Notes under the pieces: model-generated
Databases searched by the model: none
Seen by the model: only the letters and a program-made list of their open reading frames with translations
What the model was told of the DNA's origin: nothing
Shown here: positions 1 through 64,000 of the stretch, piece by piece
How positions within the stretch are numbered: position 1 is the stretch's first letter
Layout: every line of letters begins with the position of its first letter
Assembly: GCA_018241505.1 (NCBI GenBank)
Contig: JAFEDS010000001.1
Location: 78,592-142,591, forward strand
Source: Pseudomonadota bacterium
GTDB taxonomy: Bacteria; Pseudomonadota; Gammaproteobacteria; Steroidobacterales; Steroidobacteraceae
Reading direction: 5' to 3'
DNA: 64,000 bases
Translations under genes and position numbers: made by a program

Positions 1-435
1 AGCGCCCAGCTCCATTTGTTCCTGTTCCTGGCGGCGGTTGCCTTCGGCACCATCGTCGGCGGGCCGCTCGGCGATCGCGTGGGCCGCAAGTACATCATCT
101 GGGTGTCGATCCTCGGTGTGCTGCCGTTCTCCCTGCTGCTGCCGCATGCCAACCTGTTCTGGACGACGGTGTTGACTGTGCCGATTGGCGTCATCCTGGC
201 GTCCGCGTTCCCGGCGATTGTGGTTTACGCCCAGGAGTTGATGCCTGGCCGCACCGGCACGGTGGCCGGACTATTCTTTGGATTCGCGTTCGGCATGGGT
301 GGCATCGGCGCCGCGGTCCTGGGGAAACTCGCCGACACCGTGGGTATCACCGCTGTCTACGATATGTGCGCGTTCCTACCGCTGATTGGGCTGCTCGCGG
401 CGCTCTTACCTGAGGTTGAACGACGCAAGGGGTGA
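1..435 (+). CDS. fsr: MFS efflux transporter, fosmidomycin-resistance (Fsr) type, C-terminal part
   Basis: The frame is open from the first base, so the gene starts left of the window and only about the last 144 residues are seen. The fragment begins SAQLHLFLFLAAVA and carries the loop GDRVGRKYIIW, the usual MFS loop between paired helices, followed by four hydrophobic segments. The stretch VYAQELMPG and GLFFGFAFGMGGIGAAVLG closely matches the fosmidomycin resistance exporter family from memory. The family consists of 12-helix inner-membrane drug/H+ antiporters. It converges on the SHMT-like gene with a 6-base gap. Family assignment is firm; the substrate is not shown by sequence. Confidence 0.85.
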   Translation, partial: SAQLHLFLFLAAVAFGTIVGGPLGDRVGRKYIIWVSILGVLPFSLLLPHANLFWTTVLTVPIGVILASAFPAIVVYAQELMPGRTGTVAGLFFGFAFGMGGIGAAVLGKLADTVGITAVYDMCAFLPLIGLLAALLPEVERRKG

Positions 436-441
436 TTTTCG

Positions 442-1767
442 TCAGCGAACGAATTTCAAGGTCTTGAACTGACGCCGCAGCTCGGTGACCGCGGGGGCGA
501 GGGCTTCCGGTGTGGCCCTGCCGGACAGGACAGTTGCAATCAGTCCGCCCAGTGTTGGCATGTCGGCGGCGGTCATTCCCCATCTGACCATCTCGGGCGT
601 GCCCAATCTCAGGCCGTTCATGTCGCCGGCGACCGGATCACCCGGCAGGCCGATTCCGCATGTCAGCAGGTTGGCACGTCGCAGTAATTTCGCAGCCGCT
701 TGCCCACCCCCGTAGCGCGCCGCCCGGATGGCGAATTGGTGTGAAGTCGTGTAGCCGCGCTTGGATGCAAAAACAGGAATTCCGGCCAGGTACAGGTGAT
801 CGGCGAGTGCGACCGCGCAATCTCTCATGGTGTGGGCGTATGTGCGGCCCAGCACACGCCAGTCGAGTAGTGTGATGACCAGGGCGGCCGCCTTGGCGAC
901 ATCGAAATTCGCAGTCAGGCCGGGGAAGGCAATCTTGTCGAGCCGCTCGGCCAGCTCGCGATCATTCGTGAGAATCAGTCCGGACGGGGGACCCCCCAGG
1001 CTCTTGTAGGTGCTCAGGCTCATCAGGTGAGCGCCTTCGCTCAAAGGCTGCGGCCACACGCCACCGGCAATCATGCCTGACAGATGAGCGGCATCGAACA
1101 ACACGGTGGCGCCGACTTCATCCGCAATTGCGCGCACCTCACGCACCGGGTGCGGGAACAGGTTGAGACTGCCGCCCAATGTAATGAGGCGCGGGCGGAT
1201 ATTCAGGGCCAGGGCGCGCAGGTTCTCCAGGTCGACGCTGTAACCGCAACGATCGACCGGCGCTTCGAAAATCCGCAATCCATACAGGCCGGCGGCGCCC
1301 GCCGGATGGTGAGTCACGTGTCCGCCGATCTCGGCCGGTGGCACAATGACCCGGTCACCGGGCTGACACGTCGCCATGAAGGCGTACAGGTTGGCCATCG
1401 CGCCCGAGGGCACACGGATTTCCGCGAAGCGCGCGCCAAACAGGGCAGCGGCCAGCTCCGCGGCCATGACCTCGATCTGTTCGACCGCCTCGAGCCCCAT
1501 CTCGTACTTGTCGCCCGGATATCCCAAAGACACCCGCGTTCCCAGGCCGCTGGCCAACAGCGCCTCGGCCTTTGGATTCATGACATTGGTGGCCGGATTC
1601 AGGTTGATGCACCGATCCTCGTGGATGGCGCGGTTCTCCCGGACCAGGTGGCCGATCCGAGCCTCGAGTTCGTCCGCATTGCTCGCGGCGGTGGCAGCGG
1701 CGAGCCCGTGCACAAAATCTTCACTCGCCGCCGGCACCCACGCGCGTCGCTCCAGAGCGGGCTTCAT
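442..1767 (-). CDS. Diverged serine hydroxymethyltransferase-fold PLP enzyme (aldolase/transaldolase-like)
   Basis: A 441-residue fold-type I PLP enzyme. Seen: PLP lysine in STYKS (Lys255), PLP-binding DAAH (Asp225, His228), GGHVTHH near 149-155, and the substrate-carboxylate Arg in NGLRLGTPE, all aligned by eye to E. coli GlyA. However, the GlyA stretch YAEGYPG reads VSLGYPG here, so catalytic Glu57 is Leu81, and Tyr65 becomes Glu89; the N-terminal SEN also reads ATN. Glu57 is needed for folate-dependent chemistry in known SHMTs, so I infer a folate-independent aldolase, transaldolase or methylserine-type activity rather than housekeeping GlyA. About 20 extra N-terminal residues. Its ATG directly follows the stop of the dioxygenase gene (zero spacing), implying translational coupling. 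Confidence 0.8.
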   Translation of the reverse strand: MKPALERRAWVPAASEDFVHGLAAATAASNADELEARIGHLVRENRAIHEDRCINLNPATNVMNPKAEALLASGLGTRVSLGYPGDKYEMGLEAVEQIEVMAAELAAALFGARFAEIRVPSGAMANLYAFMATCQPGDRVIVPPAEIGGHVTHHPAGAAGLYGLRIFEAPVDRCGYSVDLENLRALALNIRPRLITLGGSLNLFPHPVREVRAIADEVGATVLFDAAHLSGMIAGGVWPQPLSEGAHLMSLSTYKSLGGPPSGLILTNDRELAERLDKIAFPGLTANFDVAKAAALVITLLDWRVLGRTYAHTMRDCAVALADHLYLAGIPVFASKRGYTTSHQFAIRAARYGGGQAAAKLLRRANLLTCGIGLPGDPVAGDMNGLRLGTPEMVRWGMTAADMPTLGGLIATVLSGRATPEALAPAVTELRRQFKTLKFVR

Positions 1768-2547
1768 TCAGCGGGCGCCGCTCAGGCAGTTGTCGGCCAG
1801 TGCCACGACGGGTGTCAGATCCCGGTGATGGAAGTGTTGGGGGCGTTTTTCGCTCGTGGAGTGATTCTTGACCGGATTCAGGATCAACGAAAAGATGGCA
1901 CGTGGCCACGGTGAGAGATTGGGCGGTGAGCCGTGGACCAGCACATCGCCGAATATGAGAGCGGTGCCGGCCGAGCCTTTCGCCGAGACCAGCTCGCCCC
2001 GCGCCGTCATTTTTTTCAGCACATCCGGCGGCACAACCCACAGTGGATAGCTCGTCGTGGTCGTGTCATGGCGGGTCGCGGCGGGACCGAATCGATGCGA
2101 GCCGCGCACAAAATACAACGGCCCGTTGAATTCGTTGACGTCATCGAGAAACACGTGCAGGTTCAGGGCCAGGGGTTCGGGTACACCGTCGTCATGATGG
2201 TGGGTTGCGAAGTCCTGGTGCCACTGCCAGACCTCGCCCGTGAAGGCCTCCTTGACATTGATCTTGACCTGTTGGATGTACAGGTCGGGACCGGCGATCT
2301 GTTGCGCCGGTTCGACGAAACGCGGGTGACGCGCAAGGCGCGCGAACACCTCGTCGCGCTGATGCAGGGCCATTGCGGTTCGCACGACCTGGCTGTGCTT
2401 CTCGCGGATGTTCGCAGGATCGTCCTGGCGGAACACGCGGTCCATGCCGGCGCGCAGAAGCGCGACTTCGACCGGTGAAAACAGGTTCGGCAGAATCAGA
2501 AAGCCGTCGCTCTGAAATTGCAGTAACTGCTCGGGTGTCAGTTGCAT
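1768..2547 (-). CDS. Phytanoyl-CoA dioxygenase (PhyH/EctD-like) Fe(II)/2-oxoglutarate oxygenase
   Basis: A 259-residue non-haem iron dioxygenase. The facial triad is visible as His110-x-Asp112 in WQWHQDF and distal His205 in LVHGSPPN, with Arg216 placed to bind 2-oxoglutarate. The segment LDDVNEFNGPLYFVRGSH resembles ectoine hydroxylase and other PhyH family members. The enzyme would hydroxylate a small soluble substrate, probably an amino acid or derivative, in the cytoplasm. No signal peptide. It is the first gene of a two-gene unit with the SHMT-like enzyme, behind a 14-bp palindrome and a LysR gene on the same strand. No ectoine synthesis genes are nearby, so EctD itself is not supported. 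Confidence 0.85.
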   Translation of the reverse strand: MQLTPEQLLQFQSDGFLILPNLFSPVEVALLRAGMDRVFRQDDPANIREKHSQVVRTAMALHQRDEVFARLARHPRFVEPAQQIAGPDLYIQQVKINVKEAFTGEVWQWHQDFATHHHDDGVPEPLALNLHVFLDDVNEFNGPLYFVRGSHRFGPAATRHDTTTTSYPLWVVPPDVLKKMTARGELVSAKGSAGTALIFGDVLVHGSPPNLSPWPRAIFSLILNPVKNHSTSEKRPQHFHHRDLTPVVALADNCLSGAR

Positions 2548-2591
2548 ACCGGGAAGCTTAGTGATGCGCCGGGAATAACGGAATCTAATAA

Positions 2592-2605
2592 TGCTGATAT
2601 CAGCA
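2592..2605. promoter_or_regulatory. 14-bp perfect palindrome upstream of the dioxygenase gene
   Basis: TGCTGATATCAGCA reads the same on both strands and lies 45-58 bases upstream of the dioxygenase start, in the 71-base gap after the LysR gene. AT-rich flanks (TTATTAG on the minus strand) are promoter-like. LysR-type regulators bind dyads of this kind (T-N11-A type); assignment to the neighbouring LysR protein is inference. Confidence 0.5.
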
Positions 2606-2618
2606 ATAAGCGCAGGTT

Positions 2619-3476
2619 TTAGAGCGTGGGCAGCACGGCCCGTACGTGCGCCTCGAAGCGTTCCAGAAGTCGGGAAGACAAGCGCCGTGCAGTCTGCAGG
2701 GTGATGCCGACCGAGGGCAGGGGAGGTAGCCCGACGGAAGCCGGCAGTACTTGCAGGTCCGGCGGTACTCCCGTCTGTGTCATGACCGTGATTGCCTGGC
2801 CGGAGCGAACGACCGCGGTCAGTCCCGCGACACTGCCGCTCGCGTAAGCGATTCGGTAACGGCGCCCTGCGCGCTCCAGGCTCGTTCTTGCGGCTAGATG
2901 GTCCAGCGCGTCGGGGTCGGACAATGCAAGTTGCAGAGGATCGAGGTTGAAGGCGTTGCTGCCTTTGCTACCGACCCAGACAAATGGCTCACGCCGCAGG
3001 AACGCGTCGCGGTCGCTGCGGTCCGGTTGCGACAAAATCGCAATATCCAGGGTCTTGTCCTTGAGCCGCTCAAACAATCGCGGCGTCGGGGCGCAGACGA
3101 CTTCAATGAACACCTGTGGATGCAGGCTGGCAAAACTCTGGAGCACACCCGGGAGGAAGATCCGCGCGTAGTCGTCGGGACACCCGAACCGGATGCGTCC
3201 CGACAGACTTGCCCCCGTCAGTTCGGCCACAGCCTCATCGTGCGCCCGCAGGATCTTGTGCGCATGAGCCAGGAGACGCTCTCCGTGAAGGGTGAGCGCG
3301 ATCCCACGTCCCGTCCTGATCATCAGCGGCTGCTGGACGATCTGCTCCAGCTTCTTGATCTGCTGACTCAACGCCGCCTGTGTTCGGCCGACCTGGCGGG
3401 CCGCGCGGCTCATTACGGACGCATCCGCAATAGCGACGAAGTTGCGCAGCAGCTCGATGTCGAGACGGACACTCAT
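2619..3476 (-). CDS. LysR-family transcriptional regulator
   Basis: About 285 residues from the ATG giving MSVRLDIELLRNF; a longer frame begins 19 codons upstream, but the LysR fold normally starts at this point. The N-terminal winged HTH is clear (ASVMSRAARQVGRTQAALSQ, residues about 19-38), followed by a substrate-binding-type effector domain (GRIRFGCPDDYARIFLPGVL onward). It sits upstream of the dioxygenase/SHMT-like pair on the same strand with a 71-base gap holding a palindrome, so it is the likely regulator of that pair. Divergent from the AraC gene. The effector cannot be read. Confidence 0.88.
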   Translation of the reverse strand: MSVRLDIELLRNFVAIADASVMSRAARQVGRTQAALSQQIKKLEQIVQQPLMIRTGRGIALTLHGERLLAHAHKILRAHDEAVAELTGASLSGRIRFGCPDDYARIFLPGVLQSFASLHPQVFIEVVCAPTPRLFERLKDKTLDIAILSQPDRSDRDAFLRREPFVWVGSKGSNAFNLDPLQLALSDPDALDHLAARTSLERAGRRYRIAYASGSVAGLTAVVRSGQAITVMTQTGVPPDLQVLPASVGLPPLPSVGITLQTARRLSSRLLERFEAHVRAVLPTL

Positions 3477-3887
3477 CCCATCATCGTAGCTTATCTCTCC
3501 AGGGGGAGCTATTAGCCGGGCGCATCGCGTCATTCACTAGCGTCGCCGCCGGCGCCGCGGCGGCGCGCGCACGAGTTGGTTTCAATGAAGTTGGTTAATC
3601 CGGCGCGCCGCGCCAGGATTCCGATCCTGACGAGAACATCGTCCTGGCGGGCGCGCCGGACTATTCTTGAAATGGGGTATCAGGGGCCCGCGAGGGGCGT
3701 CATACAGCGCGCCTGTCCAGGCAGACTGTTGCGTCGCAGTAGCTGCTATGCGGCAACCATGTTGGAAAAAAGCCTGGATGGGGATCCCTTCCGTCATTGG
3801 AATGTCATTGGCGCGGCGCGCATACTATGTTTAACGGCGGGCGTGTTCTCGGCCAGGGCAGCACAACCCTTCGGCTGCAAGGGAACC
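3477..3887. other. Intergenic region between divergent LysR and AraC regulators
   Basis: About 410 bases without a convincing gene. An upstream extension of the AraC reading frame runs through it, but lacks family similarity. It should hold both divergent promoters and contains a large bulged inverted repeat at 3600-3659, described separately. Confidence 0.6.
3600..3659. repeat. Long GC-rich inverted repeat, 18-bp stem with one bulge
   Basis: Left arm 3600-3618 (CCGGCGCGCCGCGCCAGGA) pairs with right arm 3642-3659 (TCCTGGCGGGCGCGCCGG) over 18 base pairs with a single bulged G at 3610 and a 23-base loop. No T-run follows, so it is not a standard terminator. It could form a hairpin in the AraC leader or be a degenerate mobile palindrome. 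Confidence 0.6.
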
Positions 3888-4859
3888 ATGAAGCGAATTT
3901 TTTCCACGGAGGACGTCCAACCACGCGATCGCTTCGATTGCTGGCACGATGTCATCTGCCGGCACGTCATCCCGCACGACTCCGTGCCGGACTGTCGCAG
4001 CACGTTTGCCGCCCGAATCGATTCCGCTGAACTGGCGGATCTCGCCCTGGTGTCCTTCGATATCGGTTCGATGACGTGCCGCTATGAGAAGCGCCACATC
4101 GGCGCCATGGCCGATGAGTTGATTCTGGTGCGGCAGGTGACCGGTGCCATGCAGCTCACCCAGAACAACCGCAGCGTGAGCCTTGCCGCGGGTGAAATGA
4201 CTCTCGTCGACACGCGCACCGTCTATAGCTGCCGCCTCGATGCCGATGCGTCCGTGCTGGTGGCGAAATATCCGCGCCGCAGCCTCATACAGCGTGTTGG
4301 AAAGATCGACCGCTTCCTCACGCGCCGGCTGGCGGCCGATCGCGGCGAATCGGGCCTGCTGTCGGACTATCTGCGCATCCTGCCCACACACACGGAGGCG
4401 CTCGGCGCATCCGCTCCCCAGGTGTCAAACCAACTCCTCGATCTCATTGCGGTAGCCTTGTGGAAGACGGGCGGCGTCGCGGATATCCCGCACGTGGGCT
4501 CCTCGCGCGCCGTCCTCGGCATGCAATTGCGGGCTGCCATTGAGCGCAACCTGTCCGATCACACGATCACCGCCGAGGTTCTCGCCAAACTCGTGGGCAT
4601 CAGCCTGCGCTATGCCAACTCCATTCTGAGCGAAGACAACACCTCGGTGGGCCGCTTGCTGCAGGCGCGCCGGCTGGAACATTGCCGCCGGGCATTGGCG
4701 GACCCCTCGAAACTGCATCGAAGCATTTCCGATATTGCCTGGTCGTTCGGCTTTACTGACATGACCCATTTCGGCCGCCGGTTCCGCCAGGCATTCGGCC
4801 TGCTGCCCAGTGACTATCGTAAGGGCCAGCGCGAGGCGTTGCGCGCCGTCAATTCCTGA
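3888..4859 (+). CDS. AraC-family transcriptional regulator
   Basis: 323 residues from the ATG giving MKRIFSTEDVQPRDRFDCWHD, a characteristic opening for regulators with the AraC-binding-like N-terminal domain (about residues 1-190). The open frame extends about 104 codons upstream but that part looks non-coding. The C-terminal 100 residues hold two HTH motifs, ending in SDIAWSFGFTDMTHFGRRFRQAFGLLPSDYR, the standard AraC/XylS signature. Divergent from LysR and about 150 bases upstream of a secreted protein gene in the same direction. The target is unknown; the downstream exported protein gene is a candidate. Confidence 0.88.
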   Translation: MKRIFSTEDVQPRDRFDCWHDVICRHVIPHDSVPDCRSTFAARIDSAELADLALVSFDIGSMTCRYEKRHIGAMADELILVRQVTGAMQLTQNNRSVSLAAGEMTLVDTRTVYSCRLDADASVLVAKYPRRSLIQRVGKIDRFLTRRLAADRGESGLLSDYLRILPTHTEALGASAPQVSNQLLDLIAVALWKTGGVADIPHVGSSRAVLGMQLRAAIERNLSDHTITAEVLAKLVGISLRYANSILSEDNTSVGRLLQARRLEHCRRALADPSKLHRSISDIAWSFGFTDMTHFGRRFRQAFGLLPSDYRKGQREALRAVNS

Positions 4860-5013
4860 GCCTGCGGACTTCGACGGTGGTGGAGGCGGCGCCGCTTCCG
4901 GCATTCCCGATCCTGACACGGAAGCGGTGTCCTTCCGCCATCGACGCTGGGCCGCCTGCTGGTGCATAGTTGCCTGCGTCGAGAATCACAATCAACAAAT
5001 TCGGGGAAACAAC

Positions 5014-5790
5014 ATGACCAAGAACATCCCGGTTGCCTCGTTCGGACTCCTGTCGGTAATCGCGCTGGCGGCGGCGCCCGCCGGCGCGCAAACAGCCGAA
5101 GTCAAGGAGAAACCGCCTCTGTATACCTACGTCGGTTCCTTCGCGTTGCCCAGGGCCAAGTGGGCCGAGATGGAGAAACAGAGCGCAGCCACCCTGAAGG
5201 TGTTCGACAAGGCGCTGTCGAGTGGCCAGATCGTGGGCTATGGGCTCGATACCGCGCTGGTGCATACCCAGGACGGCGACACCCACGACAGTTTCTGGTC
5301 GAGCCTGTCGCTGGCAGGAGTGCTCGCGGTTCTGGACGATCTCGAGAAAAGTGCGCCGAGCGGCGGCACCGCGCTGACGAGCGCAACAAAACACGATGAC
5401 AGCCTGCTGGTGAGCCGGTACTACAACTGGAAGCCCGCATCCTTCAAGGGGGCGTACTCGCACGTGGCTGCGTATACGTTGAAGGACACGGCTCCCGACA
5501 ATGCGATCGATGTGCTCAGCAAGGGCTTTGGGGTACCGCTGTTCGAAAAGCTGCTGGCCGATGGCACCATCCTGGAATACGAAATCGACCAGGAGCAGAT
5601 CCACACCTCCGCGCCGGGCCGGTTCTGGGTGGTCTACTTCTGCAAGACAGCCGACGGCCTGGACAAGGTGAATGCCGCTCTGGATAGCGCTTTCGGCGCC
5701 AACGCGTTCGTTGGACCGGCCTTGGACAGCATGGTGCAACCGGCTGCCCACCGGGATTTCCTGGTGCGAACCGACGGCGCCTTTAAGTAG
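5014..5790 (+). CDS. Exported protein of unknown function, 258 aa
   Basis: Chosen start is the ATG giving MTKNIPVASFGLLSVIALAAA with a predicted Sec signal peptide cleaved near AGAQ (about residue 28); the longer frame starting at 4810 overlaps the AraC gene and is not supported. The mature protein of about 230 residues has two similar halves each with KWAEM/FKGAYS-type openings, an aromatic-rich body and the late motif FWVVYFCKTADGLDKV. The pattern resembles dimeric alpha-beta barrel periplasmic proteins, but I do not recognise a named family. It follows the AraC regulator in the same direction. Confidence 0.7.
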   Translation: MTKNIPVASFGLLSVIALAAAPAGAQTAEVKEKPPLYTYVGSFALPRAKWAEMEKQSAATLKVFDKALSSGQIVGYGLDTALVHTQDGDTHDSFWSSLSLAGVLAVLDDLEKSAPSGGTALTSATKHDDSLLVSRYYNWKPASFKGAYSHVAAYTLKDTAPDNAIDVLSKGFGVPLFEKLLADGTILEYEIDQEQIHTSAPGRFWVVYFCKTADGLDKVNAALDSAFGANAFVGPALDSMVQPAAHRDFLVRTDGAFK

Positions 5791-5828
5791 CCTGACCCCG
5801 GTGCGATGACTTTTGGCACTGAGCTCGA

Positions 5829-5882
5829 GGATCTCTCCTGCGTAAGGTTAGCCCCAGTGCAAACCAAACCAAGGAGAGATCC
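5829..5882 (+). promoter_or_regulatory. Leader inverted repeat that would sequester the ribosome binding site
   Basis: GGATCTCTCCT (5829-5839) is perfectly complementary to AGGAGAGATCC (5872-5882), an 11-bp stem with a 32-base loop that can form an inner GGTT/AACC stem (5846-5849 with 5862-5865). The right arm contains the whole Shine-Dalgarno AGGAGAG, 6-13 bases before the ATG at 5888. This arrangement is typical of translational control elements (thermometer, riboswitch expression platform or protein-controlled leader); which one is not known. Confidence 0.65.
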
Positions 5883-5887
5883 CCATC

Positions 5888-6331
5888 ATGTTCAAGAAGT
5901 CCCACCTGGCCATCCTGCTGTTAGGCGCGCTGGCACCCCTGTCGAGCTACGCCTCCAACTACTGCATCGCTGTCGGGGGCGGCTTCGGTAGTGGCGGAGC
6001 GACGTTCGTCGGCACCGGCTTTGCCGTTCCCGCCGCCGGCACTTGCGGGCACTGGTCCGGTTTCACGAAAGCTTTTTCCAGTGTCATCCTCACGACCACG
6101 GGCACCGGTTGCCTGTCGAGCGATGGCAAAGTGCTGAATTTCAGTCTCTCCAGTGCCGACCCGTCGTTCTACGGCTCGGGCGTTGTTGTGAATGACTGGA
6201 TCCGCATGTGCCCGGCAGGCACGAAGAGCTGCGTAGTGGGCGGCGGCACCGACCACGGCAATTTCGGCGGCGCGGCGGCCCCCGTAGCCTGCACCAGCAG
6301 TCTGCTCTCGCTCCCGGCGCTACACGATTGA
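5888..6331 (+). CDS. Small secreted cysteine-containing protein, unknown function
   Basis: 147 residues with a strong RBS (AAGGAGAG) and Sec signal peptide MFKKSHLAILLLGALAPLSS cut near SYASN. The mature 125 residues are Gly/Ser/Thr-rich with paired cysteines (YCIAVGGG, GTCGHW, GTGCLSS, RMCPAG, KSCVVGGG, VACTSS), consistent with disulfide-stabilised beta structure outside the cytoplasm. I do not recognise a family. Translation start lies directly behind the inverted repeat at 5829-5882, so expression is probably controlled post-transcriptionally. A convergent decarboxylase follows across a GC-rich hairpin. Confidence 0.75.
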   Translation: MFKKSHLAILLLGALAPLSSYASNYCIAVGGGFGSGGATFVGTGFAVPAAGTCGHWSGFTKAFSSVILTTTGTGCLSSDGKVLNFSLSSADPSFYGSGVVVNDWIRMCPAGTKSCVVGGGTDHGNFGGAAAPVACTSSLLSLPALHD

Positions 6332-6349
6332 TCTGAGATCGGCAAGCCA

Positions 6350-6375
6350 CAGGCCAGCGCGGCAGCGCTGGCCTG
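6350..6375. terminator. Terminator-like hairpin between convergent genes
   Basis: CAGGCCAGCGC (6350-6360) and GCGCTGGCCTG (6365-6375) form a perfect 11-bp stem with a GGCA tetraloop between the stop codons of the secreted protein gene and the convergent decarboxylase. No U-tract is present on either strand, so termination may be weak or hairpin-assisted. Confidence 0.55.
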
Positions 6376-6377
6376 AC

Positions 6378-7781
6378 TCAGCCGGCGAGCACCTCGCGGG
6401 TCGCCTGCAACACTTCAGGCACAATCAACGCGACATCGGCCGCGGTCGTGCGGTGGTTTACGAAGCAGGCGCGCAGCGCGAAATGCCCCCGTATCACGGC
6501 GTTGGAAAGATAAACCCGGCCGTTCTCAATCACACGGCGCAGAATTGCTGCGTTGAGCTCGTTGAGATCCGCGCCCGGGCTGTTCTCGCAGTAACGAAAG
6601 CACACAGCACTCAATTCCACCGCAGCCAGAAGCTCGAGACGGGCCGTGTTGCGAATGTTGGCAACCAACAGTCCGGCATGCTCGAGGTCCGCCCGAATCG
6701 CGGCACGAAACGCCTGCAATCCGTGATAGCGCAACGACAGCCAGATCTTCAGTGCACGAAATCGCCGCGACAGCTCCAGGGACTCTTCGAAGAAGGCAGT
6801 GTCTTCGAGGGGTTGTGCATCGAGCACCCGGGCGTACTCACCGGTGTGTGCGAATGCAGCGCGCGCGTGCTTCGCGTCTTTGAAAAGCAACAGCCCGCAG
6901 TCGACGGGCTGATACAGCCACTTGTGAAGATCCATTGAGAGTGAGTCCACCTCACGCAAGCCGCGAAATTTCTCAGGCGCAGCCAGCGCGGCTGCCAGGC
7001 CATAAGCGCCGTCCACGTGCAGCCACAACCCGTGTTTGCGGCAGGTCGCCGCGAGTTGCTCCAGCGGATCGATGGACCCGGTGCTCACGGTGCCCGCGGA
7101 TGCCACGACCGCAATTAGCGCCCGGCCTGCAGCCCGATCCTCGGCGATGGCGGCCTCGAGCAGCGGCACATTCATGCGGAAGTTCTCGTCCACGGGTATC
7201 AGGCGCAAATTGCGCCGGCCGAGACCCAATAACGCTACGGCCTTGGGAATCGACATGTGCACTTCGGTGGATGCATAGACAACACCAGGCTGTGCCCCGC
7301 ACTCATTGGCCGGGAGCCGCGCCTCGCGTGCCATTGCCAACGCCATCAGGTTGGCGGCTGATCCGCCGCCGCACAAGCTGCCGGACAGGTTGCAACCCAG
7401 AGCCGTGGCGATCCATTGCACCACCTGCCGCTCGATTGTCACGGCCGCGGGTGCTGAGCGCCACGCGGTCACGTTTTGATTCAGCACGGACGCGAGCCCA
7501 TCCGCGAGTGCCGCGACCGGTTCGCCCGACCCCAACACGTAGCCAAAAAAGCGGCCGCTGGGCGCACGGGACATTTTCAACACGTCGGCCAATGCATCGA
7601 GCGCCTCGGCTTTCAATCCCGCATCGGGAAGCGCCTCGGCAAACGCTTCCTCCACCTGCGCCCCGGACTCGACCGGGTAGGCGCGCACGGTGGGCAACTG
7701 CGCATAGTAGTCCGCGGCCAGGCCGGACACTCTTGCGGCCAGTGCCCGGAACTCCGCATCTGAAAGATTGAGTGAGCTCAT
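6378..7781 (-). CDS. PLP-dependent group II amino acid decarboxylase
   Basis: 467 residues of the aromatic-L-amino-acid / glutamate decarboxylase fold. Seen: glycine-rich SGSLCGGGSAANLMAL (about 133-148), HVDGAYG (255-261) with the PLP-nitrogen Asp, and the Schiff-base lysine in SMDLHKW (Lys287). It should decarboxylate an aromatic or related amino acid to the amine in the cytoplasm. It follows the IclR regulator by 10 bases on the same strand and is likely co-transcribed with it, opposite a Rieske oxygenase. Substrate cannot be read from sequence; tyrosine, DOPA, tryptophan or a non-protein amino acid are possible. Confidence 0.87.
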   Translation of the reverse strand: MSSLNLSDAEFRALAARVSGLAADYYAQLPTVRAYPVESGAQVEEAFAEALPDAGLKAEALDALADVLKMSRAPSGRFFGYVLGSGEPVAALADGLASVLNQNVTAWRSAPAAVTIERQVVQWIATALGCNLSGSLCGGGSAANLMALAMAREARLPANECGAQPGVVYASTEVHMSIPKAVALLGLGRRNLRLIPVDENFRMNVPLLEAAIAEDRAAGRALIAVVASAGTVSTGSIDPLEQLAATCRKHGLWLHVDGAYGLAAALAAPEKFRGLREVDSLSMDLHKWLYQPVDCGLLLFKDAKHARAAFAHTGEYARVLDAQPLEDTAFFEESLELSRRFRALKIWLSLRYHGLQAFRAAIRADLEHAGLLVANIRNTARLELLAAVELSAVCFRYCENSPGADLNELNAAILRRVIENGRVYLSNAVIRGHFALRACFVNHRTTAADVALIVPEVLQATREVLAG

Positions 7782-7791
7782 TGCAACGCTC

Positions 7792-8622
7792 CTATTTCAC
7801 CAGGCCGCGATCGTAGTAGATGCGGCAGTTGAGCTCGGCCGACAGCGCGCCGGCGATCTGTTGTAGCTTCAGCACCAGAGGGCGCGGCGGCGGCGTACCG
7901 ATCTGCGCCGAGGTGCCGACGATCCCGACGATGCCTACAAACTCATCATTGTCCCGGAACACAGGTGCCGACAAGGCATTGATGCCGAGGCGAACTTCAT
8001 CCAGCGCATCTTCGTAGAAGCGCTCGCGGATGAGGGCGAGGCGTGCCTCGATTTGTTGACGGCCGGTCAGGGAGAACGCCGTGAAGGCCGTCAGCTTGCG
8101 TCCAAGCACCCGTTTGCGTGCGGTCTCATCACAAAATGCCAGGGCCACCCGGCCCTGGGATGAGCAGTGGGGTGGGGGCCGGTTGCCGGGGCGCGAAGTG
8201 ATAGCCAGGCGATCCAGATACTCCACGCACGACAGCACCAGCGGTTCGCCGTTGCCTGGAACCGACAGCAACGCGGTCTGCTGCGTTTGATCCCTCAACC
8301 GTGTCAGATAAGGGGCTGCGACAAAGCGCAGGTCGAACTGCTCCAGGGCCGCCTCACCGAGTGAAAAGAGCTTGCCGCCGAGGCGGTACCCTCCGCTGCG
8401 CCCCTCCTGGAGCACCACGCCGAGGCCCTTGAGTGTGGATAGATGCCTGTAAACACGAGGCTTTTGCTCACCGAGCAGGCGGGCGATCTCAGTCAATCCA
8501 ACCGCGCCGCGGGCGTTCGACAACTCATCGAGCAGGCGAAATGCTGTCTGCACCGACTGCAGGCCCTCACCGGCTTCGCGGCGCTTGCTGCCCGGCACGC
8601 GGGGCTTCGACTTCGTCTTCAT
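7792..8622 (-). CDS. IclR-family transcriptional regulator
   Basis: 276 residues from the ATG giving MKTKSKPRVPG; a longer frame starts 21 codons earlier but runs into the divergent promoter. N-terminal winged HTH (SVQTAFRLLDELSNARGAVGLTEIARLL, then KPRVYRHLSTLKGLGVV) and a C-terminal IclR effector domain (APYLTRLRDQTQQTALLSV; GRVALAF; DEVRLGINALSAPVF). Family members usually regulate aromatic or small-acid catabolism and bind between divergent genes. Here it diverges from a Rieske oxygenase across 74 bases containing a perfect dyad and lies in front of the decarboxylase. Confidence 0.9.
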   Translation of the reverse strand: MKTKSKPRVPGSKRREAGEGLQSVQTAFRLLDELSNARGAVGLTEIARLLGEQKPRVYRHLSTLKGLGVVLQEGRSGGYRLGGKLFSLGEAALEQFDLRFVAAPYLTRLRDQTQQTALLSVPGNGEPLVLSCVEYLDRLAITSRPGNRPPPHCSSQGRVALAFCDETARKRVLGRKLTAFTAFSLTGRQQIEARLALIRERFYEDALDEVRLGINALSAPVFRDNDEFVGIVGIVGTSAQIGTPPPRPLVLKLQQIAGALSAELNCRIYYDRGLVK

Positions 8623-8650
8623 GGGGGTATAATAGACGAAACAGAGTTTC
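8606..8650 (+). promoter_or_regulatory. Rieske gene promoter with candidate IclR operator
   Basis: TTCGAC (8606-8611), a 16-base spacer and a perfect TATAAT (8628-8633) form a sigma70-like promoter on the plus strand that overlaps the iclR-type start codon. Immediately downstream GAAAC-AGA-GTTTC (8638-8650) is a perfect 13-bp dyad where a bound regulator would cover the transcription start. Promoter elements are seen; regulator assignment is inference. Confidence 0.6.
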
Positions 8651-8696
8651 TCCAGCCGAAACAAATCGCGGGCTTTTTTCCGCAAGGAGAATCGGT

Positions 8697-9737
8697 GTGT
8701 TCCTGAAGAATTGCTGGTATGTAGCGGCCCTGAAGCAGGAGTTGATTGACGGCCGGTTGTTGAGTCGCCGGCTTCTCGGTGAGCACGTGTTGCTGTTTCG
8801 CGGCGACAGCGGCCAGGTGTTTGCGTTGAATGATCGCTGCCCGCATCGCGGCGCGCTGCTCTCCCGGGGCCGCCTGGAAGGAGATGCCGTGCGCTGCATG
8901 TATCACGGCATCAAATTCGACGGCTCGGGCAAGTGCGTGCAGATCCCGGGTCAGGAGCTGATTCCGCCGAAGCTGCGCGTGCCCCATTACCCCGTGATCG
9001 AACGTGGCCCGTTCATCTGGGTTTGGATGGGGGAGGCGGCGAAAGCGGATCCGGCACACTTGGTCGATCTGCCGTATCTGCATGAACCCCAGTGGCGCGG
9101 TATCCCCGCGTATCTACACTACGATGCCAACTACCTTCTGATCGTGGACAACCTGAGCGACTTCGCGCACCTGGCCTTCGTGCACACCCGTACGTTGGGG
9201 GGCTCGGAAGAGTATGCGTATGTATCGAAACCCACGGCCATTGAGCGGCTGGAGCGTGGTTTTCGGGTCGAGCGCTGGCATCTCAACAGCGATGCGCCAC
9301 CGTTTCATCAAAAGGTCATCCAGGACAAGGCGGCAAAGGTGGATCGCCGCAATATCGCCACGATGCTGGTGCCGGGGATCTTCACCATGGAGACGCTGTT
9401 TGCCCCCGCGGGTCAGGGGGCGCAGGCCGGTAATGTTGCGGGGGCCCGGGAATATCGCAACTGCCAGTTCATGACGCCGGAAACCGAGCGCACCACCCAT
9501 TTCTTCTGGTCCTATCTCAACAACTTCGAGGGCGAAGACAACACGATCTCCCACTCGCTGTTGAACAGCCTCATTGAAGGTTTCATGGAAGACAAGGCCA
9601 TCATTGAGCGGCAACAGGTCACTCTGGAAGAGGATCCCGGCTTTCAGCCGCTGGCTATTCTGGCCGACGCGCCCCTGGTCCATTTCCGCCGCACCCTGGG
9701 CAAGCTCATTGACGCAGAGCAAACACCAGGCGCTTGA
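8697..9737 (+). CDS. Rieske non-haem iron oxygenase (VanA-like O-demethylase/hydroxylase component)
   Basis: 346 residues from a GTG start preceded by AAGGAG; the longer frame from 8433 reads back through iclR. The Rieske [2Fe-2S] ligands are Cys48-x-His50 and Cys67-x2-His70. The mononuclear iron site is visible in DNLSDFAHLAFVHTRT (Asp155, His158, His163; Asn152 nearby). The layout matches single-subunit ring-hydroxylating or O-demethylating oxygenases such as vanillate demethylase oxygenase. They need a ferredoxin-reductase partner; none is encoded next to it in this window. Divergent from the IclR regulator and followed by an unrelated exported protein gene. Substrate unknown. Confidence 0.88.
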   Translation: MFLKNCWYVAALKQELIDGRLLSRRLLGEHVLLFRGDSGQVFALNDRCPHRGALLSRGRLEGDAVRCMYHGIKFDGSGKCVQIPGQELIPPKLRVPHYPVIERGPFIWVWMGEAAKADPAHLVDLPYLHEPQWRGIPAYLHYDANYLLIVDNLSDFAHLAFVHTRTLGGSEEYAYVSKPTAIERLERGFRVERWHLNSDAPPFHQKVIQDKAAKVDRRNIATMLVPGIFTMETLFAPAGQGAQAGNVAGAREYRNCQFMTPETERTTHFFWSYLNNFEGEDNTISHSLLNSLIEGFMEDKAIIERQQVTLEEDPGFQPLAILADAPLVHFRRTLGKLIDAEQTPGA

Positions 9738-9798
9738 CAACAACCATCGGTAGCGGTGGCCACATTTCAGATTGGTTTGCGTATATCACTGTATGAGG

Positions 9799-9825
9799 GG
9801 TTCGGTGGCCCGATGGCACTGAACC
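9799..9825 (+). other. Leader hairpin before the S74-domain protein
   Basis: GGTTCGGTGGCC (9799-9810) pairs with GGCACTGAACC (9815-9825) around a CGAT loop, with one bulged G and one G-U pair that forms only in plus-strand RNA. It lies 40-66 bases before the start codon at 9865. Function unknown. Confidence 0.4.
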
Positions 9826-9864
9826 TTCCAACAAGAAGCCGATTGAAAGGTGAGGTCCGCAGCC

Positions 9865-11319
9865 ATGAGAACAGTCAGACTTTCCGCAGCAGCATTATTC
9901 GTATCAGCCGCAATCACTACGGCGGCGGTTGCTCAGGCGCCGACGCCTCCTTACCTGCCATCGCAGGAAGCGCCGTCCCATCCCAAGGAGCTGACGGTCC
10001 CCCAGATTCCCCATCCCGCCAGGGCGGAAGCACCGGATTCGGATTATGAGCTTATGCAGGAAGCGAGCAGCACCAGTTACATCAGGTCCAACGTATCGCC
10101 GGCGGTAACCGGCACGACACTGACGCCGCCAGTGACGATCACTTACAGCGGCAGCTCGAATGCCGTTACCATCAATGACAGCGGTACCAACCGCGGCCTT
10201 TCATCGTCGCTCACCAACACCGGCAACAGCAACAGCGCCGTGTATGGAGAGACCAAGGGCAGCGGGGCAGGAGTCAAAGGCATCAACTCCGGCGTAACGG
10301 GTTCGGGCGGCGTATTCTCGATCAACAATGCCGCGAGCGCCAAGTCTGCAGTGAGCGCGTCCACTAACGGTACGGGTTCAGCGCTCACGGCCACCATCAC
10401 CAAGACAGGTTCGTCTCAGCCGGCCATCATTGGCATGAGTACCGCGTCGGCCAACGCTGGAATTGGCATACAGGGCACGGCCAACGATATTGCAGTGTAT
10501 GGAATCAGCAATGGTACGTCAGGAATCGGCTATGGCGTGTATGGCTACGCTCCGACCGGCGGTGCCGGTGCGGTGGGATTGAGCTCATCCGGCATCGGAG
10601 TGCTGGCGGAAAGCGCCTCCTCGTACGGCGTGTTCGCCGAGAGCACAAACAGCTACGGCGTATATGCCTACAGCGCTAACTCCAGCGCCGTCTATGCGCT
10701 CGGCTACAAGGGCGACGCCATCAGCGCGAGCAGCACCTACGGTCGTGGAATAACAGCGCATAGCGCCAACGGTATCGGCGTCTATGCGTACAGTGATGCC
10801 AGCTATGGGGTCTGGGGGCAAAGCAAGAATCAATACGGAGTGATCGGAGAGGACTCCGGAACCGGTGTAGGAGTGTATGGGTCCAGCGCAAGCGGGTATG
10901 CGGGATACTTCGCGGGTAAGGTTGCCGCAACGTCGTACCTGACAGTCAGTGATCGCAACAAGAAAACTGACTTCGCGCCGGTGGATGGCTCAAGGCTGCT
11001 CGACCGCGTCAGCCGCCTGCCCATCACCTCCTGGGCATTCAAGGATGACCGCAAGCTGCGTCACATTGGACCGATGGCGCAGGACTTCCATGCTGCGTTC
11101 GGCCTGGATGGCGACGACGATACCCACATCAGCCTCTCGGATGCAGCCGGAGTGAGCCTCGCGGCCATTCAGGAGCTCAACAAGCGCTTGCAGGCAAAGG
11201 ACGCGCGTATCGCGGCGCTCGAACAGCAAGTGAAGACGATGAACGAAACCTTCGAGACGCGCTTGGCGAAGCTCGAAGAGCGCGCCGCGCCCGCTGCGCA
11301 GATCAAAACGGCCTATTGA
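9865..11319 (+). CDS. Exported repeat protein with C-terminal peptidase S74 (intramolecular chaperone) domain
   Basis: 484 residues from the ATG giving MRTVRLSAAALFVSAA, with a Sec signal peptide cut near AVAQ. Residues about 80-345 are low-complexity Gly/Ser/Ala/Tyr repeats with recurring units such as YGVYAYSANSSAVYALG and GVYGSSASGYAGYFAGK, a likely beta-helical stalk. Residues about 360-480 form the S74 domain: SDRNKKTDFAPVDGSRLLDR, PITSWAFKDD, HIGPMAQDFHAAFG, then LAAIQELNKRL and a terminal coiled coil. S74 domains trimerise phage tail fibres and then self-cleave at a Ser; here the Ser is in the opening SDRNKK. No phage genes are nearby, so it is probably a trimeric surface fibre or stalk protein. 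Confidence 0.8.
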   Translation: MRTVRLSAAALFVSAAITTAAVAQAPTPPYLPSQEAPSHPKELTVPQIPHPARAEAPDSDYELMQEASSTSYIRSNVSPAVTGTTLTPPVTITYSGSSNAVTINDSGTNRGLSSSLTNTGNSNSAVYGETKGSGAGVKGINSGVTGSGGVFSINNAASAKSAVSASTNGTGSALTATITKTGSSQPAIIGMSTASANAGIGIQGTANDIAVYGISNGTSGIGYGVYGYAPTGGAGAVGLSSSGIGVLAESASSYGVFAESTNSYGVYAYSANSSAVYALGYKGDAISASSTYGRGITAHSANGIGVYAYSDASYGVWGQSKNQYGVIGEDSGTGVGVYGSSASGYAGYFAGKVAATSYLTVSDRNKKTDFAPVDGSRLLDRVSRLPITSWAFKDDRKLRHIGPMAQDFHAAFGLDGDDDTHISLSDAAGVSLAAIQELNKRLQAKDARIAALEQQVKTMNETFETRLAKLEERAAPAAQIKTAY

Positions 11320-11333
11320 CGAGCGATATAATT

Positions 11334-11368
11334 GCGCTGACTGTGTCCGTACCGGGCACGGTCAGCGC
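11334..11368 (+). other. Strong 16-bp RNA hairpin before the TPR gene
   Basis: GCGCTGACTGTGTCCG (11334-11349) pairs with CGGGCACGGTCAGCGC (11353-11368) over 16 base pairs with a 3-base UAC loop. The two non-Watson-Crick positions are G-U pairs only in plus-strand RNA and would be A-C mismatches on the minus strand, so the structure is suited to a plus-strand transcript. A TATAAT lies just upstream at 11327-11332 but lacks a good -35. No U-tract follows. Terminator for the S74 gene or leader structure for the TPR gene are both possible. Confidence 0.6.
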
Positions 11369-11403
11369 GCTGCCGCGCGCCCGAATGAGAATTCCGGGGG
11401 AGG

Positions 11404-12783
11404 GTGCGTTTGGTGTCAATACGGCTGATCCTCATTTGTGCCCTGCTTGCCGGCGCGGCCAATGTTCGAGGCGCCAATCATGAGGGAGGCCATGCCGACG
11501 ACCGGGTCCACTGCAGCTCCGACCGGCCCGAGGTCGCCATCGCGGCCTGTACACACCTCATTGAAGATGATCGCCTGGACATGTTCGAACGGGCCACGGC
11601 GCTGAAGAACCGTGCGTTTCACTTTCAGGAGCAAGGCGATCTGGATCGTTCGATTGCCGACTATTCGGCGGTCCTCAGTCGACCTGAACAGCGCCGGGTT
11701 CAGGCAAAGACCTATTTGAACCGGGGCCTGGTCTATTCCAGGAAGGGCGCGGCAACCGAGGCCCTGGCGGACTTCACCCAGGCGGCCAGCCTCGATCCAA
11801 AGCTGGATTCAGCCTACATCAACCGTGCCTCCGTGCTCATGAGGCAGGGCGATACCGAAGGCGCGCTCGCGGATCTCGGTCGGGCGATTCAACTCGACCC
11901 CCAGGCGGTTGCGGTCTATTTGAGCCGCGCTTCCGTGTTTGCCCACAACCGCGACTACGCGCGCGCGATCGCTGACTACAGCAAGGCGATCGAGCTCGAT
12001 CCCCGCAACCCGACCACCTGGCGCGATCGGGCCCTGGCCCACAGAGTCATGGGCAACAGTGAGGCCGCTGTTGCCGATGCCACCGAGGCGCTGCGGTTGG
12101 ATCCGAACATGGGCAGCGCGCACCTGGATCTGGCCATCGGCCTGGAACGGGCCGGCAGGCTCGCGCCCGCACTCGAGGAATTCAATCGCGCGATTCAACT
12201 CAGTCCGGCGGATGCCGATGCGTACCAGGCGCGGGGCGATGCGTACGTCAGGCGGGGCGATCGAAGTCAGGCAATTGCGGACTTCACTCAGGCCATTTCC
12301 TTCAATCCGCGGCTGATTGCGGCATACGCCAATCGTGGGGCCGCGCACCTGGCCGCGGCCGATTGGGATCTGGCAATCGCCGACTTTACGCGGGCGCTGG
12401 CGCTCGATCCCGGACAGTATGCAGCGTCTGTCAACCGAGGGCTGGCGTACACGAAAAAACACGATCGTGAGCGCGCGGCGGCTGACTTTACGCGTGCGAT
12501 TCAACTCAACCCGCAGGCAGTGGAAGGCTACAGGGACCGCGCTTTCGTGCGGGCCGAAGCCGGCGACAATGCGGGCGCCATGGCTGATTACAATCAGGCC
12601 CTAGCCATCGACCCCAGGGACGCCGAGGCACTGCGCGGCCGCGGCTTCGTACATCTGCAGCGCCGCGAAGCGGATGCCGCACTCAGCGATCTCAATGCCG
12701 CTCTAGCGTTGAATCCCGACGACACGCCGGCCCAGCGTTTCCGAGCCTCCGCCCATTCGTTGTTGTCCAAACAAAGGCGCTGA
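11404..12783 (+). CDS. Exported tetratricopeptide-repeat protein
   Basis: Up to 459 residues; possible starts are GTG at 11404 or GTG at 11413, the latter better spaced from the GGGGGAGGG at 11395-11403. A short signal peptide (RLILICALLAGAANVRG) leads to about ten consecutive 34-residue TPR units, each with the pattern A-ADFTQAIxLDPxxxxAYxNRGxAxxxxGD (for example residues around 105-138, 139-172, 173-206). TPR arrays are protein-binding scaffolds; no catalytic domain is visible. It lies alone between the S74 protein and a convergent methyltransferase with only 3 bases between stop codons. Confidence 0.85.
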   Translation: MRLVSIRLILICALLAGAANVRGANHEGGHADDRVHCSSDRPEVAIAACTHLIEDDRLDMFERATALKNRAFHFQEQGDLDRSIADYSAVLSRPEQRRVQAKTYLNRGLVYSRKGAATEALADFTQAASLDPKLDSAYINRASVLMRQGDTEGALADLGRAIQLDPQAVAVYLSRASVFAHNRDYARAIADYSKAIELDPRNPTTWRDRALAHRVMGNSEAAVADATEALRLDPNMGSAHLDLAIGLERAGRLAPALEEFNRAIQLSPADADAYQARGDAYVRRGDRSQAIADFTQAISFNPRLIAAYANRGAAHLAAADWDLAIADFTRALALDPGQYAASVNRGLAYTKKHDRERAAADFTRAIQLNPQAVEGYRDRAFVRAEAGDNAGAMADYNQALAIDPRDAEALRGRGFVHLQRREADAALSDLNAALALNPDDTPAQRFRASAHSLLSKQRR

Positions 12784-12786
12784 GCG

Positions 12787-13839
12787 TCAGGGCCGCGCCT
12801 CCAAAACAATATTGAAAGGCGTCTCGGTCGCGCGCCGGAAGCGTGTGAAGCCGCCATCATCAACGACCACCTTGCGCAACCGTTTTTCACCCGCCTGGGC
12901 TCCCAAAGCAGGGCCGCCCCGCGCCAGGGAAACAGGAACGCAGACGAGCGATGAGGCTCCGTAGTAGACGCGGCCGACCGGGTTGAGGTTGCTTTGTACG
13001 TTGTCGCCCGCGAAGGGTTCGACAATCATGCAGACGCCATCGGACTTCAGCGCGGCGCGCGCGTGCCGCGCAGCCCCCGAAGGGTCCGCCATATCGTGCA
13101 GGCAATCGAAAAACGCGATGAAATCCAATCCGTTCTGTGGGTAGGAGGTTGCATCCGCTGTTTCGAATTTAACGTTCCTGACACCGGCTTCGGCCGCACG
13201 GGCTCGTGCTGTCTGAATTGACGCGTCGTGATAGTCGATGCCAATGAATTCGGAGTTGGGAAAGGCCTGGGCCATCAGTATCGTGCTGGCGCCGTGACCG
13301 CAGCCCACGTCGGCCGCCCGCGCGCCCGAGGTCAGTTTGCCTGAAACGCCGTCGAGTGCAGGTAACCAACTGCCCAACAGGTTGGCGTTGTAGCCCGCAC
13401 GGAAGAATCGTTCGGTGCCGTGAAACAGACAGGGATGATGCTCGCCCCACTCCATGCCCTTGCCGGTGCGGAAATTCTCCACCGCGCGTTGCTTGATGTG
13501 AAAGAGGTCCTGCACGATGGAATACGCTCCCGGCAGATCCACGGGACCGTTGGGGTTGGCAAGGCAGAGTGCCTGTTCCTCACTCAGGGAGTATTTGCCA
13601 CTGGCGGCGTCATATTCCGCGTAACCACCCGCCGCCTGGTTGGCCAGCCACTCGCGGATATAGCGCTCGTTCGTACCCGTACGCGTCGCCAGCTCCGTGG
13701 ATGTGAGGGGTCCCCGCGCGAGCTCGCGATACAACCCGAGCTCATCGCCAATGAGGATCAGCACTGCGCTGACAGCGGCGCCCAGATCGCCGACCGCCTT
13801 GCCGAGAAACTCATTCAAACGCGATTCGTTGATGGCCAT
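12787..13839 (-). CDS. SAM-dependent methyltransferase with N-terminal winged helix
   Basis: 350 residues. Residues about 1-100 form a winged-helix dimerisation domain (LGLYRELARGPLTSTELATRTGTNERYIREWLANQAAGGY), as in O-methyltransferases and the RV0801-type methyltransferases. Residues about 165-345 hold a Rossmann methyltransferase with motif I ADVGCGHGASTILMAQAFP, acidic motif IDYHD, and DFIAFFDCLHDM. Cytoplasmic, no signal peptide. The acceptor substrate is unknown. Monocistronic, convergent with the TPR gene. About 120 bases separate its start from the next gene upstream. Confidence 0.85.
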   Translation of the reverse strand: MAINESRLNEFLGKAVGDLGAAVSAVLILIGDELGLYRELARGPLTSTELATRTGTNERYIREWLANQAAGGYAEYDAASGKYSLSEEQALCLANPNGPVDLPGAYSIVQDLFHIKQRAVENFRTGKGMEWGEHHPCLFHGTERFFRAGYNANLLGSWLPALDGVSGKLTSGARAADVGCGHGASTILMAQAFPNSEFIGIDYHDASIQTARARAAEAGVRNVKFETADATSYPQNGLDFIAFFDCLHDMADPSGAARHARAALKSDGVCMIVEPFAGDNVQSNLNPVGRVYYGASSLVCVPVSLARGGPALGAQAGEKRLRKVVVDDGGFTRFRRATETPFNIVLEARP

Positions 13840-13962
13840 GACTCACGCTCCCGGCGACCGAAGCCGCTGCAATGATACGCCCAATCCTCACAGATCGAGA
13901 TCGGATTGCGCGCGGCCGGGCCGCCACACATTTGTACGAAGTGCTTCGCATTCCACAACAAT

Positions 13963-14709
13963 TCATGTCATTGACCACTGTGCGAACCCCATCCACAGCG
14001 CCATGGCGATCATCATGAGATTTTCGGTCAGAGAGACAAAACCGAGGGGCACGTTGCTCGTACCGCCAACACAGGCGCACCTGAGCTCGCGTTTCTCAAT
14101 ATAGACAGCCTTGAAGACCGAGGCGGCCCCCACTGATCCAATGAATAGAGCCAACGGTACTGACAACCAGGTCAGGACGCCGGCCACCATCAGCAGTCCG
14201 GCCGTCACTTCCGCGAACGGATAGAGGTAACTGTAGGGCACCCAGCGCTTTGCAAGCAGGTCGTAGTTGAGAAACATGGTGGAGAAGGTCGCCACGTTCT
14301 GCAGCTTCAGTAGGGCCAGCACCACCATTGAAAACGAGATGAACCATTCGATGGTTCTGACCGTAACCAGTTTGCCCGTGACAGCGTAGGCGGCTGCAAA
14401 CGCCAACAGCGCGGTTGTTGCGAATAACGCCGCCACGGGGCGATAGCTCGTCGCCTTCGGATCGGCGACGCGTTTGCCAAGCAGTCTGCGCAGGTCGTCA
14501 TAACCTCCAATGCGCTTCCCGCCAATGAATATCTGAGGTGTGGTTGAAACCTCGTGTTGGCGCTTGAAAGCATCGGTTTCCGCGCGCGATGCGAGGGGAT
14601 GATCTTCAACGTCATAGCCGGAACGCGTCAACAGATCCTTTGCCTTCAATCCATAAGGGCAGGTGTGGCCGGGCATCACCATTCGATAAAGCGTGGCTGT
14701 CTCAGACAT
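13963..14709 (-). CDS. Glutaredoxin-MauE/DoxX-like membrane fusion protein
   Basis: 248 residues from the ATG giving MSETATLYRM. Residues 1-80 are a glutaredoxin fold with a monothiol-type CPYG active site (Cys17) and the cis-Pro loop STTPQIFIGG (about 55-64). Residues about 90-245 contain four hydrophobic helices of the MauE/methylamine-use type, which in other systems handles disulfide or electron transfer in the membrane. A further CxC pair occurs in ELRCACVGG near residue 210. The gene diverges from a MerR regulator behind a mer-type promoter (14754-14784), so it is probably induced by a metal or thiol stress sensed by that regulator. Confidence 0.8.
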   Translation of the reverse strand: MSETATLYRMVMPGHTCPYGLKAKDLLTRSGYDVEDHPLASRAETDAFKRQHEVSTTPQIFIGGKRIGGYDDLRRLLGKRVADPKATSYRPVAALFATTALLAFAAAYAVTGKLVTVRTIEWFISFSMVVLALLKLQNVATFSTMFLNYDLLAKRWVPYSYLYPFAEVTAGLLMVAGVLTWLSVPLALFIGSVGAASVFKAVYIEKRELRCACVGGTSNVPLGFVSLTENLMMIAMALWMGFAQWSMT

Positions 14710-14753
14710 CTTGTCTCTCCATCCGCGGGTACTCGTCAACCCGGTCCCGGGAA

Positions 14754-14784
14754 TGGTAAGGTCCGTACCATGGTACGGAGTCAA
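14754..14784 (-). promoter_or_regulatory. MerR-type promoter and operator with 19-base spacer
   Basis: On the minus strand TTGACT (14784-14779) and TTACCA (14759-14754) are separated by 19 bases, the overlong spacing diagnostic of MerR-family activated promoters. The spacer is filled by the perfect 18-bp palindrome TCCGTACCATGGTACGGA (14762-14779). The -35 and left arm, TTGACTCCGTAC, match the classical mer operator as I remember it. It drives the glutaredoxin-MauE gene, and the palindrome also contains the ATG of the merR-like gene on the plus strand. Confidence 0.75.
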
Positions 14785-15171
14785 GAGGGTGGCTCGCTGA
14801 CAATCAGCAAGCTGGCTGCCGCGGCAGGCGTTGGGGTGGAGACGGTGAGGTTTTACCACCGAACCGGACTATTGCGCCTGGCCGTTCGGCAGACTGGCAT
14901 TCGGCGCTACGGCGAGCCGGACCTGCGGCGGCTGAAGTTCATCAAGCATGCCCAAGCTGCCGGGTTCACGCTGGCCCAAATCAAGGAGCTTCTCGAGCTC
15001 GACGCGGGTGAAGATCGCGCGCGAGCGCGGGAGCTTGCGCAGTCTCAGCTTCGGGTATTGGGGAGTAGGATCACCGAGCTCGAGCGTGCCCGTGACGCGC
15101 TCGAGCGACTTGCCAGAGAGTGTGCCGAGGGAACCGAGGGGCGCTGTCCGATCCTGGCTGCATTCGAGTGA
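14770..15171 (+). CDS. MerR-family transcriptional regulator
   Basis: 133 residues, start ATG at 14770. N-terminal MerR HTH (LTISKLAAAAGVGVETVRFYHRTGLL, residues 10-35; GIRRYGEPDLRRLKFIKHAQAAGF), dimerisation helix, and a C-terminal cysteine loop with Cys118 and Cys126 before PIL. Length and layout match mercury-type MerR, but the first metal ligand of Tn501 MerR (Cys82) aligns with Arg here, so only two of three Hg ligands remain. It may sense another metal or thiol compound. Its start codon lies inside the operator of the divergent glutaredoxin-MauE gene. Its 3' end overlaps the amidohydrolase 3' end by 127 bases. Confidence 0.88.
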   Translation: MVRSQEGGSLTISKLAAAAGVGVETVRFYHRTGLLRLAVRQTGIRRYGEPDLRRLKFIKHAQAAGFTLAQIKELLELDAGEDRARARELAQSQLRVLGSRITELERARDALERLARECAEGTEGRCPILAAFE

Positions 15172-16562
15172 GCGTTCCACTCTGCCACTTTCGTGCGCGC
15201 GTCAGCGAGTATCCGGTCCAGCCGTCCGCGATCAAACACAACACCGCGCAGGACCACCAGGCGAATCTGGCGCGTGGCGTTGATGTCGGCGAGTGGATTG
15301 GCATCGAGTAGAACCAGGTCCGCCGCCTTGCCGGCTTCGATGCCGCCATACCGATCGAGCTTTCCAAACCATTCCGGTCCCGCGCGAGTAGCCGACGCGA
15401 GCGCCTGGGGCGGCGTCAGTCCCTGCTTCACGTACAGCGCCAGCTCATCGTGCAGCCCGAGCGCCGGATAGTTGAATGAGTTCAGAAAGCCTGCGTCTGT
15501 GCCCGCCATGATGGTCACGCCGGCTTGCTGCAATAGAGGTAGTACGGCGGCGGCTCGTTCGTATTGCTCATGCCGTTGCCGGATCGCGTCGGCACTGGCC
15601 TTCGCGGCACGCTCTATGCGCCAATCGTAGGTCTTGCGAAGCTTCGGACCGATGTAAGCAAGCCCGGGATCGTGGTCGTGATTGTCTCGGTCGAGCCACG
15701 CCAAGATGCGCTCCCCATTGAGTGTCGGCGTGACGAAGACACCCCGGGAAGCGAAATTGCGGTACGCCTTCATGGCCGTGTCGCGATCGAAGCCCTCATT
15801 CAAGCGCCGGTACGCCGCGGCGCGATCGATGCGCCCGGCGGCAAAATCCGCGGCAATCGCCGCCTCATTCTTCACGCCAGCCTTGAACGCGTAGTCAATG
15901 TGTTCGATTGAATTGAGTCCGGCGTCGACAGCCTGTTCAACCGTCAACTGCATGGGAATGTGCCCGGAGGTTTTCAGACCGGCGGCATGCGCTGTGCGTA
16001 CGGCGTACAGAAACAACTCCGGTTTCAGTGTGCTGTCCGTGATTTTCACGAAGTCGACCCGCAGGGACTTCAGTTTCGCAATGGCCGCGTCGACGTCGGC
16101 TTCGGACCCGGTTTCGAGCGTACCTTTCCAGACCGGTGCGATCCCCTCGATCTTGGGTCCCGAGCTCAACAGTGTCGGACCCAACAGCGTGCCGCGCGCA
16201 ATATCTTCACGCCAATTCAACACGTCGTAAGGAATGTCTCCGGCACAGTCGCGGACGGTCGTGATGCCAAAGGCGACGTAGAGGGGCAGGAGTGCCTGAT
16301 TTTCCTCAATGACTTCCGGGCCGCCACCGAAATGGACGTGCATGTCCCACAGACCGGGAATGAGATACTTGCCATGTGCCTGCGTCGTCTGCCGGGCGCG
16401 CCAGGCCGCGGCAATGTCACGGTCGTTTCCAACTGCGACAATTGTGTCCCCGAGGGTCGCGACGGCCTGATCGGCAATGAGGTGCGCAGATCCGACGTCG
16501 ACGATGGTAGCGTGGCGGATCAGCAAGTCCGCCTCTTGTGGGGCGGCGTATAGCGGCGTCAC
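15045..16562 (-). CDS. Exported metal-dependent amidohydrolase (imidazolonepropionase-like)
   Basis: At least 505 residues. Seen: metal-binding DMHVHFGG (about 94-101), carboxylate/His ligands in KTSGHIP and SIEHIDYAF, AGTDAGF (about 357-363), and the terminal GKAADLVLLDANPL hallmark of amidohydrolases. The only canonical start is GTG at 16562, but in-frame upstream codons encode a good signal peptide core (ILAALLALSWVTPLYA) with no ATG, GTG or TTG before a stop. A CTG at 16637 would give 25 more residues and overlap the upstream stop as CTGA, so a non-standard coupled start is likely. The last 40 residues are low-complexity and overlap merR, suggesting stop-codon loss. Confidence 0.8.
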   Translation of the reverse strand: MTPLYAAPQEADLLIRHATIVDVGSAHLIADQAVATLGDTIVAVGNDRDIAAAWRARQTTQAHGKYLIPGLWDMHVHFGGGPEVIEENQALLPLYVAFGITTVRDCAGDIPYDVLNWREDIARGTLLGPTLLSSGPKIEGIAPVWKGTLETGSEADVDAAIAKLKSLRVDFVKITDSTLKPELFLYAVRTAHAAGLKTSGHIPMQLTVEQAVDAGLNSIEHIDYAFKAGVKNEAAIAADFAAGRIDRAAAYRRLNEGFDRDTAMKAYRNFASRGVFVTPTLNGERILAWLDRDNHDHDPGLAYIGPKLRKTYDWRIERAAKASADAIRQRHEQYERAAAVLPLLQQAGVTIMAGTDAGFLNSFNYPALGLHDELALYVKQGLTPPQALASATRAGPEWFGKLDRYGGIEAGKAADLVLLDANPLADINATRQIRLVVLRGVVFDRGRLDRILADARTKVAEWNAHSNAARIGQRPSVPSAHSLASRSSASRARSSSVILLPNTRS

Positions 16563-16633
16563 CCACGACAGGGCGAGCAGGGCAGCAAGGATGCCTCGCG
16601 GCGAAGCGAACCGGCGTGTCGTGTGTTTGGCGG

Positions 16634-17110
16634 TCAGTGCGAGCTGCCGGGGAACAAACGACAGTAGATGCAGTGCGTTTCCGGTGAATCCTCAATCCAG
16701 ACGTGCTGAATCCAGTACTTGCCGCTGTGCTTAGAGGCAGCGTGCTCCCAGCCCTGTTTTGCCAGATCGTGGGCAACTACGTCCGCCGGATGAGCCTCGT
16801 GGAGAATCTCGGTGGCCCGTTCGGTCTCGATCTGGCCACGCGGTTGCACGGTTACGGTGGTTGCTCCGTTATCTATCTTCTGGGCCAGCATTTCAGGGTA
16901 ATGCTCCTCGCCCTTGTTTCGCAGCAGGGTGCGGAAGTACTGCACGCACTTGTCGTGCATCGAGTGGCCGGGCTGGGTGGCGACCCGACCCAACTCACCG
17001 GGGGCGGTGAGCTCGACGCGATCGGTGGGAAAACCGTCTCGAACGAGACTCGCGCGGACGCGATCCGCGGTCTCGAAGTCGTTGAAAACCGCGAGTATGA
17101 GAGCACTCAT
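16634..17110 (-). CDS. Small protein with stress-protein-like ferredoxin-fold N-terminus
   Basis: 158 residues from the ATG with a GGAGG RBS; the longer frame is not needed. The N-terminus MSALILAVFNDFETADRVRASLV resembles the general-stress 17M-like fold in which a short beta-alpha-beta unit reads out paired-residue differences. The rest (QYFRTLLRNKGEEHYPEMLAQKIDNGATTVTVQPRG, then several His/Cys residues near WIEDSPETHCIYC) is not recognised. It immediately precedes the amidohydrolase and the two may be translated together. Function unknown. Confidence 0.65.
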   Translation of the reverse strand: MSALILAVFNDFETADRVRASLVRDGFPTDRVELTAPGELGRVATQPGHSMHDKCVQYFRTLLRNKGEEHYPEMLAQKIDNGATTVTVQPRGQIETERATEILHEAHPADVVAHDLAKQGWEHAASKHSGKYWIQHVWIEDSPETHCIYCRLFPGSSH

Positions 17111-17449
17111 GGCTCCCTCCTGAGGGTTGACAAATCGAGCAGTACCTCGTATTTCGATTCTACTCCTAGCGTGCGGAAATGCCATGGGCATATTGCAGCG
17201 CGGTACCCCCCCTGGCCGCCCATTGTTGATATCAGGCCGCGCGGGATTCAACACAACACGGGCGCTAGCTGCGCCGCAGCACCGCGATTTGCCTCACACT
17301 CTGCGACGTCAGTGCTTTGCATAACTGCGCGCACACGGCACTCTCGATTGAGCGATTGCAGCGTTCCCCGGCAACAGGGATCGCTGCTGCTTCGGGTCAT
17401 TTGGTTCGAGTGATCGCACACATCGCCACACGGGGGCAGGCAAATCAGA
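17111..17449. other. Intergenic leader region before the receptor-kinase operon
   Basis: About 340 bases separating divergent genes. It should hold the promoter of the four-gene operon. Seen: an imperfect 11-bp inverted repeat at 17358-17387. No cobalamin-riboswitch-like box or Fur-like dyad was found by eye. Confidence 0.5.
17358..17387 (+). other. Hairpin in the receptor operon leader
   Basis: GCAGCGTTCCC (17358-17368) pairs with GGGATCGCTGC (17377-17387), ten of eleven pairs, around an 8-base loop, 60 bases before the receptor start. No T-run. Confidence 0.4.
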
Positions 17450-19435
17450 ATGAACGGGCGCTGTGTCCACACCCCCTTGCGGTCAGCCGTCGCGGTCCTG
17501 GTCCTATCCATCCTCAGCCCGATCGCCGCGGCCGATGCGGATTCCACGGGCGAGCTGAAGCAATTGAGCCTGGAGCAGCTCATGGACGTCCAGGTCACCT
17601 CCGTCGCACGGCACTCCGAATCGATCCTCCAAGCAGCCGCCTCCGTGCAGGTCATCACCCGCGATGAGATCCGCCGCTCAGGCGCGACCAGCCTCGCCGA
17701 AGCGCTGCGCCTGGCGGACAACCTGCAAGTGGCCCAGAAGAACGCCCACGACTGGGGAATCAGCGCGCGCGGCTTCAACTCGGCGCTCGCCAACAAACTC
17801 CTCGTCATGATAGATGGCCGCACTGTCTACACGCCGCTGTTTTCCGGCGTGTTCTGGAATGACCAGGACTATCTGCTGGAGGACATCGATCGCATCGAAG
17901 TCATCAGCGGGCCCGGCGGGACGCTTTGGGGCGCCAACGCCGTCAACGGCGTCATCAACATCATCACCCGCAGCGCCGCGGATACCCAGGGTTTGTTTGC
18001 GGAGGCCGGCGGTGGCAATCAATTGAAGGCACTGGCCGCGGCCCGCTATGGCGGCAGCTTCGGATCGGGGACGAGCTATCGACTCTATGGGAAGTATTTC
18101 GATAGGAATGATGAGGTCTATCCCAACGACCAATCCGCCGGCGACGGCTGGCACCAGGCACAGACGGGATTTCGCATCGACTCGAGAGCCTCTGAGCACG
18201 ACAGTGTGAGCCTGCATGGCGACTTCTATCAGGGCCATGCGGGTATCGATACCGGGGGCACGGCCCAAACAGCGGGCGGCAATGTCCTGGGGCGTTGGAC
18301 CCACACGATATCGGATGAGTCCGATCTGAACCTGCAGACCTACTACGACAAAACCCATCTCATTGACCCGATTCCGCGGGCCGTCTTGAACGGTGTCGTC
18401 CTCGCCCCGGCGGGACGCTTGCATGATGACCTCACCACCTACGACATCGATCTGCAGCATCGTTTTGCGCTGGGCGGCCGTAACAGCATTGTCTGGGGTT
18501 TCGGCTACCGCTATACCCATGATGTCGTCGTGAACGCGCCCGGCCTCGGCTTCCTGCCGTCGCCCCTGGATCAAAGTCTGTTCAGCGCTTTCGTGCAGGA
18601 TGAGATGGCCATCCGGTCCGACCTGTCGCTCATTCTCGGCTCCAAGATCGAGCACAACGACTACACCGGCTTTGAATACGAACCCAACCTCCGGCTGCGG
18701 TGGAGCCTGGCCCCGGATCAGGCGTTGTGGTCGGCCATTTCGCGTGCGGCCCGCACTCCTTCGCGAATCGATCGAGACCTTGCGGAGCCCGCGCCTCCCT
18801 ATTTCACAGTCCTGAAAGGAGGCAGTGACTACGGCTCTGAGTACGTCACGGCTTACGAGCTGGGCTACAAGGGACGTATTTCACCGAGCACGACCGCATC
18901 GGTAACCGTGTTTCGCAACGATTATCGCGACGTGCGCAGCACGAGCTTCACGCCGGGAACCATCATTCCCATCTTCTTTGCCAACAATCTCGCGGGCCAT
19001 ACCGAAGGCCTCGAAGTCGCCGCGGATCAGCGGTTGCTGGAGAACTGGTCCCTGCATGCCGGCTATGACTATCTGCACGAGAGTTTGCACGTTCGCCCCG
19101 GGCAGTTCGACCTCAACAACGCGCTCAACGAAACCGCCGACCCAAGACAGCGCTTCTCGGTTCGGTCCTCGTTGGATCTGCCGGCCCGGGTGCAGTGGGA
19201 TGCCACCGTTCGATGGGTGGACTCGCTGCCTATGAACAGCGGCGCCCTCGTCGGCACAGTGCCCGCCTTTTTCGAGCTCGACATGCGGCTCGGCTGGACC
19301 CTGTTGCCGGGTCTCGAGGTGTCTGTGTCGGGACAGAATCTGCTGCACGACCGCCACCCGGAATACGGCTTCCCGGGTCCGGCCCGCGTCGAGATCGAGC
19401 GCAGTGTCTATGGAAAGATTGCATGGCGCAGGTGA
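17450..19435 (+). CDS. TonB-dependent outer-membrane receptor, first gene of a signalling operon
   Basis: 661 residues with a Sec signal peptide (RSAVAVLVLSILSPIAAADA). No STN signalling domain. Plug domain about residues 45-165: SLEQLMDVQVTSVARHSE, PASVQVITRDEIRRSGATSLAEALRL-type segment, LVMIDGRTVYTPLFSGVFW, DIDRIEVISGPGGTLWGANAVNGVINIITR. The remainder is a 22-strand barrel ending LLHDRHPEYGFPGPARVEIERSVYGKIAWRR with a terminal aromatic-basic strand. It closely resembles receptors that precede YfiR and kinase genes. Its stop overlaps the yfiR-like gene by 13 bases. Ligand unknown; it may act as ligand sensor rather than nutrient porter. Confidence 0.9.
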   Translation: MNGRCVHTPLRSAVAVLVLSILSPIAAADADSTGELKQLSLEQLMDVQVTSVARHSESILQAAASVQVITRDEIRRSGATSLAEALRLADNLQVAQKNAHDWGISARGFNSALANKLLVMIDGRTVYTPLFSGVFWNDQDYLLEDIDRIEVISGPGGTLWGANAVNGVINIITRSAADTQGLFAEAGGGNQLKALAAARYGGSFGSGTSYRLYGKYFDRNDEVYPNDQSAGDGWHQAQTGFRIDSRASEHDSVSLHGDFYQGHAGIDTGGTAQTAGGNVLGRWTHTISDESDLNLQTYYDKTHLIDPIPRAVLNGVVLAPAGRLHDDLTTYDIDLQHRFALGGRNSIVWGFGYRYTHDVVVNAPGLGFLPSPLDQSLFSAFVQDEMAIRSDLSLILGSKIEHNDYTGFEYEPNLRLRWSLAPDQALWSAISRAARTPSRIDRDLAEPAPPYFTVLKGGSDYGSEYVTAYELGYKGRISPSTTASVTVFRNDYRDVRSTSFTPGTIIPIFFANNLAGHTEGLEVAADQRLLENWSLHAGYDYLHESLHVRPGQFDLNNALNETADPRQRFSVRSSLDLPARVQWDATVRWVDSLPMNSGALVGTVPAFFELDMRLGWTLLPGLEVSVSGQNLLHDRHPEYGFPGPARVEIERSVYGKIAWRR

Positions 19436-19971
19436 AGCGGGCATGGTGTGTGGCCCTGTGCCTGCTGTGGGTTGTAGGGTTGGCGGTCGGGGCCGTCGCG
19501 CCTGGTGAATACCGCGTCAAAGCGGTCTTCCTGTTCAACTTCGCCCAGTTTGTCGACTGGCCCGCGGATGCCTTCACGGATGCGGCCCAACCCTTTGTCA
19601 TCGGCGTTCTCGGCAAGGATCCCTTTGGTCCCGAGCTCGATGCCGTGGTGCGCGGTGAAAAGGTGTCGCAACGGCCGCTGGTGGTCGAGCGTTACTACAA
19701 CATCGCGGACCTCCATAGCTGCAACATCCTGTACATCGCGCGCAGCGAGATGGGACACCTTCCGCAGATACTCGCGGCCCTCAAGGGACGCAGTATCCTG
19801 ACGGTAAGCGATGCCGACGGCGACGATCAGACGGGTGTCATGATCAGGCTGGTCAACCGAAGCAACCGGGTCGGGCTGCAGATCGATGTGGGCGCGGCCA
19901 AGGCCGGTCACCTGACCATCAGCTCCAAATTGTTGCGTCCTGCCGAAATCGTCGGCAGCCCGGAGGGCTAG
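19423..19971 (+). CDS. YfiR-family periplasmic signalling protein
   Basis: 182 residues with a signal peptide (VALCLLWVVGLAVGAVA). The mature start EYRVKAVFLFNFAQFVDWPADAF is the YfiR/DUF4154 signature, followed by FVIGVLGKDPFG, LVVERYYNIADLHSCNILYIA and SILTVSDADG. In Pseudomonas YfiR is a periplasmic repressor of an inner-membrane diguanylate cyclase. Here the partner is instead the hybrid histidine kinase directly downstream (1 base between stop and ATG), so it probably conveys a periplasmic signal to that kinase. Overlap with the receptor gene indicates translational coupling. Confidence 0.88.
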   Translation: MAQVKRAWCVALCLLWVVGLAVGAVAPGEYRVKAVFLFNFAQFVDWPADAFTDAAQPFVIGVLGKDPFGPELDAVVRGEKVSQRPLVVERYYNIADLHSCNILYIARSEMGHLPQILAALKGRSILTVSDADGDDQTGVMIRLVNRSNRVGLQIDVGAAKAGHLTISSKLLRPAEIVGSPEG

Positions 19972-19972
19972 C

Positions 19973-22417
19973 ATGCCGACAACACCCATCCGGCGAAAGA
20001 TCATGACCGCGCTGCTGCTGACGAGCGGTGTCGTCATGTTGTTCACTTCGTCCGCTTTCTGTGTCTACGACTTCCTGACTTATCGCCAGCAGACTCTGCA
20101 CAACCTGGCCACACTCGGCGATGCCATCGCTGCCAACAGCACCGCGGCCCTGGCATTTCAGAACCCGGACGACGCGCGGGAAGTCCTGTCCGCGTTGCAT
20201 GCGGAAAGTCACATTGTCGATGCCACCTTGTTCACTTCGGACGGCAGGCCTTTCGCCTCGTACCCAGCCAAGCGCCCGGCTGTGCCGGTGGCAACCCCGC
20301 CGCCGGATGGCTACCGCTTCGAGGGCGGATACCTCATCGGGGTCCAGCCGGTGGTGCAGGGCGAACGCCGGATGGGGAGTTTGTACCTGAAGTCCGACCT
20401 GAATGCGGTGAACCAACGGTTGCGCAGCTTTGTGCTCATTGCCGCGCTCGTCATGGTGTTGACGTGCGCCGCCGCCTATCTGCTGGCCACCCGCCTGCAA
20501 AGACAGATATCCGAACCCATCCTGGCGCTTGCCAGGAGCGTGGCGGATGTGTCCAGTCGCCGGGATTACACGCTGCAGGTCCAGCGGCCCCACGGCTACG
20601 AGCTCGGTGTGTTGGCCGATTCCTTCAACAACCTGTTGGTGCAGGTCGAGGCGGCGCGCGCGCGCCTGCAGAGCCAGCTCGGTCGCCTGGACCTGTTGCA
20701 TCGGATCACGCGCGCGATCGGCGAGCGCCAGGACCTCCCCAGCATTTTCCAGGTCCTTCTGGGTTACCTGGAACAGGAGCTGCCGATCGATTTCGGCTGT
20801 ATTGCACTGTGCGATCCCGCGGATGGGGAGGCCGTCCGCATCGCAACCATCGGTAATCGCAGCCGACTCCTGGCGCAAAGCATCGGGATTGATGTGGAGC
20901 CGCAGGTGCCGGTAGGCCAGAATGGCCTGGCCCGTTGCGTCGCCGGTGAGCTGGTCTACGAGCCGGATGTAGCCGCCGTTGACTTTCCATTCCCGCAACG
21001 CTTCCGCCGGGCCGGCATTCTTTCCCTGGTGCTGGCTCCCGTGCTCGTGCAGAAGCGCGTGTTCGGCGTTCTCATGGTGGGCCGCCGGCCGGCTGACGCG
21101 TTCAACAGCACGGACTGCGAATTTCTGCGGCATCTGAGCGAACATGTCGCCCTGGCGTCGCACCAGGCTCAGCTCTACGGCGCCCTGCAACAAGCTTATG
21201 ATGAAGTACGTCAGTCACAGCAAGCCGTACTCCAACAGGAGCGCCTGCGCGCCTTGGGCCAGATGGCCAGTGGGATCGCTCATGATATCAACAACGCCAT
21301 TTCGCCGATCGCGCTCTACACCGAATCGCTGCTGGAGCGTGAACCGGGACTGAGCGACCGCACTCGCACCTGCCTCGTTACCATCCAGAGAGCGATCGAA
21401 GACGTGGCCGAAACCGTCTCGCGCATGCGCGAGTTCTACCGGGTACGCGCGCCGGAAATGAACCTGACGCGGGTCAGCCTGAATCGCCTCATCGAACAAG
21501 TGATCGAACTGACACGCGCGCGTTGGAGCGACTTGCCGATGCAAAGGGGTGTGGTCATCACGTTGCAACCCAACCTGGCACCCGACCTGCCCGACATCAT
21601 GGGCTCGGAAACCGAAATCCGCGACGCACTGACCAACCTCGTCTTCAATGCGGTCGATGCCATGCCGGAAGGGGGCACCCTCGTGTTACGTACACGGTTC
21701 GATCAGCGGGATGTTGATCTCCAGGACGAGCATGCGCCCGCCGTCCACGTGGAGGTTTCCGATACCGGCGTCGGCATGGATGAGGAGACACGGCGCCGTT
21801 GTCTCGAGCCTTTCTACACAACGAAGGGCGAACGGGGCACCGGTCTGGGTCTTGCAATGGTGTACGGCATGATCCAGCGTCACAGTGCCGATCTCAATAT
21901 TGACAGCGCCGCAGGCAAGGGCACGACCGTGCGCTTGTCGTTCATCCCTGCGCAGACGACCCTGTTGACCGCGCAGCACGCGCCGGCCGGGCAGACAATC
22001 CAGCGCCTGCGACTCCTGTTGGTGGATGACGATCCGCTGCTGCTGAAGTCGGTCAAGGAGGTCCTCGATGCGGATGGCCATACCGTTGTCGCCGCCGATG
22101 GTGGTCAGAACGGGATTGAGTCTTTTCAGACCGCGCAGCGCAGCGGTCAACCGTTCTCATTGGTCATTACCGACCTGGGTATGCCTTATGTCGATGGCCG
22201 CAAGGTCGCAGCCGCCGTCAAGGCGGAATCGCCGCGCACGCCCGTGATTCTGTTGACAGGGTGGGGGCGGCGGCTGATCGCCGAGAATGACACGCCACCT
22301 CACGTCGATCGCATCCTCAGCAAACCGCCGAAGCTGGCCGCGCTGCGCGCCGCACTGGCCGAGCTCACTACCGATGCCGATTCGGTTCCGCCCACCGCAC
22401 GGGAGCAGATCTCATGA
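19973..22417 (+). CDS. Membrane hybrid sensor histidine kinase with CHASE8-like, HAMP, GAF and receiver domains
   Basis: 814 residues. TM1 about 11-33, periplasmic segment 34-150 (CHASE8-like, TLHNLATLGDAIAANSTAALAF), TM2 about 151-172, HAMP to about 230, GAF about 240-400, HisKA with phospho-acceptor His437 in GIAHDINNAISP, HATPase with N-box NLVFNAVDAM (about 556-564), DTGVGMD (598-603) and GTGLGLAMVYG (622-632). C-terminal receiver about 679-795: Asp685/686, phospho-acceptor Asp734 (TDLGMPYVDG), Thr762 and Lys784. It senses in the periplasm, probably via the YfiR-like protein, and autophosphorylates. Its last codons overlap the next gene in an ATGA junction. Confidence 0.9.
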   Translation: MPTTPIRRKIMTALLLTSGVVMLFTSSAFCVYDFLTYRQQTLHNLATLGDAIAANSTAALAFQNPDDAREVLSALHAESHIVDATLFTSDGRPFASYPAKRPAVPVATPPPDGYRFEGGYLIGVQPVVQGERRMGSLYLKSDLNAVNQRLRSFVLIAALVMVLTCAAAYLLATRLQRQISEPILALARSVADVSSRRDYTLQVQRPHGYELGVLADSFNNLLVQVEAARARLQSQLGRLDLLHRITRAIGERQDLPSIFQVLLGYLEQELPIDFGCIALCDPADGEAVRIATIGNRSRLLAQSIGIDVEPQVPVGQNGLARCVAGELVYEPDVAAVDFPFPQRFRRAGILSLVLAPVLVQKRVFGVLMVGRRPADAFNSTDCEFLRHLSEHVALASHQAQLYGALQQAYDEVRQSQQAVLQQERLRALGQMASGIAHDINNAISPIALYTESLLEREPGLSDRTRTCLVTIQRAIEDVAETVSRMREFYRVRAPEMNLTRVSLNRLIEQVIELTRARWSDLPMQRGVVITLQPNLAPDLPDIMGSETEIRDALTNLVFNAVDAMPEGGTLVLRTRFDQRDVDLQDEHAPAVHVEVSDTGVGMDEETRRRCLEPFYTTKGERGTGLGLAMVYGMIQRHSADLNIDSAAGKGTTVRLSFIPAQTTLLTAQHAPAGQTIQRLRLLLVDDDPLLLKSVKEVLDADGHTVVAADGGQNGIESFQTAQRSGQPFSLVITDLGMPYVDGRKVAAAVKAESPRTPVILLTGWGRRLIAENDTPPHVDRILSKPPKLAALRAALAELTTDADSVPPTAREQIS

Positions 22418-23526
22418 GCACCGCGACGATCGCAAGGCTCCTGATCGTGGACGATGAAGCCGCGCTCATGACCGCGCTGTGCAAGACGCTCGAGTTGGAA
22501 CAGTACGCCACAACCGGGTTTACCTCGGCCCGCGAGGCACTGGAGCATCTCAGGCACCACCGCTACGACGTCCTGCTCACTGACCTGATGATGCCGGAAA
22601 TGGACGGCATCACCTTCCTGCGCTCGGCCCAGGCGATCGATCCCAACCTGTCCGTGATCATGATGACAGGACATGGGACGATCGACACTGCCGTCAAATC
22701 TCTCCAGTCCGGTGCGTTGGATTACGTTCTCAAGCCCTTCCGGCTCGACAATCTGTTGTCCGTGATGACTAGGGCACTGGCCATGCGGCGCCTGCAGGTC
22801 GAGAACCGCGAGCTGCAACAGCGCATCCAGGAACGCAGCCGCGAGCTCGAAGCGAGCAACGCGGAGCTGGAATCATTTTCCTATTCGGTGTCGCATGACC
22901 TGCGCGCGCCGCTGCGGGCCATTGACGGCTTTGCCACGCTGTTCATGCACGAATACGGCAGCCAGGTTCCCCAGGATGGACTGGATTTGCTGGCCAATGT
23001 CGTTGCCGGCACCGCCCGCATGCAGCGCCTCATCGATGACTTGCTGCACCTGGCGCGCTTCAGCCGCCAGCCGCTCGACATGCATACCGTGTCGATGAAG
23101 GACCTCGTGCAGCGGGTGATGGCGACGCTTCAACACCAGTGGCCCGGCCGCGCCCGGCACGTCGAAATCGGCGAGCTGCCGGACTGCTGCGGCGATCAGT
23201 CCCTGCTGGAGCATGTGTTGACCAACGTTCTCTCCAATGCATTCAAGTTCACCGCTACGCGCGATCCGGCCCGGATCGAAATCGGGGCCTATGCGGAGGG
23301 TGCGGAACAGGTTTACTTTGTGCGCGACAACGGCGTGGGATTTGACATGAAGTATGCCGACAAATTGTTCGGCGCGTTCCAACGGCTGCACGCGGAATCC
23401 GACTTCCCCGGCACCGGCATCGGCCTGTCGATTGTCCGCCGCATCATCCTGCGCCATGGTGGCCGAGTCTCGGTGGAGAGTCGTTTGCAAGAGGGCACCA
23501 CACTGTATTTCAGCCTGCCTCGCTAG
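22414..23526 (+). CDS. Receiver-histidine kinase signalling protein (REC-HisKA-HATPase)
   Basis: 370 residues, cytoplasmic. Receiver about 8-120: DD13/14 region IVDDE, phospho-acceptor Asp57 in LTDLMMPEMDG, MMTGHG and Lys107 in YVLKPF. A linker coiled coil (RRLQVENRELQQRIQERSRE) leads to HisKA with His161 in SYSVSHDLRAPLRAI, then HATPase with DNGVGFD and GTGIGLSIVRRI (about 335). The order resembles phytochrome-associated kinases. It has no DNA-binding, cyclase or other output domain, so the relay must end in another protein. Fourth gene of the operon, coupled by a 4-base overlap to the hybrid kinase. No terminator hairpin seen after it. Confidence 0.9.
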   Translation: MSTATIARLLIVDDEAALMTALCKTLELEQYATTGFTSAREALEHLRHHRYDVLLTDLMMPEMDGITFLRSAQAIDPNLSVIMMTGHGTIDTAVKSLQSGALDYVLKPFRLDNLLSVMTRALAMRRLQVENRELQQRIQERSRELEASNAELESFSYSVSHDLRAPLRAIDGFATLFMHEYGSQVPQDGLDLLANVVAGTARMQRLIDDLLHLARFSRQPLDMHTVSMKDLVQRVMATLQHQWPGRARHVEIGELPDCCGDQSLLEHVLTNVLSNAFKFTATRDPARIEIGAYAEGAEQVYFVRDNGVGFDMKYADKLFGAFQRLHAESDFPGTGIGLSIVRRIILRHGGRVSVESRLQEGTTLYFSLPR

Positions 23527-23665
23527 TGGCTCGACCTGGAACGCGGCGACTGCTTTGCTCCCGTAGGTCCTAACCCAAGTTAGAATCGCGCGATCATTCG
23601 TTGTCAATCCCTGCCGGCATCTGCGATCCTTTCCGCCAGAACGGCGGCAAGCGGAAGCAACCAAA

Positions 23666-25630
23666 ATGAACAAGAACCGGGTGAATCGCCTGTCTTGGCT
23701 CATTCCGGCACTGGCATTGGCGGCCTGTGGCGGCGGCAACACTTCGACTGCGCCGCCGATGTCGGATCCAGCACCGGCGCCGGCAGCGACGGCACCCACC
23801 ATTGCGACTCAACCGGCCGATGCATCGAGCGCCGCCGGCGGCACTGCGACCTTCAGCGTAACTGCTGCCGGCACCGCCCCGCTCACCTATCAGTGGCAGA
23901 AGGCTGGAACCGCAATAGCAGGCGCGACCGATTCGAGTTACACGACTCCCGCGCTTCAGGCTGCTGACAACGGCGCAATGTTCACAGTCGTTGTTACGAA
24001 CTCGGCCGGCAGTATCACGAGCAACGGCGCCAAACTGACTGTTACCGGCAGCGCGCCACAGCCGAGCGATGTCGTCATGTACAAGAACGACGTGGCGCGA
24101 ACCGGGCAGTATCCGCTGGAAACGACGCTGACACCGGCCAACGTCAACGCGACTAATTTCGGTTTGCTGCGCCAGATGAGTGTGGATGGCAAGGTGGACG
24201 GACAGCCGCTGTATCTGTCTAAACTGAGCATCGGTGGAGCGGCCCACAATGTCGTGTTCGCTGTGACTGAGAACGCCTCGGTGTACGCGTTCGATTCCGA
24301 TACTGGCACGAAGCTTTGGGAAGTGTCGCTTCTCAAAACAGGCGAGACCGCGGCTCCCCCGCAGAATGCGTGCGATCAGATCACTCCCACCATCGGTATT
24401 ACAACCACTCCAGTCATCGACAGAACCGCGGGACCGAATGGCACCTTGTACGTTGTTGCAATGTCATTCGACGCCACCTCGAAGTACCACCAGCGCCTTC
24501 ACGCGCTCGACATCACCACCGGCGCGGAGTTGCTCAGCGGGCCAACGGAGGTGACAGGCAGCTATCCCAACCAGGCGGGCGTCACCACGTTCGATCCCGG
24601 TCAATACGCGGAACGAACCGCGCTACTGTTGCTCAATGGAGCCCTCTACACGACGTGGACGTCGCACTGTGATAACCCGCCGTACAGCGGCTGGATCATC
24701 ACGTTTGACCAGGGGACGCTGGCGCAGTCAGCCGTTCTCAATGTTGGACCGGACAGCGGCATCCTGCCGGCGCCCGACATCCCGCCGGCCTTGCAGAATG
24801 ACACCTCTATCAACGGGCCGGCGATCTGGATGAGTGGCAGCGGTCCGGCGGCCGATTCGGCCGGCAACGTCTATCTGCTGACCGGCAATGGCCGTTTCGA
24901 GACTACCCTGGATGCGAACGGCTTCCCCAACCGGGGCGACTATGGGAACTCGTTCCTCAAGCTGTCCAAGTCAGGCTCCACTTTGAAGGTCGCGGACTAC
25001 TTCACCCAGACGGACAGCCTCCAGGCGTCCTTCAATGACCTCGACCTGGGAGCGGGCGGGGGCCTGATTCTTCCCGATATGAAGGACAGCAACGGCAACG
25101 TCAAACACCTGATCGTAGGGGCCGGCAAGGATACCCGGGTGTATGTGGTCGATCGCGACAACATGGGCAAGTTCAGCCCGACAACCAACAACATCTGGCA
25201 GCAACTCGGTGCCGGCGCGCTGGGCGGCCCGGTGCGCGGCTCGCCTGCCTACTTTAATGGAACCTTGTATTACGGCCCCCGCGATGTATCACTGAAGGCA
25301 TTCACGTTCGCGAATGCAAAGCTGCCGGCAGCCGCGACTTCGCAGTCGGTTGCGACCTTCGGCTACCCCGGTACGTCACCGGTGATTTCCTCGAATGGTG
25401 CTGCCCAAGGCATCGTCTGGACCCAGCATTCGAACGGCACGTTGTATGCGTTCGATGCGACCAATCTGGCGCACGAGCTCTATGACAGCCGGCAGGCCAC
25501 CGGCAACCGCGATGTAACAGGACCGGGAGCCGCCGGGTCCGGGTTGAAGTTTGTGGTGCCGGTGATTGCGAACGGCAAAGTCTTCATGGGAACACCCAAC
25601 TCCGTCGCCGTATTCGGCCTGCTGCATTGA
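23666..25630 (+). CDS. Lipoprotein with Ig-like domain and PQQ-type beta-propeller region
   Basis: 654 residues. Lipobox LALAAC (Cys about 21) after a short signal peptide. A Pro/Ala linker leads to one Ig-like domain about residues 45-130 (PTIATQPADASSAAGGTATFSVTAAG, LTYQWQKAGTAIAGATDSSY). Residues about 140-650 form a propeller with PQQ-like outlines (VYAFDSDTGTKLWEVSL; LHALDITTGAELLSGP; VYVVDRDNMG; LYAFDATNL). No catalytic dehydrogenase residues are evident. A surface-anchored binding or scaffold lipoprotein is likely. It stands alone between the kinase operon and the second TonB receptor. Confidence 0.8.
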   Translation: MNKNRVNRLSWLIPALALAACGGGNTSTAPPMSDPAPAPAATAPTIATQPADASSAAGGTATFSVTAAGTAPLTYQWQKAGTAIAGATDSSYTTPALQAADNGAMFTVVVTNSAGSITSNGAKLTVTGSAPQPSDVVMYKNDVARTGQYPLETTLTPANVNATNFGLLRQMSVDGKVDGQPLYLSKLSIGGAAHNVVFAVTENASVYAFDSDTGTKLWEVSLLKTGETAAPPQNACDQITPTIGITTTPVIDRTAGPNGTLYVVAMSFDATSKYHQRLHALDITTGAELLSGPTEVTGSYPNQAGVTTFDPGQYAERTALLLLNGALYTTWTSHCDNPPYSGWIITFDQGTLAQSAVLNVGPDSGILPAPDIPPALQNDTSINGPAIWMSGSGPAADSAGNVYLLTGNGRFETTLDANGFPNRGDYGNSFLKLSKSGSTLKVADYFTQTDSLQASFNDLDLGAGGGLILPDMKDSNGNVKHLIVGAGKDTRVYVVDRDNMGKFSPTTNNIWQQLGAGALGGPVRGSPAYFNGTLYYGPRDVSLKAFTFANAKLPAAATSQSVATFGYPGTSPVISSNGAAQGIVWTQHSNGTLYAFDATNLAHELYDSRQATGNRDVTGPGAAGSGLKFVVPVIANGKVFMGTPNSVAVFGLLH

Positions 25631-25699
25631 TGTCATCCTCAACCCAACACTCTCGAGACTTCTTTGAAATCCCTGACTGACTCGCCCGTTCCAAAAGCA

Positions 25700-25720
25700 T
25701 ATCGTATTTCGTATACGATA
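25700..25720. promoter_or_regulatory. 21-bp palindromic promoter motif upstream of the peptide-type TonB receptor
   Basis: TATCGTAT (25700-25707) and ATACGATA (25713-25720) are perfect 8-bp arms around TTCGT, ending 13 bases before the receptor start. The right half GTATACGATA (25711-25720) is identical to 30206-30215 upstream of the permease and propeller genes, and TACGAT may be the -10 box. GntR-type repressors use dyads of this kind; the regulator is not in the window by clear evidence. Confidence 0.6.
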
Positions 25721-25733
25721 AGGGGGACGGGGT

Positions 25734-28688
25734 ATGCCGAGTCAAGATGCAAGGTGTCGACAGTCGCATTTTCGGCCTGTTTTGGCCGTGTCGACTCTGG
25801 TGTGCGGCTGCAGTGGCCTCATTGCCACGGCGCTGGCTCAGACACAGACCCAGGCGCAGAAGCCGGACGACAGCCTTCAGGAAGTGGTCGTCACGGGCTC
25901 CCGCCTGATTCGTACCGACCTCACGGCTCCCAGTCCAACCACTGTCGTCAGTGCCGAGGACATCAAGCTTTCGGGCAATGTCACGCTCGACAAGACTCTC
26001 AATGAGTTTCCGCAGCTTGCGACGGGCAACGCGTCCTCCGTCAACAACGGGGGTGGCTCGGGCATTCTCACCGCGAACCTGCGGGGCCTCAGTACCAACA
26101 ATCAGGCGGTTCGCACACTGACACTCGTCAACGGCCGGCGCTTCATTCCTGCGGACCAGTACGGGAATGTGGATCTCGCCAGTATTCCCGATGCGCTCAT
26201 CAAGCGAGTAGACATCATCACGGGTGGCGCGTCGGCCGTCTATGGCTCGGATGCGATCGCGGGCGCGGTGAACTTCGTGCTGGACGATCACTTCTCCGGA
26301 TTGCAGGCCACCGCGCAGTACGGGATCAACTCACACGGTGATGGCTCGCAACGCAAGTACGACATCACGTTCGGTTCGAACATGGACGGCAACAAGGGAA
26401 ATGTCGTCGGCTCCTTCTCGTACACACAGGAAAACAGCTTTACCCAGGCAGATCGCGACTTCTCCGCCATTCCGTTGGCCGACAACTCCAAGCACACCGG
26501 CTTTGTTTATTCAGGGTCGGGGAATATTCCCGGTACCCGGGTGCCGCTGTCGGCGACACAGCTCGCGGGGCTCGAGGACCTCGTTCCCACTACAGACCCG
26601 AGCTGCACGAGCGTGACTGGCGTGCGCTTCCTTGCCGGCGGCGCGGCGACGCCCTATTGCCAGCCCGAAGACACGTACAACTACGCGGGATTCAACCTCC
26701 TGCAGCGCCCGCTGGAGCGCGTCAATGTCACCTTCCTCGCGCACTATGACATCGTCGATCATGTAACCGCGTTTGGCGAAGCCTACTTCGTCGATTCCAA
26801 GAACAACTACGTGCTGGCGCCGGATTCGTTCACACCAGTGACTCCGGGCGCACCGTCCTCGACCCTGCTCGTTCCGAACTACGCCGGCAATCCGATTCTT
26901 TCGGCGGCGACGCGCCAGTTCCTGGTCGACAACGCCAACGTGTTCGATCCAAAGGGGACCGGCACTGCTTCGATTGTCGGTGGCGGCCGGCGCGCCGATG
27001 AGCTGGGCCCGCGCGAAGCCTTCTTCCAGCGGATCAGCTACAACGTCACCGGCGGCTTGCGCGGCGACTTCGATCTCATTGGCCAGAACTGGAAGTGGGA
27101 GGTGTTCGGTCAGTACATGTACAACCGCACGAACACCTCGAACATCAACTTCGTCAACCAGACCCGGCTGAGCCTGGCGCTGGACGCCGTGACCAACTCG
27201 GCGGGCCAGGTAGTCTGCCGCGTACAGATCTCAGGCTGTGCGCCCACGTCGTTGTTCGGTAGCGGCTCGATTTCGGCGGCGGCGGCCCAATTCATGACGC
27301 CCGAACGCGATAGCCACGATGAGTTCTTCCGCCATGTGGCGGGCGGCTCGGTGTCCGGTACGCTCTTCAATCTACCCGCGGGACCCGTCGCCCTGGCGCT
27401 CGGCACCGAATATCGCAAAGACACTTACACCAACGATGTGAGCCCGTTTGATCTGGCCGGCGAATACGGCGCCGCCTCCAACGCGGCGCTTTCGGGCGGA
27501 TTCAGTGTGAAGGAAGCCTTCATGGAAACCCGCTTGCCGATTCTCTCCGACCTGCCGTTCGTGAAAACCTTGGCGGTCGAGGCGGCGGCACGCTATTCCG
27601 ACTACACGACGGTCGGCAATGTATTTACGTGGAAGGCCGGCGGTGAATACGCGCCGGTGGAGTGGCTGCGTTTCAGAGGCGCATTCAACCGCGCGGTCCG
27701 TGCGCCGAACGTCGGCGAGCTGTATTCGGCCCAAACTCAAGGCTTCACAGGAGGGACGGACCCGTGCTCTGTCACCGCGGGCAGCCGAAGCGATGCACTG
27801 AAGGCGCTGTGCGTAGCTCAGGGAGTACCGGCATCCGACATCAACACTTTCACACAGGCCACCTTGGGCCTGACACAGCAAAGTGGCGGTAATCCAAACC
27901 TGCAAGCCGAGAAGTCCAATACCTACACGATCGGCGCGGTCATTTCACCGCCGTGGGTCCAGCACTTCAATCTCACGGTCGACTACTTCAAGGTCAATGT
28001 GCATGGAGCCATCACCAGCATCAATGCGCAGCAGACACTGAATGACTGTTACACCAATCTGATTCCGGACAGTCCGACCTGCCTGGCGGTGCACAGGCTG
28101 CCGAGTAACGGCCAGATCGACTTCGTCAATACCGCGCTGGCCAATATCGGCTTCCTCCAGGTTTCCGGCGTCGATACCCAGGCCGACTACAAGCTGGCGT
28201 TGCCCTCCCTGCTGGAACTGGGTGGGCACGCGGCCAACCTCAGCCTCCAGGCCACGGCGAGCTGGCTGTTCAACCGGACCACCCAGTCATTCGCGGGAGC
28301 GGCGCCCCAGGACTGCGCCGGCTTCTACGGCGCCGGCTGCTCATCCGGTACCGGCGGATTCATTACGCCGGACTTCAAAGTCAACATGAGCGCCGCTTAC
28401 CAGAGCGGACTGCTCAGTTGGCGGCTCGTGGGGCGGATGATCGGGGGACTCGATGTCTACCCGGGCACCGCGGCGTTTGTGAAGCACGTGCCGCCGGTCT
28501 GGTACGTGGATACGACCTTTGGTGTCGACCTGGGCGAGCACGTGAACCTGTTCGCCGGCATCGACAACCTGGCCAACAAACAGCCGCCGATTCTCGGCAC
28601 GACTTTTGTCGGAGATGCCAACGTCGATGTGTCGCTCTACGATGTGCAGGGTCGACGCTACTTCGCCGGAGTGACGCTGAAGTTGTAA
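25734..28688 (+). CDS. TonB-dependent outer-membrane receptor (peptide/complex substrate class)
   Basis: 984 residues with a signal peptide ending ATALAQTQTQAQ and a TonB-box-like LQEVVVTGSRL. Plug about 50-170 (PTTVVSAEDIKLSGNVTLDKTLNEFPQL, LTLVNGRRFIPADQYGNVDLASIPDALIKRVDIITGGASAVYGSDAIAGAVNFVL), then a long barrel ending SLYDVQGRRYFAGVTLKL. The long-loop 900-1000 residue class in this lineage commonly imports peptides or plant-derived carbon sources. It converges on the APC permease gene with an 18-base gap. The palindrome at 25700-25720 overlaps its promoter and matches the operator between the permease and the propeller/carboxypeptidase genes, suggesting one regulon. Confidence 0.9.
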   Translation: MPSQDARCRQSHFRPVLAVSTLVCGCSGLIATALAQTQTQAQKPDDSLQEVVVTGSRLIRTDLTAPSPTTVVSAEDIKLSGNVTLDKTLNEFPQLATGNASSVNNGGGSGILTANLRGLSTNNQAVRTLTLVNGRRFIPADQYGNVDLASIPDALIKRVDIITGGASAVYGSDAIAGAVNFVLDDHFSGLQATAQYGINSHGDGSQRKYDITFGSNMDGNKGNVVGSFSYTQENSFTQADRDFSAIPLADNSKHTGFVYSGSGNIPGTRVPLSATQLAGLEDLVPTTDPSCTSVTGVRFLAGGAATPYCQPEDTYNYAGFNLLQRPLERVNVTFLAHYDIVDHVTAFGEAYFVDSKNNYVLAPDSFTPVTPGAPSSTLLVPNYAGNPILSAATRQFLVDNANVFDPKGTGTASIVGGGRRADELGPREAFFQRISYNVTGGLRGDFDLIGQNWKWEVFGQYMYNRTNTSNINFVNQTRLSLALDAVTNSAGQVVCRVQISGCAPTSLFGSGSISAAAAQFMTPERDSHDEFFRHVAGGSVSGTLFNLPAGPVALALGTEYRKDTYTNDVSPFDLAGEYGAASNAALSGGFSVKEAFMETRLPILSDLPFVKTLAVEAAARYSDYTTVGNVFTWKAGGEYAPVEWLRFRGAFNRAVRAPNVGELYSAQTQGFTGGTDPCSVTAGSRSDALKALCVAQGVPASDINTFTQATLGLTQQSGGNPNLQAEKSNTYTIGAVISPPWVQHFNLTVDYFKVNVHGAITSINAQQTLNDCYTNLIPDSPTCLAVHRLPSNGQIDFVNTALANIGFLQVSGVDTQADYKLALPSLLELGGHAANLSLQATASWLFNRTTQSFAGAAPQDCAGFYGAGCSSGTGGFITPDFKVNMSAAYQSGLLSWRLVGRMIGGLDVYPGTAAFVKHVPPVWYVDTTFGVDLGEHVNLFAGIDNLANKQPPILGTTFVGDANVDVSLYDVQGRRYFAGVTLKL

Positions 28689-28706
28689 TGTGCCCCGGGC
28701 GGACGC

Positions 28707-30146
28707 TCAGGCTTGCAGCTTGTTCGAGTGCGAGCCCGCTTCTCGTCCCAACAGGCTACGGCCGCGGCCGTAGAGGAAGTACGCGGCCAGTCCGATCGCA
28801 TTCCAGATCGCGAAGCGCACCAGAGTCTTTTCCGGCAGGCTCATCAGCAGATAGAGGCAGCCCAGGACGGCCAGTGTGCCGATCACGTTCGGCGCGGGGC
28901 AGCGGAACACACGCTTCAGGTCGGGCGCGCGGCGCCGCAGGACCATCATGCAGATCCCAACAGTGATGAATGCAATCAACGTTCCGGCGTTAGCCAACTC
29001 GGCGATCTCATCCAGACGGAAGAAGCCGGCGACGGCCGCCACGAAAACGCCCGTGACTGCAGTGACCACGGCGGGACTGCCGGTCCGCTTCGACACCCTG
29101 GATAGGGCTCGCGGCAATAATCCGTCGCGCGCCATTACAAAGAAGATGCGGCTCTGACCATACATCATCACCAGGATGACGGTGGGCAATGCAACCAGGG
29201 CAGCGCCCGCCACGACATTGGCGGCGCTGGAATGCCCCAGCGAGCGCAGCACCAGCGCCAACGGTTCGGGCGAGCCGCCCAACCGTGTGTACGGCAGCGC
29301 GCCCACGGCCGTAATCGCCACGAGGATATAAATAGTAGTGCAAAGAATCATGGAGCCGATGATGCCTATCTTGAGGTCTCTTGCCGGATTGCGAGTTTCC
29401 TCCGCCGACGTGGCCACCGCGTCAAAGCCGTAGAATGCGAAGAACACAATGGCTGCAGCCGCCATGACACCTCGCGTTTCGCCCCCTTCAACATGACTCG
29501 TGAAACCGTAAGGCGCGAAAGGAACGAGGTTGCCTGCGTGGAAAGCCGGAGCGGCTATGGAGACAAAAGCCGCCAGAGCCGCGATCTTGATGATGACCAA
29601 CACTATGTTGAGTGTCGCGCTCTCGCGCGTACCGGCTATCAGCATCCCGGCGATCGTCAGGGAAACCAGCACGGCGGGCAGGTTCACAATGCCGCCGCCA
29701 TGGGGACCATTCAACAACGCGTGGGGCAGGGTGATGCCCGTCGCCTGCAGCCAACCTACCAGGTAGCCCGACCAGCCTACGGCTACCGTAGAACAGGCCA
29801 GGGAGTACTCGAGAATCAGGCTCCAGCCGACCACCCAGGCGACCAACTCGCCGAGTACCGTATAGCTGTATGTATAAGCGCTGCCGGCGGTTGGAATCAG
29901 CGTGGCCAGTTCCGCATAGGCAAGCGCGGCACAGGCACACACCGCGCCGGCGATGAGGAAGGCGAGGATGACAGCAGGTCCGGCGCGCTCTGCTCCCACA
30001 CCGGTCAATGTGTAGATACCCGTGCCGACGATCGCGCCAACACCGAGCGCGATGAGGTGTGGCCAACTCAGCGTGGGCCGCAGCCGGGGACTGCCCTCAT
30101 CGGCGGCAACTTCATTGATCGGCTTGAGCGGACCCCATATGGCCAT
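28707..30146 (-). CDS. APC-superfamily amino acid permease
   Basis: 479 residues, about 12 hydrophobic segments. The first helix has the APC signature GVGAIVGTGIYTLTG, and SAYTYSYTVLGELVAWVVGWSLILEY matches the cationic amino acid transporter group. It would import amino acids across the inner membrane with protons or exchange. It diverges from the sortilin-like gene across about 100 bases containing a 13-bp palindrome. With a TonB receptor, carboxypeptidase and beta-propeller protein near, it may complete peptide uptake and use. Confidence 0.88.
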   Translation of the reverse strand: MAIWGPLKPINEVAADEGSPRLRPTLSWPHLIALGVGAIVGTGIYTLTGVGAERAGPAVILAFLIAGAVCACAALAYAELATLIPTAGSAYTYSYTVLGELVAWVVGWSLILEYSLACSTVAVGWSGYLVGWLQATGITLPHALLNGPHGGGIVNLPAVLVSLTIAGMLIAGTRESATLNIVLVIIKIAALAAFVSIAAPAFHAGNLVPFAPYGFTSHVEGGETRGVMAAAAIVFFAFYGFDAVATSAEETRNPARDLKIGIIGSMILCTTIYILVAITAVGALPYTRLGGSPEPLALVLRSLGHSSAANVVAGAALVALPTVILVMMYGQSRIFFVMARDGLLPRALSRVSKRTGSPAVVTAVTGVFVAAVAGFFRLDEIAELANAGTLIAFITVGICMMVLRRRAPDLKRVFRCPAPNVIGTLAVLGCLYLLMSLPEKTLVRFAIWNAIGLAAYFLYGRGRSLLGREAGSHSNKLQA

Positions 30147-30186
30147 TTGCTTCCTTCCATCTTCTGTTGACCCCGGGAGAAGGGGC

Positions 30187-30218
30187 TTGACCCTAAGTGA
30201 CTACAGTATACGATATAC
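30187..30218. promoter_or_regulatory. Divergent promoter with 13-bp palindrome shared with the TonB receptor gene
   Basis: TTGACC (30187-30192), a 16-base spacer and TACGAT (30209-30214) form a plus-strand promoter for the propeller and carboxypeptidase genes. GTATA-CGA-TATAC (30206-30218) is a perfect 13-bp palindrome covering the -10 box; its first ten bases equal those of the motif at 25711-25720. Minus-strand TATACT for the permease lies within it too. Confidence 0.6.
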
Positions 30219-30246
30219 ACACGAAATGCGGCCTGAGGGGCGAAGT

Positions 30247-33200
30247 ATGCGCAGCCTGTTCCAAACAGGGTTGATTGCGGCATCTCTATTGGCAGTGACG
30301 GCTGCTCATTCCCAACAAAAGCCACCCGATCATCCGCCACCGCAGTTTGGTTTCCGCTTTCTCGGTCCCGTGGTGGGCAACCGGGTCGCCGCGTTTGCCG
30401 CGGCACCGGGTGAGCGCAACACTTATTACATTGGCGCCGCTTCCGGTGGAGTATTCAAGACGACCGACGGCGGGACGAAATGGAACCCGATCTTCGACGA
30501 CCAGAAGGCCGCTGCCATCGGCGCGCTGGCCGTGGCTCCTTCGGAGCCGGACACGGTCTGGGCGGGAACGGGCGAGGCCTGGGCGATTCGTGACATCGAT
30601 GTCACCGGCGATGGAGTCTACAAGTCGACTGACGGCGGCAAGACCTGGACCAACATGGGGTTGCCGGAGAGTGGCCGCATCGGCCGCATCCTGATCGACC
30701 CCGCGAATGCCAACAGTGTCTATGTGTGTGCGCTCGGCAGACTGCCGGCGCCGCAGCAGGACCGGGGGGTGTATCACACCAACGATGGGGGCAGGACCTG
30801 GCAGCACCAGCTTTTTGTTGATGCCAATACCGGTTGCTCAGGCCTGTCGATGGACGCCAAGGACCCCCGTACGGTCTTTGCCGGAACCTGGCAGGTCAAG
30901 ATGAACACCTGGGGCGAATACAGCGGCGGCCCCGGCAGTGGCGTATTTGTCACTCATGATGCCGGTGAGCACTGGCAGCGTATTACGGCGCACGGTTTGC
31001 CGACGACGCCGGTCGGTAAGATCGACGTGGCCGTGGCTCCATCCAACTCGGCCCGTGTGTATGCGTTGATTCAGACCAATGGCGAGGGTTCCCTGTGGCG
31101 TTCGGATGACGGCGGCCAGAACTGGCGTACGGTCTCATGGGACCGGAAATTGACAGGCCGTGCCGGTTATTACATTCACCTCATGGTGTCACCGGCCAAT
31201 CCGGACCGGGTGATCGTCGCCAGCAGCAGCGTCAATCAGTCGACCGACGGCGGTGTTACTTTCGACATCCAGAAGTGGGGCGGCGATACGCACGATATCT
31301 GGTGGGATGCGAAGGATGCCGACCATTTTGTCATTACCGATGACGGCGGCATCAACCTGACGCTCAATGGCGGCAAGGGCATCCGGCGGATCAATTTCCC
31401 GATCGGCCAGATGTACCACGTCGACGTCGATGACCAGACGCCGTATTACATTTACACCAACATGCAGGACCACACCACGATGCGGGGGCCGAGTATCCCG
31501 ATCGGCGGGCGGCCGTCGGATCAAGGCTGGGACCACCGCATGGGTGGCTGCGAAAGCGGGTTCACGCTGCCGGATCCGAGCGATCCCAACATTGTGTGGT
31601 CGTCCTGTTACGGCAACGAAGTAACCATCTGGGACGCGCGCACACGGCGTGCCCGCTCCGTCAGTCCGTGGCTGCATACATTGGACGCGGCTCCCGACCA
31701 GGTACCGTATCGCTGTCACTGGACACCACCCCTGGCGATTGATCCGTTCGATCCGAAATCGGTTTACTACGGCTGTCAGGTGATCTTCAAAACAACCAAT
31801 CGCGGCCAAAGCTGGCGTGTGGTCAGTCCCGACTTGTCGCATCGCGACCCGAAATACATCAAGTCATCCGGCGGCATTGTGGCGGACAATCTCGGCCAAT
31901 TCGCGCCCGAGGTGGTGTTCGCAATCGCGCCTTCCCAAATCAAGCAAGGACTGGTCTGGGCGGGGACGAACGACGGCAAGCTCTGGTATACCAGCGACGG
32001 CGCCGGCAAGTGGACCGATATCACGCCGGGCCTGAAGAGTTTCGGCATTCCCGAGCTTGCGACCGTGACCCGCATCGAGCCTTCACACTTCGATCCGGCG
32101 ACCGCCTATGTCAGCTTCGATGCGCACCTCACCAATGACGACCGCAATCCCTACATTCTGAAGACCGGCGATTACGGCAAGACCTGGAGCAAAATCAGCG
32201 GCGGCCTGCCCACCGGGACGCTGGCGTACGTACGCAATGTTTCCGAAGATCCGAACGTCAAAGGGCTCCTGTTCGCCGGTACCGGCAACAGCCTGTACTA
32301 CTCGCTGAACGATGGAGCCGATTGGACGGAGCTGCATACGGGACTTCCGCCTGCGCCCGTGACGTGGTCGGTGACTCAGAAGCGCTTCCATGACCTGGTT
32401 GTTTCGACTTACGGCCGCGGGATCTACATCCTCGATGACATCAGTCCGCTCGAACAGATGGCCCGGAATGGCAAACCGACAGCCGCGGTATTCTTCAAAC
32501 CGCGTGACAGTTATCGTCTGGCGAACGCCGCTGCCTACTTCACCTATTGGTTACCGGCCGAAGGCAAAGACAAGATCCAGGCCGAAGTCATCGACGCCAC
32601 CGGTCACACTCTCCGCACATTGCATGGTGAGAGCAAGGCGGGATTCAATCGCATCGCGTGGGATCTGCGCATTGATCCCATCGAGACCATCCAATTGCGC
32701 ACCATCCCACCTGAGAATCCGCACATCTGGGACGACACCCGCTTCAAGGGCAAGAAGTGGCGCCCGATCACGCACTGGGGCATGTCGGAACACCAACCCG
32801 GTCCGATCGTCCCTCCGGGCGCCTACCAGGTGAAAATCACTTTGGGTGGACAGGCGTTCACGCAGCCGCTGACATTGCTGCCGGACCCCAAGGCGGCGGG
32901 CACCCCTGCACAGATCGGACAGACTTATGCTCTGCAGGCGCGTATCCGCGACGATGTTGGCCGCATCTCGGGCATGGTCAACCTGATTGAGCGTCAACGC
33001 CGGCAACTCGAAGACATGAAAGCCGAAGGGACGCCGCTGGCGAAGCCGGTGGACAAAATGAACAAGCGTCTGCAGGACATCGAGTACGAGATGTTCCAGA
33101 AGGCGCTCGCCGCCAGTGACGACAAATACTATGTTGCCGCCTTCAAGATCTACTTCAATCTGTTGTGGCTCAATGCCGAGATTGGCACCGGGGCAGGGGA

Positions 33201-33471
33201 TGTCGCGGGGGGCGCCGATCAGGGGCCGACGGATACCGCGCCCAAGTTGGTGGACGACCTGGAGAAGCAGCTCACCGCCGCGACCGGCCACTATCGGACC
33301 TTGATGGACAAGGATGTGCCCGAGTTCAACAAGTTCCTGGCGTCCAAGGGCAAGGAACCTTTGATCACCGCGATTTCCTACGAGAAGCCGGAGGAGGGCG
33401 CGCCCGAAGACGATGATGATGACTTTGCCGATTCAGGCGCGGACGCGGATGATCCGGCAGAGGCTGACTGA
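30247..33471 (+). CDS. Exported sortilin/BNR-type beta-propeller protein
   Basis: 1074 residues from the ATG giving MRSLFQTGLIAASLL, preceded by GAGGGG; a frame from 30022 overlaps the permease and is not supported. Signal peptide cut near AHSQ. The body carries repeated Asp-box motifs such as SGGVFKTTDGGTKWNPIF, VYKSTDGGKTWTNMGL, VYHTNDGGRTWQHQLF, LWRSDDGGQNW and LYYSLNDGADWTELH, characteristic of VPS10/sortilin and sialidase-like propellers. C-terminal part about 800-1000 is helical. Such proteins are often annotated glycosyl hydrolases, but no glycosidase catalytic residues are evident, so substrate binding is a safer call. Its stop lies 2 bases before the carboxypeptidase gene; co-transcribed. 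Confidence 0.85.
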   Translation: MRSLFQTGLIAASLLAVTAAHSQQKPPDHPPPQFGFRFLGPVVGNRVAAFAAAPGERNTYYIGAASGGVFKTTDGGTKWNPIFDDQKAAAIGALAVAPSEPDTVWAGTGEAWAIRDIDVTGDGVYKSTDGGKTWTNMGLPESGRIGRILIDPANANSVYVCALGRLPAPQQDRGVYHTNDGGRTWQHQLFVDANTGCSGLSMDAKDPRTVFAGTWQVKMNTWGEYSGGPGSGVFVTHDAGEHWQRITAHGLPTTPVGKIDVAVAPSNSARVYALIQTNGEGSLWRSDDGGQNWRTVSWDRKLTGRAGYYIHLMVSPANPDRVIVASSSVNQSTDGGVTFDIQKWGGDTHDIWWDAKDADHFVITDDGGINLTLNGGKGIRRINFPIGQMYHVDVDDQTPYYIYTNMQDHTTMRGPSIPIGGRPSDQGWDHRMGGCESGFTLPDPSDPNIVWSSCYGNEVTIWDARTRRARSVSPWLHTLDAAPDQVPYRCHWTPPLAIDPFDPKSVYYGCQVIFKTTNRGQSWRVVSPDLSHRDPKYIKSSGGIVADNLGQFAPEVVFAIAPSQIKQGLVWAGTNDGKLWYTSDGAGKWTDITPGLKSFGIPELATVTRIEPSHFDPATAYVSFDAHLTNDDRNPYILKTGDYGKTWSKISGGLPTGTLAYVRNVSEDPNVKGLLFAGTGNSLYYSLNDGADWTELHTGLPPAPVTWSVTQKRFHDLVVSTYGRGIYILDDISPLEQMARNGKPTAAVFFKPRDSYRLANAAAYFTYWLPAEGKDKIQAEVIDATGHTLRTLHGESKAGFNRIAWDLRIDPIETIQLRTIPPENPHIWDDTRFKGKKWRPITHWGMSEHQPGPIVPPGAYQVKITLGGQAFTQPLTLLPDPKAAGTPAQIGQTYALQARIRDDVGRISGMVNLIERQRRQLEDMKAEGTPLAKPVDKMNKRLQDIEYEMFQKALAASDDKYYVAAFKIYFNLLWLNAEIGTGAGDVAGGADQGPTDTAPKLVDDLEKQLTAATGHYRTLMDKDVPEFNKFLASKGKEPLITAISYEKPEEGAPEDDDDDFADSGADADDPAEAD

Positions 33472-33473
33472 CC

Positions 33474-35036
33474 ATGCGCAAACTGTTGACGCTGTTTTTT
33501 TCATCCGCCGTGTTGGCTACGGTGTTGGCCACATCACCCGCCGTCGCGCAGGAGAAACATGATGGCGAGGCGGCCAAGCCCGATCCGGAGGCCGCCGTTG
33601 CCAGCGCCGTCGAGGATGCGCAGCCCAAGCATGGCTCAATCACCACTGCGAGCGGCCGTAAGATTGAATACACGGTCACACCGGGCACCTTGACGATCCG
33701 CAACGACGCCGGCGATCCCATAGCCAGCATGTTTTATGTGGGTTATGTCGCCAATCGCACCAAAGGCGATGAACGCGAGCGGCCCATCACCTTCCTGTTC
33801 AACGGCGGCCCGGGCTCGTCGAGCATGTGGTTGCACATGGGGTCATGGGGGCCGGTCCGCGTTGACACGCCGACCGCCACGGCCTTTCCGCCGGCGCCGT
33901 TTCACATCGGTGAGAACCGGTTGACTCTGCTCGATGACTCGGATCTGGTTTTTGTCGATGCCATCGGGACCGGGTTGTCCCGCCCGCTGGGCAAGGCGAA
34001 GGGAGAGGATTTCTACGGTGTGGATCCCGACATCGATGCCTTTGCGCGCGGTATTCAGCGTTATTTGACACTGAATGATCGGTGGAATGCGCCCAAGTTC
34101 GTATATGGTGAGAGTTACGGTACCTTGCGCGCGGGTGGTCTGGTCTTGGCGCTGCAGCAGCGGGGTATACAAACCAACGGTGTCATTCTCCAGTCCTCCG
34201 TGCTGAACTATGGTGTGCGCCAGCCAGGTAACAACATCGCCGAGTTGCGCATGTTGCCCAGCTACGCAGCCACCGCTTGGTATCACAAGCGGTTGCAGAA
34301 TCGTCCCGAGACGCTCGAGCCATTTCTGACCGAGGTCCGTGCCTGGACACGCGGCCCTTACCTCCTGGCCCTCGCGCAGGGCGACAATCTGTCAGACCAG
34401 GACCGCCAGAGCATTGCGCAGCAGATGAGTGCCTACACGGGGCTGCCGGTTCCTTTTTTGCTCGCCAGCGACCTGCGGGTGAATCTCAACCGCTTCCGCA
34501 AGGAGTTGCTGCGCGATCAGCGCGGCACGGTCGGGCGGTTGGATTCGCGTTTCGTGGGTACGGACGTGGATGCGGCGGGCGAGCAACCTGACTACGATGT
34601 GACCGATACCTCGATGAGCGGTCCGTATGTGGCGGCTCTCAACAAGTATCTGTTCGGCACGTTGGGTTACAAAACGAAGCTCACTTACCGGCCGACCTTC
34701 TACCAGGAGATCGGCGGCGATCATTGGAATCAGAAGCACAAGGGACCCAACGGGCAGAGCATGGCACTCGCTGCGACGTCCCTCGACCTTGCGGCCACAA
34801 TGCGTGAGAACCCGCACTTGAAGGTGCTCTCACTCAACGGTTACTACGATATGGCGACGCCGTTCTTCGGGGCCGAATGGGATCTGGCGCAACTGCAGAT
34901 TGCCCCGGCACTGCACAAGAACATCACGCTGCGTTACTACGAGTCCGGTCACATGATCTACATCGCACCCGAAGCCATGGGCAAGATGAAGAAGGATCTC
35001 GATCAATTCTATTCCGAGGCCACCTCGGGCCGATGA
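33474..35036 (+). CDS. Exported S10-family serine carboxypeptidase
   Basis: 520 residues with signal peptide cut near AVAQ. S10 hallmark GGPGSSSMWLHMGSWGP (about 111-127, oxyanion region) and nucleophile Ser214 in VYGESYGTLRA; catalytic Asp in LNGYYDMATP and His in YESGHMIYI near the C-terminus. The enzyme removes C-terminal residues from peptides in the periplasm or outside. It follows the propeller gene with a 2-base gap, and a divergent amino acid permease plus TonB receptor lie next to it, fitting peptide scavenging. A GC-rich hairpin follows 10 bases after the stop. Confidence 0.92.
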   Translation: MRKLLTLFFSSAVLATVLATSPAVAQEKHDGEAAKPDPEAAVASAVEDAQPKHGSITTASGRKIEYTVTPGTLTIRNDAGDPIASMFYVGYVANRTKGDERERPITFLFNGGPGSSSMWLHMGSWGPVRVDTPTATAFPPAPFHIGENRLTLLDDSDLVFVDAIGTGLSRPLGKAKGEDFYGVDPDIDAFARGIQRYLTLNDRWNAPKFVYGESYGTLRAGGLVLALQQRGIQTNGVILQSSVLNYGVRQPGNNIAELRMLPSYAATAWYHKRLQNRPETLEPFLTEVRAWTRGPYLLALAQGDNLSDQDRQSIAQQMSAYTGLPVPFLLASDLRVNLNRFRKELLRDQRGTVGRLDSRFVGTDVDAAGEQPDYDVTDTSMSGPYVAALNKYLFGTLGYKTKLTYRPTFYQEIGGDHWNQKHKGPNGQSMALAATSLDLAATMRENPHLKVLSLNGYYDMATPFFGAEWDLAQLQIAPALHKNITLRYYESGHMIYIAPEAMGKMKKDLDQFYSEATSGR

Positions 35037-35046
35037 TCTCAAAAAG

Positions 35047-35069
35047 GGGGGTGCCGCTCCGGCGCCCCC
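35047..35069 (+). terminator. GC-rich hairpin after the carboxypeptidase gene
   Basis: GGGGGTGCCG (35047-35056) pairs with CGGCGCCCCC (35060-35069) over ten pairs, one being a G-U that suits plus-strand RNA, with loop CTC. There is no U-tract on the plus strand (five Us would follow on the minus strand), so it is a weak terminator or attenuator between the peptide operon and the efflux operon. Confidence 0.5.
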
Positions 35070-35101
35070 TCGCGAATCGGGCAGGCAGTGTAATATTGCA
35101 C

Positions 35102-36583
35102 ATGCCTCGCGTTTTTCCGTGCCTCGCAATCTTTACCACGTTATTGGCGCAAGGTTGCGCTGTCGGCCCCAACTTCAAGCCTCCCGCGGCCCCGAAAGTC
35201 ACCGGCTACAGCGCCAACCCGCTGGCATCCACCGTCAGCACCACCGGGGTTCCGGGCGGCGAAACGCAACGTTTCGTCTCCGGCGCTGACATTTCTTCAG
35301 ACTGGTGGACCCTGTTTCATTCGGCGCCACTCAATGAGCTGATTGAGCATTCCCTGGCGAACAACCCCGATCTGGCGGCGGCCCAGGCGGCCCTCCTGTC
35401 GGCCCGGGAAGGGGTACTCGCTCAGCGCGGGGTCTACTATCCGGCGGTTTCAGGGGAATTTTCCGCCACTCGCCAGGGTCAGTCGGGAGTGATCGCCCCC
35501 ACGCTGGCCTCGAACGCACTGGCGTACAATCTATTCACGCCGCAAGTGACGGTCTCCTACGTTCCGGATGTGTTCGGCTTGAACCGCCGCACGGTGGAGT
35601 CGGCCCAGGCACAGGCGGAAGCCGTGCGCTTCCAGATGATCGCCACCTACAACACCCTGACCTCAAATGTGGTGGTGACGGCTATCCAGCAGGGTTCGGT
35701 GCGGCTGCAGATGGAAGCAACCCAGCAGCTCATTGATATCGACGCCAACATCCTGCAGATCCTCCGATACCAGTTTGAGAAGGGTTACGCCAACGGCGTC
35801 GATGTCGCGGCCCAGGAGTCACAGCTCGCGCAGGTCAAAGCCACGCTTCCGCCGCTGGAAAAGCAAGCGGCACAATTGCACAACCTCATGGCGACTCTCG
35901 CCGGTGACTTCCCCAGCCAGACGGCCGCCGGCAGCTTCGAGCTGACGAGCTTGAAGCTGCCACAGGATTTACCCGTTAGCGTGCCAGCCGACCTGGTTAC
36001 GCAACGTCCGGACGTGCGTCAGGCAGAGGCAGCCCTGCACGATGCCAGCGCCAAGATCGGCATCGCCCGAGCGAATCGCCTACCCAACATCACGCTCACC
36101 GCCAACACCGGCAGTTCCGCTTCAGCAATCAACGAGCTGTTCACGTCGGGGACCGGTTTCTGGGCGGTGGGTGCGGACCTCACAGCGCCCATATTCCAGG
36201 GCGGTGCGCTGCTGCATCAGGAGCGCGCAGCAAAAGCCGCCTATGCCCAGGCCGCCTCGCAATATCGCAGTACCGTTCTCACCGCCTGCCAGAATGTGGC
36301 TGACACCCTGGCGGCACTTTCCACGGATGCCGATGAGCTCAAAGCCGCGGCGACGGCGGCCGATGCCGCTAAAACAGCACTCGATCTCGCCGAACGTCAA
36401 TGGAAGGACGGCTACGCGGGATACGTGGTTTTGCTCAGCGCCCAGCAAGCCTACCAGCAGGCGCGGATTACTCTCGTGCAGGCCCAAGCCAGCCGCTACG
36501 CCGATACGGCTGCGCTGTTTCAGGCTCTGGGCGGGGGCTGGTGGCACAGGCAGGATTTTTCCGCGGGTAATCATGGGAAATAG
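35102..36583 (+). CDS. RND outer-membrane factor lipoprotein (NodT family)
   Basis: 493 residues from the ATG giving MPRVFPCLAIFTTLLAQGC, with lipobox LAQGC then VGPNFKPPAAP, the usual NodT-family start. Two OEP repeats with long helices (NPDLAAAQAALLSAREGVLAQRG; TQRPDVRQAEAALHDASAKIGIARANRLPNI), ending QAYQQARITLVQAQASRYADTAALFQALGGGWW. It forms the trimeric TolC-like exit duct. First gene of a three-gene efflux operon, overlapping the adaptor gene by 11 bases. A frame opening upstream at 34877 is not supported. Confidence 0.9.
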   Translation: MPRVFPCLAIFTTLLAQGCAVGPNFKPPAAPKVTGYSANPLASTVSTTGVPGGETQRFVSGADISSDWWTLFHSAPLNELIEHSLANNPDLAAAQAALLSAREGVLAQRGVYYPAVSGEFSATRQGQSGVIAPTLASNALAYNLFTPQVTVSYVPDVFGLNRRTVESAQAQAEAVRFQMIATYNTLTSNVVVTAIQQGSVRLQMEATQQLIDIDANILQILRYQFEKGYANGVDVAAQESQLAQVKATLPPLEKQAAQLHNLMATLAGDFPSQTAAGSFELTSLKLPQDLPVSVPADLVTQRPDVRQAEAALHDASAKIGIARANRLPNITLTANTGSSASAINELFTSGTGFWAVGADLTAPIFQGGALLHQERAAKAAYAQAASQYRSTVLTACQNVADTLAALSTDADELKAAATAADAAKTALDLAERQWKDGYAGYVVLLSAQQAYQQARITLVQAQASRYADTAALFQALGGGWWHRQDFSAGNHGK

Positions 36584-37724
36584 TCGGGCGCGCCCTCAGC
36601 ATTCCACTCCGTTCCTCCTACTAGCAGCAATCCTCGCCTTCACCGGCTGTAGCTCCAGGGACGACAACAACCCCGCGACGGTGACCGCCAGCAATCTCAA
36701 GCTGACCGCGGACCAGCGGCAGCATATTCAGCTCTACACGGTCGTGTCATCGCACTATCACCGGACGCTGGAAACCACCGCTGCGGTCGACTTTGATAAC
36801 GATCAGGCCACCAGCGTGCTTGCGCCGATCTCGGGTCCCGTGTCACGTCTGATCGTTGCGCAGGATGACGAAGTCACGAAAGGGCAGCCATTGGCGATTG
36901 TCGATTCACCTGACTTCGCTACGGCCCTCAGCACTTATCAAAAGGCTCTCGCCAGCGCGCAGACCAACCGCCGTCTTGCCGACTTGGACAAGGATCTCGT
37001 GCAGCACAATGGCGTCTCCCAGCGCGAATTCGAACAGGCACAAACCGACGCGACCAACGCTGAGGCTGATCGAGACGCAGCGCTCAGGGCGCTGGTTGCG
37101 TTGAATGTTCCGCGTGAGACGATCGAGGCTATCCGCCAAGGGAAGCCGGTTGCAGCGCCGGAAGGGATCATTCGTTCTCCTGTCGCCGGAACGGTCGTGG
37201 AGAGGCTCATCTCACCCGGACAGCTACTGCAGGCGGGTACAACAGCGTGCTTTACGATTGCCAATCTCTCGCGCGTCTGGGTCATGGCGCGGTTGTTCGG
37301 CTCCGATCTGGCCGCAGTCAGAGTCGGTGATTCGGCTGAGGTGGTGACAGGCGTCGACACCCACAACTTTCCGGGTACGGTGGACAAGATTTCCGCTCTG
37401 GTCGATCCGGACACTCGCGCGGTGACCGTGCGAGTGGTCGTCGATAACCCCCAGCATGCCCTGCGAAAGCAGATGTACGTGCGCGTGTTGATTCATTCCC
37501 GCGCCGAAAGCACCGGGGTGCTGATCCCGGTTTCGGCGGTGTTGCGCGATGACGAGAATTTGCCCTTTGTCTATGTTGCCGAGGCGGATGGGAGCTTCGC
37601 GCGGCGGCACCTGACACTCGGCTCTCGAGTAGGCGACCAATTCGAGGTTCCCGCGGGCCTGCGCGAGGGAGATCAAATTGTGGTCTCCGGCGGCCTTTTC
37701 GTTCAGTTCATGCAAAGTCAATGA
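36573..37724 (+). CDS. RND efflux membrane-fusion (adaptor) lipoprotein, HlyD family
   Basis: 383 residues from the ATG giving MGNSRARPQHS, overlapping the NodT gene by 11 bases. Signal and lipobox LAFTGC (Cys about 26). Lipoyl half-motifs VLAPISGPVSRLIVAQDDEVTKGQ and GIIRSPVAGTVVERLISPG flank a helical hairpin (about 110-165). C-terminal beta-barrel and membrane-proximal domains follow (DSAEVVTGVDTHNFPGTVDKISALVDPDTRAVTVRVVV). It bridges the outer-membrane duct and pump. Coupled by an ATGA overlap to the pump gene. Confidence 0.92.
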   Translation: MGNSRARPQHSTPFLLLAAILAFTGCSSRDDNNPATVTASNLKLTADQRQHIQLYTVVSSHYHRTLETTAAVDFDNDQATSVLAPISGPVSRLIVAQDDEVTKGQPLAIVDSPDFATALSTYQKALASAQTNRRLADLDKDLVQHNGVSQREFEQAQTDATNAEADRDAALRALVALNVPRETIEAIRQGKPVAAPEGIIRSPVAGTVVERLISPGQLLQAGTTACFTIANLSRVWVMARLFGSDLAAVRVGDSAEVVTGVDTHNFPGTVDKISALVDPDTRAVTVRVVVDNPQHALRKQMYVRVLIHSRAESTGVLIPVSAVLRDDENLPFVYVAEADGSFARRHLTLGSRVGDQFEVPAGLREGDQIVVSGGLFVQFMQSQ

Positions 37725-40700
37725 GCGCGACGCTGCCGCCCAATCTGCCTGCGCCTCGCACAGGGTCCATTATCAACCGCATTGTCGCCTCATCGCTGCG
37801 ACAGCGTTTTCTCGTTGTGCTTTTGACGGTTGTGCTGATCGGCGTCGGCGTTCGTTCGTTGATCCGCCTGCCGGTGGACGCGTATCCAGATCTTTCGCCG
37901 CCGATGGTGGAAATCATCACCCAATGGCCGGGACACGCCACCGAGGAAATCGAGCGGCTCATTACGGTGCCTGCCGAGCGTGAGATGAACGGTCTGCCGC
38001 GCCTGAACACCAGCCGATCGATCTCGCTCTACGGCTTGTCCGATGTCAGGCTGACATTCGAGAACGGGACTGATGATTATTTCGCCAGGCAGCAGGTCTT
38101 CAACCGCCTCGGGGACATCACTCTGCCGAGCGGTGTCACTCCCACACTGTCGCCCCTGTCAGCACCCTCCGGTCTGATCTACCGCTATGTGCTCCAAAGT
38201 CCGGATCGCTCACCGATGGAGCTCAAGACTTTCGAGGACTGGATTGTGGAGCCCGCCTTTCGAGCCGTTCCGGGTGTGGCGGATGACTCCGGTTTCGGGG
38301 GTGGCACCATGCAATACCAGGTGCTGCTCGATCCCGCCAGGGTCGCCTCCGTCGGCTTGTCGGTACAGCAGGTTGAGGATGCGCTGACGGCCAACAATGG
38401 CAATGCGGGTGGCGGCTTCTATTCCCAGGGTGGCCAGTTCTACTACGTTCGCGGGCTGGGGCGCATCAAAACCCTGGAGGATATCGGCAATGTGGTCGTG
38501 GCGGAGCACGACGGCACGCCGGTACTCGTGAAGGACGTTGGGCGTGTCGTCATCGATATTGCGCCTCGTCTCGGTGAGTTTGGCTATCAGAAACAGGACG
38601 ACGCCGTGGAGGGCGTCATCCTGCTGCGCACCGGTGAGAAGACCCAGGCGGTCCTGGACGGCGTGGCGGCGAAGACACAGGAGCTCAATTCCAGCATCCT
38701 GCCGAAGGACATCAAGGTCGTTCCGTTCTACGACCGCAGCGATCTCGTCGATCTGACCAAGGAAGTCGTGCAACGCAACCTGCTGCGCGGCATGTTGCTG
38801 GTCGTCGCCGTGTTGGTGTTTTTCTTATATGACCTGCGTGCCGGGTTCATCGTCGCCGTGAGTATTCCGCTGGCGTTGCTGTTCGCGTTCATTTGCCTGG
38901 ATGTTCAGAACGCATCGGCCAACCTGCTGTCGATCGGGGCGGTGGATTTCGGCATTCTGGTCGACGGGGCCGTGGTGATGGTGGAAAACATCGTCCGGCG
39001 GATGGCAGCCCGCCAGTCGGGCCCGATTGATGTAATCAAGATCATCACCGAGGCCGCTGCCGAAGTAGACCGTCCGCTGGTTTACGCAGTCGCGGTGATT
39101 GTGGCCGGATTTCTGCCCATCTACGTGCTGTCGGGCCCTTCAGGAAAGCTGTTCAAACCGATGGCCGACACCATGGTGTTTGCACTCGTGGGCGCGTTGC
39201 TCGTCACATTGACGCTGCTGCCGATGCTATGCGCCTGGTTCATGCGCCGCGGCGCCCAGGAACGGCGCAATGCCGCTTTTGAAGCCATCAAGTCGGTCTA
39301 CGTCAAAGGCCTGGATGCCTGCCTCGCCCGCCCCTGGGGCACGACGATCGCCACGATAGTGCTGCTGGGGCTTTCGCTATTGTTGGTCCCGCGGCTCGGG
39401 GCCGAATTCATGCCGAAGTTGGACGAGGGTGCGCTCTGGGTGCGTGCCACGATGCCGTACACCATCTCCTTCGACGAGGCATCCAAAATCGCTCCGCGCG
39501 TGCGGGAGGTCCTGCGCACATTTCCTGAGGTAACGACTGTCGCGTCGGAGCTCGGCCGGCCCGACGACGGTACGGATCCTACAGGTTTCTTTAACGTGGA
39601 GTTTTATGTAGGGCTCAAACCTTACTCGCAATGGCATGGCTCGTATCGCAACAAGGCCGGCCTGATTCACGCAGTGAATGACAAGCTCGCGGCGTTTCCG
39701 GGCATCACGTTCAATTACACCCAGCCGGCCGAAGATGCGGTGGACGAAGCTGAAACGGGCCTGAAGAGCGCTCTCGCGGTCAAGGTCTTCGGCGCCGATC
39801 TTCACACCCTCGAACAGAAGGGCAAGGCGATCAAGAAGGTGTTGGAGCGCGTCCGCGGCATCCGGGATGTCACCCTGGTGCAGGAGCTCGGGCAGCCCAG
39901 CCTGACCATTGATATCGATCGCGCCAAGATCGCACGCTACGGTGTCAATGTCGCTGACATCAATGCGCTCATTCAGACAGCCATTGGTGGAGACGTGGCA
40001 ACGCAGGTGGAGCAGGGGGAGAAAGAGTTCGATCTGGTCGTGCGCCTCGATCGGCAATACCGCGACAACCCGGAGGAAATTGGCAACATCCTGGTCGCGA
40101 CTCCCGGTGGGCAGCAGATTCCGCTCAAGGAGTTCGCGGCCATCAATGTCACCAACGGAGCTTCGTTCATTTATCGCGAGAACAACTCACGTTACATCGG
40201 CGTGCAGTTCTCAGTGGAGGGGCGCGACCTTGCTGGTGCCGTGGACGATGCGATGCAGCAGGTCAATCACAAAGTTTTCCTGCCCCACGGTTATCGACTC
40301 GACTGGGGCGGAGAGTATTCCGAGTACACGGCTTCGCGTGCACAACTACGCATCATTTTGCCTTTGACGCTGTTTCTCATCTTCCTGCTGCTGTTCTCGC
40401 TGTACAGTAACTTGAAGTTCCCACTGATAACCGTGCTGGGCGTGGTGTTGTCCGCACCCGTGGGCGGCATCGTTGCGCTGTGGCTCACCGGCACGCCGTT
40501 CTCCGTATCCTCCGGTATCGGCTTTCTTGCGCTGTTTGGCGTGTCGGTGCAGACCGCCGTCGTGTATATCTCATACGTGAACGAGCTGCGCCGCGATGGA
40601 ATCGACCTGCCCGAGGCGGTTCGGCAGGGCGCGATTCTGCGGTTGCGGCCGATCATGATGACCGCGTTGGTGGCTGCATTCGGACTTTTGCCCGTCGCGC

Positions 40701-40846
40701 TGGCAACTGGCGTGGGTACCGACTCGCAGCGGCCGTTTGCATTGGTGATTGTCAGCGGCCTGTTCAGCAGACTGCTGATCAGTGTCTTCTTGATGCCGGC
40801 ATTGTATATGTTAGTGGGACGCCCCGGGGATCGACTGGAGGTGTGA
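37721..40846 (+). CDS. HME-type RND efflux pump (CzcA/CusA-like)
   Basis: 1041 residues, 12 transmembrane helices in two halves with large periplasmic loops. The helix-IV motif DFGILVDGAVVMVEN matches the heavy-metal efflux (HME) group rather than drug-type HAE1 pumps, and the N-terminal RQRFLVVLLTVVLIGVGVRSLIRLPVDAYPD is the usual opening. It should export divalent or monovalent metal ions using the proton gradient. No dedicated metal regulator adjoins the operon. The substrate metal is not determined. Third gene of the operon; a 5-base gap to a convergent PilZ gene. Confidence 0.92.
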   Translation: MSATLPPNLPAPRTGSIINRIVASSLRQRFLVVLLTVVLIGVGVRSLIRLPVDAYPDLSPPMVEIITQWPGHATEEIERLITVPAEREMNGLPRLNTSRSISLYGLSDVRLTFENGTDDYFARQQVFNRLGDITLPSGVTPTLSPLSAPSGLIYRYVLQSPDRSPMELKTFEDWIVEPAFRAVPGVADDSGFGGGTMQYQVLLDPARVASVGLSVQQVEDALTANNGNAGGGFYSQGGQFYYVRGLGRIKTLEDIGNVVVAEHDGTPVLVKDVGRVVIDIAPRLGEFGYQKQDDAVEGVILLRTGEKTQAVLDGVAAKTQELNSSILPKDIKVVPFYDRSDLVDLTKEVVQRNLLRGMLLVVAVLVFFLYDLRAGFIVAVSIPLALLFAFICLDVQNASANLLSIGAVDFGILVDGAVVMVENIVRRMAARQSGPIDVIKIITEAAAEVDRPLVYAVAVIVAGFLPIYVLSGPSGKLFKPMADTMVFALVGALLVTLTLLPMLCAWFMRRGAQERRNAAFEAIKSVYVKGLDACLARPWGTTIATIVLLGLSLLLVPRLGAEFMPKLDEGALWVRATMPYTISFDEASKIAPRVREVLRTFPEVTTVASELGRPDDGTDPTGFFNVEFYVGLKPYSQWHGSYRNKAGLIHAVNDKLAAFPGITFNYTQPAEDAVDEAETGLKSALAVKVFGADLHTLEQKGKAIKKVLERVRGIRDVTLVQELGQPSLTIDIDRAKIARYGVNVADINALIQTAIGGDVATQVEQGEKEFDLVVRLDRQYRDNPEEIGNILVATPGGQQIPLKEFAAINVTNGASFIYRENNSRYIGVQFSVEGRDLAGAVDDAMQQVNHKVFLPHGYRLDWGGEYSEYTASRAQLRIILPLTLFLIFLLLFSLYSNLKFPLITVLGVVLSAPVGGIVALWLTGTPFSVSSGIGFLALFGVSVQTAVVYISYVNELRRDGIDLPEAVRQGAILRLRPIMMTALVAAFGLLPVALATGVGTDSQRPFALVIVSGLFSRLLISVFLMPALYMLVGRPGDRLEV

Positions 40847-40851
40847 GGAAG

Positions 40852-41235
40852 TCAATGGTGATGCTGTGGGACGCGCTCAGCCGGCTCAGCCACCTGCGGG
40901 ACCTCTGCCTGACTGCGGGCGAGCCGTAACATCCCGTCAATGACCGCATTGTTGATACCGCGGAACTTCACTCCGTACTGATTGAGCTCGCGGCGCGTTA
41001 TGGAGGCCATGATGGATGACCTGCGCAGGCCCGGTCCCTCCACCTCGAGCTCAATGTGTGTCAGAGGATTCAAATCGAGCGGCGTCTGCAGCAGGGCACC
41101 GCTGATACTGACATTCAGGAGCACCCCCGGACCGAATGTGGAAGGGTGGACCATCACCAGCACGCGCAGGTCGCACGGGACACGAGTTCCGCAGCGCTGC
41201 TCCTTGGGTACTTCGGGCATTACGGCTATGGCCAA
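40852..41235 (-). CDS. PilZ-domain c-di-GMP-binding protein
   Basis: 127 residues. RCGTRVPCDLRVLV holds the spaced arginines and VLLNVSISGALLQ the D/N-x-S-x-x-G element of PilZ (about residues 14-50), the two c-di-GMP-contacting motifs; the first R spacing is slightly irregular. No other domain. It could respond to the diguanylate cyclase about 2 kb away (43130-44791), but linkage is inference. Convergent with the RND pump and divergent from an M23 peptidase across about 230 bases with no recognised feature. Confidence 0.8.
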   Translation of the reverse strand: MAIAVMPEVPKEQRCGTRVPCDLRVLVMVHPSTFGPGVLLNVSISGALLQTPLDLNPLTHIELEVEGPGLRRSSIMASITRRELNQYGVKFRGINNAVIDGMLRLARSQAEVPQVAEPAERVPQHHH

Positions 41236-41469
41236 GAGCGGGCTGATGAGATTACTCGCTTGCCGCTCGAATGCGGCGCCGGCCGTGGTGCACTAATGAT
41301 GACCCGTGCGCTGCTTCGCAGATTCGGCCGGCCCGGGCGGTGGCGCGGGGAACGTCCTTTCATTGATGCGACCAGGCGAGCGCTCCGTGCTGCAGGCGCC
41401 CACGTTCCCTCGCTGGCGGCGAGTGTCGGGGTGGCAAAATGCAATGGTCTCCTATCGAGTGCGTAGAGT

Positions 41470-42600
41470 ATGAGCTGCTCGAGATCGGCTATAGGGTTTC
41501 TGATCGCCGCCGCATTTGCGTCAGTTGCACAGGCAGCGTGGCCACCGCAACTCCCGCTCGAAATGCGAGTGCCGTTTGACCCCACAGCCTTTCCCAGCGG
41601 CGATCGCCAGTTTCTGACTTACGAGCTGTATGTTTCCAACTTCGATAGCCAGCCAGTTACTCTCCAACGCATCGAGGTGCTCGACGCGAACAGCGCGGCC
41701 ACGCGAGCGGTTGCCACGTTTGAGGCGCGGCAGCTCAATCCGATGTTGCACCATATGGGTAAGGAGATAGTTGGAGATGAGATACCCGTGGCTGGCGACG
41801 ATTCGCAACGTCAGCTTGCGGCAGGTGAAACAGTCGTCGTGTATTTGAACGTGCCTTTTGAGAGGGCCGCGCAGCTACCCACTCGCTTGCGTCACCGAGT
41901 GCTGACCGATCGCGGCACCGTGGATGCAGCGAGTATTGCTACACACAACACGCAGCTACGCGTGCTTGCCCCGCCATTGGAAGGAAGCCGCTGGCGCGCC
42001 GATTCGGGCCCCGGCAATGATTCTCATCATCGTCGCCAGATCATGATGCTCAATGGAGCGCCTCGGGTTCCCTCCCGGTATGCAATCGACTGGATGCAGA
42101 GCCGGAACGACAAGGCTTTCTCCGGCGACGAACACAGCAACAAGTCCTATTTCGCCTACGGAAAGCCGGTGCTGGCTGTTGCGAATGCCCAGGTGATTGC
42201 GGTGAAGGATGGCATTGCGGAGAATGTCCCGGGCCACTTTGGCACAGGGAAGCTGGCTGTGCCGATGTCGTTGGACACCATTTGCGGCAACCTGGTTGTC
42301 CTGGATCTCGGTGGAAGTGAGTTCGCCGGCTACTACCATCTGCAACCGGGCAGCTTACGAGTCAAGGTGGGGGATCGCGTTCAGCAGGGCCAGGTTCTGG
42401 CGGAGATCGGCAACTCCGGTGGCTCATTCGAACCGCATCTGCATTTCGAGGTCACCAACGACCGGCAGATCCTGGGCGGAGAGGGTTTGCCCTACATCCT
42501 CGATCGGTACCGGGTGACTGTGCCCGGCCGGTCCGAGCCGCAGGGGAGGGAGCATGAGCTGCCGTTGGACGGCATGCGCATTGATTTTGTCAGTCGCTAG
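41470..42600 (+). CDS. Exported M23-family metallopeptidase (lysostaphin-type endopeptidase)
   Basis: 376 residues with a signal peptide (FLIAAAFASVAQA). Residues about 230-350 form the M23 domain: EHSNKSYFAYGKPVLAVANA with a likely first metal His, and the clear PHLHFEV (about 325-331). The canonical HxxxD Asp is not visible in the first motif, as in a known M23 subgroup, so activity is probable but not proved. The N-terminal 200 residues are beta-rich and unrecognised. It would cut peptidoglycan cross-links. Convergent with the macro-domain gene, overlapping by 4 bases. Confidence 0.85.
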   Translation: MSCSRSAIGFLIAAAFASVAQAAWPPQLPLEMRVPFDPTAFPSGDRQFLTYELYVSNFDSQPVTLQRIEVLDANSAATRAVATFEARQLNPMLHHMGKEIVGDEIPVAGDDSQRQLAAGETVVVYLNVPFERAAQLPTRLRHRVLTDRGTVDAASIATHNTQLRVLAPPLEGSRWRADSGPGNDSHHRRQIMMLNGAPRVPSRYAIDWMQSRNDKAFSGDEHSNKSYFAYGKPVLAVANAQVIAVKDGIAENVPGHFGTGKLAVPMSLDTICGNLVVLDLGGSEFAGYYHLQPGSLRVKVGDRVQQGQVLAEIGNSGGSFEPHLHFEVTNDRQILGGEGLPYILDRYRVTVPGRSEPQGREHELPLDGMRIDFVSR

Positions 42601-43124
42601 GCCGTTATGCCGCTGAGCAGCTTCCGATACAGATCATAGTGCTGTTGCGAGTAGCAGCAGAAAATAACATCCCGCAATGGGCTGCCTGAGAAGTCAAATG
42701 CCTGTACTGCCGCAAGCGCAATGGGCGCGGCGAGCTCGACCGGGAATCCGAAAACGCCGGTGCTGATTGAAGCAAATGCAATGGAATGGATTGCGTGGTT
42801 CTCGGCGATCTCCAGAGAGCGTCGGTAGCAGGAGGACAGGAGCTCCGGCTCTGCGTTGTTGCCACCCTTCCAAACGGGTCCAACAGTGTGGATAACGTAA
42901 CGCGCCGGTAGGCGAAACCCGGGCGTTATTTTGGCGTCACCCGTGCGGCAACCGCCGAGGACTCGACAGGCCTCCAGCAATTCCGGGCCGGCGGCGCTGT
43001 GGATGGCTCCGTCTACACCGCCTCCACCGAGCAGTGAGGTGTTCGCGGCATTTACGATTGCGTCCACATCGAGACTCGTGATGTCGGCACGGACGGCTCT
43101 CAACGTATGAGTGGGATCCGACAT
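42597..43124 (-). CDS. Macro-domain O-acetyl-ADP-ribose deacetylase (YmdB-like)
   Basis: 175 residues, a complete macro domain. DIT..DVDAIVNAANTSLL and GGGGVDGAIHSAAG are the ADP-ribose-binding signatures; CRTGDAKITPGFRLPARYVIHTVGP and FASISTGVFGFP complete the fold. The YmdB group hydrolyses O-acetyl-ADP-ribose and can remove ADP-ribose from proteins. It follows the diguanylate cyclase gene by 5 bases on the same strand and is probably co-transcribed. Its last bases overlap the convergent M23 gene. Confidence 0.92.
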   Translation of the reverse strand: MSDPTHTLRAVRADITSLDVDAIVNAANTSLLGGGGVDGAIHSAAGPELLEACRVLGGCRTGDAKITPGFRLPARYVIHTVGPVWKGGNNAEPELLSSCYRRSLEIAENHAIHSIAFASISTGVFGFPVELAAPIALAAVQAFDFSGSPLRDVIFCCYSQQHYDLYRKLLSGITA

Positions 43125-43129
43125 CTGCT

Positions 43130-44791
43130 CTAACCGAATCTGCCGGCCCTCGACTGTCGGCGCGCCTTCTCACAGTACATCGACTCATCCGCACGCTTTA
43201 GCAGCGTATGGGCGTCGGTCCCATCTTCGGGATAGCGCGCGAGACCCACACTGGCCCCAATCCGCAGGACAGTGCCTTTCCAGAGGATCGGCTCGCTAAT
43301 AGCGGCGGACACTCTTTCTATTGCAGCAGTCAAAGTCACGGCACCACAGGACTCTCCCAGCACGATCACGAATTCATCACCGCCAAATCGGGCGACCGTG
43401 TCCGACTCGCGCACCACGCTTTGCAGCCGCTGTGCGATGGCGACCAACACGGCATCGCCGGCTTCATGACCCCAACGGTCATTCACGACTTTGAAGCCAT
43501 CGAGGTCAATGAAGAGCAGAGCGAGCGCGTCGCAGCGGCGATCGGCCGTTTTCACTCCCTTGCTGATGCGTTCGACGAGCAGTGCGCGATTGGCAATTCC
43601 CGTCAGTGCGTCGTGATAGGCCATTCGATCGAGACTGGCCAGCAGGTGCTTGCGCTCCGTGACTTCGTACCAGACGGTGAGGAGACTGATCGCGACTCCG
43701 CTCTCATCGAATTCCGGAATCACTCGCAAGTGCCAATAGAAGGTCTTGCCATCTTTCGCAGGCAGCGCGAATTCATGGTCGCAGGGAACCCGTGTCGCAA
43801 ACGTCTGTCGTAACAGCGCCTCCACGGCGACGGAGCCTGACTCGGTCAAGCGCGAGCCATCGCCAGGGTGCTTGCCTAGAACATCCGCGTCCGTCGTTCC
43901 GTGCGCCACATGGAAAGCAGCATTGACATAGGTCCGCCGCAATTGCAGATCGTAACGGACAACCACATCGGGGAGATGCTCAACGAGCGTGTGGAACTCG
44001 CGCGCACGCGAAGCCAGCTCGGACTCCATTCGTTTGAGGGGCGTGATGTCACGCGCAGTCGAGATCACTCCGACCAACTCGCCGCGAAAATCAAACTCCG
44101 GTACGGCTCGCGCCAGATAGACGCGCTCACTGCCGGCTGTAGACAGGTGAATCTCGTATTCCTGCAGGGCCCTGTCGCTGACGACCTTGCACAGACGCTC
44201 GATCACCTCCAGCCGATTGGATACTGGAGCGGCCAGGAAACTCTCCACTGATTGCCCGACTATCTGCGCGTCCTGCAGACCCTCGAGGAGTTGTTTGAAG
44301 GCGGGGTTTGCATACGTGCAGCGCAGTTGCGCATCGAGGTGCATGATGCAATCCGGAGAATTCTCAGCGAGCGTGCGGAATCTTCCCAACCGCGCGTTGA
44401 CTTTTTCCTCCAGGCGCTTGCGCTCGCCGATGTCGCGCGCCACGATGAGCTGCAGGGGCTCGCCATTGTGCTCGATTACCCGAACTGAAATCTCGACCGG
44501 AACGACGCGACCGCCGCGTGACAGCAGGGACATTTCCGCCGTGTACTGCTCGCCGATGTTCCAGCCGGCGGTGGGTTCTGATCCCGTGGGCTGCAGGCTC
44601 GGTTCGCCGGTGCCGATGACGGCCGCACCCGCCGACAACAACTCCTCACGGGCATAACCGAGAATCCGGCAGGCCGTCTCATTTATGTAGACAAAGCGGA
44701 GCTGCCGATCGACCACGTACACCAGGTCGTTGATCTGCTCGAGCGCAAGCTGGCCGAGCGTTGTCGCCTGTGATTCTGTGATCTGACTCAC
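43130..44791 (-). CDS. Multi-PAS diguanylate cyclase
   Basis: 553 residues, cytoplasmic. Three PAS domains are seen: about 15-135 (INDLVYVVDRQLRFVYINETACRILGY), 140-265 (ENSPDCIMHLDAQLRCTYANPAFKQLL) and 270-390 (HLPDVVVRYDLQLRRTYVNAAF). The C-terminal domain about 395-550 has the intact FGGDEF signature with the upstream inhibitory-site RESD five residues before it, so it is likely an active, product-inhibited diguanylate cyclase. PAS ligands are unknown. Upstream of and likely co-transcribed with the macro gene. Confidence 0.92.
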   Translation of the reverse strand: MSQITESQATTLGQLALEQINDLVYVVDRQLRFVYINETACRILGYAREELLSAGAAVIGTGEPSLQPTGSEPTAGWNIGEQYTAEMSLLSRGGRVVPVEISVRVIEHNGEPLQLIVARDIGERKRLEEKVNARLGRFRTLAENSPDCIMHLDAQLRCTYANPAFKQLLEGLQDAQIVGQSVESFLAAPVSNRLEVIERLCKVVSDRALQEYEIHLSTAGSERVYLARAVPEFDFRGELVGVISTARDITPLKRMESELASRAREFHTLVEHLPDVVVRYDLQLRRTYVNAAFHVAHGTTDADVLGKHPGDGSRLTESGSVAVEALLRQTFATRVPCDHEFALPAKDGKTFYWHLRVIPEFDESGVAISLLTVWYEVTERKHLLASLDRMAYHDALTGIANRALLVERISKGVKTADRRCDALALLFIDLDGFKVVNDRWGHEAGDAVLVAIAQRLQSVVRESDTVARFGGDEFVIVLGESCGAVTLTAAIERVSAAISEPILWKGTVLRIGASVGLARYPEDGTDAHTLLKRADESMYCEKARRQSRAGRFG

Positions 44792-44912
44792 CCTCTCAGC
44801 TCCACTTCGTGGTAGCCAATCCGCGCATTACGATGATTTTCGATAGCTGGGCGCATTTGCAACAATATTGCGGCAATGAGCCGCGCTATGTCGAATATAA
44901 GCCACTGATTTT

Positions 44913-46079
44913 ATGAATAAAAGTGTCCTGGTCACGGTCCCGGCCCTTCATTGGCTGGAGGACGGTAAGGCATTCGAGGCACGATGGCGCTCCCATACGG
45001 GGGCGCCGCCTCCCAGGCGTGTCGCGGTCGCCGACGGGAAAATGACAGCCGACGAGGCCTATGGTCTCGCGTGCCAAGGGACCGCGCTTCTCTGGCGCGG
45101 TGACTTTCAAGAGGCGCGTCAGATGTTCAGTGCGCTGGGGAAGCGCGCGGATCGTCCGCAGCGGAAATCGCGAGAGTCAGCCACAAGATCCATGGCCACC
45201 CCGGCCGAAGCATTCCATCTCTATCGCCAAGCCAGGTCGCAACGGGCCCGCACGCTCAACGCCTTATTGATTCCGCTCAACGACGACTACCTGATTCCGC
45301 TGCCAAGAGCACCCGATATCCGGCAAGCGTGCGTGGAAACCTTCGGTCCCGCTGAAACGGCATCAGTCACATCGTTGCGAGCGCTGCTCGGCGTGATAGG
45401 AGCCCACGAGTGGCGCACAAAAGGCATCGAGATTCCGGAGGCGGGAGGCAGAATTCACCCGCATTTCGGTGTCTTTGCACCGATCCGCCGCGAGTATGTG
45501 GACCTCGTCAGTACAACGCCTCTGCCGACGAGCGCTTCATCCAGTGTTGCTTTCGATATTGGCACGGGCACCGGTGTCCTGGCCGCGGTACTGGCACGGC
45601 GCGGCATCGAACGCGTGACTGCTACCGATCTCGATCCACGGGCGTTGGCATGTGCGCGTGAGAACATTCGACAGCTTGGGCTTTCGGAGCGCGTCGATGT
45701 TGTGCAGGCGGACCTTTTTCCCGCGGGGCGTGCACCGCTTGTAGTCTGCAACCCGCCGTGGATTCCGGCTCGGCCCAGCTCGCCCCTGGAAAACGGAATC
45801 TACGATCCCGAAAGCCGAATGCTGCGCGGATTTCTCGGAGGCCTGCCGGAGCATCTGGAGGGGGGCGGGGAGGGATGGTTGATCCTGTCCGACCTGGCGG
45901 AGCATCTCGGTTTGCGGACCCGTGCGCAGTTGCTCGAAGAACTCGACGCTGCGGGATTGCGCGTCGTGGGCCGAAACGAAATAACGCCGCGACATCCGCG
46001 TACCGCCGACAAAATGGACCCGCTCCACATCGCGCGCGCCGCTGAAATCACCTCCCTGTGGCGGCTCGCGGCACGCTAA
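44913..46079 (+). CDS. Class I methyltransferase with NPPW motif (HemK/N5-Gln type)
   Basis: 388 residues. Residues about 1-190 are an unrecognised N-terminal region; residues about 205-340 hold a Rossmann fold with FDIGTGTGVLAAVLARRG, TDLDPRALACARENI and VVCNPPWIPARP. The NPPW/NPPY motif methylates planar amide or amine nitrogens in glutamine, adenine or similar. This member is not the standard PrmC (which is shorter); its target is unknown. Monocistronic, divergent from the diguanylate cyclase operon across 121 bases, convergent with an rRNA pseudouridine synthase. Confidence 0.82.
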   Translation: MNKSVLVTVPALHWLEDGKAFEARWRSHTGAPPPRRVAVADGKMTADEAYGLACQGTALLWRGDFQEARQMFSALGKRADRPQRKSRESATRSMATPAEAFHLYRQARSQRARTLNALLIPLNDDYLIPLPRAPDIRQACVETFGPAETASVTSLRALLGVIGAHEWRTKGIEIPEAGGRIHPHFGVFAPIRREYVDLVSTTPLPTSASSSVAFDIGTGTGVLAAVLARRGIERVTATDLDPRALACARENIRQLGLSERVDVVQADLFPAGRAPLVVCNPPWIPARPSSPLENGIYDPESRMLRGFLGGLPEHLEGGGEGWLILSDLAEHLGLRTRAQLLEELDAAGLRVVGRNEITPRHPRTADKMDPLHIARAAEITSLWRLAAR

Positions 46080-46116
46080 GTGCGAGCAGAGTCACCGGCG
46101 AAGGGATCTCGCCACT

Positions 46117-46878
46117 TCAGAACTTCTCGTCCGGTCGCATGTACCGCCACTTGCCCACCGGCAGTCCTCCCAACGGTATGTTGCCACTGCGGACGCGCTT
46201 CAGGCCCGTCACGAAAAGACCCACGAGCTCACACATGCGGCGGATCTGGCGTTTCCGACCCTGCCGCAGCACGAAGCGGAGCTGGTGTTCGTTCTGCCAG
46301 GATACCTGTGCGGGCTTCAGCTTCACCCCATCCAGCGTCAGACCGTGCTGCAAGCGCCTCATGCCGTCGGGGGAAAGGCTGCCTTCGACCCTCACGAGAT
46401 ACTCCTTCTCGATCGATGAGTCCTCGCCAATGAGCTGCTTCGCGACGCGTCCATCCTGGGTGAGCACCAGCAGCCCGGTAGAGTCGATATCCAGCCGGCC
46501 AGCGGGGGCGAGACCACGCAGGTGTGCCCGTTGGAATTCGATCGGGGAAGGATCCGCTGTCCAGCGATTCTCCGGGCGGATCAGCACAATGGCGGGCTCG
46601 TAGCCGTCTTCGGCCTGGCCGGAGACATAGCCCACCGGCTTGTGCAGCAGGATGGTGACCTGTCCGCTTTGATGCTCGCGTGCGGCAGGGTCGATCTCGA
46701 TGCGCGCGTTGGGTGGCACGCGAACGCCGAGGGTGCTGACGACTTCACCATCCACTTTCACCCAGCCGCTGGTGATCCAGCGATCCGCCTCCCGCCGTGA
46801 GCACAGGCCGAGCTCCCCCATGCGCTTGGAGAGCCGCGGGTGTTCCGGGTTTTCGACAGAGGGGGTCGAGCGTTTCAT
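46117..46878 (-). CDS. 23S rRNA/tRNA pseudouridine synthase, RsuA family (RluF-like)
   Basis: 253 residues from the ATG giving MKRSTPSVENP; a TTG start 13 codons upstream is possible. S4 domain about 15-60 (RLSKRMGELGLCSRREADRWI). Catalytic Asp in GRLDIDSTGLLVLTQDG (about residue 130); C-terminal RKRQIRRMCELVGLFVTGLKRVRSGNIPLGGLPVGKWR resembles E. coli RluF. It converts uridine to pseudouridine in RNA. Convergent with the methyltransferase gene, 37-base gap. Confidence 0.9.
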   Translation of the reverse strand: MKRSTPSVENPEHPRLSKRMGELGLCSRREADRWITSGWVKVDGEVVSTLGVRVPPNARIEIDPAAREHQSGQVTILLHKPVGYVSGQAEDGYEPAIVLIRPENRWTADPSPIEFQRAHLRGLAPAGRLDIDSTGLLVLTQDGRVAKQLIGEDSSIEKEYLVRVEGSLSPDGMRRLQHGLTLDGVKLKPAQVSWQNEHQLRFVLRQGRKRQIRRMCELVGLFVTGLKRVRSGNIPLGGLPVGKWRYMRPDEKF

Positions 46879-46923
46879 GTTGAAGTCGTCCCAGTGTAAC
46901 TGGTTCGACTTCCGCAAAATCGC

Positions 46924-48045
46924 TCAATTCTCCCGAAGAAAGCGCGCTACCTGATCATTGAGAAATCTTTGGTCCTCGGGGGATGCCCCCGCACCGGCGG
47001 GATGTCCCCACAGCGACGGAATCGGGACGAGTCGGCTATGTGGAATGAATGCCGCCTCATAGCGAGCGTCGGTCAACGGAAAGTACAGATCGGTTTCGGA
47101 CGGCATGTACAACACTCGAGCCTTGATAGAGCGCAGCGCTGCTTCGACATCCCCGCCGAATCGACCCGTGCCACCTACATTGTGGCTTTCCCATGTGCGC
47201 ATCTGCAGGATCAAATTGTTGGCATCCGCACCGGGTATGAAGCTCGTTCTGAAGTGCTCCATGACTTGCGCGAAGTTACTGCCCAGCGCCGGCTCGCTGC
47301 GCCACAGCTCGCGGCGCCACCATTCCTGTGAAAACAACCAACCGGCCCAGACCATGGAAAAGGCTTGAATTCCCTTCTCGGGTGGCGATTTGTAGTCGCC
47401 CTTGTTGAAAGCCGGGTCCGCGGTGAGTGCGGCAATTTGACCTTCGAGGCGGATGACTCCATGCCCATAGGTCTTGGCGGTACCTGCGGTAGCCACAATC
47501 CGCTCGACGAAATCCGGATAACTCACCGACCACTGAAACGCTTGTTGTGCACCCATTGAAAAACCAATGACCGCTCGAAGATGGCGCACATGCAGCTCCT
47601 CGGTCAGCAGCCGATGGACCGCCTCCACATTGTCCCGGATGGTGACGGCCGGAAAGCGCGGGCCGTGAAAGGGCTCCGGCGTATTGCTTGGCGAGGATGA
47701 GCGCCCGTTGCCGAACAACTCACTGGTAATCAGAAACAACTGGGTGGGATCGAGTGCCTTGCCCGGTCCGATGAGCCAGGAGTAGCCGTGCATGTCGGCC
47801 ATGTAATGCGACGGTAGCAGCACGGCGTTGTCGCCCGCCGCGTTCAGGTGCCCATACGTACCGTACACCACCCGAGCTTCCGGCAGTACCACACCTCCTT
47901 CGGTTTTGAATTGTCGAATGACCCACTCATGCTGTGTCGGCTCTGGCTCCTGCGCCCGGAGCGATGAATGAGTGAACGCAAAAAACAAGGTGAGGACGCT
48001 GAACAGGAGTCGTTCTGACGAGAGTCGCACGCGTGGATACTCCAT
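46924..48045 (-). CDS. Exported alpha/beta hydrolase, homoserine acetyltransferase (MetX)-like
   Basis: 373 residues from the ATG (a TTG lies 3 codons upstream). Signal peptide (FSVLTLFFAFTHSSLRAQ) makes it periplasmic, unlike cytosolic MetX. Nucleophile in GFSMGAQQAFQW (Ser163), with SELFGNGRSSSPSNTP in the position of the MetX oxyanion segment, a late Asp in SETDLYFPLTDARY and His in SLWGHPAGAG. Fold assignment is firm; exported location suggests a hydrolase rather than methionine biosynthesis. Stands alone upstream of a pseudouridine synthase on the same strand. Confidence 0.85.
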   Translation of the reverse strand: MEYPRVRLSSERLLFSVLTLFFAFTHSSLRAQEPEPTQHEWVIRQFKTEGGVVLPEARVVYGTYGHLNAAGDNAVLLPSHYMADMHGYSWLIGPGKALDPTQLFLITSELFGNGRSSSPSNTPEPFHGPRFPAVTIRDNVEAVHRLLTEELHVRHLRAVIGFSMGAQQAFQWSVSYPDFVERIVATAGTAKTYGHGVIRLEGQIAALTADPAFNKGDYKSPPEKGIQAFSMVWAGWLFSQEWWRRELWRSEPALGSNFAQVMEHFRTSFIPGADANNLILQMRTWESHNVGGTGRFGGDVEAALRSIKARVLYMPSETDLYFPLTDARYEAAFIPHSRLVPIPSLWGHPAGAGASPEDQRFLNDQVARFLREN

Positions 48046-48243
48046 CTGAGGCAACAGGTATGTCAGTCAACTCGCGATGCTACCTGCGGCAACCTGAGAC
48101 TGCCATGGCAGGGAACAGCGCGCCCCAGTAAGAACGTGACAGCGTCGATCTGCGAGCATGTCGGGCTGATTGCCCAACCCGAATTATTTGGGGGCCACTT
48201 TCCGGCCTCACCCCATCTACATCCGTGAGGGCGGCAGATTTGA

Positions 48244-48771
48244 ATGAGACCGCGGGATGCAGGGGGAACGGTGATCGACGGAAAAAGGGCACGCATCGCT
48301 GATTGGGTCCGGCGCTGGAATGCCGATCTGACGCGGTTTGTGGAGCGCCGGGGCCGGTCACGCGCCGACGCGCAGGACCTGGCTCAGGAAGTGTATCTGC
48401 GCCTGCTGCGGACCAACCTGATCGATCTCATTGAGGAGCCCCAGGCCTACCTGTATCGGATGGCCAGCAATGTCGCGGCGGAGTGGCGCCAGCGCGCCCA
48501 CGAAAGCAAGCCGCATAGCGCCGATGAGCTCGACCTGCTGCTCGAGACGCGGACGCCGGAGTTTCGAGTCGACGAGGCGCAGAACCAGGCCCGCTTCCAC
48601 GCGGCCCTCGATTCACTGGATGTGATGGTCCGCGCCGTGGTTTTTTTGAAGTTGAGAGAAGGCATGACGAACGAAGAGATCGCTCACCATCTGGGAGTCA
48701 CGAAACGCATGGTGAGGCGCCACCTCGTGACCGGATATGCCGAGCTGCGCGCTCGTCTGATATCGGAGTGA
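48244..48771 (+). CDS. ECF-type RNA polymerase sigma factor (FecI group)
   Basis: 175 residues. Region 2 about 22-85 (WNADLTRFVERRGRSRADAQDLAQEVYLRLLR; EEPQAYLYRMASNVAAEWRQR) and region 4 about 118-170 (LDSLDVMVRAVVFLKLREGMTNEEIAHHLGVTKRMVRRHLVTGYAELRARL). With a FecR-type anti-sigma gene and a TonB receptor having an STN domain directly downstream, this is a cell-surface signalling operon. Upstream 48055-48243 should hold its promoter; no Fur-box-like dyad was noted. Confidence 0.92.
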   Translation: MRPRDAGGTVIDGKRARIADWVRRWNADLTRFVERRGRSRADAQDLAQEVYLRLLRTNLIDLIEEPQAYLYRMASNVAAEWRQRAHESKPHSADELDLLLETRTPEFRVDEAQNQARFHAALDSLDVMVRAVVFLKLREGMTNEEIAHHLGVTKRMVRRHLVTGYAELRARLISE

Positions 48772-48774
48772 TTT

Positions 48775-49896
48775 GTGACTTCGAGATTTGACAATCAACG
48801 TGGTGGCAACAGTGCAGTTGCGGAGGCCGTCGCCCGCGCCGCGGCCGAGTGGCTGGTCATTCTGTCCGACGCCGACTGCACGCACACCGAGCGGGAGGAA
48901 TTTGTTGAGTGGCTGCGGCGCTCAAACTTGCACGTTGAGGAGTTTCTGCGCATCAGTCAGTTGACACAAATGTTGGCCGGCAGCAAGTCGTGGCCGCAGG
49001 ACAGCGTGGCCGCGCTCATCGAGCAGGCCGGAACAACCGATCTCAACCGGGTCACGCGCCTGATTCAGCCGGCCGAGCCCCGCAACACGCCCCCACGGGC
49101 AACGATCCAAACGAAGCTCACCATCCCCAGGGCATTGGCCGCCGCGCTCCTGGTTGGCCTGGTGATTGCCGGAGTCATGATGTTCGACTGGAGCTCGAAA
49201 ACCTACATCACCAATGTCGGAGAGATGCGCTCCATTACCCTGGAAGACGGTTCCGTCGTCGAGTTGAACACACGCTCCAGTCTGCGAGCCCACTTCTCGG
49301 TGTCCGCGCGCGATGTGGAGCTTCTGGAAGGCGAAGCAATCTTCAAGGTGGCAAAAAATCCCCACCGCCCATTCCGGGTCTGGTCCGGTGCGACGCAGAT
49401 CGTTGCCGTAGGCACCGAATTCAATGTTGACGCACACAACGCCCGCACGGTCGTGACCGTACTCGAAGGGCGGGTACGGGTAACGAGCCGGACATCGGGT
49501 CCCTCGGCGGGCTCGGCGGAACCTGCGCCACAGCCGATTGAAGTCGCCAGTGGCGAGCAGGTTGTCGTCGTCAAACACCATCCGCCACGGCGCGTAGCCG
49601 ATGCCGATACCAGTCGGGCCACGGCCTGGACGGAGCGCCGCCTGATATTCGAGGAGGCCACGCTTACGGATGTCGCCGCGGAATTTGCGCGCTACAACGA
49701 CAAGGTCATCCAGATCCTGGGCGAACCGCTAGCTTCCAAGCGGATCACGGGCATCTTCAACGCAACTGATCAAGCGTCCTTCGTGGAGTTCCTGCGAACT
49801 CATGCCAACGTGCGGGTGCGTGAGGACGCCCGAGGCTGGGTCCTCGAGGCAGGGACTGGGGAAAACACCGGCAACAGGGCCGGAGGAACGCAGTAA
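48775..49896 (+). CDS. FecR-family anti-sigma/signal transducer
   Basis: 373 residues from a GTG start with GGAG upstream, 3 bases after the sigma gene. DUF4880 cytosolic sigma-binding helix bundle about 18-65 (AAAEWLVILSDADCTHTEREEFVEWLRRSN), single TM helix about 118-140 (LAAALLVGLVIAGVMMF), periplasmic FecR domain about 145-250 (ITLEDGSVVELNTRSSLRAHF, ELLEGEAIFKVAKNPHRPFRV), C-terminal DUF4974-like domain about 295-355 (TERRLIFEEATLTDVAAEFARYNDKVI) that contacts the receptor STN domain. Its stop and the receptor start overlap in one base. Confidence 0.93.
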   Translation: MTSRFDNQRGGNSAVAEAVARAAAEWLVILSDADCTHTEREEFVEWLRRSNLHVEEFLRISQLTQMLAGSKSWPQDSVAALIEQAGTTDLNRVTRLIQPAEPRNTPPRATIQTKLTIPRALAAALLVGLVIAGVMMFDWSSKTYITNVGEMRSITLEDGSVVELNTRSSLRAHFSVSARDVELLEGEAIFKVAKNPHRPFRVWSGATQIVAVGTEFNVDAHNARTVVTVLEGRVRVTSRTSGPSAGSAEPAPQPIEVASGEQVVVVKHHPPRRVADADTSRATAWTERRLIFEEATLTDVAAEFARYNDKVIQILGEPLASKRITGIFNATDQASFVEFLRTHANVRVREDARGWVLEAGTGENTGNRAGGTQ

Positions 49897-52800
49897 TGCG
49901 GCCTAACAAGGCGGTGCGGGGTGCGGTGAGTGCCCTGTTGGTTTCCGCGGTCACGCAGTTGTTTCTGCCGCAGGACGCCCGGGCCGATGAGCCGGTCCAG
50001 CCGCGCAAGGAACATTTCGAAATCCATGCCCAGTCGTTCGCGGGCGCGCTGCAGGCGTACGCGCGGCAAACAGGAGAACAGATCGTGTTCTTCTCCGACC
50101 TGGGCGCGGGTCGCACGGTACAGCGCATCTCCGGAACCTATACGCGTGAGCAGGTCCTGGAGCGAATCCTGTCGAACACCGGACTGACCTACCAGCGACT
50201 CAACTCAAACACAATTGCCGTCGGGCCCGTGGGGGGGCCGGGTTCCAAACCGTCAGAACCGCGGCCAGCGCCGCAAACAGACAAGGACACAGCGATGAGT
50301 CAGCGTTATCCTCTTCTTTGCTGCTCGGCGACCGCGCTTGCGATGCTCAGCATCGGTGCACGTGCCGCCGGAGCCGACGATGCCGGGGCAAATGGGCCAC
50401 CCCAGGCGACCCTGGAGGAAGTGGTCGTCAGTGGCATCCGCAGCAGCTTGCGACAGGCTCTCGATGTGAAGCGCAACGCGGGCGCCGTGGTGGATGCCAT
50501 CAGCGCCGAGGATATCGGCAAGTTTCCCGACAAGAATGTCGCGGACTCCCTGCAGCGCGTGCCCGGTATTTCAGTGGATCGCATTTGGGGTGAGGGCCGC
50601 GACATCTTCGTGCGCGGCACCGACAATACGTTGAATCGCACCCTGATGAACGGACAGAATGTCGCGTCCGCATACTGGTGGGCGAACGACAACCCCAGCC
50701 GCGGTTTCAACTATGACATTCTCGCCTCGGAGCTCGTTTCGTCACTCGAGGTGTACAAGAGCCCTACGGCCGACATGGACGAAGGCAGTATCGGCGGCCT
50801 GGTCAATGTCAAGACCCGCCGGCCGATGGAGCTGAAGCCCTTCACCATTCAAGCTTCCGCCGAGGCATTGCATAGCGTTCTGGGTAACAAGAACGATCCC
50901 CAGGCTTCGGGGCTGTTCAGTTGGCACGATGACGACCGCAAGTTTGGCGCGCTCGCCTCTGTGAGCTATCAGAGGCGCCAGATGCGCCGCGACGGTCTCG
51001 AAGGATTCAACGACGAGACGCTATACAACATCGAGGATCAGAACGGTAATGTGACCAAGGACGTCCATTCACTTTTCGGCGGTGGCACCGCGCTGTTCAT
51101 ACAAGATAGGAAGCGCACGACCGAAAACGTGACATTGCAGTGGCGCCCGCAGGAGGCGTGGGATATGACGCTCAACTACGTCAATTCCAATATGAACATG
51201 GACAACCACAACGAGAATTTCGTCTATTTCCCCGGAGTCGGATTCGTGATGAAGCCGGCTACGGGCGGCCCCAACGATCCGATCAACAAGGTGCTCAATC
51301 CTGTCTTTATCCCCACGGGCGACGGCCGTAAGGGTCTCGTAGGCGGCACCATCGGGGACGGCACCACTCCGGGAGCTGACATCGAGGCGATCTTTCGGCA
51401 GGCCTTCATCAAGTCGAGGGTCACCGATTTCGATACGACCTACAGCGGTAACGGCTGGACCCTGCACGGACAGGCCGGCACGACTCACGCCACCGGCGGC
51501 AGCAATCACGACCAGAACTACTTTTTTGGGGCCAACTCGAACGTAACAATCGACCTCGGGCCGCGCAAGAGCAATGTGAGCTACGGCAGCGTCAATCCCA
51601 CAGACGGAGCCGAGCTGCACCTGGTACCCGGCAACGAGCGCGATTGGATTCGGATAATGAAAGACGATGAGACCTACGCCCAGGGTGACCTGACGTTCGA
51701 TCTCAATAACGGTTTCTTCAAATCCTTCAAGACTGGCTTCAAGTACCGTGATGAGACGGTGAACAACGATCGTCACGTCGGCACGGTAGATCCGAACAGT
51801 CCCAACCTAGCCGCTCTCGAGGCAATCACACTGGCGGACGTATCGAGCGGGACATCTCCGCCATTGAGCCAGAAAGCCGCAACCGCGGGCTCCCTCACGC
51901 GCTATGCGCTGGTCGATGGGAACCTTGCGGCGCAGAAGATCCTTCCCCTGCTGAATCTGAACTATGTCCTGGATAAGTTGGCCTTCTATACGATCGAGGA
52001 GCACATCACGGCACTGTACGCCAAGCTCGACTTCGAGTTTGGCAATTTGCAAGGCAACTTCGGCGTGCGGGCTGTGCATACGAAGCAGGATTCCACTGCC
52101 TACATCGGCAACGATCTCGGGACCGTAAACCGGCCGTATAACAACGTGCTGCCCAGCATCAACGCCACGTATAAACTGAGTGACGACCTGTTGCTACGCG
52201 GATCCGTATCCAAGGGGATGGCGCGCGATACATTTCAGAATCTGAGCTCCAACATCTCGATCAATGCCACCACCGGCGCGGCCACGGCCGGCAACCCGTT
52301 TCTCAAACCGGTCACGTCCAACCAGTTCGAATTCGGTGCCGAATGGTACTTCTCCGATGCCTCGCTTCTGTCAGGCACGTATTTCTGGAAGAGCCTCAAC
52401 ACGTTCGTTTACCAGCTCACGGATGCTGAGACCGTCAATGGCCAGGAACTGCAGGTGACCCGGCCGTTCAACAGCGATCACGGTGCCCGCATCCAGGGCC
52501 TCGAGCTCCAATGGCAGCAGGCGCTCTGGGGGAACGTCGGGATACTGACCAACTACACGTTCACCAACGCCGCGGTTGACCCGATTGCGGGCCAGCCACG
52601 CTTCGAGTTGCAGGGCAACTCGAAGCACCAGGGCAACGCCGCGCTGTACTACGAGACGAAGCGCTTCAGCGCTCGCGTCTCCTACAACTACCGGTCACAG
52701 GCGTTCGGTGTCCTGACCATGGGCTCGCAGATCGTCACGGACGCCTATCACCAGGTCGATGCGACGGCGAGCTGGAATATCACGCCCCAGTTGGCGGTTT

Positions 52801-52919
52801 ACGCCAACGCCGTCAACATCTTCAATGAGATCATCTACATGCACACGGCTGACGGCTTCCCCATCGGGTTCTACGAGAACGGGCCCCGCTACAGCATCGG
52901 AGCCCGCTTCAAGTTCTAA
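49896..52919 (+). CDS. TonB-dependent receptor with N-terminal STN domain and an internal second signal peptide
   Basis: 1007 residues. A first signal peptide (KAVRGAVSALLVSAVTQLFL) is followed by an STN signalling domain about 45-115 (FEIHAQSFAGALQAYARQTGEQIVFF, VLERILSNTGLTYQRLNSNTIAV), then an in-frame Met134 begins a second signal-peptide-like stretch (LLCCSATALAMLSIGARAAG) and a normal receptor start LEEVVVSGIRSSLRQALDVKR. Plug about 175-300 (SLQRVPGISVDRIWGEGRDIFVRGT; SSLEVYKSPTADMDEGSIGGLVNVKTRRP), barrel ending FYENGPRYSIGARFKF. The receptor class resembles carbohydrate-type receptors. Probably a fusion of a FecA-like STN cap to a pre-existing receptor, or two alternative products. 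Confidence 0.88.
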   Translation: MRPNKAVRGAVSALLVSAVTQLFLPQDARADEPVQPRKEHFEIHAQSFAGALQAYARQTGEQIVFFSDLGAGRTVQRISGTYTREQVLERILSNTGLTYQRLNSNTIAVGPVGGPGSKPSEPRPAPQTDKDTAMSQRYPLLCCSATALAMLSIGARAAGADDAGANGPPQATLEEVVVSGIRSSLRQALDVKRNAGAVVDAISAEDIGKFPDKNVADSLQRVPGISVDRIWGEGRDIFVRGTDNTLNRTLMNGQNVASAYWWANDNPSRGFNYDILASELVSSLEVYKSPTADMDEGSIGGLVNVKTRRPMELKPFTIQASAEALHSVLGNKNDPQASGLFSWHDDDRKFGALASVSYQRRQMRRDGLEGFNDETLYNIEDQNGNVTKDVHSLFGGGTALFIQDRKRTTENVTLQWRPQEAWDMTLNYVNSNMNMDNHNENFVYFPGVGFVMKPATGGPNDPINKVLNPVFIPTGDGRKGLVGGTIGDGTTPGADIEAIFRQAFIKSRVTDFDTTYSGNGWTLHGQAGTTHATGGSNHDQNYFFGANSNVTIDLGPRKSNVSYGSVNPTDGAELHLVPGNERDWIRIMKDDETYAQGDLTFDLNNGFFKSFKTGFKYRDETVNNDRHVGTVDPNSPNLAALEAITLADVSSGTSPPLSQKAATAGSLTRYALVDGNLAAQKILPLLNLNYVLDKLAFYTIEEHITALYAKLDFEFGNLQGNFGVRAVHTKQDSTAYIGNDLGTVNRPYNNVLPSINATYKLSDDLLLRGSVSKGMARDTFQNLSSNISINATTGAATAGNPFLKPVTSNQFEFGAEWYFSDASLLSGTYFWKSLNTFVYQLTDAETVNGQELQVTRPFNSDHGARIQGLELQWQQALWGNVGILTNYTFTNAAVDPIAGQPRFELQGNSKHQGNAALYYETKRFSARVSYNYRSQAFGVLTMGSQIVTDAYHQVDATASWNITPQLAVYANAVNIFNEIIYMHTADGFPIGFYENGPRYSIGARFKF

Positions 52920-52997
52920 AGCCGACGCACTTCCCCTTTCGTTGCGTAGGGCACCAGCACCCCCGGAGCCCAAGGCAAGCGTGCGGAAGGGTTCTTA

Positions 52998-53025
52998 CAG
53001 GCCCCCATCGCGGGGCCTGTTTTTT
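52998..53025 (+). terminator. Rho-independent terminator after the sigma/anti-sigma/receptor operon
   Basis: CAGGCCCC (52998-53005) and GGGGCCTG (53012-53019) form an 8-bp GC stem with a 6-base loop, followed by six Ts (53020-53025). It lies about 80 bases after the receptor stop and 22 bases before the ACT gene. Confidence 0.85.
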
Positions 53026-53046
53026 GGCATAATTCAGCAACTGATC

Positions 53047-53481
53047 ATGAGCACTCCTCCCAAAGTCATTCGCGACCGGTCTGCCATGCTCGCGGGAATA
53101 AAGCCGACGCTGCAGAAGGAGCGCTTTGTCTTCTGCACGACCCAGGATCCAGCTATTGCGGCAACCCTGATGATCAGATGCGTTGCCTTCTTCCAAGAGA
53201 AGGAAGGACACTCCTTCGTGATTGTGGAAGACATAGCGCGCGAACGAGGCTTCGACACGAGCCTGCCGATGGCGTGCATCGTCCTCGAGGTTTTCTCGGC
53301 CCTGGATGGTGTTGGCCTGACGGCGGGGGTTGCGGCGGCCTTGGCGGAAGCGAACATCCCCTGCAACATGATCGCGGCATACCACCACGACTACGTGTTC
53401 GTTCCCGACGGTCTCGCGCACGAGGCTATGCAAGTGCTGACCGACTTGCAGTCGCGCGAGACCGCCAAAGCGCGTTCCTGA
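53047..53481 (+). CDS. ACT-domain (CASTOR-like) ligand-binding protein
   Basis: 144 residues from the ATG giving MSTPPKVIRDRSAM. Single fold with tandem ACT character: RFVFCTTQDPAIAA, PMACIVLEVFSALDGVGLTAGVAAALAEANIPCNMIAAYHHDYVFVP, EAMQVLTDLQ. The second half matches the CASTOR/ACT_7 signature used for amino acid binding. A stand-alone regulatory or sensing role is probable; the ligand is unknown. It follows the operon terminator and likely has its own promoter. Confidence 0.8.
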   Translation: MSTPPKVIRDRSAMLAGIKPTLQKERFVFCTTQDPAIAATLMIRCVAFFQEKEGHSFVIVEDIARERGFDTSLPMACIVLEVFSALDGVGLTAGVAAALAEANIPCNMIAAYHHDYVFVPDGLAHEAMQVLTDLQSRETAKARS

Positions 53482-53551
53482 CACTTTGGGCGTGCGCACG
53501 CCTCGATGGCGGGAAATCCCGCTGCATGACGATTTTCTATGCGCGCAAGCC

Positions 53552-54745
53552 GTGACAGATGGCGTCAAATCAATAAGAACCGTGCGAACCAGTCATTCCT
53601 CCCAGAATCAAGACATCGAAGCGCTTCGAGCGATTGCGGTAGGGCTCGTCGTGCTGTCCCACGCGAGTACCCTCTTCAGGCTCTCAGGAGTGCCCGGGTT
53701 GCCGCTGTTCGACTATCTCGAGTACTGGGGAGGAGTCGATATTTTTCTGTGCGTGAGCGGCTTCGTCATCACGGGCTCCTTATTGCGAAGAGGCGCTTCG
53801 AGCACCTTCCGCGAGTTGGCGATCCCTTTTTATATCCGGCGTATTTTCCGTATCTGGCCGGCGGCGTTTTTGTGGCTCGTGGTTACGATCCTGGCCGCCA
53901 AATTCGCCAATTCCAGTAACGCATTCGGCAGCGCCCGGGTCGATATCCGGGACGGGATTGCCGCGGTCCTGCAGGTTTACAACGTCTACTTGCACTCATG
54001 TAACGTCAAATACATCAGTCACTGTGGACAAGAAAGCATCTACTGGAGCCTCTCCTTAGAAGAGCAGTTTTATTTGATTTTTCCTCTGCTGTTGTACTTC
54101 CTGGACTCCCGCAAGCTGCGCTGGGTACTGGCGATCCTGATATTGATTCAGTTTCCCATACCGAGGGAAAGGGACAATCTGCTGTGGTTCATCCGTACCG
54201 ATGCGCTTTCGTACGGAGTGTTGATTGCGATGGCGGCAGATCGGGGCAGTTTGCGCGTTCTACAGGAGACCGTCAGCAACCACCCACTTCGTGCGAGGGG
54301 GCTCGCCGTACTGTTGATTGCCATGGTGGCGGTCCTGTCCGTGACTCCCGAGCTAAAGATCAACGTTGGGCTGCTGGCTCTGGTGTCCGCAGTGCTGGTC
54401 ACAATGGCCAGCGGTAACCGGAGCGTGATCATTCCACGCGGAAATTGGCTCCGATCCGTATTTCTGTGGGGCGGCTCGAGATCCTTCGGGATTTATTTGA
54501 TCCACCTGCCTTGCTTCTGGGCCACCCGTGAAATTTTTTACCGCATCCATCACGGACCTCGCTATGAAAACTGGGTTGGGCTCGCGGTGACCTGTGCCGG
54601 GCTCATTCTCGTCACCTCAGAGCTGTCCTACCGGTTCGTGGAAACGCCGCTGCGCGAATTCGGGCATCGGCTGTCGAAGCGCTTCACAGAAGCCGGAAAG
54701 TTGGAACGCGGTACCGCGGCGTACTCGACGCGCGCGACTTCTTGA
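53552..54745 (+). CDS. Acyltransferase 3 family membrane protein (O-acetylase)
   Basis: About 397 residues from a GTG; a TTG 22 codons upstream and a GTG 9 codons downstream are alternatives. Motifs of the AT3/OafA family: DIEALRAIAVGLVVLSHASTLF near the start (catalytic His in VLSHAS), WGGVDIFLCVSGFVITGSLL, IRRIFRIWPA, then YWSLSLEEQFYLIFPLLLYF. About ten membrane helices. It transfers acyl groups to surface polysaccharides or glycans. No SGNH domain and no polysaccharide cluster adjacent, so the acceptor is unknown. Ends 71 bases from a convergent MerR gene. Confidence 0.88.
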   Translation: MTDGVKSIRTVRTSHSSQNQDIEALRAIAVGLVVLSHASTLFRLSGVPGLPLFDYLEYWGGVDIFLCVSGFVITGSLLRRGASSTFRELAIPFYIRRIFRIWPAAFLWLVVTILAAKFANSSNAFGSARVDIRDGIAAVLQVYNVYLHSCNVKYISHCGQESIYWSLSLEEQFYLIFPLLLYFLDSRKLRWVLAILILIQFPIPRERDNLLWFIRTDALSYGVLIAMAADRGSLRVLQETVSNHPLRARGLAVLLIAMVAVLSVTPELKINVGLLALVSAVLVTMASGNRSVIIPRGNWLRSVFLWGGSRSFGIYLIHLPCFWATREIFYRIHHGPRYENWVGLAVTCAGLILVTSELSYRFVETPLREFGHRLSKRFTEAGKLERGTAAYSTRATS

Positions 54746-54816
54746 CGATCCGAAGCTAACAGCGCCCCTCGTACCCAACACCCCGGCCGCGGGCGCCGAG
54801 AAACCGCATCTCATCC

Positions 54817-55890
54817 CTAGTGCGCAGCGGGAGAGTGGGACTGAAGAGCGCTTGCGAGGTATGCCCATGCGCTCTTCCAGCGTTCGTTCTCGTCAGCCGA
54901 TCTGCGGAATTGCATCGCGCTGGCCCAACGGGCGTAGACCAGAGCCTCACCAAGGTGATGGTCTGAGCAGATTCGCGCCAGGCGGTCGGCAAGTGCCGTC
55001 GCGGGCGCCGCGGACGGCTCCACTCTACGTTCCAGGAGTTTGGCGGCGTCCTCAGCGGTTTGTCTGAGTGCCGGTTGCCACGGGGAGGCCTCCTGTGCCG
55101 CACCGAAATAGGCCCAGAGGCCGTCATCCGGCGCCGCCTGCTGCGAGGCCATGCTACGCGACATGGCGCGCTCGCCCACCTGCAGCCATTTCTGCCCTAC
55201 GGCTGGGTTCCATTCGAGCAGCGTCGCCATGAAGTGGCGCAGTCCGTAGCGAACCGCAAGCGCATTCCACTCGGTGACAAGGGTCTGTGCTTCGGGAGCT
55301 CCAGGTTCGACGTTTCTCTCCCGCAGTCCCTGAAGAGAGCGGAACAATACGCACGCCGCCGCGCCGTACTCCTGCATTGCTTTGAGCTCATCGGGTGGGC
55401 GGGCTGCCATCCAAGTCATGTAGGCCTGTTCCTCGTCGGGCGCAATCTGTTCGTTGATCAGGTTGCGAGTGATTGCGTGATGTTTTCCCATCTCCATGCT
55501 CCTCATGAGATTGCACAGCTCTTCCAAAGCCAACGGCCGTCCGGTTTTGATCGTCGCCAGCGCGGCTTGAACGAGCTCGAGAGCTTTGTCCGCTTCGTCT
55601 CGCCTCGCTCTGCACGCCCGCAGTTGCATCTCCAGCACGCGCGCCAGCGGCGGGGGCTTCCTCTTCAGGAGTGAGCGGATCTGCGCGAGCGTCATGCCGA
55701 ACGTCTTCAGTGTCACAATGACGTTCAGAAGCTGGAGCTCCTTCGGACCGTACAGCCGCCAGCCCTTGCCCGACCGCGCCGGCTCAATGAGCCCGTGTCG
55801 CTCATAAACGCGCAACGCGCGCACAGTCAGTCCGGTGCGGCGGGCGCATTCGGCAGCACTCAGGGACGCAGTTTTCTTAGGCTTAGGCAT
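54817..55890 (-). CDS. MerR-family regulator with TipAS-like C-terminal domain
   Basis: 357 residues. MerR HTH about 10-80 (SLSAAECARRTGLTVRALRVYERHGLIEPARSGKGWRLYGPKELQLLNVIVTLKTFGMTLAQIRSLL), a linker coiled coil, then a helical region about 130-270 (AITRNLINEQIAPDEEQAYMTWMAARPPDELKAMQEYG) resembling the TipAS globin-like antibiotic-binding domain. TipA-type proteins autoactivate on binding thiopeptides or other drugs. A matching MerR-type promoter with 19-base spacing sits directly upstream (55903-55933), so autoregulation is likely. Confidence 0.85.
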   Translation of the reverse strand: MPKPKKTASLSAAECARRTGLTVRALRVYERHGLIEPARSGKGWRLYGPKELQLLNVIVTLKTFGMTLAQIRSLLKRKPPPLARVLEMQLRACRARRDEADKALELVQAALATIKTGRPLALEELCNLMRSMEMGKHHAITRNLINEQIAPDEEQAYMTWMAARPPDELKAMQEYGAAACVLFRSLQGLRERNVEPGAPEAQTLVTEWNALAVRYGLRHFMATLLEWNPAVGQKWLQVGERAMSRSMASQQAAPDDGLWAYFGAAQEASPWQPALRQTAEDAAKLLERRVEPSAAPATALADRLARICSDHHLGEALVYARWASAMQFRRSADENERWKSAWAYLASALQSHSPAAH

Positions 55891-55902
55891 CTTGTGAGCG
55901 GA

Positions 55903-55933
55903 AGCGTAGGGTATGACCTAAGGTCCGGGTCAA
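55903..55933 (-). promoter_or_regulatory. MerR-type autoregulatory promoter with 19-base spacer
   Basis: On the minus strand TTGACC (55933-55928) and TACGCT (55908-55903) are separated by 19 bases holding the perfect 11-bp dyad GACCTAAGGTC (55915-55925). The predicted transcription start is about 6 bases from the ATG at 55890, so the transcript would be leaderless or nearly so. The -10 is weak, as usual for activator-dependent MerR promoters. Confidence 0.65.
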
Positions 55934-55958
55934 GTGGCTCAGACGGGTAGGGTATGCA

Positions 55959-56891
55959 ATGAGCAGCAAGGGCCAATCCAATAGCGGCATTGTCCTGTCG
56001 AATTGGAATCTAATGGCAGAAGCCTCGCCCACGACCAGTGCGCGGGTGACCAGACTTCGAACGCCGTCTGACTTCTTCTATCTGAAATCGAGTGCGTCCA
56101 CAGAGTCTGTGGAGCGGGACCTCGAACTTCTGGATTATCTGGACGGTGCCGGTCTACCAGTACCACGTTGTGTCACCACCATGTCTGGCGCGCGTTATGC
56201 CGTAGATGAGGGCAGGGCGTTCTGGGTTTCGCACGGGCTTCCCGGCGATCACTTCGCTCAGTTTCGTGGGCCAACGGGTGTCGAACAGGTCGAGCGTCTG
56301 GCGATGTGTCTCGGCGAGGTGCATCGGGTTCTCGCTGACGCGCCCGATCCCCAACGCTTTCCGGTGTTTCGTGACTCGGCGGATCAGATGCTCGCGAACC
56401 TGCTCGCACGCGCGACTCCGTTCGATGTCAATCGGCTGCAGCAGCTTCGAAGTCAAGTCGCGTCGCTCGCGACGTTACAAAAGCAGTTGATCCACCGCGA
56501 TTTTCATCGTGGCAATGTTCTGTTTACGGATGGGGTCGTGACCGGCATTCTCGATTTCGACCTGGTGCATCAAGGGCCACGACTCTTCGACGTCTGCTAT
56601 TGCGCGTCCGGCGTTCTGAGTGAGAGCTTTCGAGAGACGGGCTATGCCGAGTATTGGCTCGAGATCCTCGCGACAGTCTTTCGTGCGTACGGGCGTAGCG
56701 TCCGCCTATCGGCGCACGAACGTGCGCTGGCGTGGAGCATGCTGATCACCATTGAGCTGATCTTCATGACCAGTTGCCTGGATAGCCAGGTCCTCGACGC
56801 GGCACTCATGAACGAAGGCATGTTGTTTTGGTTCGAGGACCATCGAGGCGAGATCGAAGCGGCTATTGCAGGTGGATACCTGCGCGCTTAA
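55959..56891 (+). CDS. Phosphotransferase-family small-molecule kinase (APH/SrkA/ThrB2-like)
   Basis: 310 residues. Kinase-like fold with catalytic loop LIHRDFHRGNVLF (His179, Asp181, Asn186) and metal-binding ILDFDLV (Asp199, Asp201), the APH signature; RDLELLDYLDGAGLPVPR matches the N-lobe. It phosphorylates a hydroxyl on an alcohol, amino alcohol, homoserine-like or antibiotic substrate. Divergent from the TipA-like regulator across about 70 bases, so both may be induced together; this makes drug inactivation plausible but not proved. Overlaps convergent ridA by 4 bases. Confidence 0.85.
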   Translation: MSSKGQSNSGIVLSNWNLMAEASPTTSARVTRLRTPSDFFYLKSSASTESVERDLELLDYLDGAGLPVPRCVTTMSGARYAVDEGRAFWVSHGLPGDHFAQFRGPTGVEQVERLAMCLGEVHRVLADAPDPQRFPVFRDSADQMLANLLARATPFDVNRLQQLRSQVASLATLQKQLIHRDFHRGNVLFTDGVVTGILDFDLVHQGPRLFDVCYCASGVLSESFRETGYAEYWLEILATVFRAYGRSVRLSAHERALAWSMLITIELIFMTSCLDSQVLDAALMNEGMLFWFEDHRGEIEAAIAGGYLRA

Positions 56892-57292
56892 GGGAGCGCG
56901 GCGACTGCTTCGATTTCGATCATGAACTCAGTTCGAAATAGCGCTGCAACCTGGAAGGCGGTACTCGCCGGCGGGCCGTTGACATCGACATAGCGATCGC
57001 GAACTTCTCGATAGTCAGGCAGTTTGGCGATGTCCAGGACATAGACGTTGAGCTTGACGATGTTCCGAAAGCTTCCACCCGCCGCCTCGACCGCCGCCTG
57101 GAGATTCTCGAAGCACTGTTGGGTCTGTGCTCGGAAATCGCCAGGGCCAATGAGGTTGCCGCTCGCGTCCAAAGCAACTTGTCCCGCAATGAACAGCAAC
57201 GTCTTTGAGGCAACCTTCGCGACGTGAGAATAGCCCCGTGGTTCGTGCATGGATTTCGGCGACAGTAAAGATACCCCGGCATCACTAGACAT
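56888..57292 (-). CDS. RidA/YjgF-family reactive-intermediate deaminase
   Basis: 134 residues from the ATG giving MSSDAGVSLLSPKSM; an earlier start adds 25 unlikely residues. GYSHVAKVASKTLLFIAGQVALD, QTQQCFENLQAAVEAAGGSFRNIVKLNVYV and the C-terminal IEIEAVAALP are typical. The Arg105-equivalent appears in the STAFQVAALFRTEFMIEIEA segment, so the imine-hydrolysing site may be partly changed. Divergent from the third MerR-family gene. Confidence 0.85.
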   Translation of the reverse strand: MSSDAGVSLLSPKSMHEPRGYSHVAKVASKTLLFIAGQVALDASGNLIGPGDFRAQTQQCFENLQAAVEAAGGSFRNIVKLNVYVLDIAKLPDYREVRDRYVDVNGPPASTAFQVAALFRTEFMIEIEAVAALP

Positions 57293-57319
57293 GGCTCGGC
57301 TCCAGATCGTTTCTCTTTG

Positions 57320-57338
57320 CAGGAGCTGAACACTCCTG
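57320..57338. promoter_or_regulatory. 19-bp dyad between RidA and MerR/GyrI-like genes
   Basis: CAGGAG (57320-57325) and CTCCTG (57333-57338) form an exact dyad around 7 bases, nested in CTCCAG (57300-57305) and CTGGAG (57342-57347). No clear -35/-10 pair with 19-base spacing fits it. Candidate operator for the neighbouring MerR protein; weak. Confidence 0.35.
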
Positions 57339-57478
57339 TTGCTGGAGGGTTCAAGGCCCCTTCGCACCCAAATTCAGCCGCGTTGCGCCGCGGCGCGAGG
57401 CCGCAGCCTTTCCTGCCGCCGTGGTATGGTTCCAACGGCCTGCAGATCGTCGCGGCAGTCGACTGGGGAGGTTTCCAA

Positions 57479-58255
57479 ATGAGCTCCGAATATCGAATCG
57501 GCGCATTCGCCGCCATGGCAGGGGTGTCTGTGAAGACTCTGCATTTCTACGATCAGATTGGGCTACTTCGCCCCGCGCGCGTCGACTCACGGACGCTGTA
57601 TCGCTTCTACCTGGCCGATCAGTTGGTGGAATTGGCCGCAATCATCCAGCTAAAGGACGCTGGAGCGTCGCTCACCGCCATTCGCGGCATCGGCAGGACA
57701 CAAGGCTACAAAATCAAATCTCCGCGGGTCCTCCACAATCTCAAGAAGTCGACCGAAGAGGCCCTCGAGAAGGCGACGCGATCGCTCGCGTGCATCAATT
57801 CTCTCCTCGAGCAAACGAGGCTCGGCGCCGACCCGATTCCCGTGGTCATCAAACATCGGCGCGCCGTCGCGATAGCATCCGTGCGCGCCAGAGTGCCTGA
57901 TTACGACAGAATCAGTCGGTTCGAAAAGGACCTGTTGAGCTCGCTGCCGGAGACTGCGATAGGCAATTTACGTGGCGTCCTTTGGCACCGCTGTGCCGAC
58001 TCTGGTTCTCCCGAAGGAGAGCCATTCGTCGCTCTTCGACAGCGAGTACCGCCAAGAGGGAGTTATGAACTGGGACACTTGCCCGCCGCCACACTCGCGT
58101 GCGCATATTCCACTACGGACAATGGCACGGCAGAGAAGACCTACCAGGCTCTTTTTAGTTGGACACGAGCCCGAGGCTATCGGTTGGCGGGACCCCAGAG
58201 CGAAATCACCCACGACAGGGTGCTGGAGATCCAGTTTCCGATTGCGGCCGTTTGA
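57479..58255 (+). CDS. MerR-family regulator with GyrI-like effector domain (BmrR type)
   Basis: 258 residues from the ATG preceded by GGGAGG. N-terminal MerR HTH (YRIGAFAAMAGVSVKTLHFYDQIGLLRPARVDSRTLYRFYLADQLVELAAIIQLKDAGASLTAIRGI), coiled coil to about 120, and a C-terminal GyrI/Bmr effector domain (VIKHRRAVAIASVRARVPDYDRISRFEKDL, then HLPAATLACAYSTTDNGT). This group senses multidrug or lipophilic cations and activates efflux genes. No drug efflux gene adjoins it; RidA is the divergent neighbour. Operator not clearly seen. Confidence 0.87.
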   Translation: MSSEYRIGAFAAMAGVSVKTLHFYDQIGLLRPARVDSRTLYRFYLADQLVELAAIIQLKDAGASLTAIRGIGRTQGYKIKSPRVLHNLKKSTEEALEKATRSLACINSLLEQTRLGADPIPVVIKHRRAVAIASVRARVPDYDRISRFEKDLLSSLPETAIGNLRGVLWHRCADSGSPEGEPFVALRQRVPPRGSYELGHLPAATLACAYSTTDNGTAEKTYQALFSWTRARGYRLAGPQSEITHDRVLEIQFPIAAV

Positions 58256-58306
58256 AGGCTCGCAGCCGCCGCCGTGCGATCATTGCATACCTCGGCCGTA
58301 GCCAGC

Positions 58307-60304
58307 ATGATATCCAACATGAAAACAACTAACGCTTCCCGACTCAACAGTGTCACCTTTTTGCTGCTCGCTCTGCTGAGCTTCGGCGCGCAAGCCGCGG
58401 CGGAGCCGCCAGCCGCGGGAGCTGCGGCAAAATACCCGGCGTTCCCGAGCGAAACGCCGGCGACTTTTCAGCCTTCGTCCGAAGGCTTCGACTATGAGCG
58501 GCGGGAAGCCATGATTCCGATGCGCGACGGGGTCAAGCTGCATACGGTCATTCTGATACCGAAGGGGACACGGAATACCCCGATTCTGCTGACTCGTACC
58601 CCATACGACGCCGATGCCCAGACGCGGCGAAAGAACAGTGCTCACCTCGGTCCGACGCTCTACGGATATGACAATGCACTCGAAGTGATCGTGGGAGGCG
58701 GATACATCAGAGTCGACCAGGATATTCGCGGGAAATACGGATCCGAAGGCGACTACGTCATGAATCGGCCGCTGCACGGTTCGTTGAATCCTACGCCTGT
58801 AGACGATTCGACCGACTGTTACGACACGATCGAGTGGCTGGTCAAGAACATACCCGAGAGCAACGGCAAGGTGGGGATTCTGGGTATTTCCTATGATGGC
58901 TACGAGCCGCTCGTGGCGCTCGTCAATCCACATCCTGCGCTCAAGGTCTCCGTGCCGATGAATCCGATGGTGGATGGCTGGATGGGGGATGACTGGTTCC
59001 ACAATGGCGCTTTCCGCCTGCAGAACCTGCCCTACATCCACGATCAGGAAGCCACTCGCGACAGCAAAGCCAAATGGTGGACGGACCATTTCGATGACTA
59101 CGATCTGTATCTGCGCGGCGGTAGCGCCGGCGAGGTCGCGCGGCGGCACGGAATGCTTCAGTTGGGATTCTGGCGCAAGATCCTGGAGCATCCCAGCTAC
59201 GATGCTTTCTGGCGCGAGCAGGCCTTGGACCGCATCCTTGCACAACAACCTCTCAAAGTACCGGTGCTGCTCGTCCACAGCCTGTGGGACCAGGAAGATA
59301 TCTACGGCCCGCTCGCGGTATATCGAGCGATCGAGCCCAAGGATGTGCACAACGATAAAGTATTTCTGGTCCTGGGGCCGTGGCATCACGGTCAGGAGAT
59401 CGAGGACGGCAGTGCTCTCGGTGCGATCCGGTTCGATTCTGACACTTCGTTGTACTTCCAGCGGGAGATCCTGCGTCCCTTCCTCGACAGATATCTCAGA
59501 GATTCCGCACCTGCGGCCAACATCGCGCCCGTAACCGCCTTCGAGACCGGCACCAATCGTTGGCGGAAATTGTCTGCCTGGCCTGCCGGCTGCGAGACCG
59601 GTTGCGCGCCGCAAGCGACGCCGCTCTACCTCGCTGCCGACTCGAAGCTCACCTTCGCGCGCCCAGCTAAGGGTGCGAACGCCTTCGATGAATACGTGTC
59701 GGATCCGGCCAAACCGGTTCCTTATCGGGCACGGCCGATCCAGCCTGTAGCGTATGAGCCAGGGATGACCTGGTCCCAATGGCTCGTCGACGACCAGCGT
59801 GAGGCTTCCGGCCGCCCCGATGTCCTTTCTTTCACGTCCGACGTTCTGACAGCACCTGTCCAGATCAGCGGCACACCTGTCGCGCATCTGGTCGCTTCGA
59901 CCAGCGGGACCGACTCCGACTGGGTCGTGAAGTTGATCGACGTCTATCCCGATGAAGTGGGTCCTCAGCCGGAGCTCGGTGGCTACCAGTTGATGGTCGC
60001 GGCGGATATCTTTCGCGGCCGCTACCGCGAGAGCCTCGAGACCCCACATCCACTGGCGGCGAACAAGCCCCTGTTATATCGTTTCAACCTGCCTGCAGCC
60101 AATCACGTGTTTTTGCCGGGTCATCGCATCATGGTGCAGGTGCAGTCGAGTTGGTTCCCGCTCTACGACCGCAATCCGCAGACCTACGTACCGAATATTT
60201 TCCTGGCCAAGCCCGAGGACTATCGCAAGGCCGTGCAACGGGTCTATTACGCGGGGGGCGACACGAGCTTCGTTGAGCTGCCGTTGATCGCCGGTACTCA
60301 CTAG
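58307..60304 (+). CDS. Exported CocE/NonD-type X-Pro dipeptidyl-peptidase (S15) family hydrolase
   Basis: About 665 residues; ATG at 58307 or 58319, neither with a clear RBS. Signal peptide (FLLLALLSFGAQAAAEPP). Catalytic Ser195 in GILGISYDGYEPLVAL; Asp/His likely in HSLWDQEDIYG and LGPWHHGQE. N-terminal MIPMRDGVKLHTVILIPKG and RVDQDIRGKYGSEGDYVM are typical of cocaine esterase and alpha-amino-acid ester hydrolase members, with a C-terminal jelly-roll domain (HRIMVQVQSSWFPLYDRNPQTY). Substrate may be an ester, amide or Pro-containing peptide. Nothing distinct beside it. Confidence 0.9.
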   Translation: MISNMKTTNASRLNSVTFLLLALLSFGAQAAAEPPAAGAAAKYPAFPSETPATFQPSSEGFDYERREAMIPMRDGVKLHTVILIPKGTRNTPILLTRTPYDADAQTRRKNSAHLGPTLYGYDNALEVIVGGGYIRVDQDIRGKYGSEGDYVMNRPLHGSLNPTPVDDSTDCYDTIEWLVKNIPESNGKVGILGISYDGYEPLVALVNPHPALKVSVPMNPMVDGWMGDDWFHNGAFRLQNLPYIHDQEATRDSKAKWWTDHFDDYDLYLRGGSAGEVARRHGMLQLGFWRKILEHPSYDAFWREQALDRILAQQPLKVPVLLVHSLWDQEDIYGPLAVYRAIEPKDVHNDKVFLVLGPWHHGQEIEDGSALGAIRFDSDTSLYFQREILRPFLDRYLRDSAPAANIAPVTAFETGTNRWRKLSAWPAGCETGCAPQATPLYLAADSKLTFARPAKGANAFDEYVSDPAKPVPYRARPIQPVAYEPGMTWSQWLVDDQREASGRPDVLSFTSDVLTAPVQISGTPVAHLVASTSGTDSDWVVKLIDVYPDEVGPQPELGGYQLMVAADIFRGRYRESLETPHPLAANKPLLYRFNLPAANHVFLPGHRIMVQVQSSWFPLYDRNPQTYVPNIFLAKPEDYRKAVQRVYYAGGDTSFVELPLIAGTH

Positions 60305-60415
60305 CTGTGTCACAAGGCGCCGGGCGAATCTCGGCAATCATGGGGTGACATCGCATGGGAGCTGGATATCCGGTTTCGCCTCTTCGCCAAGTTAATCCGC
60401 ATGGACACGGCCGGG

Positions 60416-60667
60416 TTACGTATCCAGAAACGCGATGATCGCCCGTTCTTTCTCTGGAGTGACTTGCTTGAATCGCTCGAGCACATAGAGGCTCTGCCCT
60501 GACGATCCGCGGTCGAGGGTCAAATGAAATATGACGCTATTCGGCAGATTCGAGTCCTTGGAATTCGCGTTGAGCAATTCGAGCGCCCGCTTCATGTAGG
60601 CTGGCAAATAGAACAGCCAGTTCGTCGGAGTTGCATGTGACAGAGGACAGTTGTCCGTAGGCTGCAT
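60416..60667 (-). CDS. Short unrecognised protein, possibly truncated
   Basis: 83 residues from the ATG giving MQPTDNCPLSHATPTNWLFYLPAYM; a longer frame of 106 residues begins at 60736. NWLFYLPAYMKRALELL and VIFHLTLDRGSSG, ending KQVTPEKERAIIAFLDT, resemble the C-terminal portion of small DUF6714-like proteins, but similarity is weak by eye. It might be a truncated gene at an island edge. Its start lies about 40 bases from the divergent antitoxin gene with the palindrome 60688-60703 between. Confidence 0.4.
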   Translation of the reverse strand: MQPTDNCPLSHATPTNWLFYLPAYMKRALELLNANSKDSNLPNSVIFHLTLDRGSSGQSLYVLERFKQVTPEKERAIIAFLDT

Positions 60668-60687
60668 TGCGCGAATTGATCTACGCT

Positions 60688-60703
60688 CATTACCCTGGTA
60701 ATG
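60688..60703. promoter_or_regulatory. 16-bp palindrome before the antitoxin gene
   Basis: CATTACC-CT-GGTAATG is a perfect dyad ending 5 bases before the antitoxin start. AbrB/VapB-type antitoxins commonly bind such dyads for autorepression; it is the likely operator. Confidence 0.6.
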
Positions 60704-60707
60704 TAAA

Positions 60708-60971
60708 ATGATGACAATCGCAAAATCCAAGCTCACGGCTCAGGGGCAAATTTCCGTACCGGCGGAGATTCGCCAGCGTCTGGGCGTCGGGCCCGGGTCC
60801 GTTTTGGAGTGGGACGAGCAAGACGATCAGGTGGTCGTGCGCCGAGCAGGGCGGTACAGCTCAGAAGAGGTACACAGTGCGCTCTTCCCAGGGGGCCATC
60901 CCCCACCGCCTCCGGAAGATACGAAAGAGGCGATTCGAAAATACATCCGTAAAAAGCATGCACGCCGTTGA
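60708..60971 (+). CDS. vapB: AbrB/MazE-fold antitoxin (VapB-like)
   Basis: 87 residues, starting at paired ATGs. N-terminal swapped-hairpin fold MTIAKSKLTAQGQISVPAEIRQRLGVGPGSVLEWDEQDDQVVVRRA (SpoVT/AbrB DNA-binding motif). The C-terminal tail is Pro-rich (GGHPPPPPEDTKEAIRKYIRKKHARR) and should wrap the toxin. Overlaps the PIN gene by 14 bases, the usual antitoxin-first order. Operator palindrome lies just upstream. Confidence 0.88.
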   Translation: MMTIAKSKLTAQGQISVPAEIRQRLGVGPGSVLEWDEQDDQVVVRRAGRYSSEEVHSALFPGGHPPPPPEDTKEAIRKYIRKKHARR

Positions 60972-61341
60972 TACAAACGTTCTGGTCCGGCTGTTGGTTC
61001 GTGACGATCTCGATCAGGTGAAAACGGCGGAGTCTTTCATAGCTCCAGGAGCATGGGTGTCCCATTTGGTGTTGGCGGAGGCGCTGTGGGTACTCGACTC
61101 AGTGTATGACCGGACCGCGGAGCAAATCGCTTTAGCTGTCGATCGGCTCCTGAACCACAAAGAGCTGACGATCCAGGATGCCGAGGTTGTCACCTATGCG
61201 TTGACACACTTTAAGAAACGTCCTGCGTTGGGATTCTCCGGTTGTCTGTTGCTAGAGATCGCGCGCAAGGCCGGACACTTGCCTCTCGGCACCTTTGATC
61301 GCAATCTGTCGAAGCTCGACGGTACAAAGCGTCTCGAATGA
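60958..61341 (+). CDS. vapC: PIN-domain toxin (VapC-like) with altered catalytic site
   Basis: 127 residues from the ATG overlapping vapB. PIN fold with Asp5 in MHAVDTNVLVRLL, Glu41 in LVLAEALWVL, and Asp114 in GTFDRNLSKL. The third acidic residue, normally FADC-type (Asp), reads GFSGCLL here, so Gly95 replaces it; a single base change (GAT to GGT) would explain this. PIN ribonucleases need these acids to hold Mg, so the toxin may be weak or dead. VapC toxins normally cleave initiator tRNA or rRNA. Confidence 0.85.
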   Translation: MHAVDTNVLVRLLVRDDLDQVKTAESFIAPGAWVSHLVLAEALWVLDSVYDRTAEQIALAVDRLLNHKELTIQDAEVVTYALTHFKKRPALGFSGCLLLEIARKAGHLPLGTFDRNLSKLDGTKRLE

Positions 61342-61357
61342 CGCTACAGCGAGCGGG

Positions 61358-61380
61358 TGCTACGACGAGCCTTCGTAGCA
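61358..61380. repeat. 8-bp-stem inverted repeat containing GTAGCA
   Basis: TGCTACGA (61358-61365) and TCGTAGCA (61373-61380) are exact arms with a 7-base loop, next to further GTAGCA copies at 61376-61381 and 61385-61391. May be a terminator-like end of vapBC or an integrase-binding site. Confidence 0.45.
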
Positions 61381-61555
61381 TTTCGGTAGCATCGGCCGTA
61401 GGGCTACCGCGTCGCATCCTGACAGGCGTTTATCCGACCGGCGTCGCCAACTCCATTAGAATCAGCGCCATGCAAACGCATTCGTCCAACTCAATGTTGG
61501 TCGGTCCAGTGCGTGGCAGTGCCGACAGTTAATGGAAAACGGCAATCGAATCAGT

Positions 61556-61666
61556 ATGTTAGACCGCAGAATCTCCGTGGCCCCCATGATGGACTGGACA
61601 CAGTCAAAAACGGCGTTAAAACCAATAACTTACGAACGTCGGGAAATCGTAGTAGCTTTTTGGTAG
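61556..61666 (+). pseudogene. dusA: dusA 5' fragment, candidate integration (att) site of a genomic island
   Basis: From ATG 61556 the reading MLDRRISVAPMMDWT is the invariant N-terminus of tRNA-dihydrouridine synthase A; the normal continuation (DRH...) is replaced by QSKTALKPITYERREIVVAFW and a stop at 61664. The 5' end of dusA is a well-known integration hotspot for prophages and islands, with the crossover within the codons for APMMDWT (about 61580-61600). The fragment therefore marks the left att; the element should extend to the right and an intact dusA copy lie beyond the window. Confidence 0.75.
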
Positions 61667-61700
61667 CACCCATTTTCGGCTAATTGTCCCGCTGTAGCCG

Positions 61701-61749
61701 CCGATGAAAACGTAGACAGGAAGTGTAGAGCTGTGTACGATTTCATCGG
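61701..61749. promoter_or_regulatory. Inverted repeat at the AbiEi start, candidate autorepression site
   Basis: CCGATGAAA (61701-61709) and TTTCATCGG (61741-61749) are perfect 9-bp arms 31 bases apart; the right arm ends on the first base of the GTG start. AbiEi antitoxins are known to repress their own operon by binding inverted repeats upstream. Confidence 0.55.
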
Positions 61750-62345
61750 TGAACCGAAAAGTCAGCATTCCAGACCGGGCAGGTCTTCCCTCAGTCTTTA
61801 CCTATAGCAAGGCGAGGGCAGCCGGCATGTCGGCTGAGCGGCTTTATACCTACCGGAACGAGGGTTTGATCGATCAAATCGGGCGGGGGCTCTATCGTTG
61901 GGCCGACGCTCCCGAGGTCGATCAGGATCTATTGGAAGCCGCTTACCGTGTTCCGCGGGCTACCCTCTGCTTGGGTACCGCGTTGGCGCGCCACGGACTG
62001 AGCGATGCCATCCCTGATCGGCTCGACATTGCGATACCCCGCGGCAGCCGAGTAGCAGCGCTGCGGCCAATCGTCGCTATCCACGTTTTTGCCAAAAAAT
62101 CATTCGATCTTGGTCGTGACGAATTGGCAGTCGGAGACGGAATATCCATCGGGTTGTATTCGGCCGAGCGCTCTCTCGTGGACGTCATCCGTCTACGGCA
62201 CCGGGAAGGTTCCGATGTCGCATGGGAAGCTCTGCGTAAATGGTTGCGCCGTAAAGGTTCGAAGCCAGCGGCACTGTTGGCAATGGCAAAGCATTTTCAC
62301 GGCGCGGAAGCTGCCGTCAGGAACGCATTCGAAGTTGTCCTCTGA
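61749..62345 (+). CDS. abiEi: AbiEi-family type IV antitoxin
   Basis: 198 residues from a GTG; no ATG is available in frame and no good RBS is seen, so the start is uncertain. N-terminal winged HTH (LPSVFTYSKARAAGMSAERLYTYRNEGLIDQIGRGLYRWAD) matches AbiEi; the C-terminal domain (YSAERSLVDVIRLRHREGSDVAWEALRKWLRRKGSKPAALLAMAKHF) is the AbiEi C-terminal domain. It neutralises AbiEii and represses the operon. ATG of abiEii overlaps its stop by one base (TGATG). Confidence 0.88.
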   Translation: MNRKVSIPDRAGLPSVFTYSKARAAGMSAERLYTYRNEGLIDQIGRGLYRWADAPEVDQDLLEAAYRVPRATLCLGTALARHGLSDAIPDRLDIAIPRGSRVAALRPIVAIHVFAKKSFDLGRDELAVGDGISIGLYSAERSLVDVIRLRHREGSDVAWEALRKWLRRKGSKPAALLAMAKHFHGAEAAVRNAFEVVL

Positions 62346-63229
62346 TGCGCGCTACCAAGGAAACCACAGCAGGGCGCAAGTACCTCGAGCTGCAACGGGA
62401 AGCACGGCGCACAAATCGCCCCACCGATGAGCTGATTCAATTTTACGCGCTGGAGTGCTTTCTTGACCGGCTGGCCCGCTCTGAGTTTTCTGCGAATTTC
62501 GTGTTGAAAGGCGGCGTGCTTCTTGCGGCGCTGAACGCCCGAAGACCAACTCGCGACATCGACTTTTCAGCGCGAGCCATCGACAATGACACGGATGCAG
62601 TTTTACGGCTGGTCCGACGGATTGCCGCCGTTTCGCTCGATGATGGTATGGAGTTCCATGCGGCAGATGCCACTGCGGAGACCATCCGCGACGAGGAGGA
62701 ATATAGCGGAGTACGTGTTACGCTCTCCGGCACTCTGTCGCGCGCGTCCGTGCGGCTCCATGTCGATGTCAATGTGGGGGATCCGATCTGGCCCGAGCCA
62801 CAAGACATCACGTTGACACGGCTGCTGGATGGGAAGCTTTCTGTCCGTGGGTACCCACTGGAAATGGTTCTGGCTGAGAAAATAGTCACCGCAATTGCCC
62901 GGGGTACTGCGAGCACCCGATGGCGTGACTTCGTTGACATCTACTCTCTGGTGCAACGGCATGCCGTCGATGGTCCAACCATGAAAGAGTCCATGAGGAT
63001 TGTGGCGAGGCATCGTGACGTGACTCCATCACCTCTAGAGACTGTCCTCGAGGGCTACGAGGCAATCGCGCAGTCACGTTGGCTTGCATGGCTGAGAAAG
63101 CAAAGACTTGAGACAGTGATCCCAAATGAGTTTGCGGAGGTTCTTCGTACGGTCGAGATGTTTTCCGACCCCGTGATTTCCGGGGCCGCCATCCAGTCAT
63201 GGAATCCGGCAACGTGCCAATGGAGCTGA
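62345..63229 (+). CDS. abiEii: AbiEii-family nucleotidyltransferase toxin
   Basis: 294 residues. Motifs of the DUF1814/AbiEii fold: FVLKGGVLLAALNARRPTRDIDFSARA (KGG about 55-57; Asp71, Asp73 metal-binding), then MVLAEKIVTAIARGTASTRWRDFVDIYSLV (about 180-205). AbiEii toxins add nucleotides to tRNA or other targets and give abortive-infection phage defence with AbiEi. All core residues are visible and it looks intact. Third gene follows overlapping. Confidence 0.9.
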   Translation: MRATKETTAGRKYLELQREARRTNRPTDELIQFYALECFLDRLARSEFSANFVLKGGVLLAALNARRPTRDIDFSARAIDNDTDAVLRLVRRIAAVSLDDGMEFHAADATAETIRDEEEYSGVRVTLSGTLSRASVRLHVDVNVGDPIWPEPQDITLTRLLDGKLSVRGYPLEMVLAEKIVTAIARGTASTRWRDFVDIYSLVQRHAVDGPTMKESMRIVARHRDVTPSPLETVLEGYEAIAQSRWLAWLRKQRLETVIPNEFAEVLRTVEMFSDPVISGAAIQSWNPATCQWS

Positions 63230-63864
63230 AAGGAGATAACTCGGCAGTGCCGTTGAATCATGCTTCAGTCTTCTGGTCCTGGTTCGTAGCCAACGAGCAT
63301 CTGTATCGTGACATCGAAGTGCGGGAGAAGGAGCAGTTGCTCGAAAACCTTCTCGGGCGCTTACAAACCTTTTGTGCCCAATTATGGTTTGAGATCGGCG
63401 GCGGGTTGACTGGACCGCGCGAGCTGGTGATCACTGCGGAGGGTCGTGTGGAAGCTTTCCCGCTGCTACTCGAGCTCACCAGGGCCGCTCCCGAGATAAC
63501 GGGCTGGCAGGTGGTCGCATTCAAACAGCCACAGGGTTTCGACTTCGTCACTCATTACGAAGATATTGTCGTGGCACCTGCGGCCACTTGGTTTTTGCCG
63601 CTTTTCGCCGAGAAAGATCCCGGGTCGCTCGGGTTGCGCATTGCGTTTGCCCACTTCGAACAAAAAAAGAAGCGACAATTTCTTGCCGCTGCCCATGTCA
63701 TGCTCGAGGCAGGGCTCGGTGAACTGGCGGCCGCGCAGGAAGTCGATCACGTTGAAGTATGTCAGGCGCCTTCGTCACCTGAAGGGTCCGGCTACCGCAT
63801 TCTGCGATCTCTTCGTGAATATTTGAACGGCAGAAGCCGGATGTTTGAAGGCGGCTCGGTCTGA
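63199..63864 (+). CDS. Unrecognised protein in the AbiE locus (FWSWF family)
   Basis: 221 residues from ATG 63199, or 214 from ATG 63220; either overlaps the AbiEii stop by 31 or 10 bases. N-terminal ASVFWSWFVANEHLYRDI and LVITAEGRVEAFPLLLELTRAAPEITGWQVVAF are of a recurring but unnamed family I associate with hypothetical proteins, sometimes beside toxin or immunity genes. No signal peptide or TM. Overlap indicates it is translated as third member of the AbiE operon; could be accessory or cargo. Function unknown. Confidence 0.75.
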   Translation: MESGNVPMELKGDNSAVPLNHASVFWSWFVANEHLYRDIEVREKEQLLENLLGRLQTFCAQLWFEIGGGLTGPRELVITAEGRVEAFPLLLELTRAAPEITGWQVVAFKQPQGFDFVTHYEDIVVAPAATWFLPLFAEKDPGSLGLRIAFAHFEQKKKRQFLAAAHVMLEAGLGELAAAQEVDHVEVCQAPSSPEGSGYRILRSLREYLNGRSRMFEGGSV

Positions 63865-64000
63865 TCGCGCGCAGGGTCTAGCAACATCAACACCAGCGTG
63901 CTGGAGAACTTTTGCTCGGTCTCCGCCATCGGAAACGTGTCGCTTAGATGTAATTACCGGCAATTTGCAGCAATATTGCAGGATTTCCTCGTAAGGACCC
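63865..64000. other. Right edge of window without a supported gene
   Basis: 136 bases after the FWSWF-family gene. A minus-strand 62-residue frame here is a shadow. No terminator or integrase fragment could be made out. Confidence 0.5.

Follow-up and report, generated by a model that had tools for sequence, protein, structure and literature searches.

A dusA attachment scar, probably a tandem junction, beside an AbiE toxin-antitoxin pair in a Steroidobacteraceae genome

The window, the whole stretch of DNA that was analysed (64,000 nucleotides), corresponds to G000:C11:78592-142591 in a metagenome-assembled genome of 7.88 Mb (46 contigs, 93.9% complete, 5.67% contamination). Contig C11 stops at the right edge of the window, 2.4 kb past a short open reading frame that begins like dusA. 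On the left of this frame lies a vapBC-like pair, and on its right an abiEi-abiEii pair followed by a further ORF (ORF221). The coordinates are collected in Table 1, in which element B designates the element proposed to run rightward from 61583, and element A a putative older one on its left.

Table 1. Features of the window around the dusA remnant, followed by units that lie between direct copies of the core in related genomes (for these the length is given)
Feature	Location or length	Strand	Remarks
vapB-like antitoxin, MazE/AbrB domain	60708..60971	+	Pfam PF04014; putative element A cargo
vapC-like PIN toxin, open frame	60958..61341	+	Pfam PF01850; putative element A cargo
Right arm-type repeat pair of putative older element A (GTAGCATTTCGGTAGCA)	61375..61391	+	-208 from core
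dusA 5'-end remnant ORF, 36 aa, MLDRRISVAPMMDWT...	61556..61666	+	DusA N-terminus by comparison with C24 and relatives
Attachment core CCCATGATGGACTGGAC	61583..61599	+	Same 17 bp at C24:213-229 within intact dusA; insertions of relatives break here
Left arm-type repeat pair of element B (GTAGCTTTTTGGTAGCA)	61652..61668	+	+69 from core
abiEi, type IV antitoxin, first cargo gene	61749..62345	+	Pfam PF13338; PADLOC AbiEi
abiEii, nucleotidyltransferase toxin	62345..63229	+	Pfam PF08843; PADLOC AbiEii
ORF221, 221 aa, probable element B cargo	63199..63864	+	No family match
Array unit G031	1,167 bp		VapBC pair
Array unit G051	1,244 bp		AbrB-like protein (by eye) and DUF6036 nucleotidyltransferase
Array unit G052	2,165 bp		AAA/DUF4143 protein; opens with its own dusA core (one mismatch)
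Array unit G025 (read as L118)	4,567 bp		PemK-type toxin and 208-aa tyrosine recombinase
Array unit G026	11,215 bp		Truncated P0001 relative without Pfam domain match

The reading frame of the remnant starts at the ATG at 61556, continues through MLDRRISVAPMMDWT and 21 unrelated residues, and closes with a TAG ending at 61666. It has exactly the coordinates and the 36 codons given in the initial annotation, in which it was described as a DusA start that diverges and stops. A second in-frame ATG is present upstream, at 61532. The core CCCATGATGGACTGGAC has its sole exact match in the window at 61583-61599, and three matches are found when up to three mismatches are allowed (0.53 expected). In the whole assembly, the 16-bp pattern CCATGATGGACTGGAC has two exact matches, namely the remnant and the intact dusA start on contig C24. 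That the 5' end of dusA is a known attachment site of integrases, as had also been stated, agrees with the account of dusA-specific islands by Farrugia et al. (2015, PMC4482086), which insert at a conserved site of ~21 bp in this part of the gene. As described there, the old 5' end is left at the outer boundary of the island, a new dusA start is supplied, and the integrase lies beside dusA.

Matches to Dus proteins in the assembly comprise an open DusA on C24, a DusB-like protein on C44 (judged by eye), and a weak match on C22. The C24 gene (C24:129-1313, 394 aa) scores above the DusA equivalog cut-off. Its start differs from the window remnant and its frame stays open, and the new start was presumably supplied by an element. 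On this contig 212 bp precede the core, and over 17 bp the core is identical to that of the window. On the minus strand, C24:1-35 encodes MAHILARKMKS, the first 11 codons of a divergent integrase-like gene, the ATG of which lies 177 bp before the core, at the same spot as the integrase starts in G014 and G026 (187 bp in G067). When right ends were clustered, the 5' side of C24 grouped with 13 other dusA starts from relatives. By this grouping and the integrase-like start at 177 bp, C24 carries the right end of a dusA-specific element; the gene cut by the contig edge is presumably a tyrosine integrase. Of the tyrosine integrase expected under the initial annotation, only this 11-codon start was recovered, and the searches of the assembly yielded no complete gene of its type. 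None of the 13 tyrosine-recombinase matches in the assembly is on C11 or C24, phmmer with the G067 integrase (P0001) found no relative in the G000 loci searched, and a search of the G000 genome for P0001-type integrases, run without a positive control genome, returned nothing.

Some side observations concern dusA itself. The G000 DusA (L003, C24 ~609-731) carries a low-complexity insertion of ~40 residues that is skipped in the alignments of relatives. A second, more distant DusA-like gene lies ~41 kb from dusA in G031:C53 and 25 kb from it in G055:C201, on the same strand, and in G052:C354 two DusA matches are 13.6 kb apart.

The two copies of the core thus stand on different contigs, C11 and C24, and no read or contig joins them. 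Element B cannot be traced rightward from the window, because C11 ends at the window edge, and the last 201 bases of C11 have no second copy anywhere in the assembly. The second core and the intact dusA that were anticipated to the right of the remnant do both exist, on C24, the placement of which beyond C11 is presumptive. C11 and C24 appear to carry the two ends of one element.

Further evidence is provided by the arm-type repeats. The arm motif GTAGCNNTTNGGTAGCA is built of two GTxyC units spaced by 11 bp. The window has two copies of it, at 61375 and 61652, where 0.01 would be expected. The form CGTAGCNNTTYGGTAGCA, with at most one mismatch, has four copies in the whole assembly, of which two are in the window and the others at C24:66 and on C21, and the control gave 0. 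The arms at 61652 and C24:67 are alike (GTAGC..GGTAGCA) and unlike those of the relatives in the set described next, as would be expected for the two ends of one element. In 43 stretches from G000 and 36 relatives (636 kb), arm pairs with identical halves number 21 on the plus strand and 1 on the minus strand. Sixteen of the 21 stand at +69, +72, +73, -146 or -208 from a core. Among the remaining five, that of G068 stands at -146 relative to a core that has two mismatches, that of G043 at +72 relative to what looks by eye like a core in heavy decay, and three fit none of the offsets. The offset of 69 in the window departs from that of all other left arms in this set, which is 72-73. From their position and repeat form, these repeats are probably arm sites bound by the integrase. 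Because the pairs stand at fixed offsets, 61583 may be taken as the left end of one element, probably abutting an older right end, and the core at 61583-61599 is almost certainly attL of a dusA-targeting element, that is, element B.

By gene content, AbiEi beside AbiEii in the 2.4 kb of element B within the window is an AbiE type IV toxin-antitoxin system. The AbiE pair and the unknown gene of the initial annotation were both recovered, the former by Pfam and PADLOC, and the latter, ORF221, as a protein with no Pfam, PADLOC or NCBIfam match at the thresholds used. The suggestion of a possible defence island extends, at present, to the AbiE pair and one ORF of no known family: AbiE alone was matched by PADLOC among the five window proteins scanned. 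In G068, which belongs to another genus of the family, an AbiE pair 66% identical is preceded by a dusA core in decay, the arm of which is at +73; a further scar lies at 61935 between AbiE and dusA, and an open dusA is found 32 kb downstream of the first scar. An AbiEii gene also stands just after a dusA scar in L132. AbiE is not tied to the dusA site, however, since the examined flanks of AbiE in G005 and G022, and of another copy in G068, hold no dusA remnant.

With at most one mismatch, the core is present in 48 of the 58 genomes of the genus (the window's own included), and in 8 of the 58 a single contig bears two to three cores in direct array (in four of these eight, cores with one mismatch are counted). 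The ten intervals between cores are 353, 1,020, 1,167, 1,244, 1,270, 2,165, 4,567, 6,261, 11,215 and 15,653 bp, and the contents of five are listed in Table 1. One ORF of each of the 1,020- and 1,270-bp units was examined and gave no Pfam match. The P0001 search, which covered nine of the ten intervals (all save that of G025), found no intact relative. In G067, of another genus, a 14.5-kb element has an intact integrase adjoining dusA. In two Pseudomonas loci, L145 (Pseudomonas sp. GM41) and L146 (P. gingeri), a dusA scar is followed by an intact dusA 3.0 and 5.7 kb on, respectively, and no match to a tyrosine integrase family is found in the 3 and 4 ORFs searched.

Toxin-antitoxin families are seen near dusA elsewhere in the genus as well. 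The 87 ORFs lying at most 1.5 kb before dusA in 32 of the 58 genomes (35 were listed, of which one was left out as too short and two had no locus) include matches to BrnA (3), BrnT (2), MazE (2) and CopG (2), and single matches to ParE, PIN, DUF6036 and Phd, where one ORF may match two families; 12 other families (transposase and cold-shock among them) are matched once each. None of the eight families named first was found in 42 control ORFs, taken from 17 of these genomes at 8.1-9.5 kb upstream, in a comparison of small sets in which kin genomes are not independent and some windows are shorter.

The direct arrays of cores bring up the alternative that further tandem cassettes lie between C11 and C24, the AbiE stretch being a small cassette that ends just past the window. 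Besides the arrays of relatives, this is favored by the stretch 63851-63937, which is 78% identical to DNA ~280-363 bp before the intact dusA of G038; from this likeness, the end of the AbiE unit may be just beyond the window. The likeness of the arms at 61652 and C24:67 to each other, and their difference from those of the relatives, point the other way. An intervening cassette is a serious possibility, though the smaller one.

On the left side of the core, the initial annotation described the VapBC pair as damaged. Both frames are open, however, with a MazE/AbrB domain in one and a near full-length PIN domain in the other; what stands of the description is that one acidic residue of the G031 relative is absent from the PIN protein in the alignment, at a position that presumably matters. 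The pair (60708-61341) is 72.6% identical to that of G031 over 631 bp. In G031 the pair is alone between two dusA cores ~1.2 kb apart, beside the intact dusA. As the dusA genes of the two genomes diverge by a similar amount (71-74% identity), the vapBC pair may be inherited at the dusA locus. The DNA between vapC and the remnant gives no alignment with G031. A DUF6714 fragment on the minus strand (60416-60736), which lacks the first 64 profile positions, abuts vapB, and suggests a truncation at about 60650.

It may be argued that the DNA to the left of the core is simply the native promoter and start of dusA, with vapBC as an ordinary neighbor and element B inserted alone. To the left of vapBC, where a left end of element A would be looked for, neither the window nor the rest of C11 shows a core or an arm motif. 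In addition, a motif like the right arm (at most two mismatches) is found 205-210 bp before the intact dusA in G055, G045, G035, G052 and G036, as a native promoter motif would be, being exact in G052 alone and having one or two mismatches in the other four. In G052, however, this -208 motif lies within the 2,165-bp stretch that has its own core, and has a left arm of like type, at +73 (one mismatch), as its partner. Moreover, the related vapBC of G031 has cores on both sides, and the arm motif is a feature of elements elsewhere. A single insertion is rather unlikely. In the clustering of right ends, that of the window is a singleton. Stacking on an older end does occur, because the remnant in G026 is preceded by an integrase-type right end, as at intact dusA starts, with a piece of an integrase.

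The tandem arrangement is to be preferred. In the window, the left neighbor of the core appears to be an older insertion; the remnant is probably the right end of an earlier element rather than the native dusA start, and the site at 61583-61599 has probably been used at least twice. The junction is thus read, with good though not complete confidence, as tandem, element B standing on an older, vapBC-bearing element A. Of the island junction that the initial annotation had placed here, the attachment scar stands, and its attribution to the native dusA start probably does not. An inverted repeat, TCGGTCCAGT...ACTGGACCGA, is present ~70 bp before the core in several relatives of the -208 class and echoes the right half of the core; the window keeps only half of it, at 61500-61526.

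Pairs of relatives with and without an insert allow the break point to be located. In L111 (G046), an AbrB/DUF6036 pair lies directly before the intact dusA. In L098 (G051), the same kind of pair is followed by a dusA remnant, 6,261 bp, and the intact dusA. On the left, the two are 75% identical over 983 bp and, after a skip of ~120 bp present in L111 only, 91% over 140 bp; this homology stops 4 bases past the core, and on the right the two align again from the core onward, with 81% over 1,004 bp. The 6,261-bp segment entered at the core, in a dusA start that was already part of a toxin-antitoxin-bearing unit. The comparison with relatives lacking the insert, which had been put forward as a check, favors integration, with homology reaching the core on both sides. 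The same before/after pattern is seen in L078 (G040), with a 353-bp insert.

The combination of core and arm is also found well outside the genus. In public genomes, a core followed by 48-60 bp and an arm occurs in 49 stretches (50 matches). The gap is exactly 56 bp in 35 of the 50 and 53-58 bp in 48, and in 45 both halves of the arm match each other, although the pattern left that free. A DusA start is on the left in 39, absent in 10, and cut in 1. Pseudomonas, Steroidobacteraceae, Caballeronia, Duganella and Rhodobacteraceae are among the hosts. In viral contigs, 25 stretches were found, 16 of them with the 56-bp gap. The gap of the window, 52 bp, is off this main peak.

With C11 ending 2.4 kb past the remnant and the assembly slightly contaminated, the remnant might also be regarded as a fragment of dusA that was duplicated or recombined, or as a chimera at the contig end, without any site-specific integration, but this is strongly disfavored and very improbable, given the arm repeats at fixed distances, the recurrence of such scars in public genomes (where 39 of the 50 matches read as a DusA start), and the before/after pairs that break at the core. 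The claim of a dusA-targeting junction, with an element running rightward from 61583, is upheld by the second identical core at the intact dusA, the arms, and relatives in which a scar is followed by an intact dusA, as well as by these pairs.

The best explanation, held with considerable confidence, is a history of two elements at the dusA attachment site, with the C24 dusA as the far end. The older element A (right end ~61342-61583, with vapBC at 60708-61341) would have inserted at the dusA 5' end and supplied a new dusA start. The dusA-specific element B would then have recombined into this rebuilt start at the 17-bp core, leaving the truncated dusA start of the window as attL, with AbiEi-AbiEii carried beside it. 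The attR of B would again have rebuilt dusA, giving the intact gene at the left edge of C24 with the divergent tyrosine integrase alongside.

Much of this history has published parallels. The window shares with the islands of PMC4482086 the site in the dusA 5' end, the old start at the boundary, and a Gammaproteobacterial host. In contrast to those islands, the boundary in the window is apparently the end of an older element; the word 'tandem' is absent from the main text of that paper. SGI1-related elements at dusA in Vibrio are reported with tandem insertion, toxin-antitoxin systems and AbiEii-type cargo (PMC8409611); these are large mobilizable islands, whereas element B is known from 2.4 kb in the window. 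In the accretion described for CIMEs (PMC5704250), a decayed element keeps attL and attR, and a new element inserts into attR. This three-step history fits G031, G051, G043 and the window, with the differences that insertion here is into the 5' end of a protein-coding gene and that some units hold only one toxin-antitoxin pair. Prophages at dusA are also known (PMC11630473). In these sources, dusA-specific elements, tandem insertion, toxin-antitoxin and AbiEii cargo, and CIME-like accretion are already published, and the window is a well-supported further case.

The short units are a different matter. All 94 islands of PMC4482086 have an integrase, the smallest island being 4,758 bp, while no integrase match is seen in some of the stretches of 1.0-2.2 kb in relatives, and the literature searched gave no description of arrays of integrase-less 1-2 kb units at dusA. 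Such units may be mobile in trans, or may be dead scars left by deletion. It is tentatively suggested, as a reading of the sequences that is doubtful at present, that in this Steroidobacteraceae genus the dusA 5' end is a one-way, cassette-collecting locus for integrase-less units of ~1.0-2.2 kb, the integrases acting in trans. Each unit would consist of two attachment ends and one toxin-antitoxin or similar module, every insertion would rebuild dusA and bury the previous unit as a stable scar, and the vapBC and AbiE stretches of the window would be two consecutive units. If the small units can move in trans, toxin-antitoxin and defence genes would be gathered at dusA as in a natural gene-capture array, with dusA restored at every insertion, and the evolution of the start of a tRNA-modification gene would be linked to the build-up of such modules.

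The pair of core and arm at a fixed distance is a sharper signature for dusA scars in fragmented metagenome assemblies, and is useful where contig breaks cost the integrase, as in C24, G050 and G014.

One site with this signature lies outside dusA. On C21 (G000:C21:3990-4078, L029, minus strand), a one-mismatch core is accompanied by a window-like arm. As a candidate for the other end of element B it was discarded, since what lies upstream of it is not dusA, and no similarity to the element in the window was seen at the DNA level. The DNA immediately upstream of the site, with BrnT/BrnA-like genes (by eye), is 73% identical to that directly before the intact dusA of G001. Sites of the form CCAATGATGGACTGGAC, resembling that on C21, are also present in G050 and G038.
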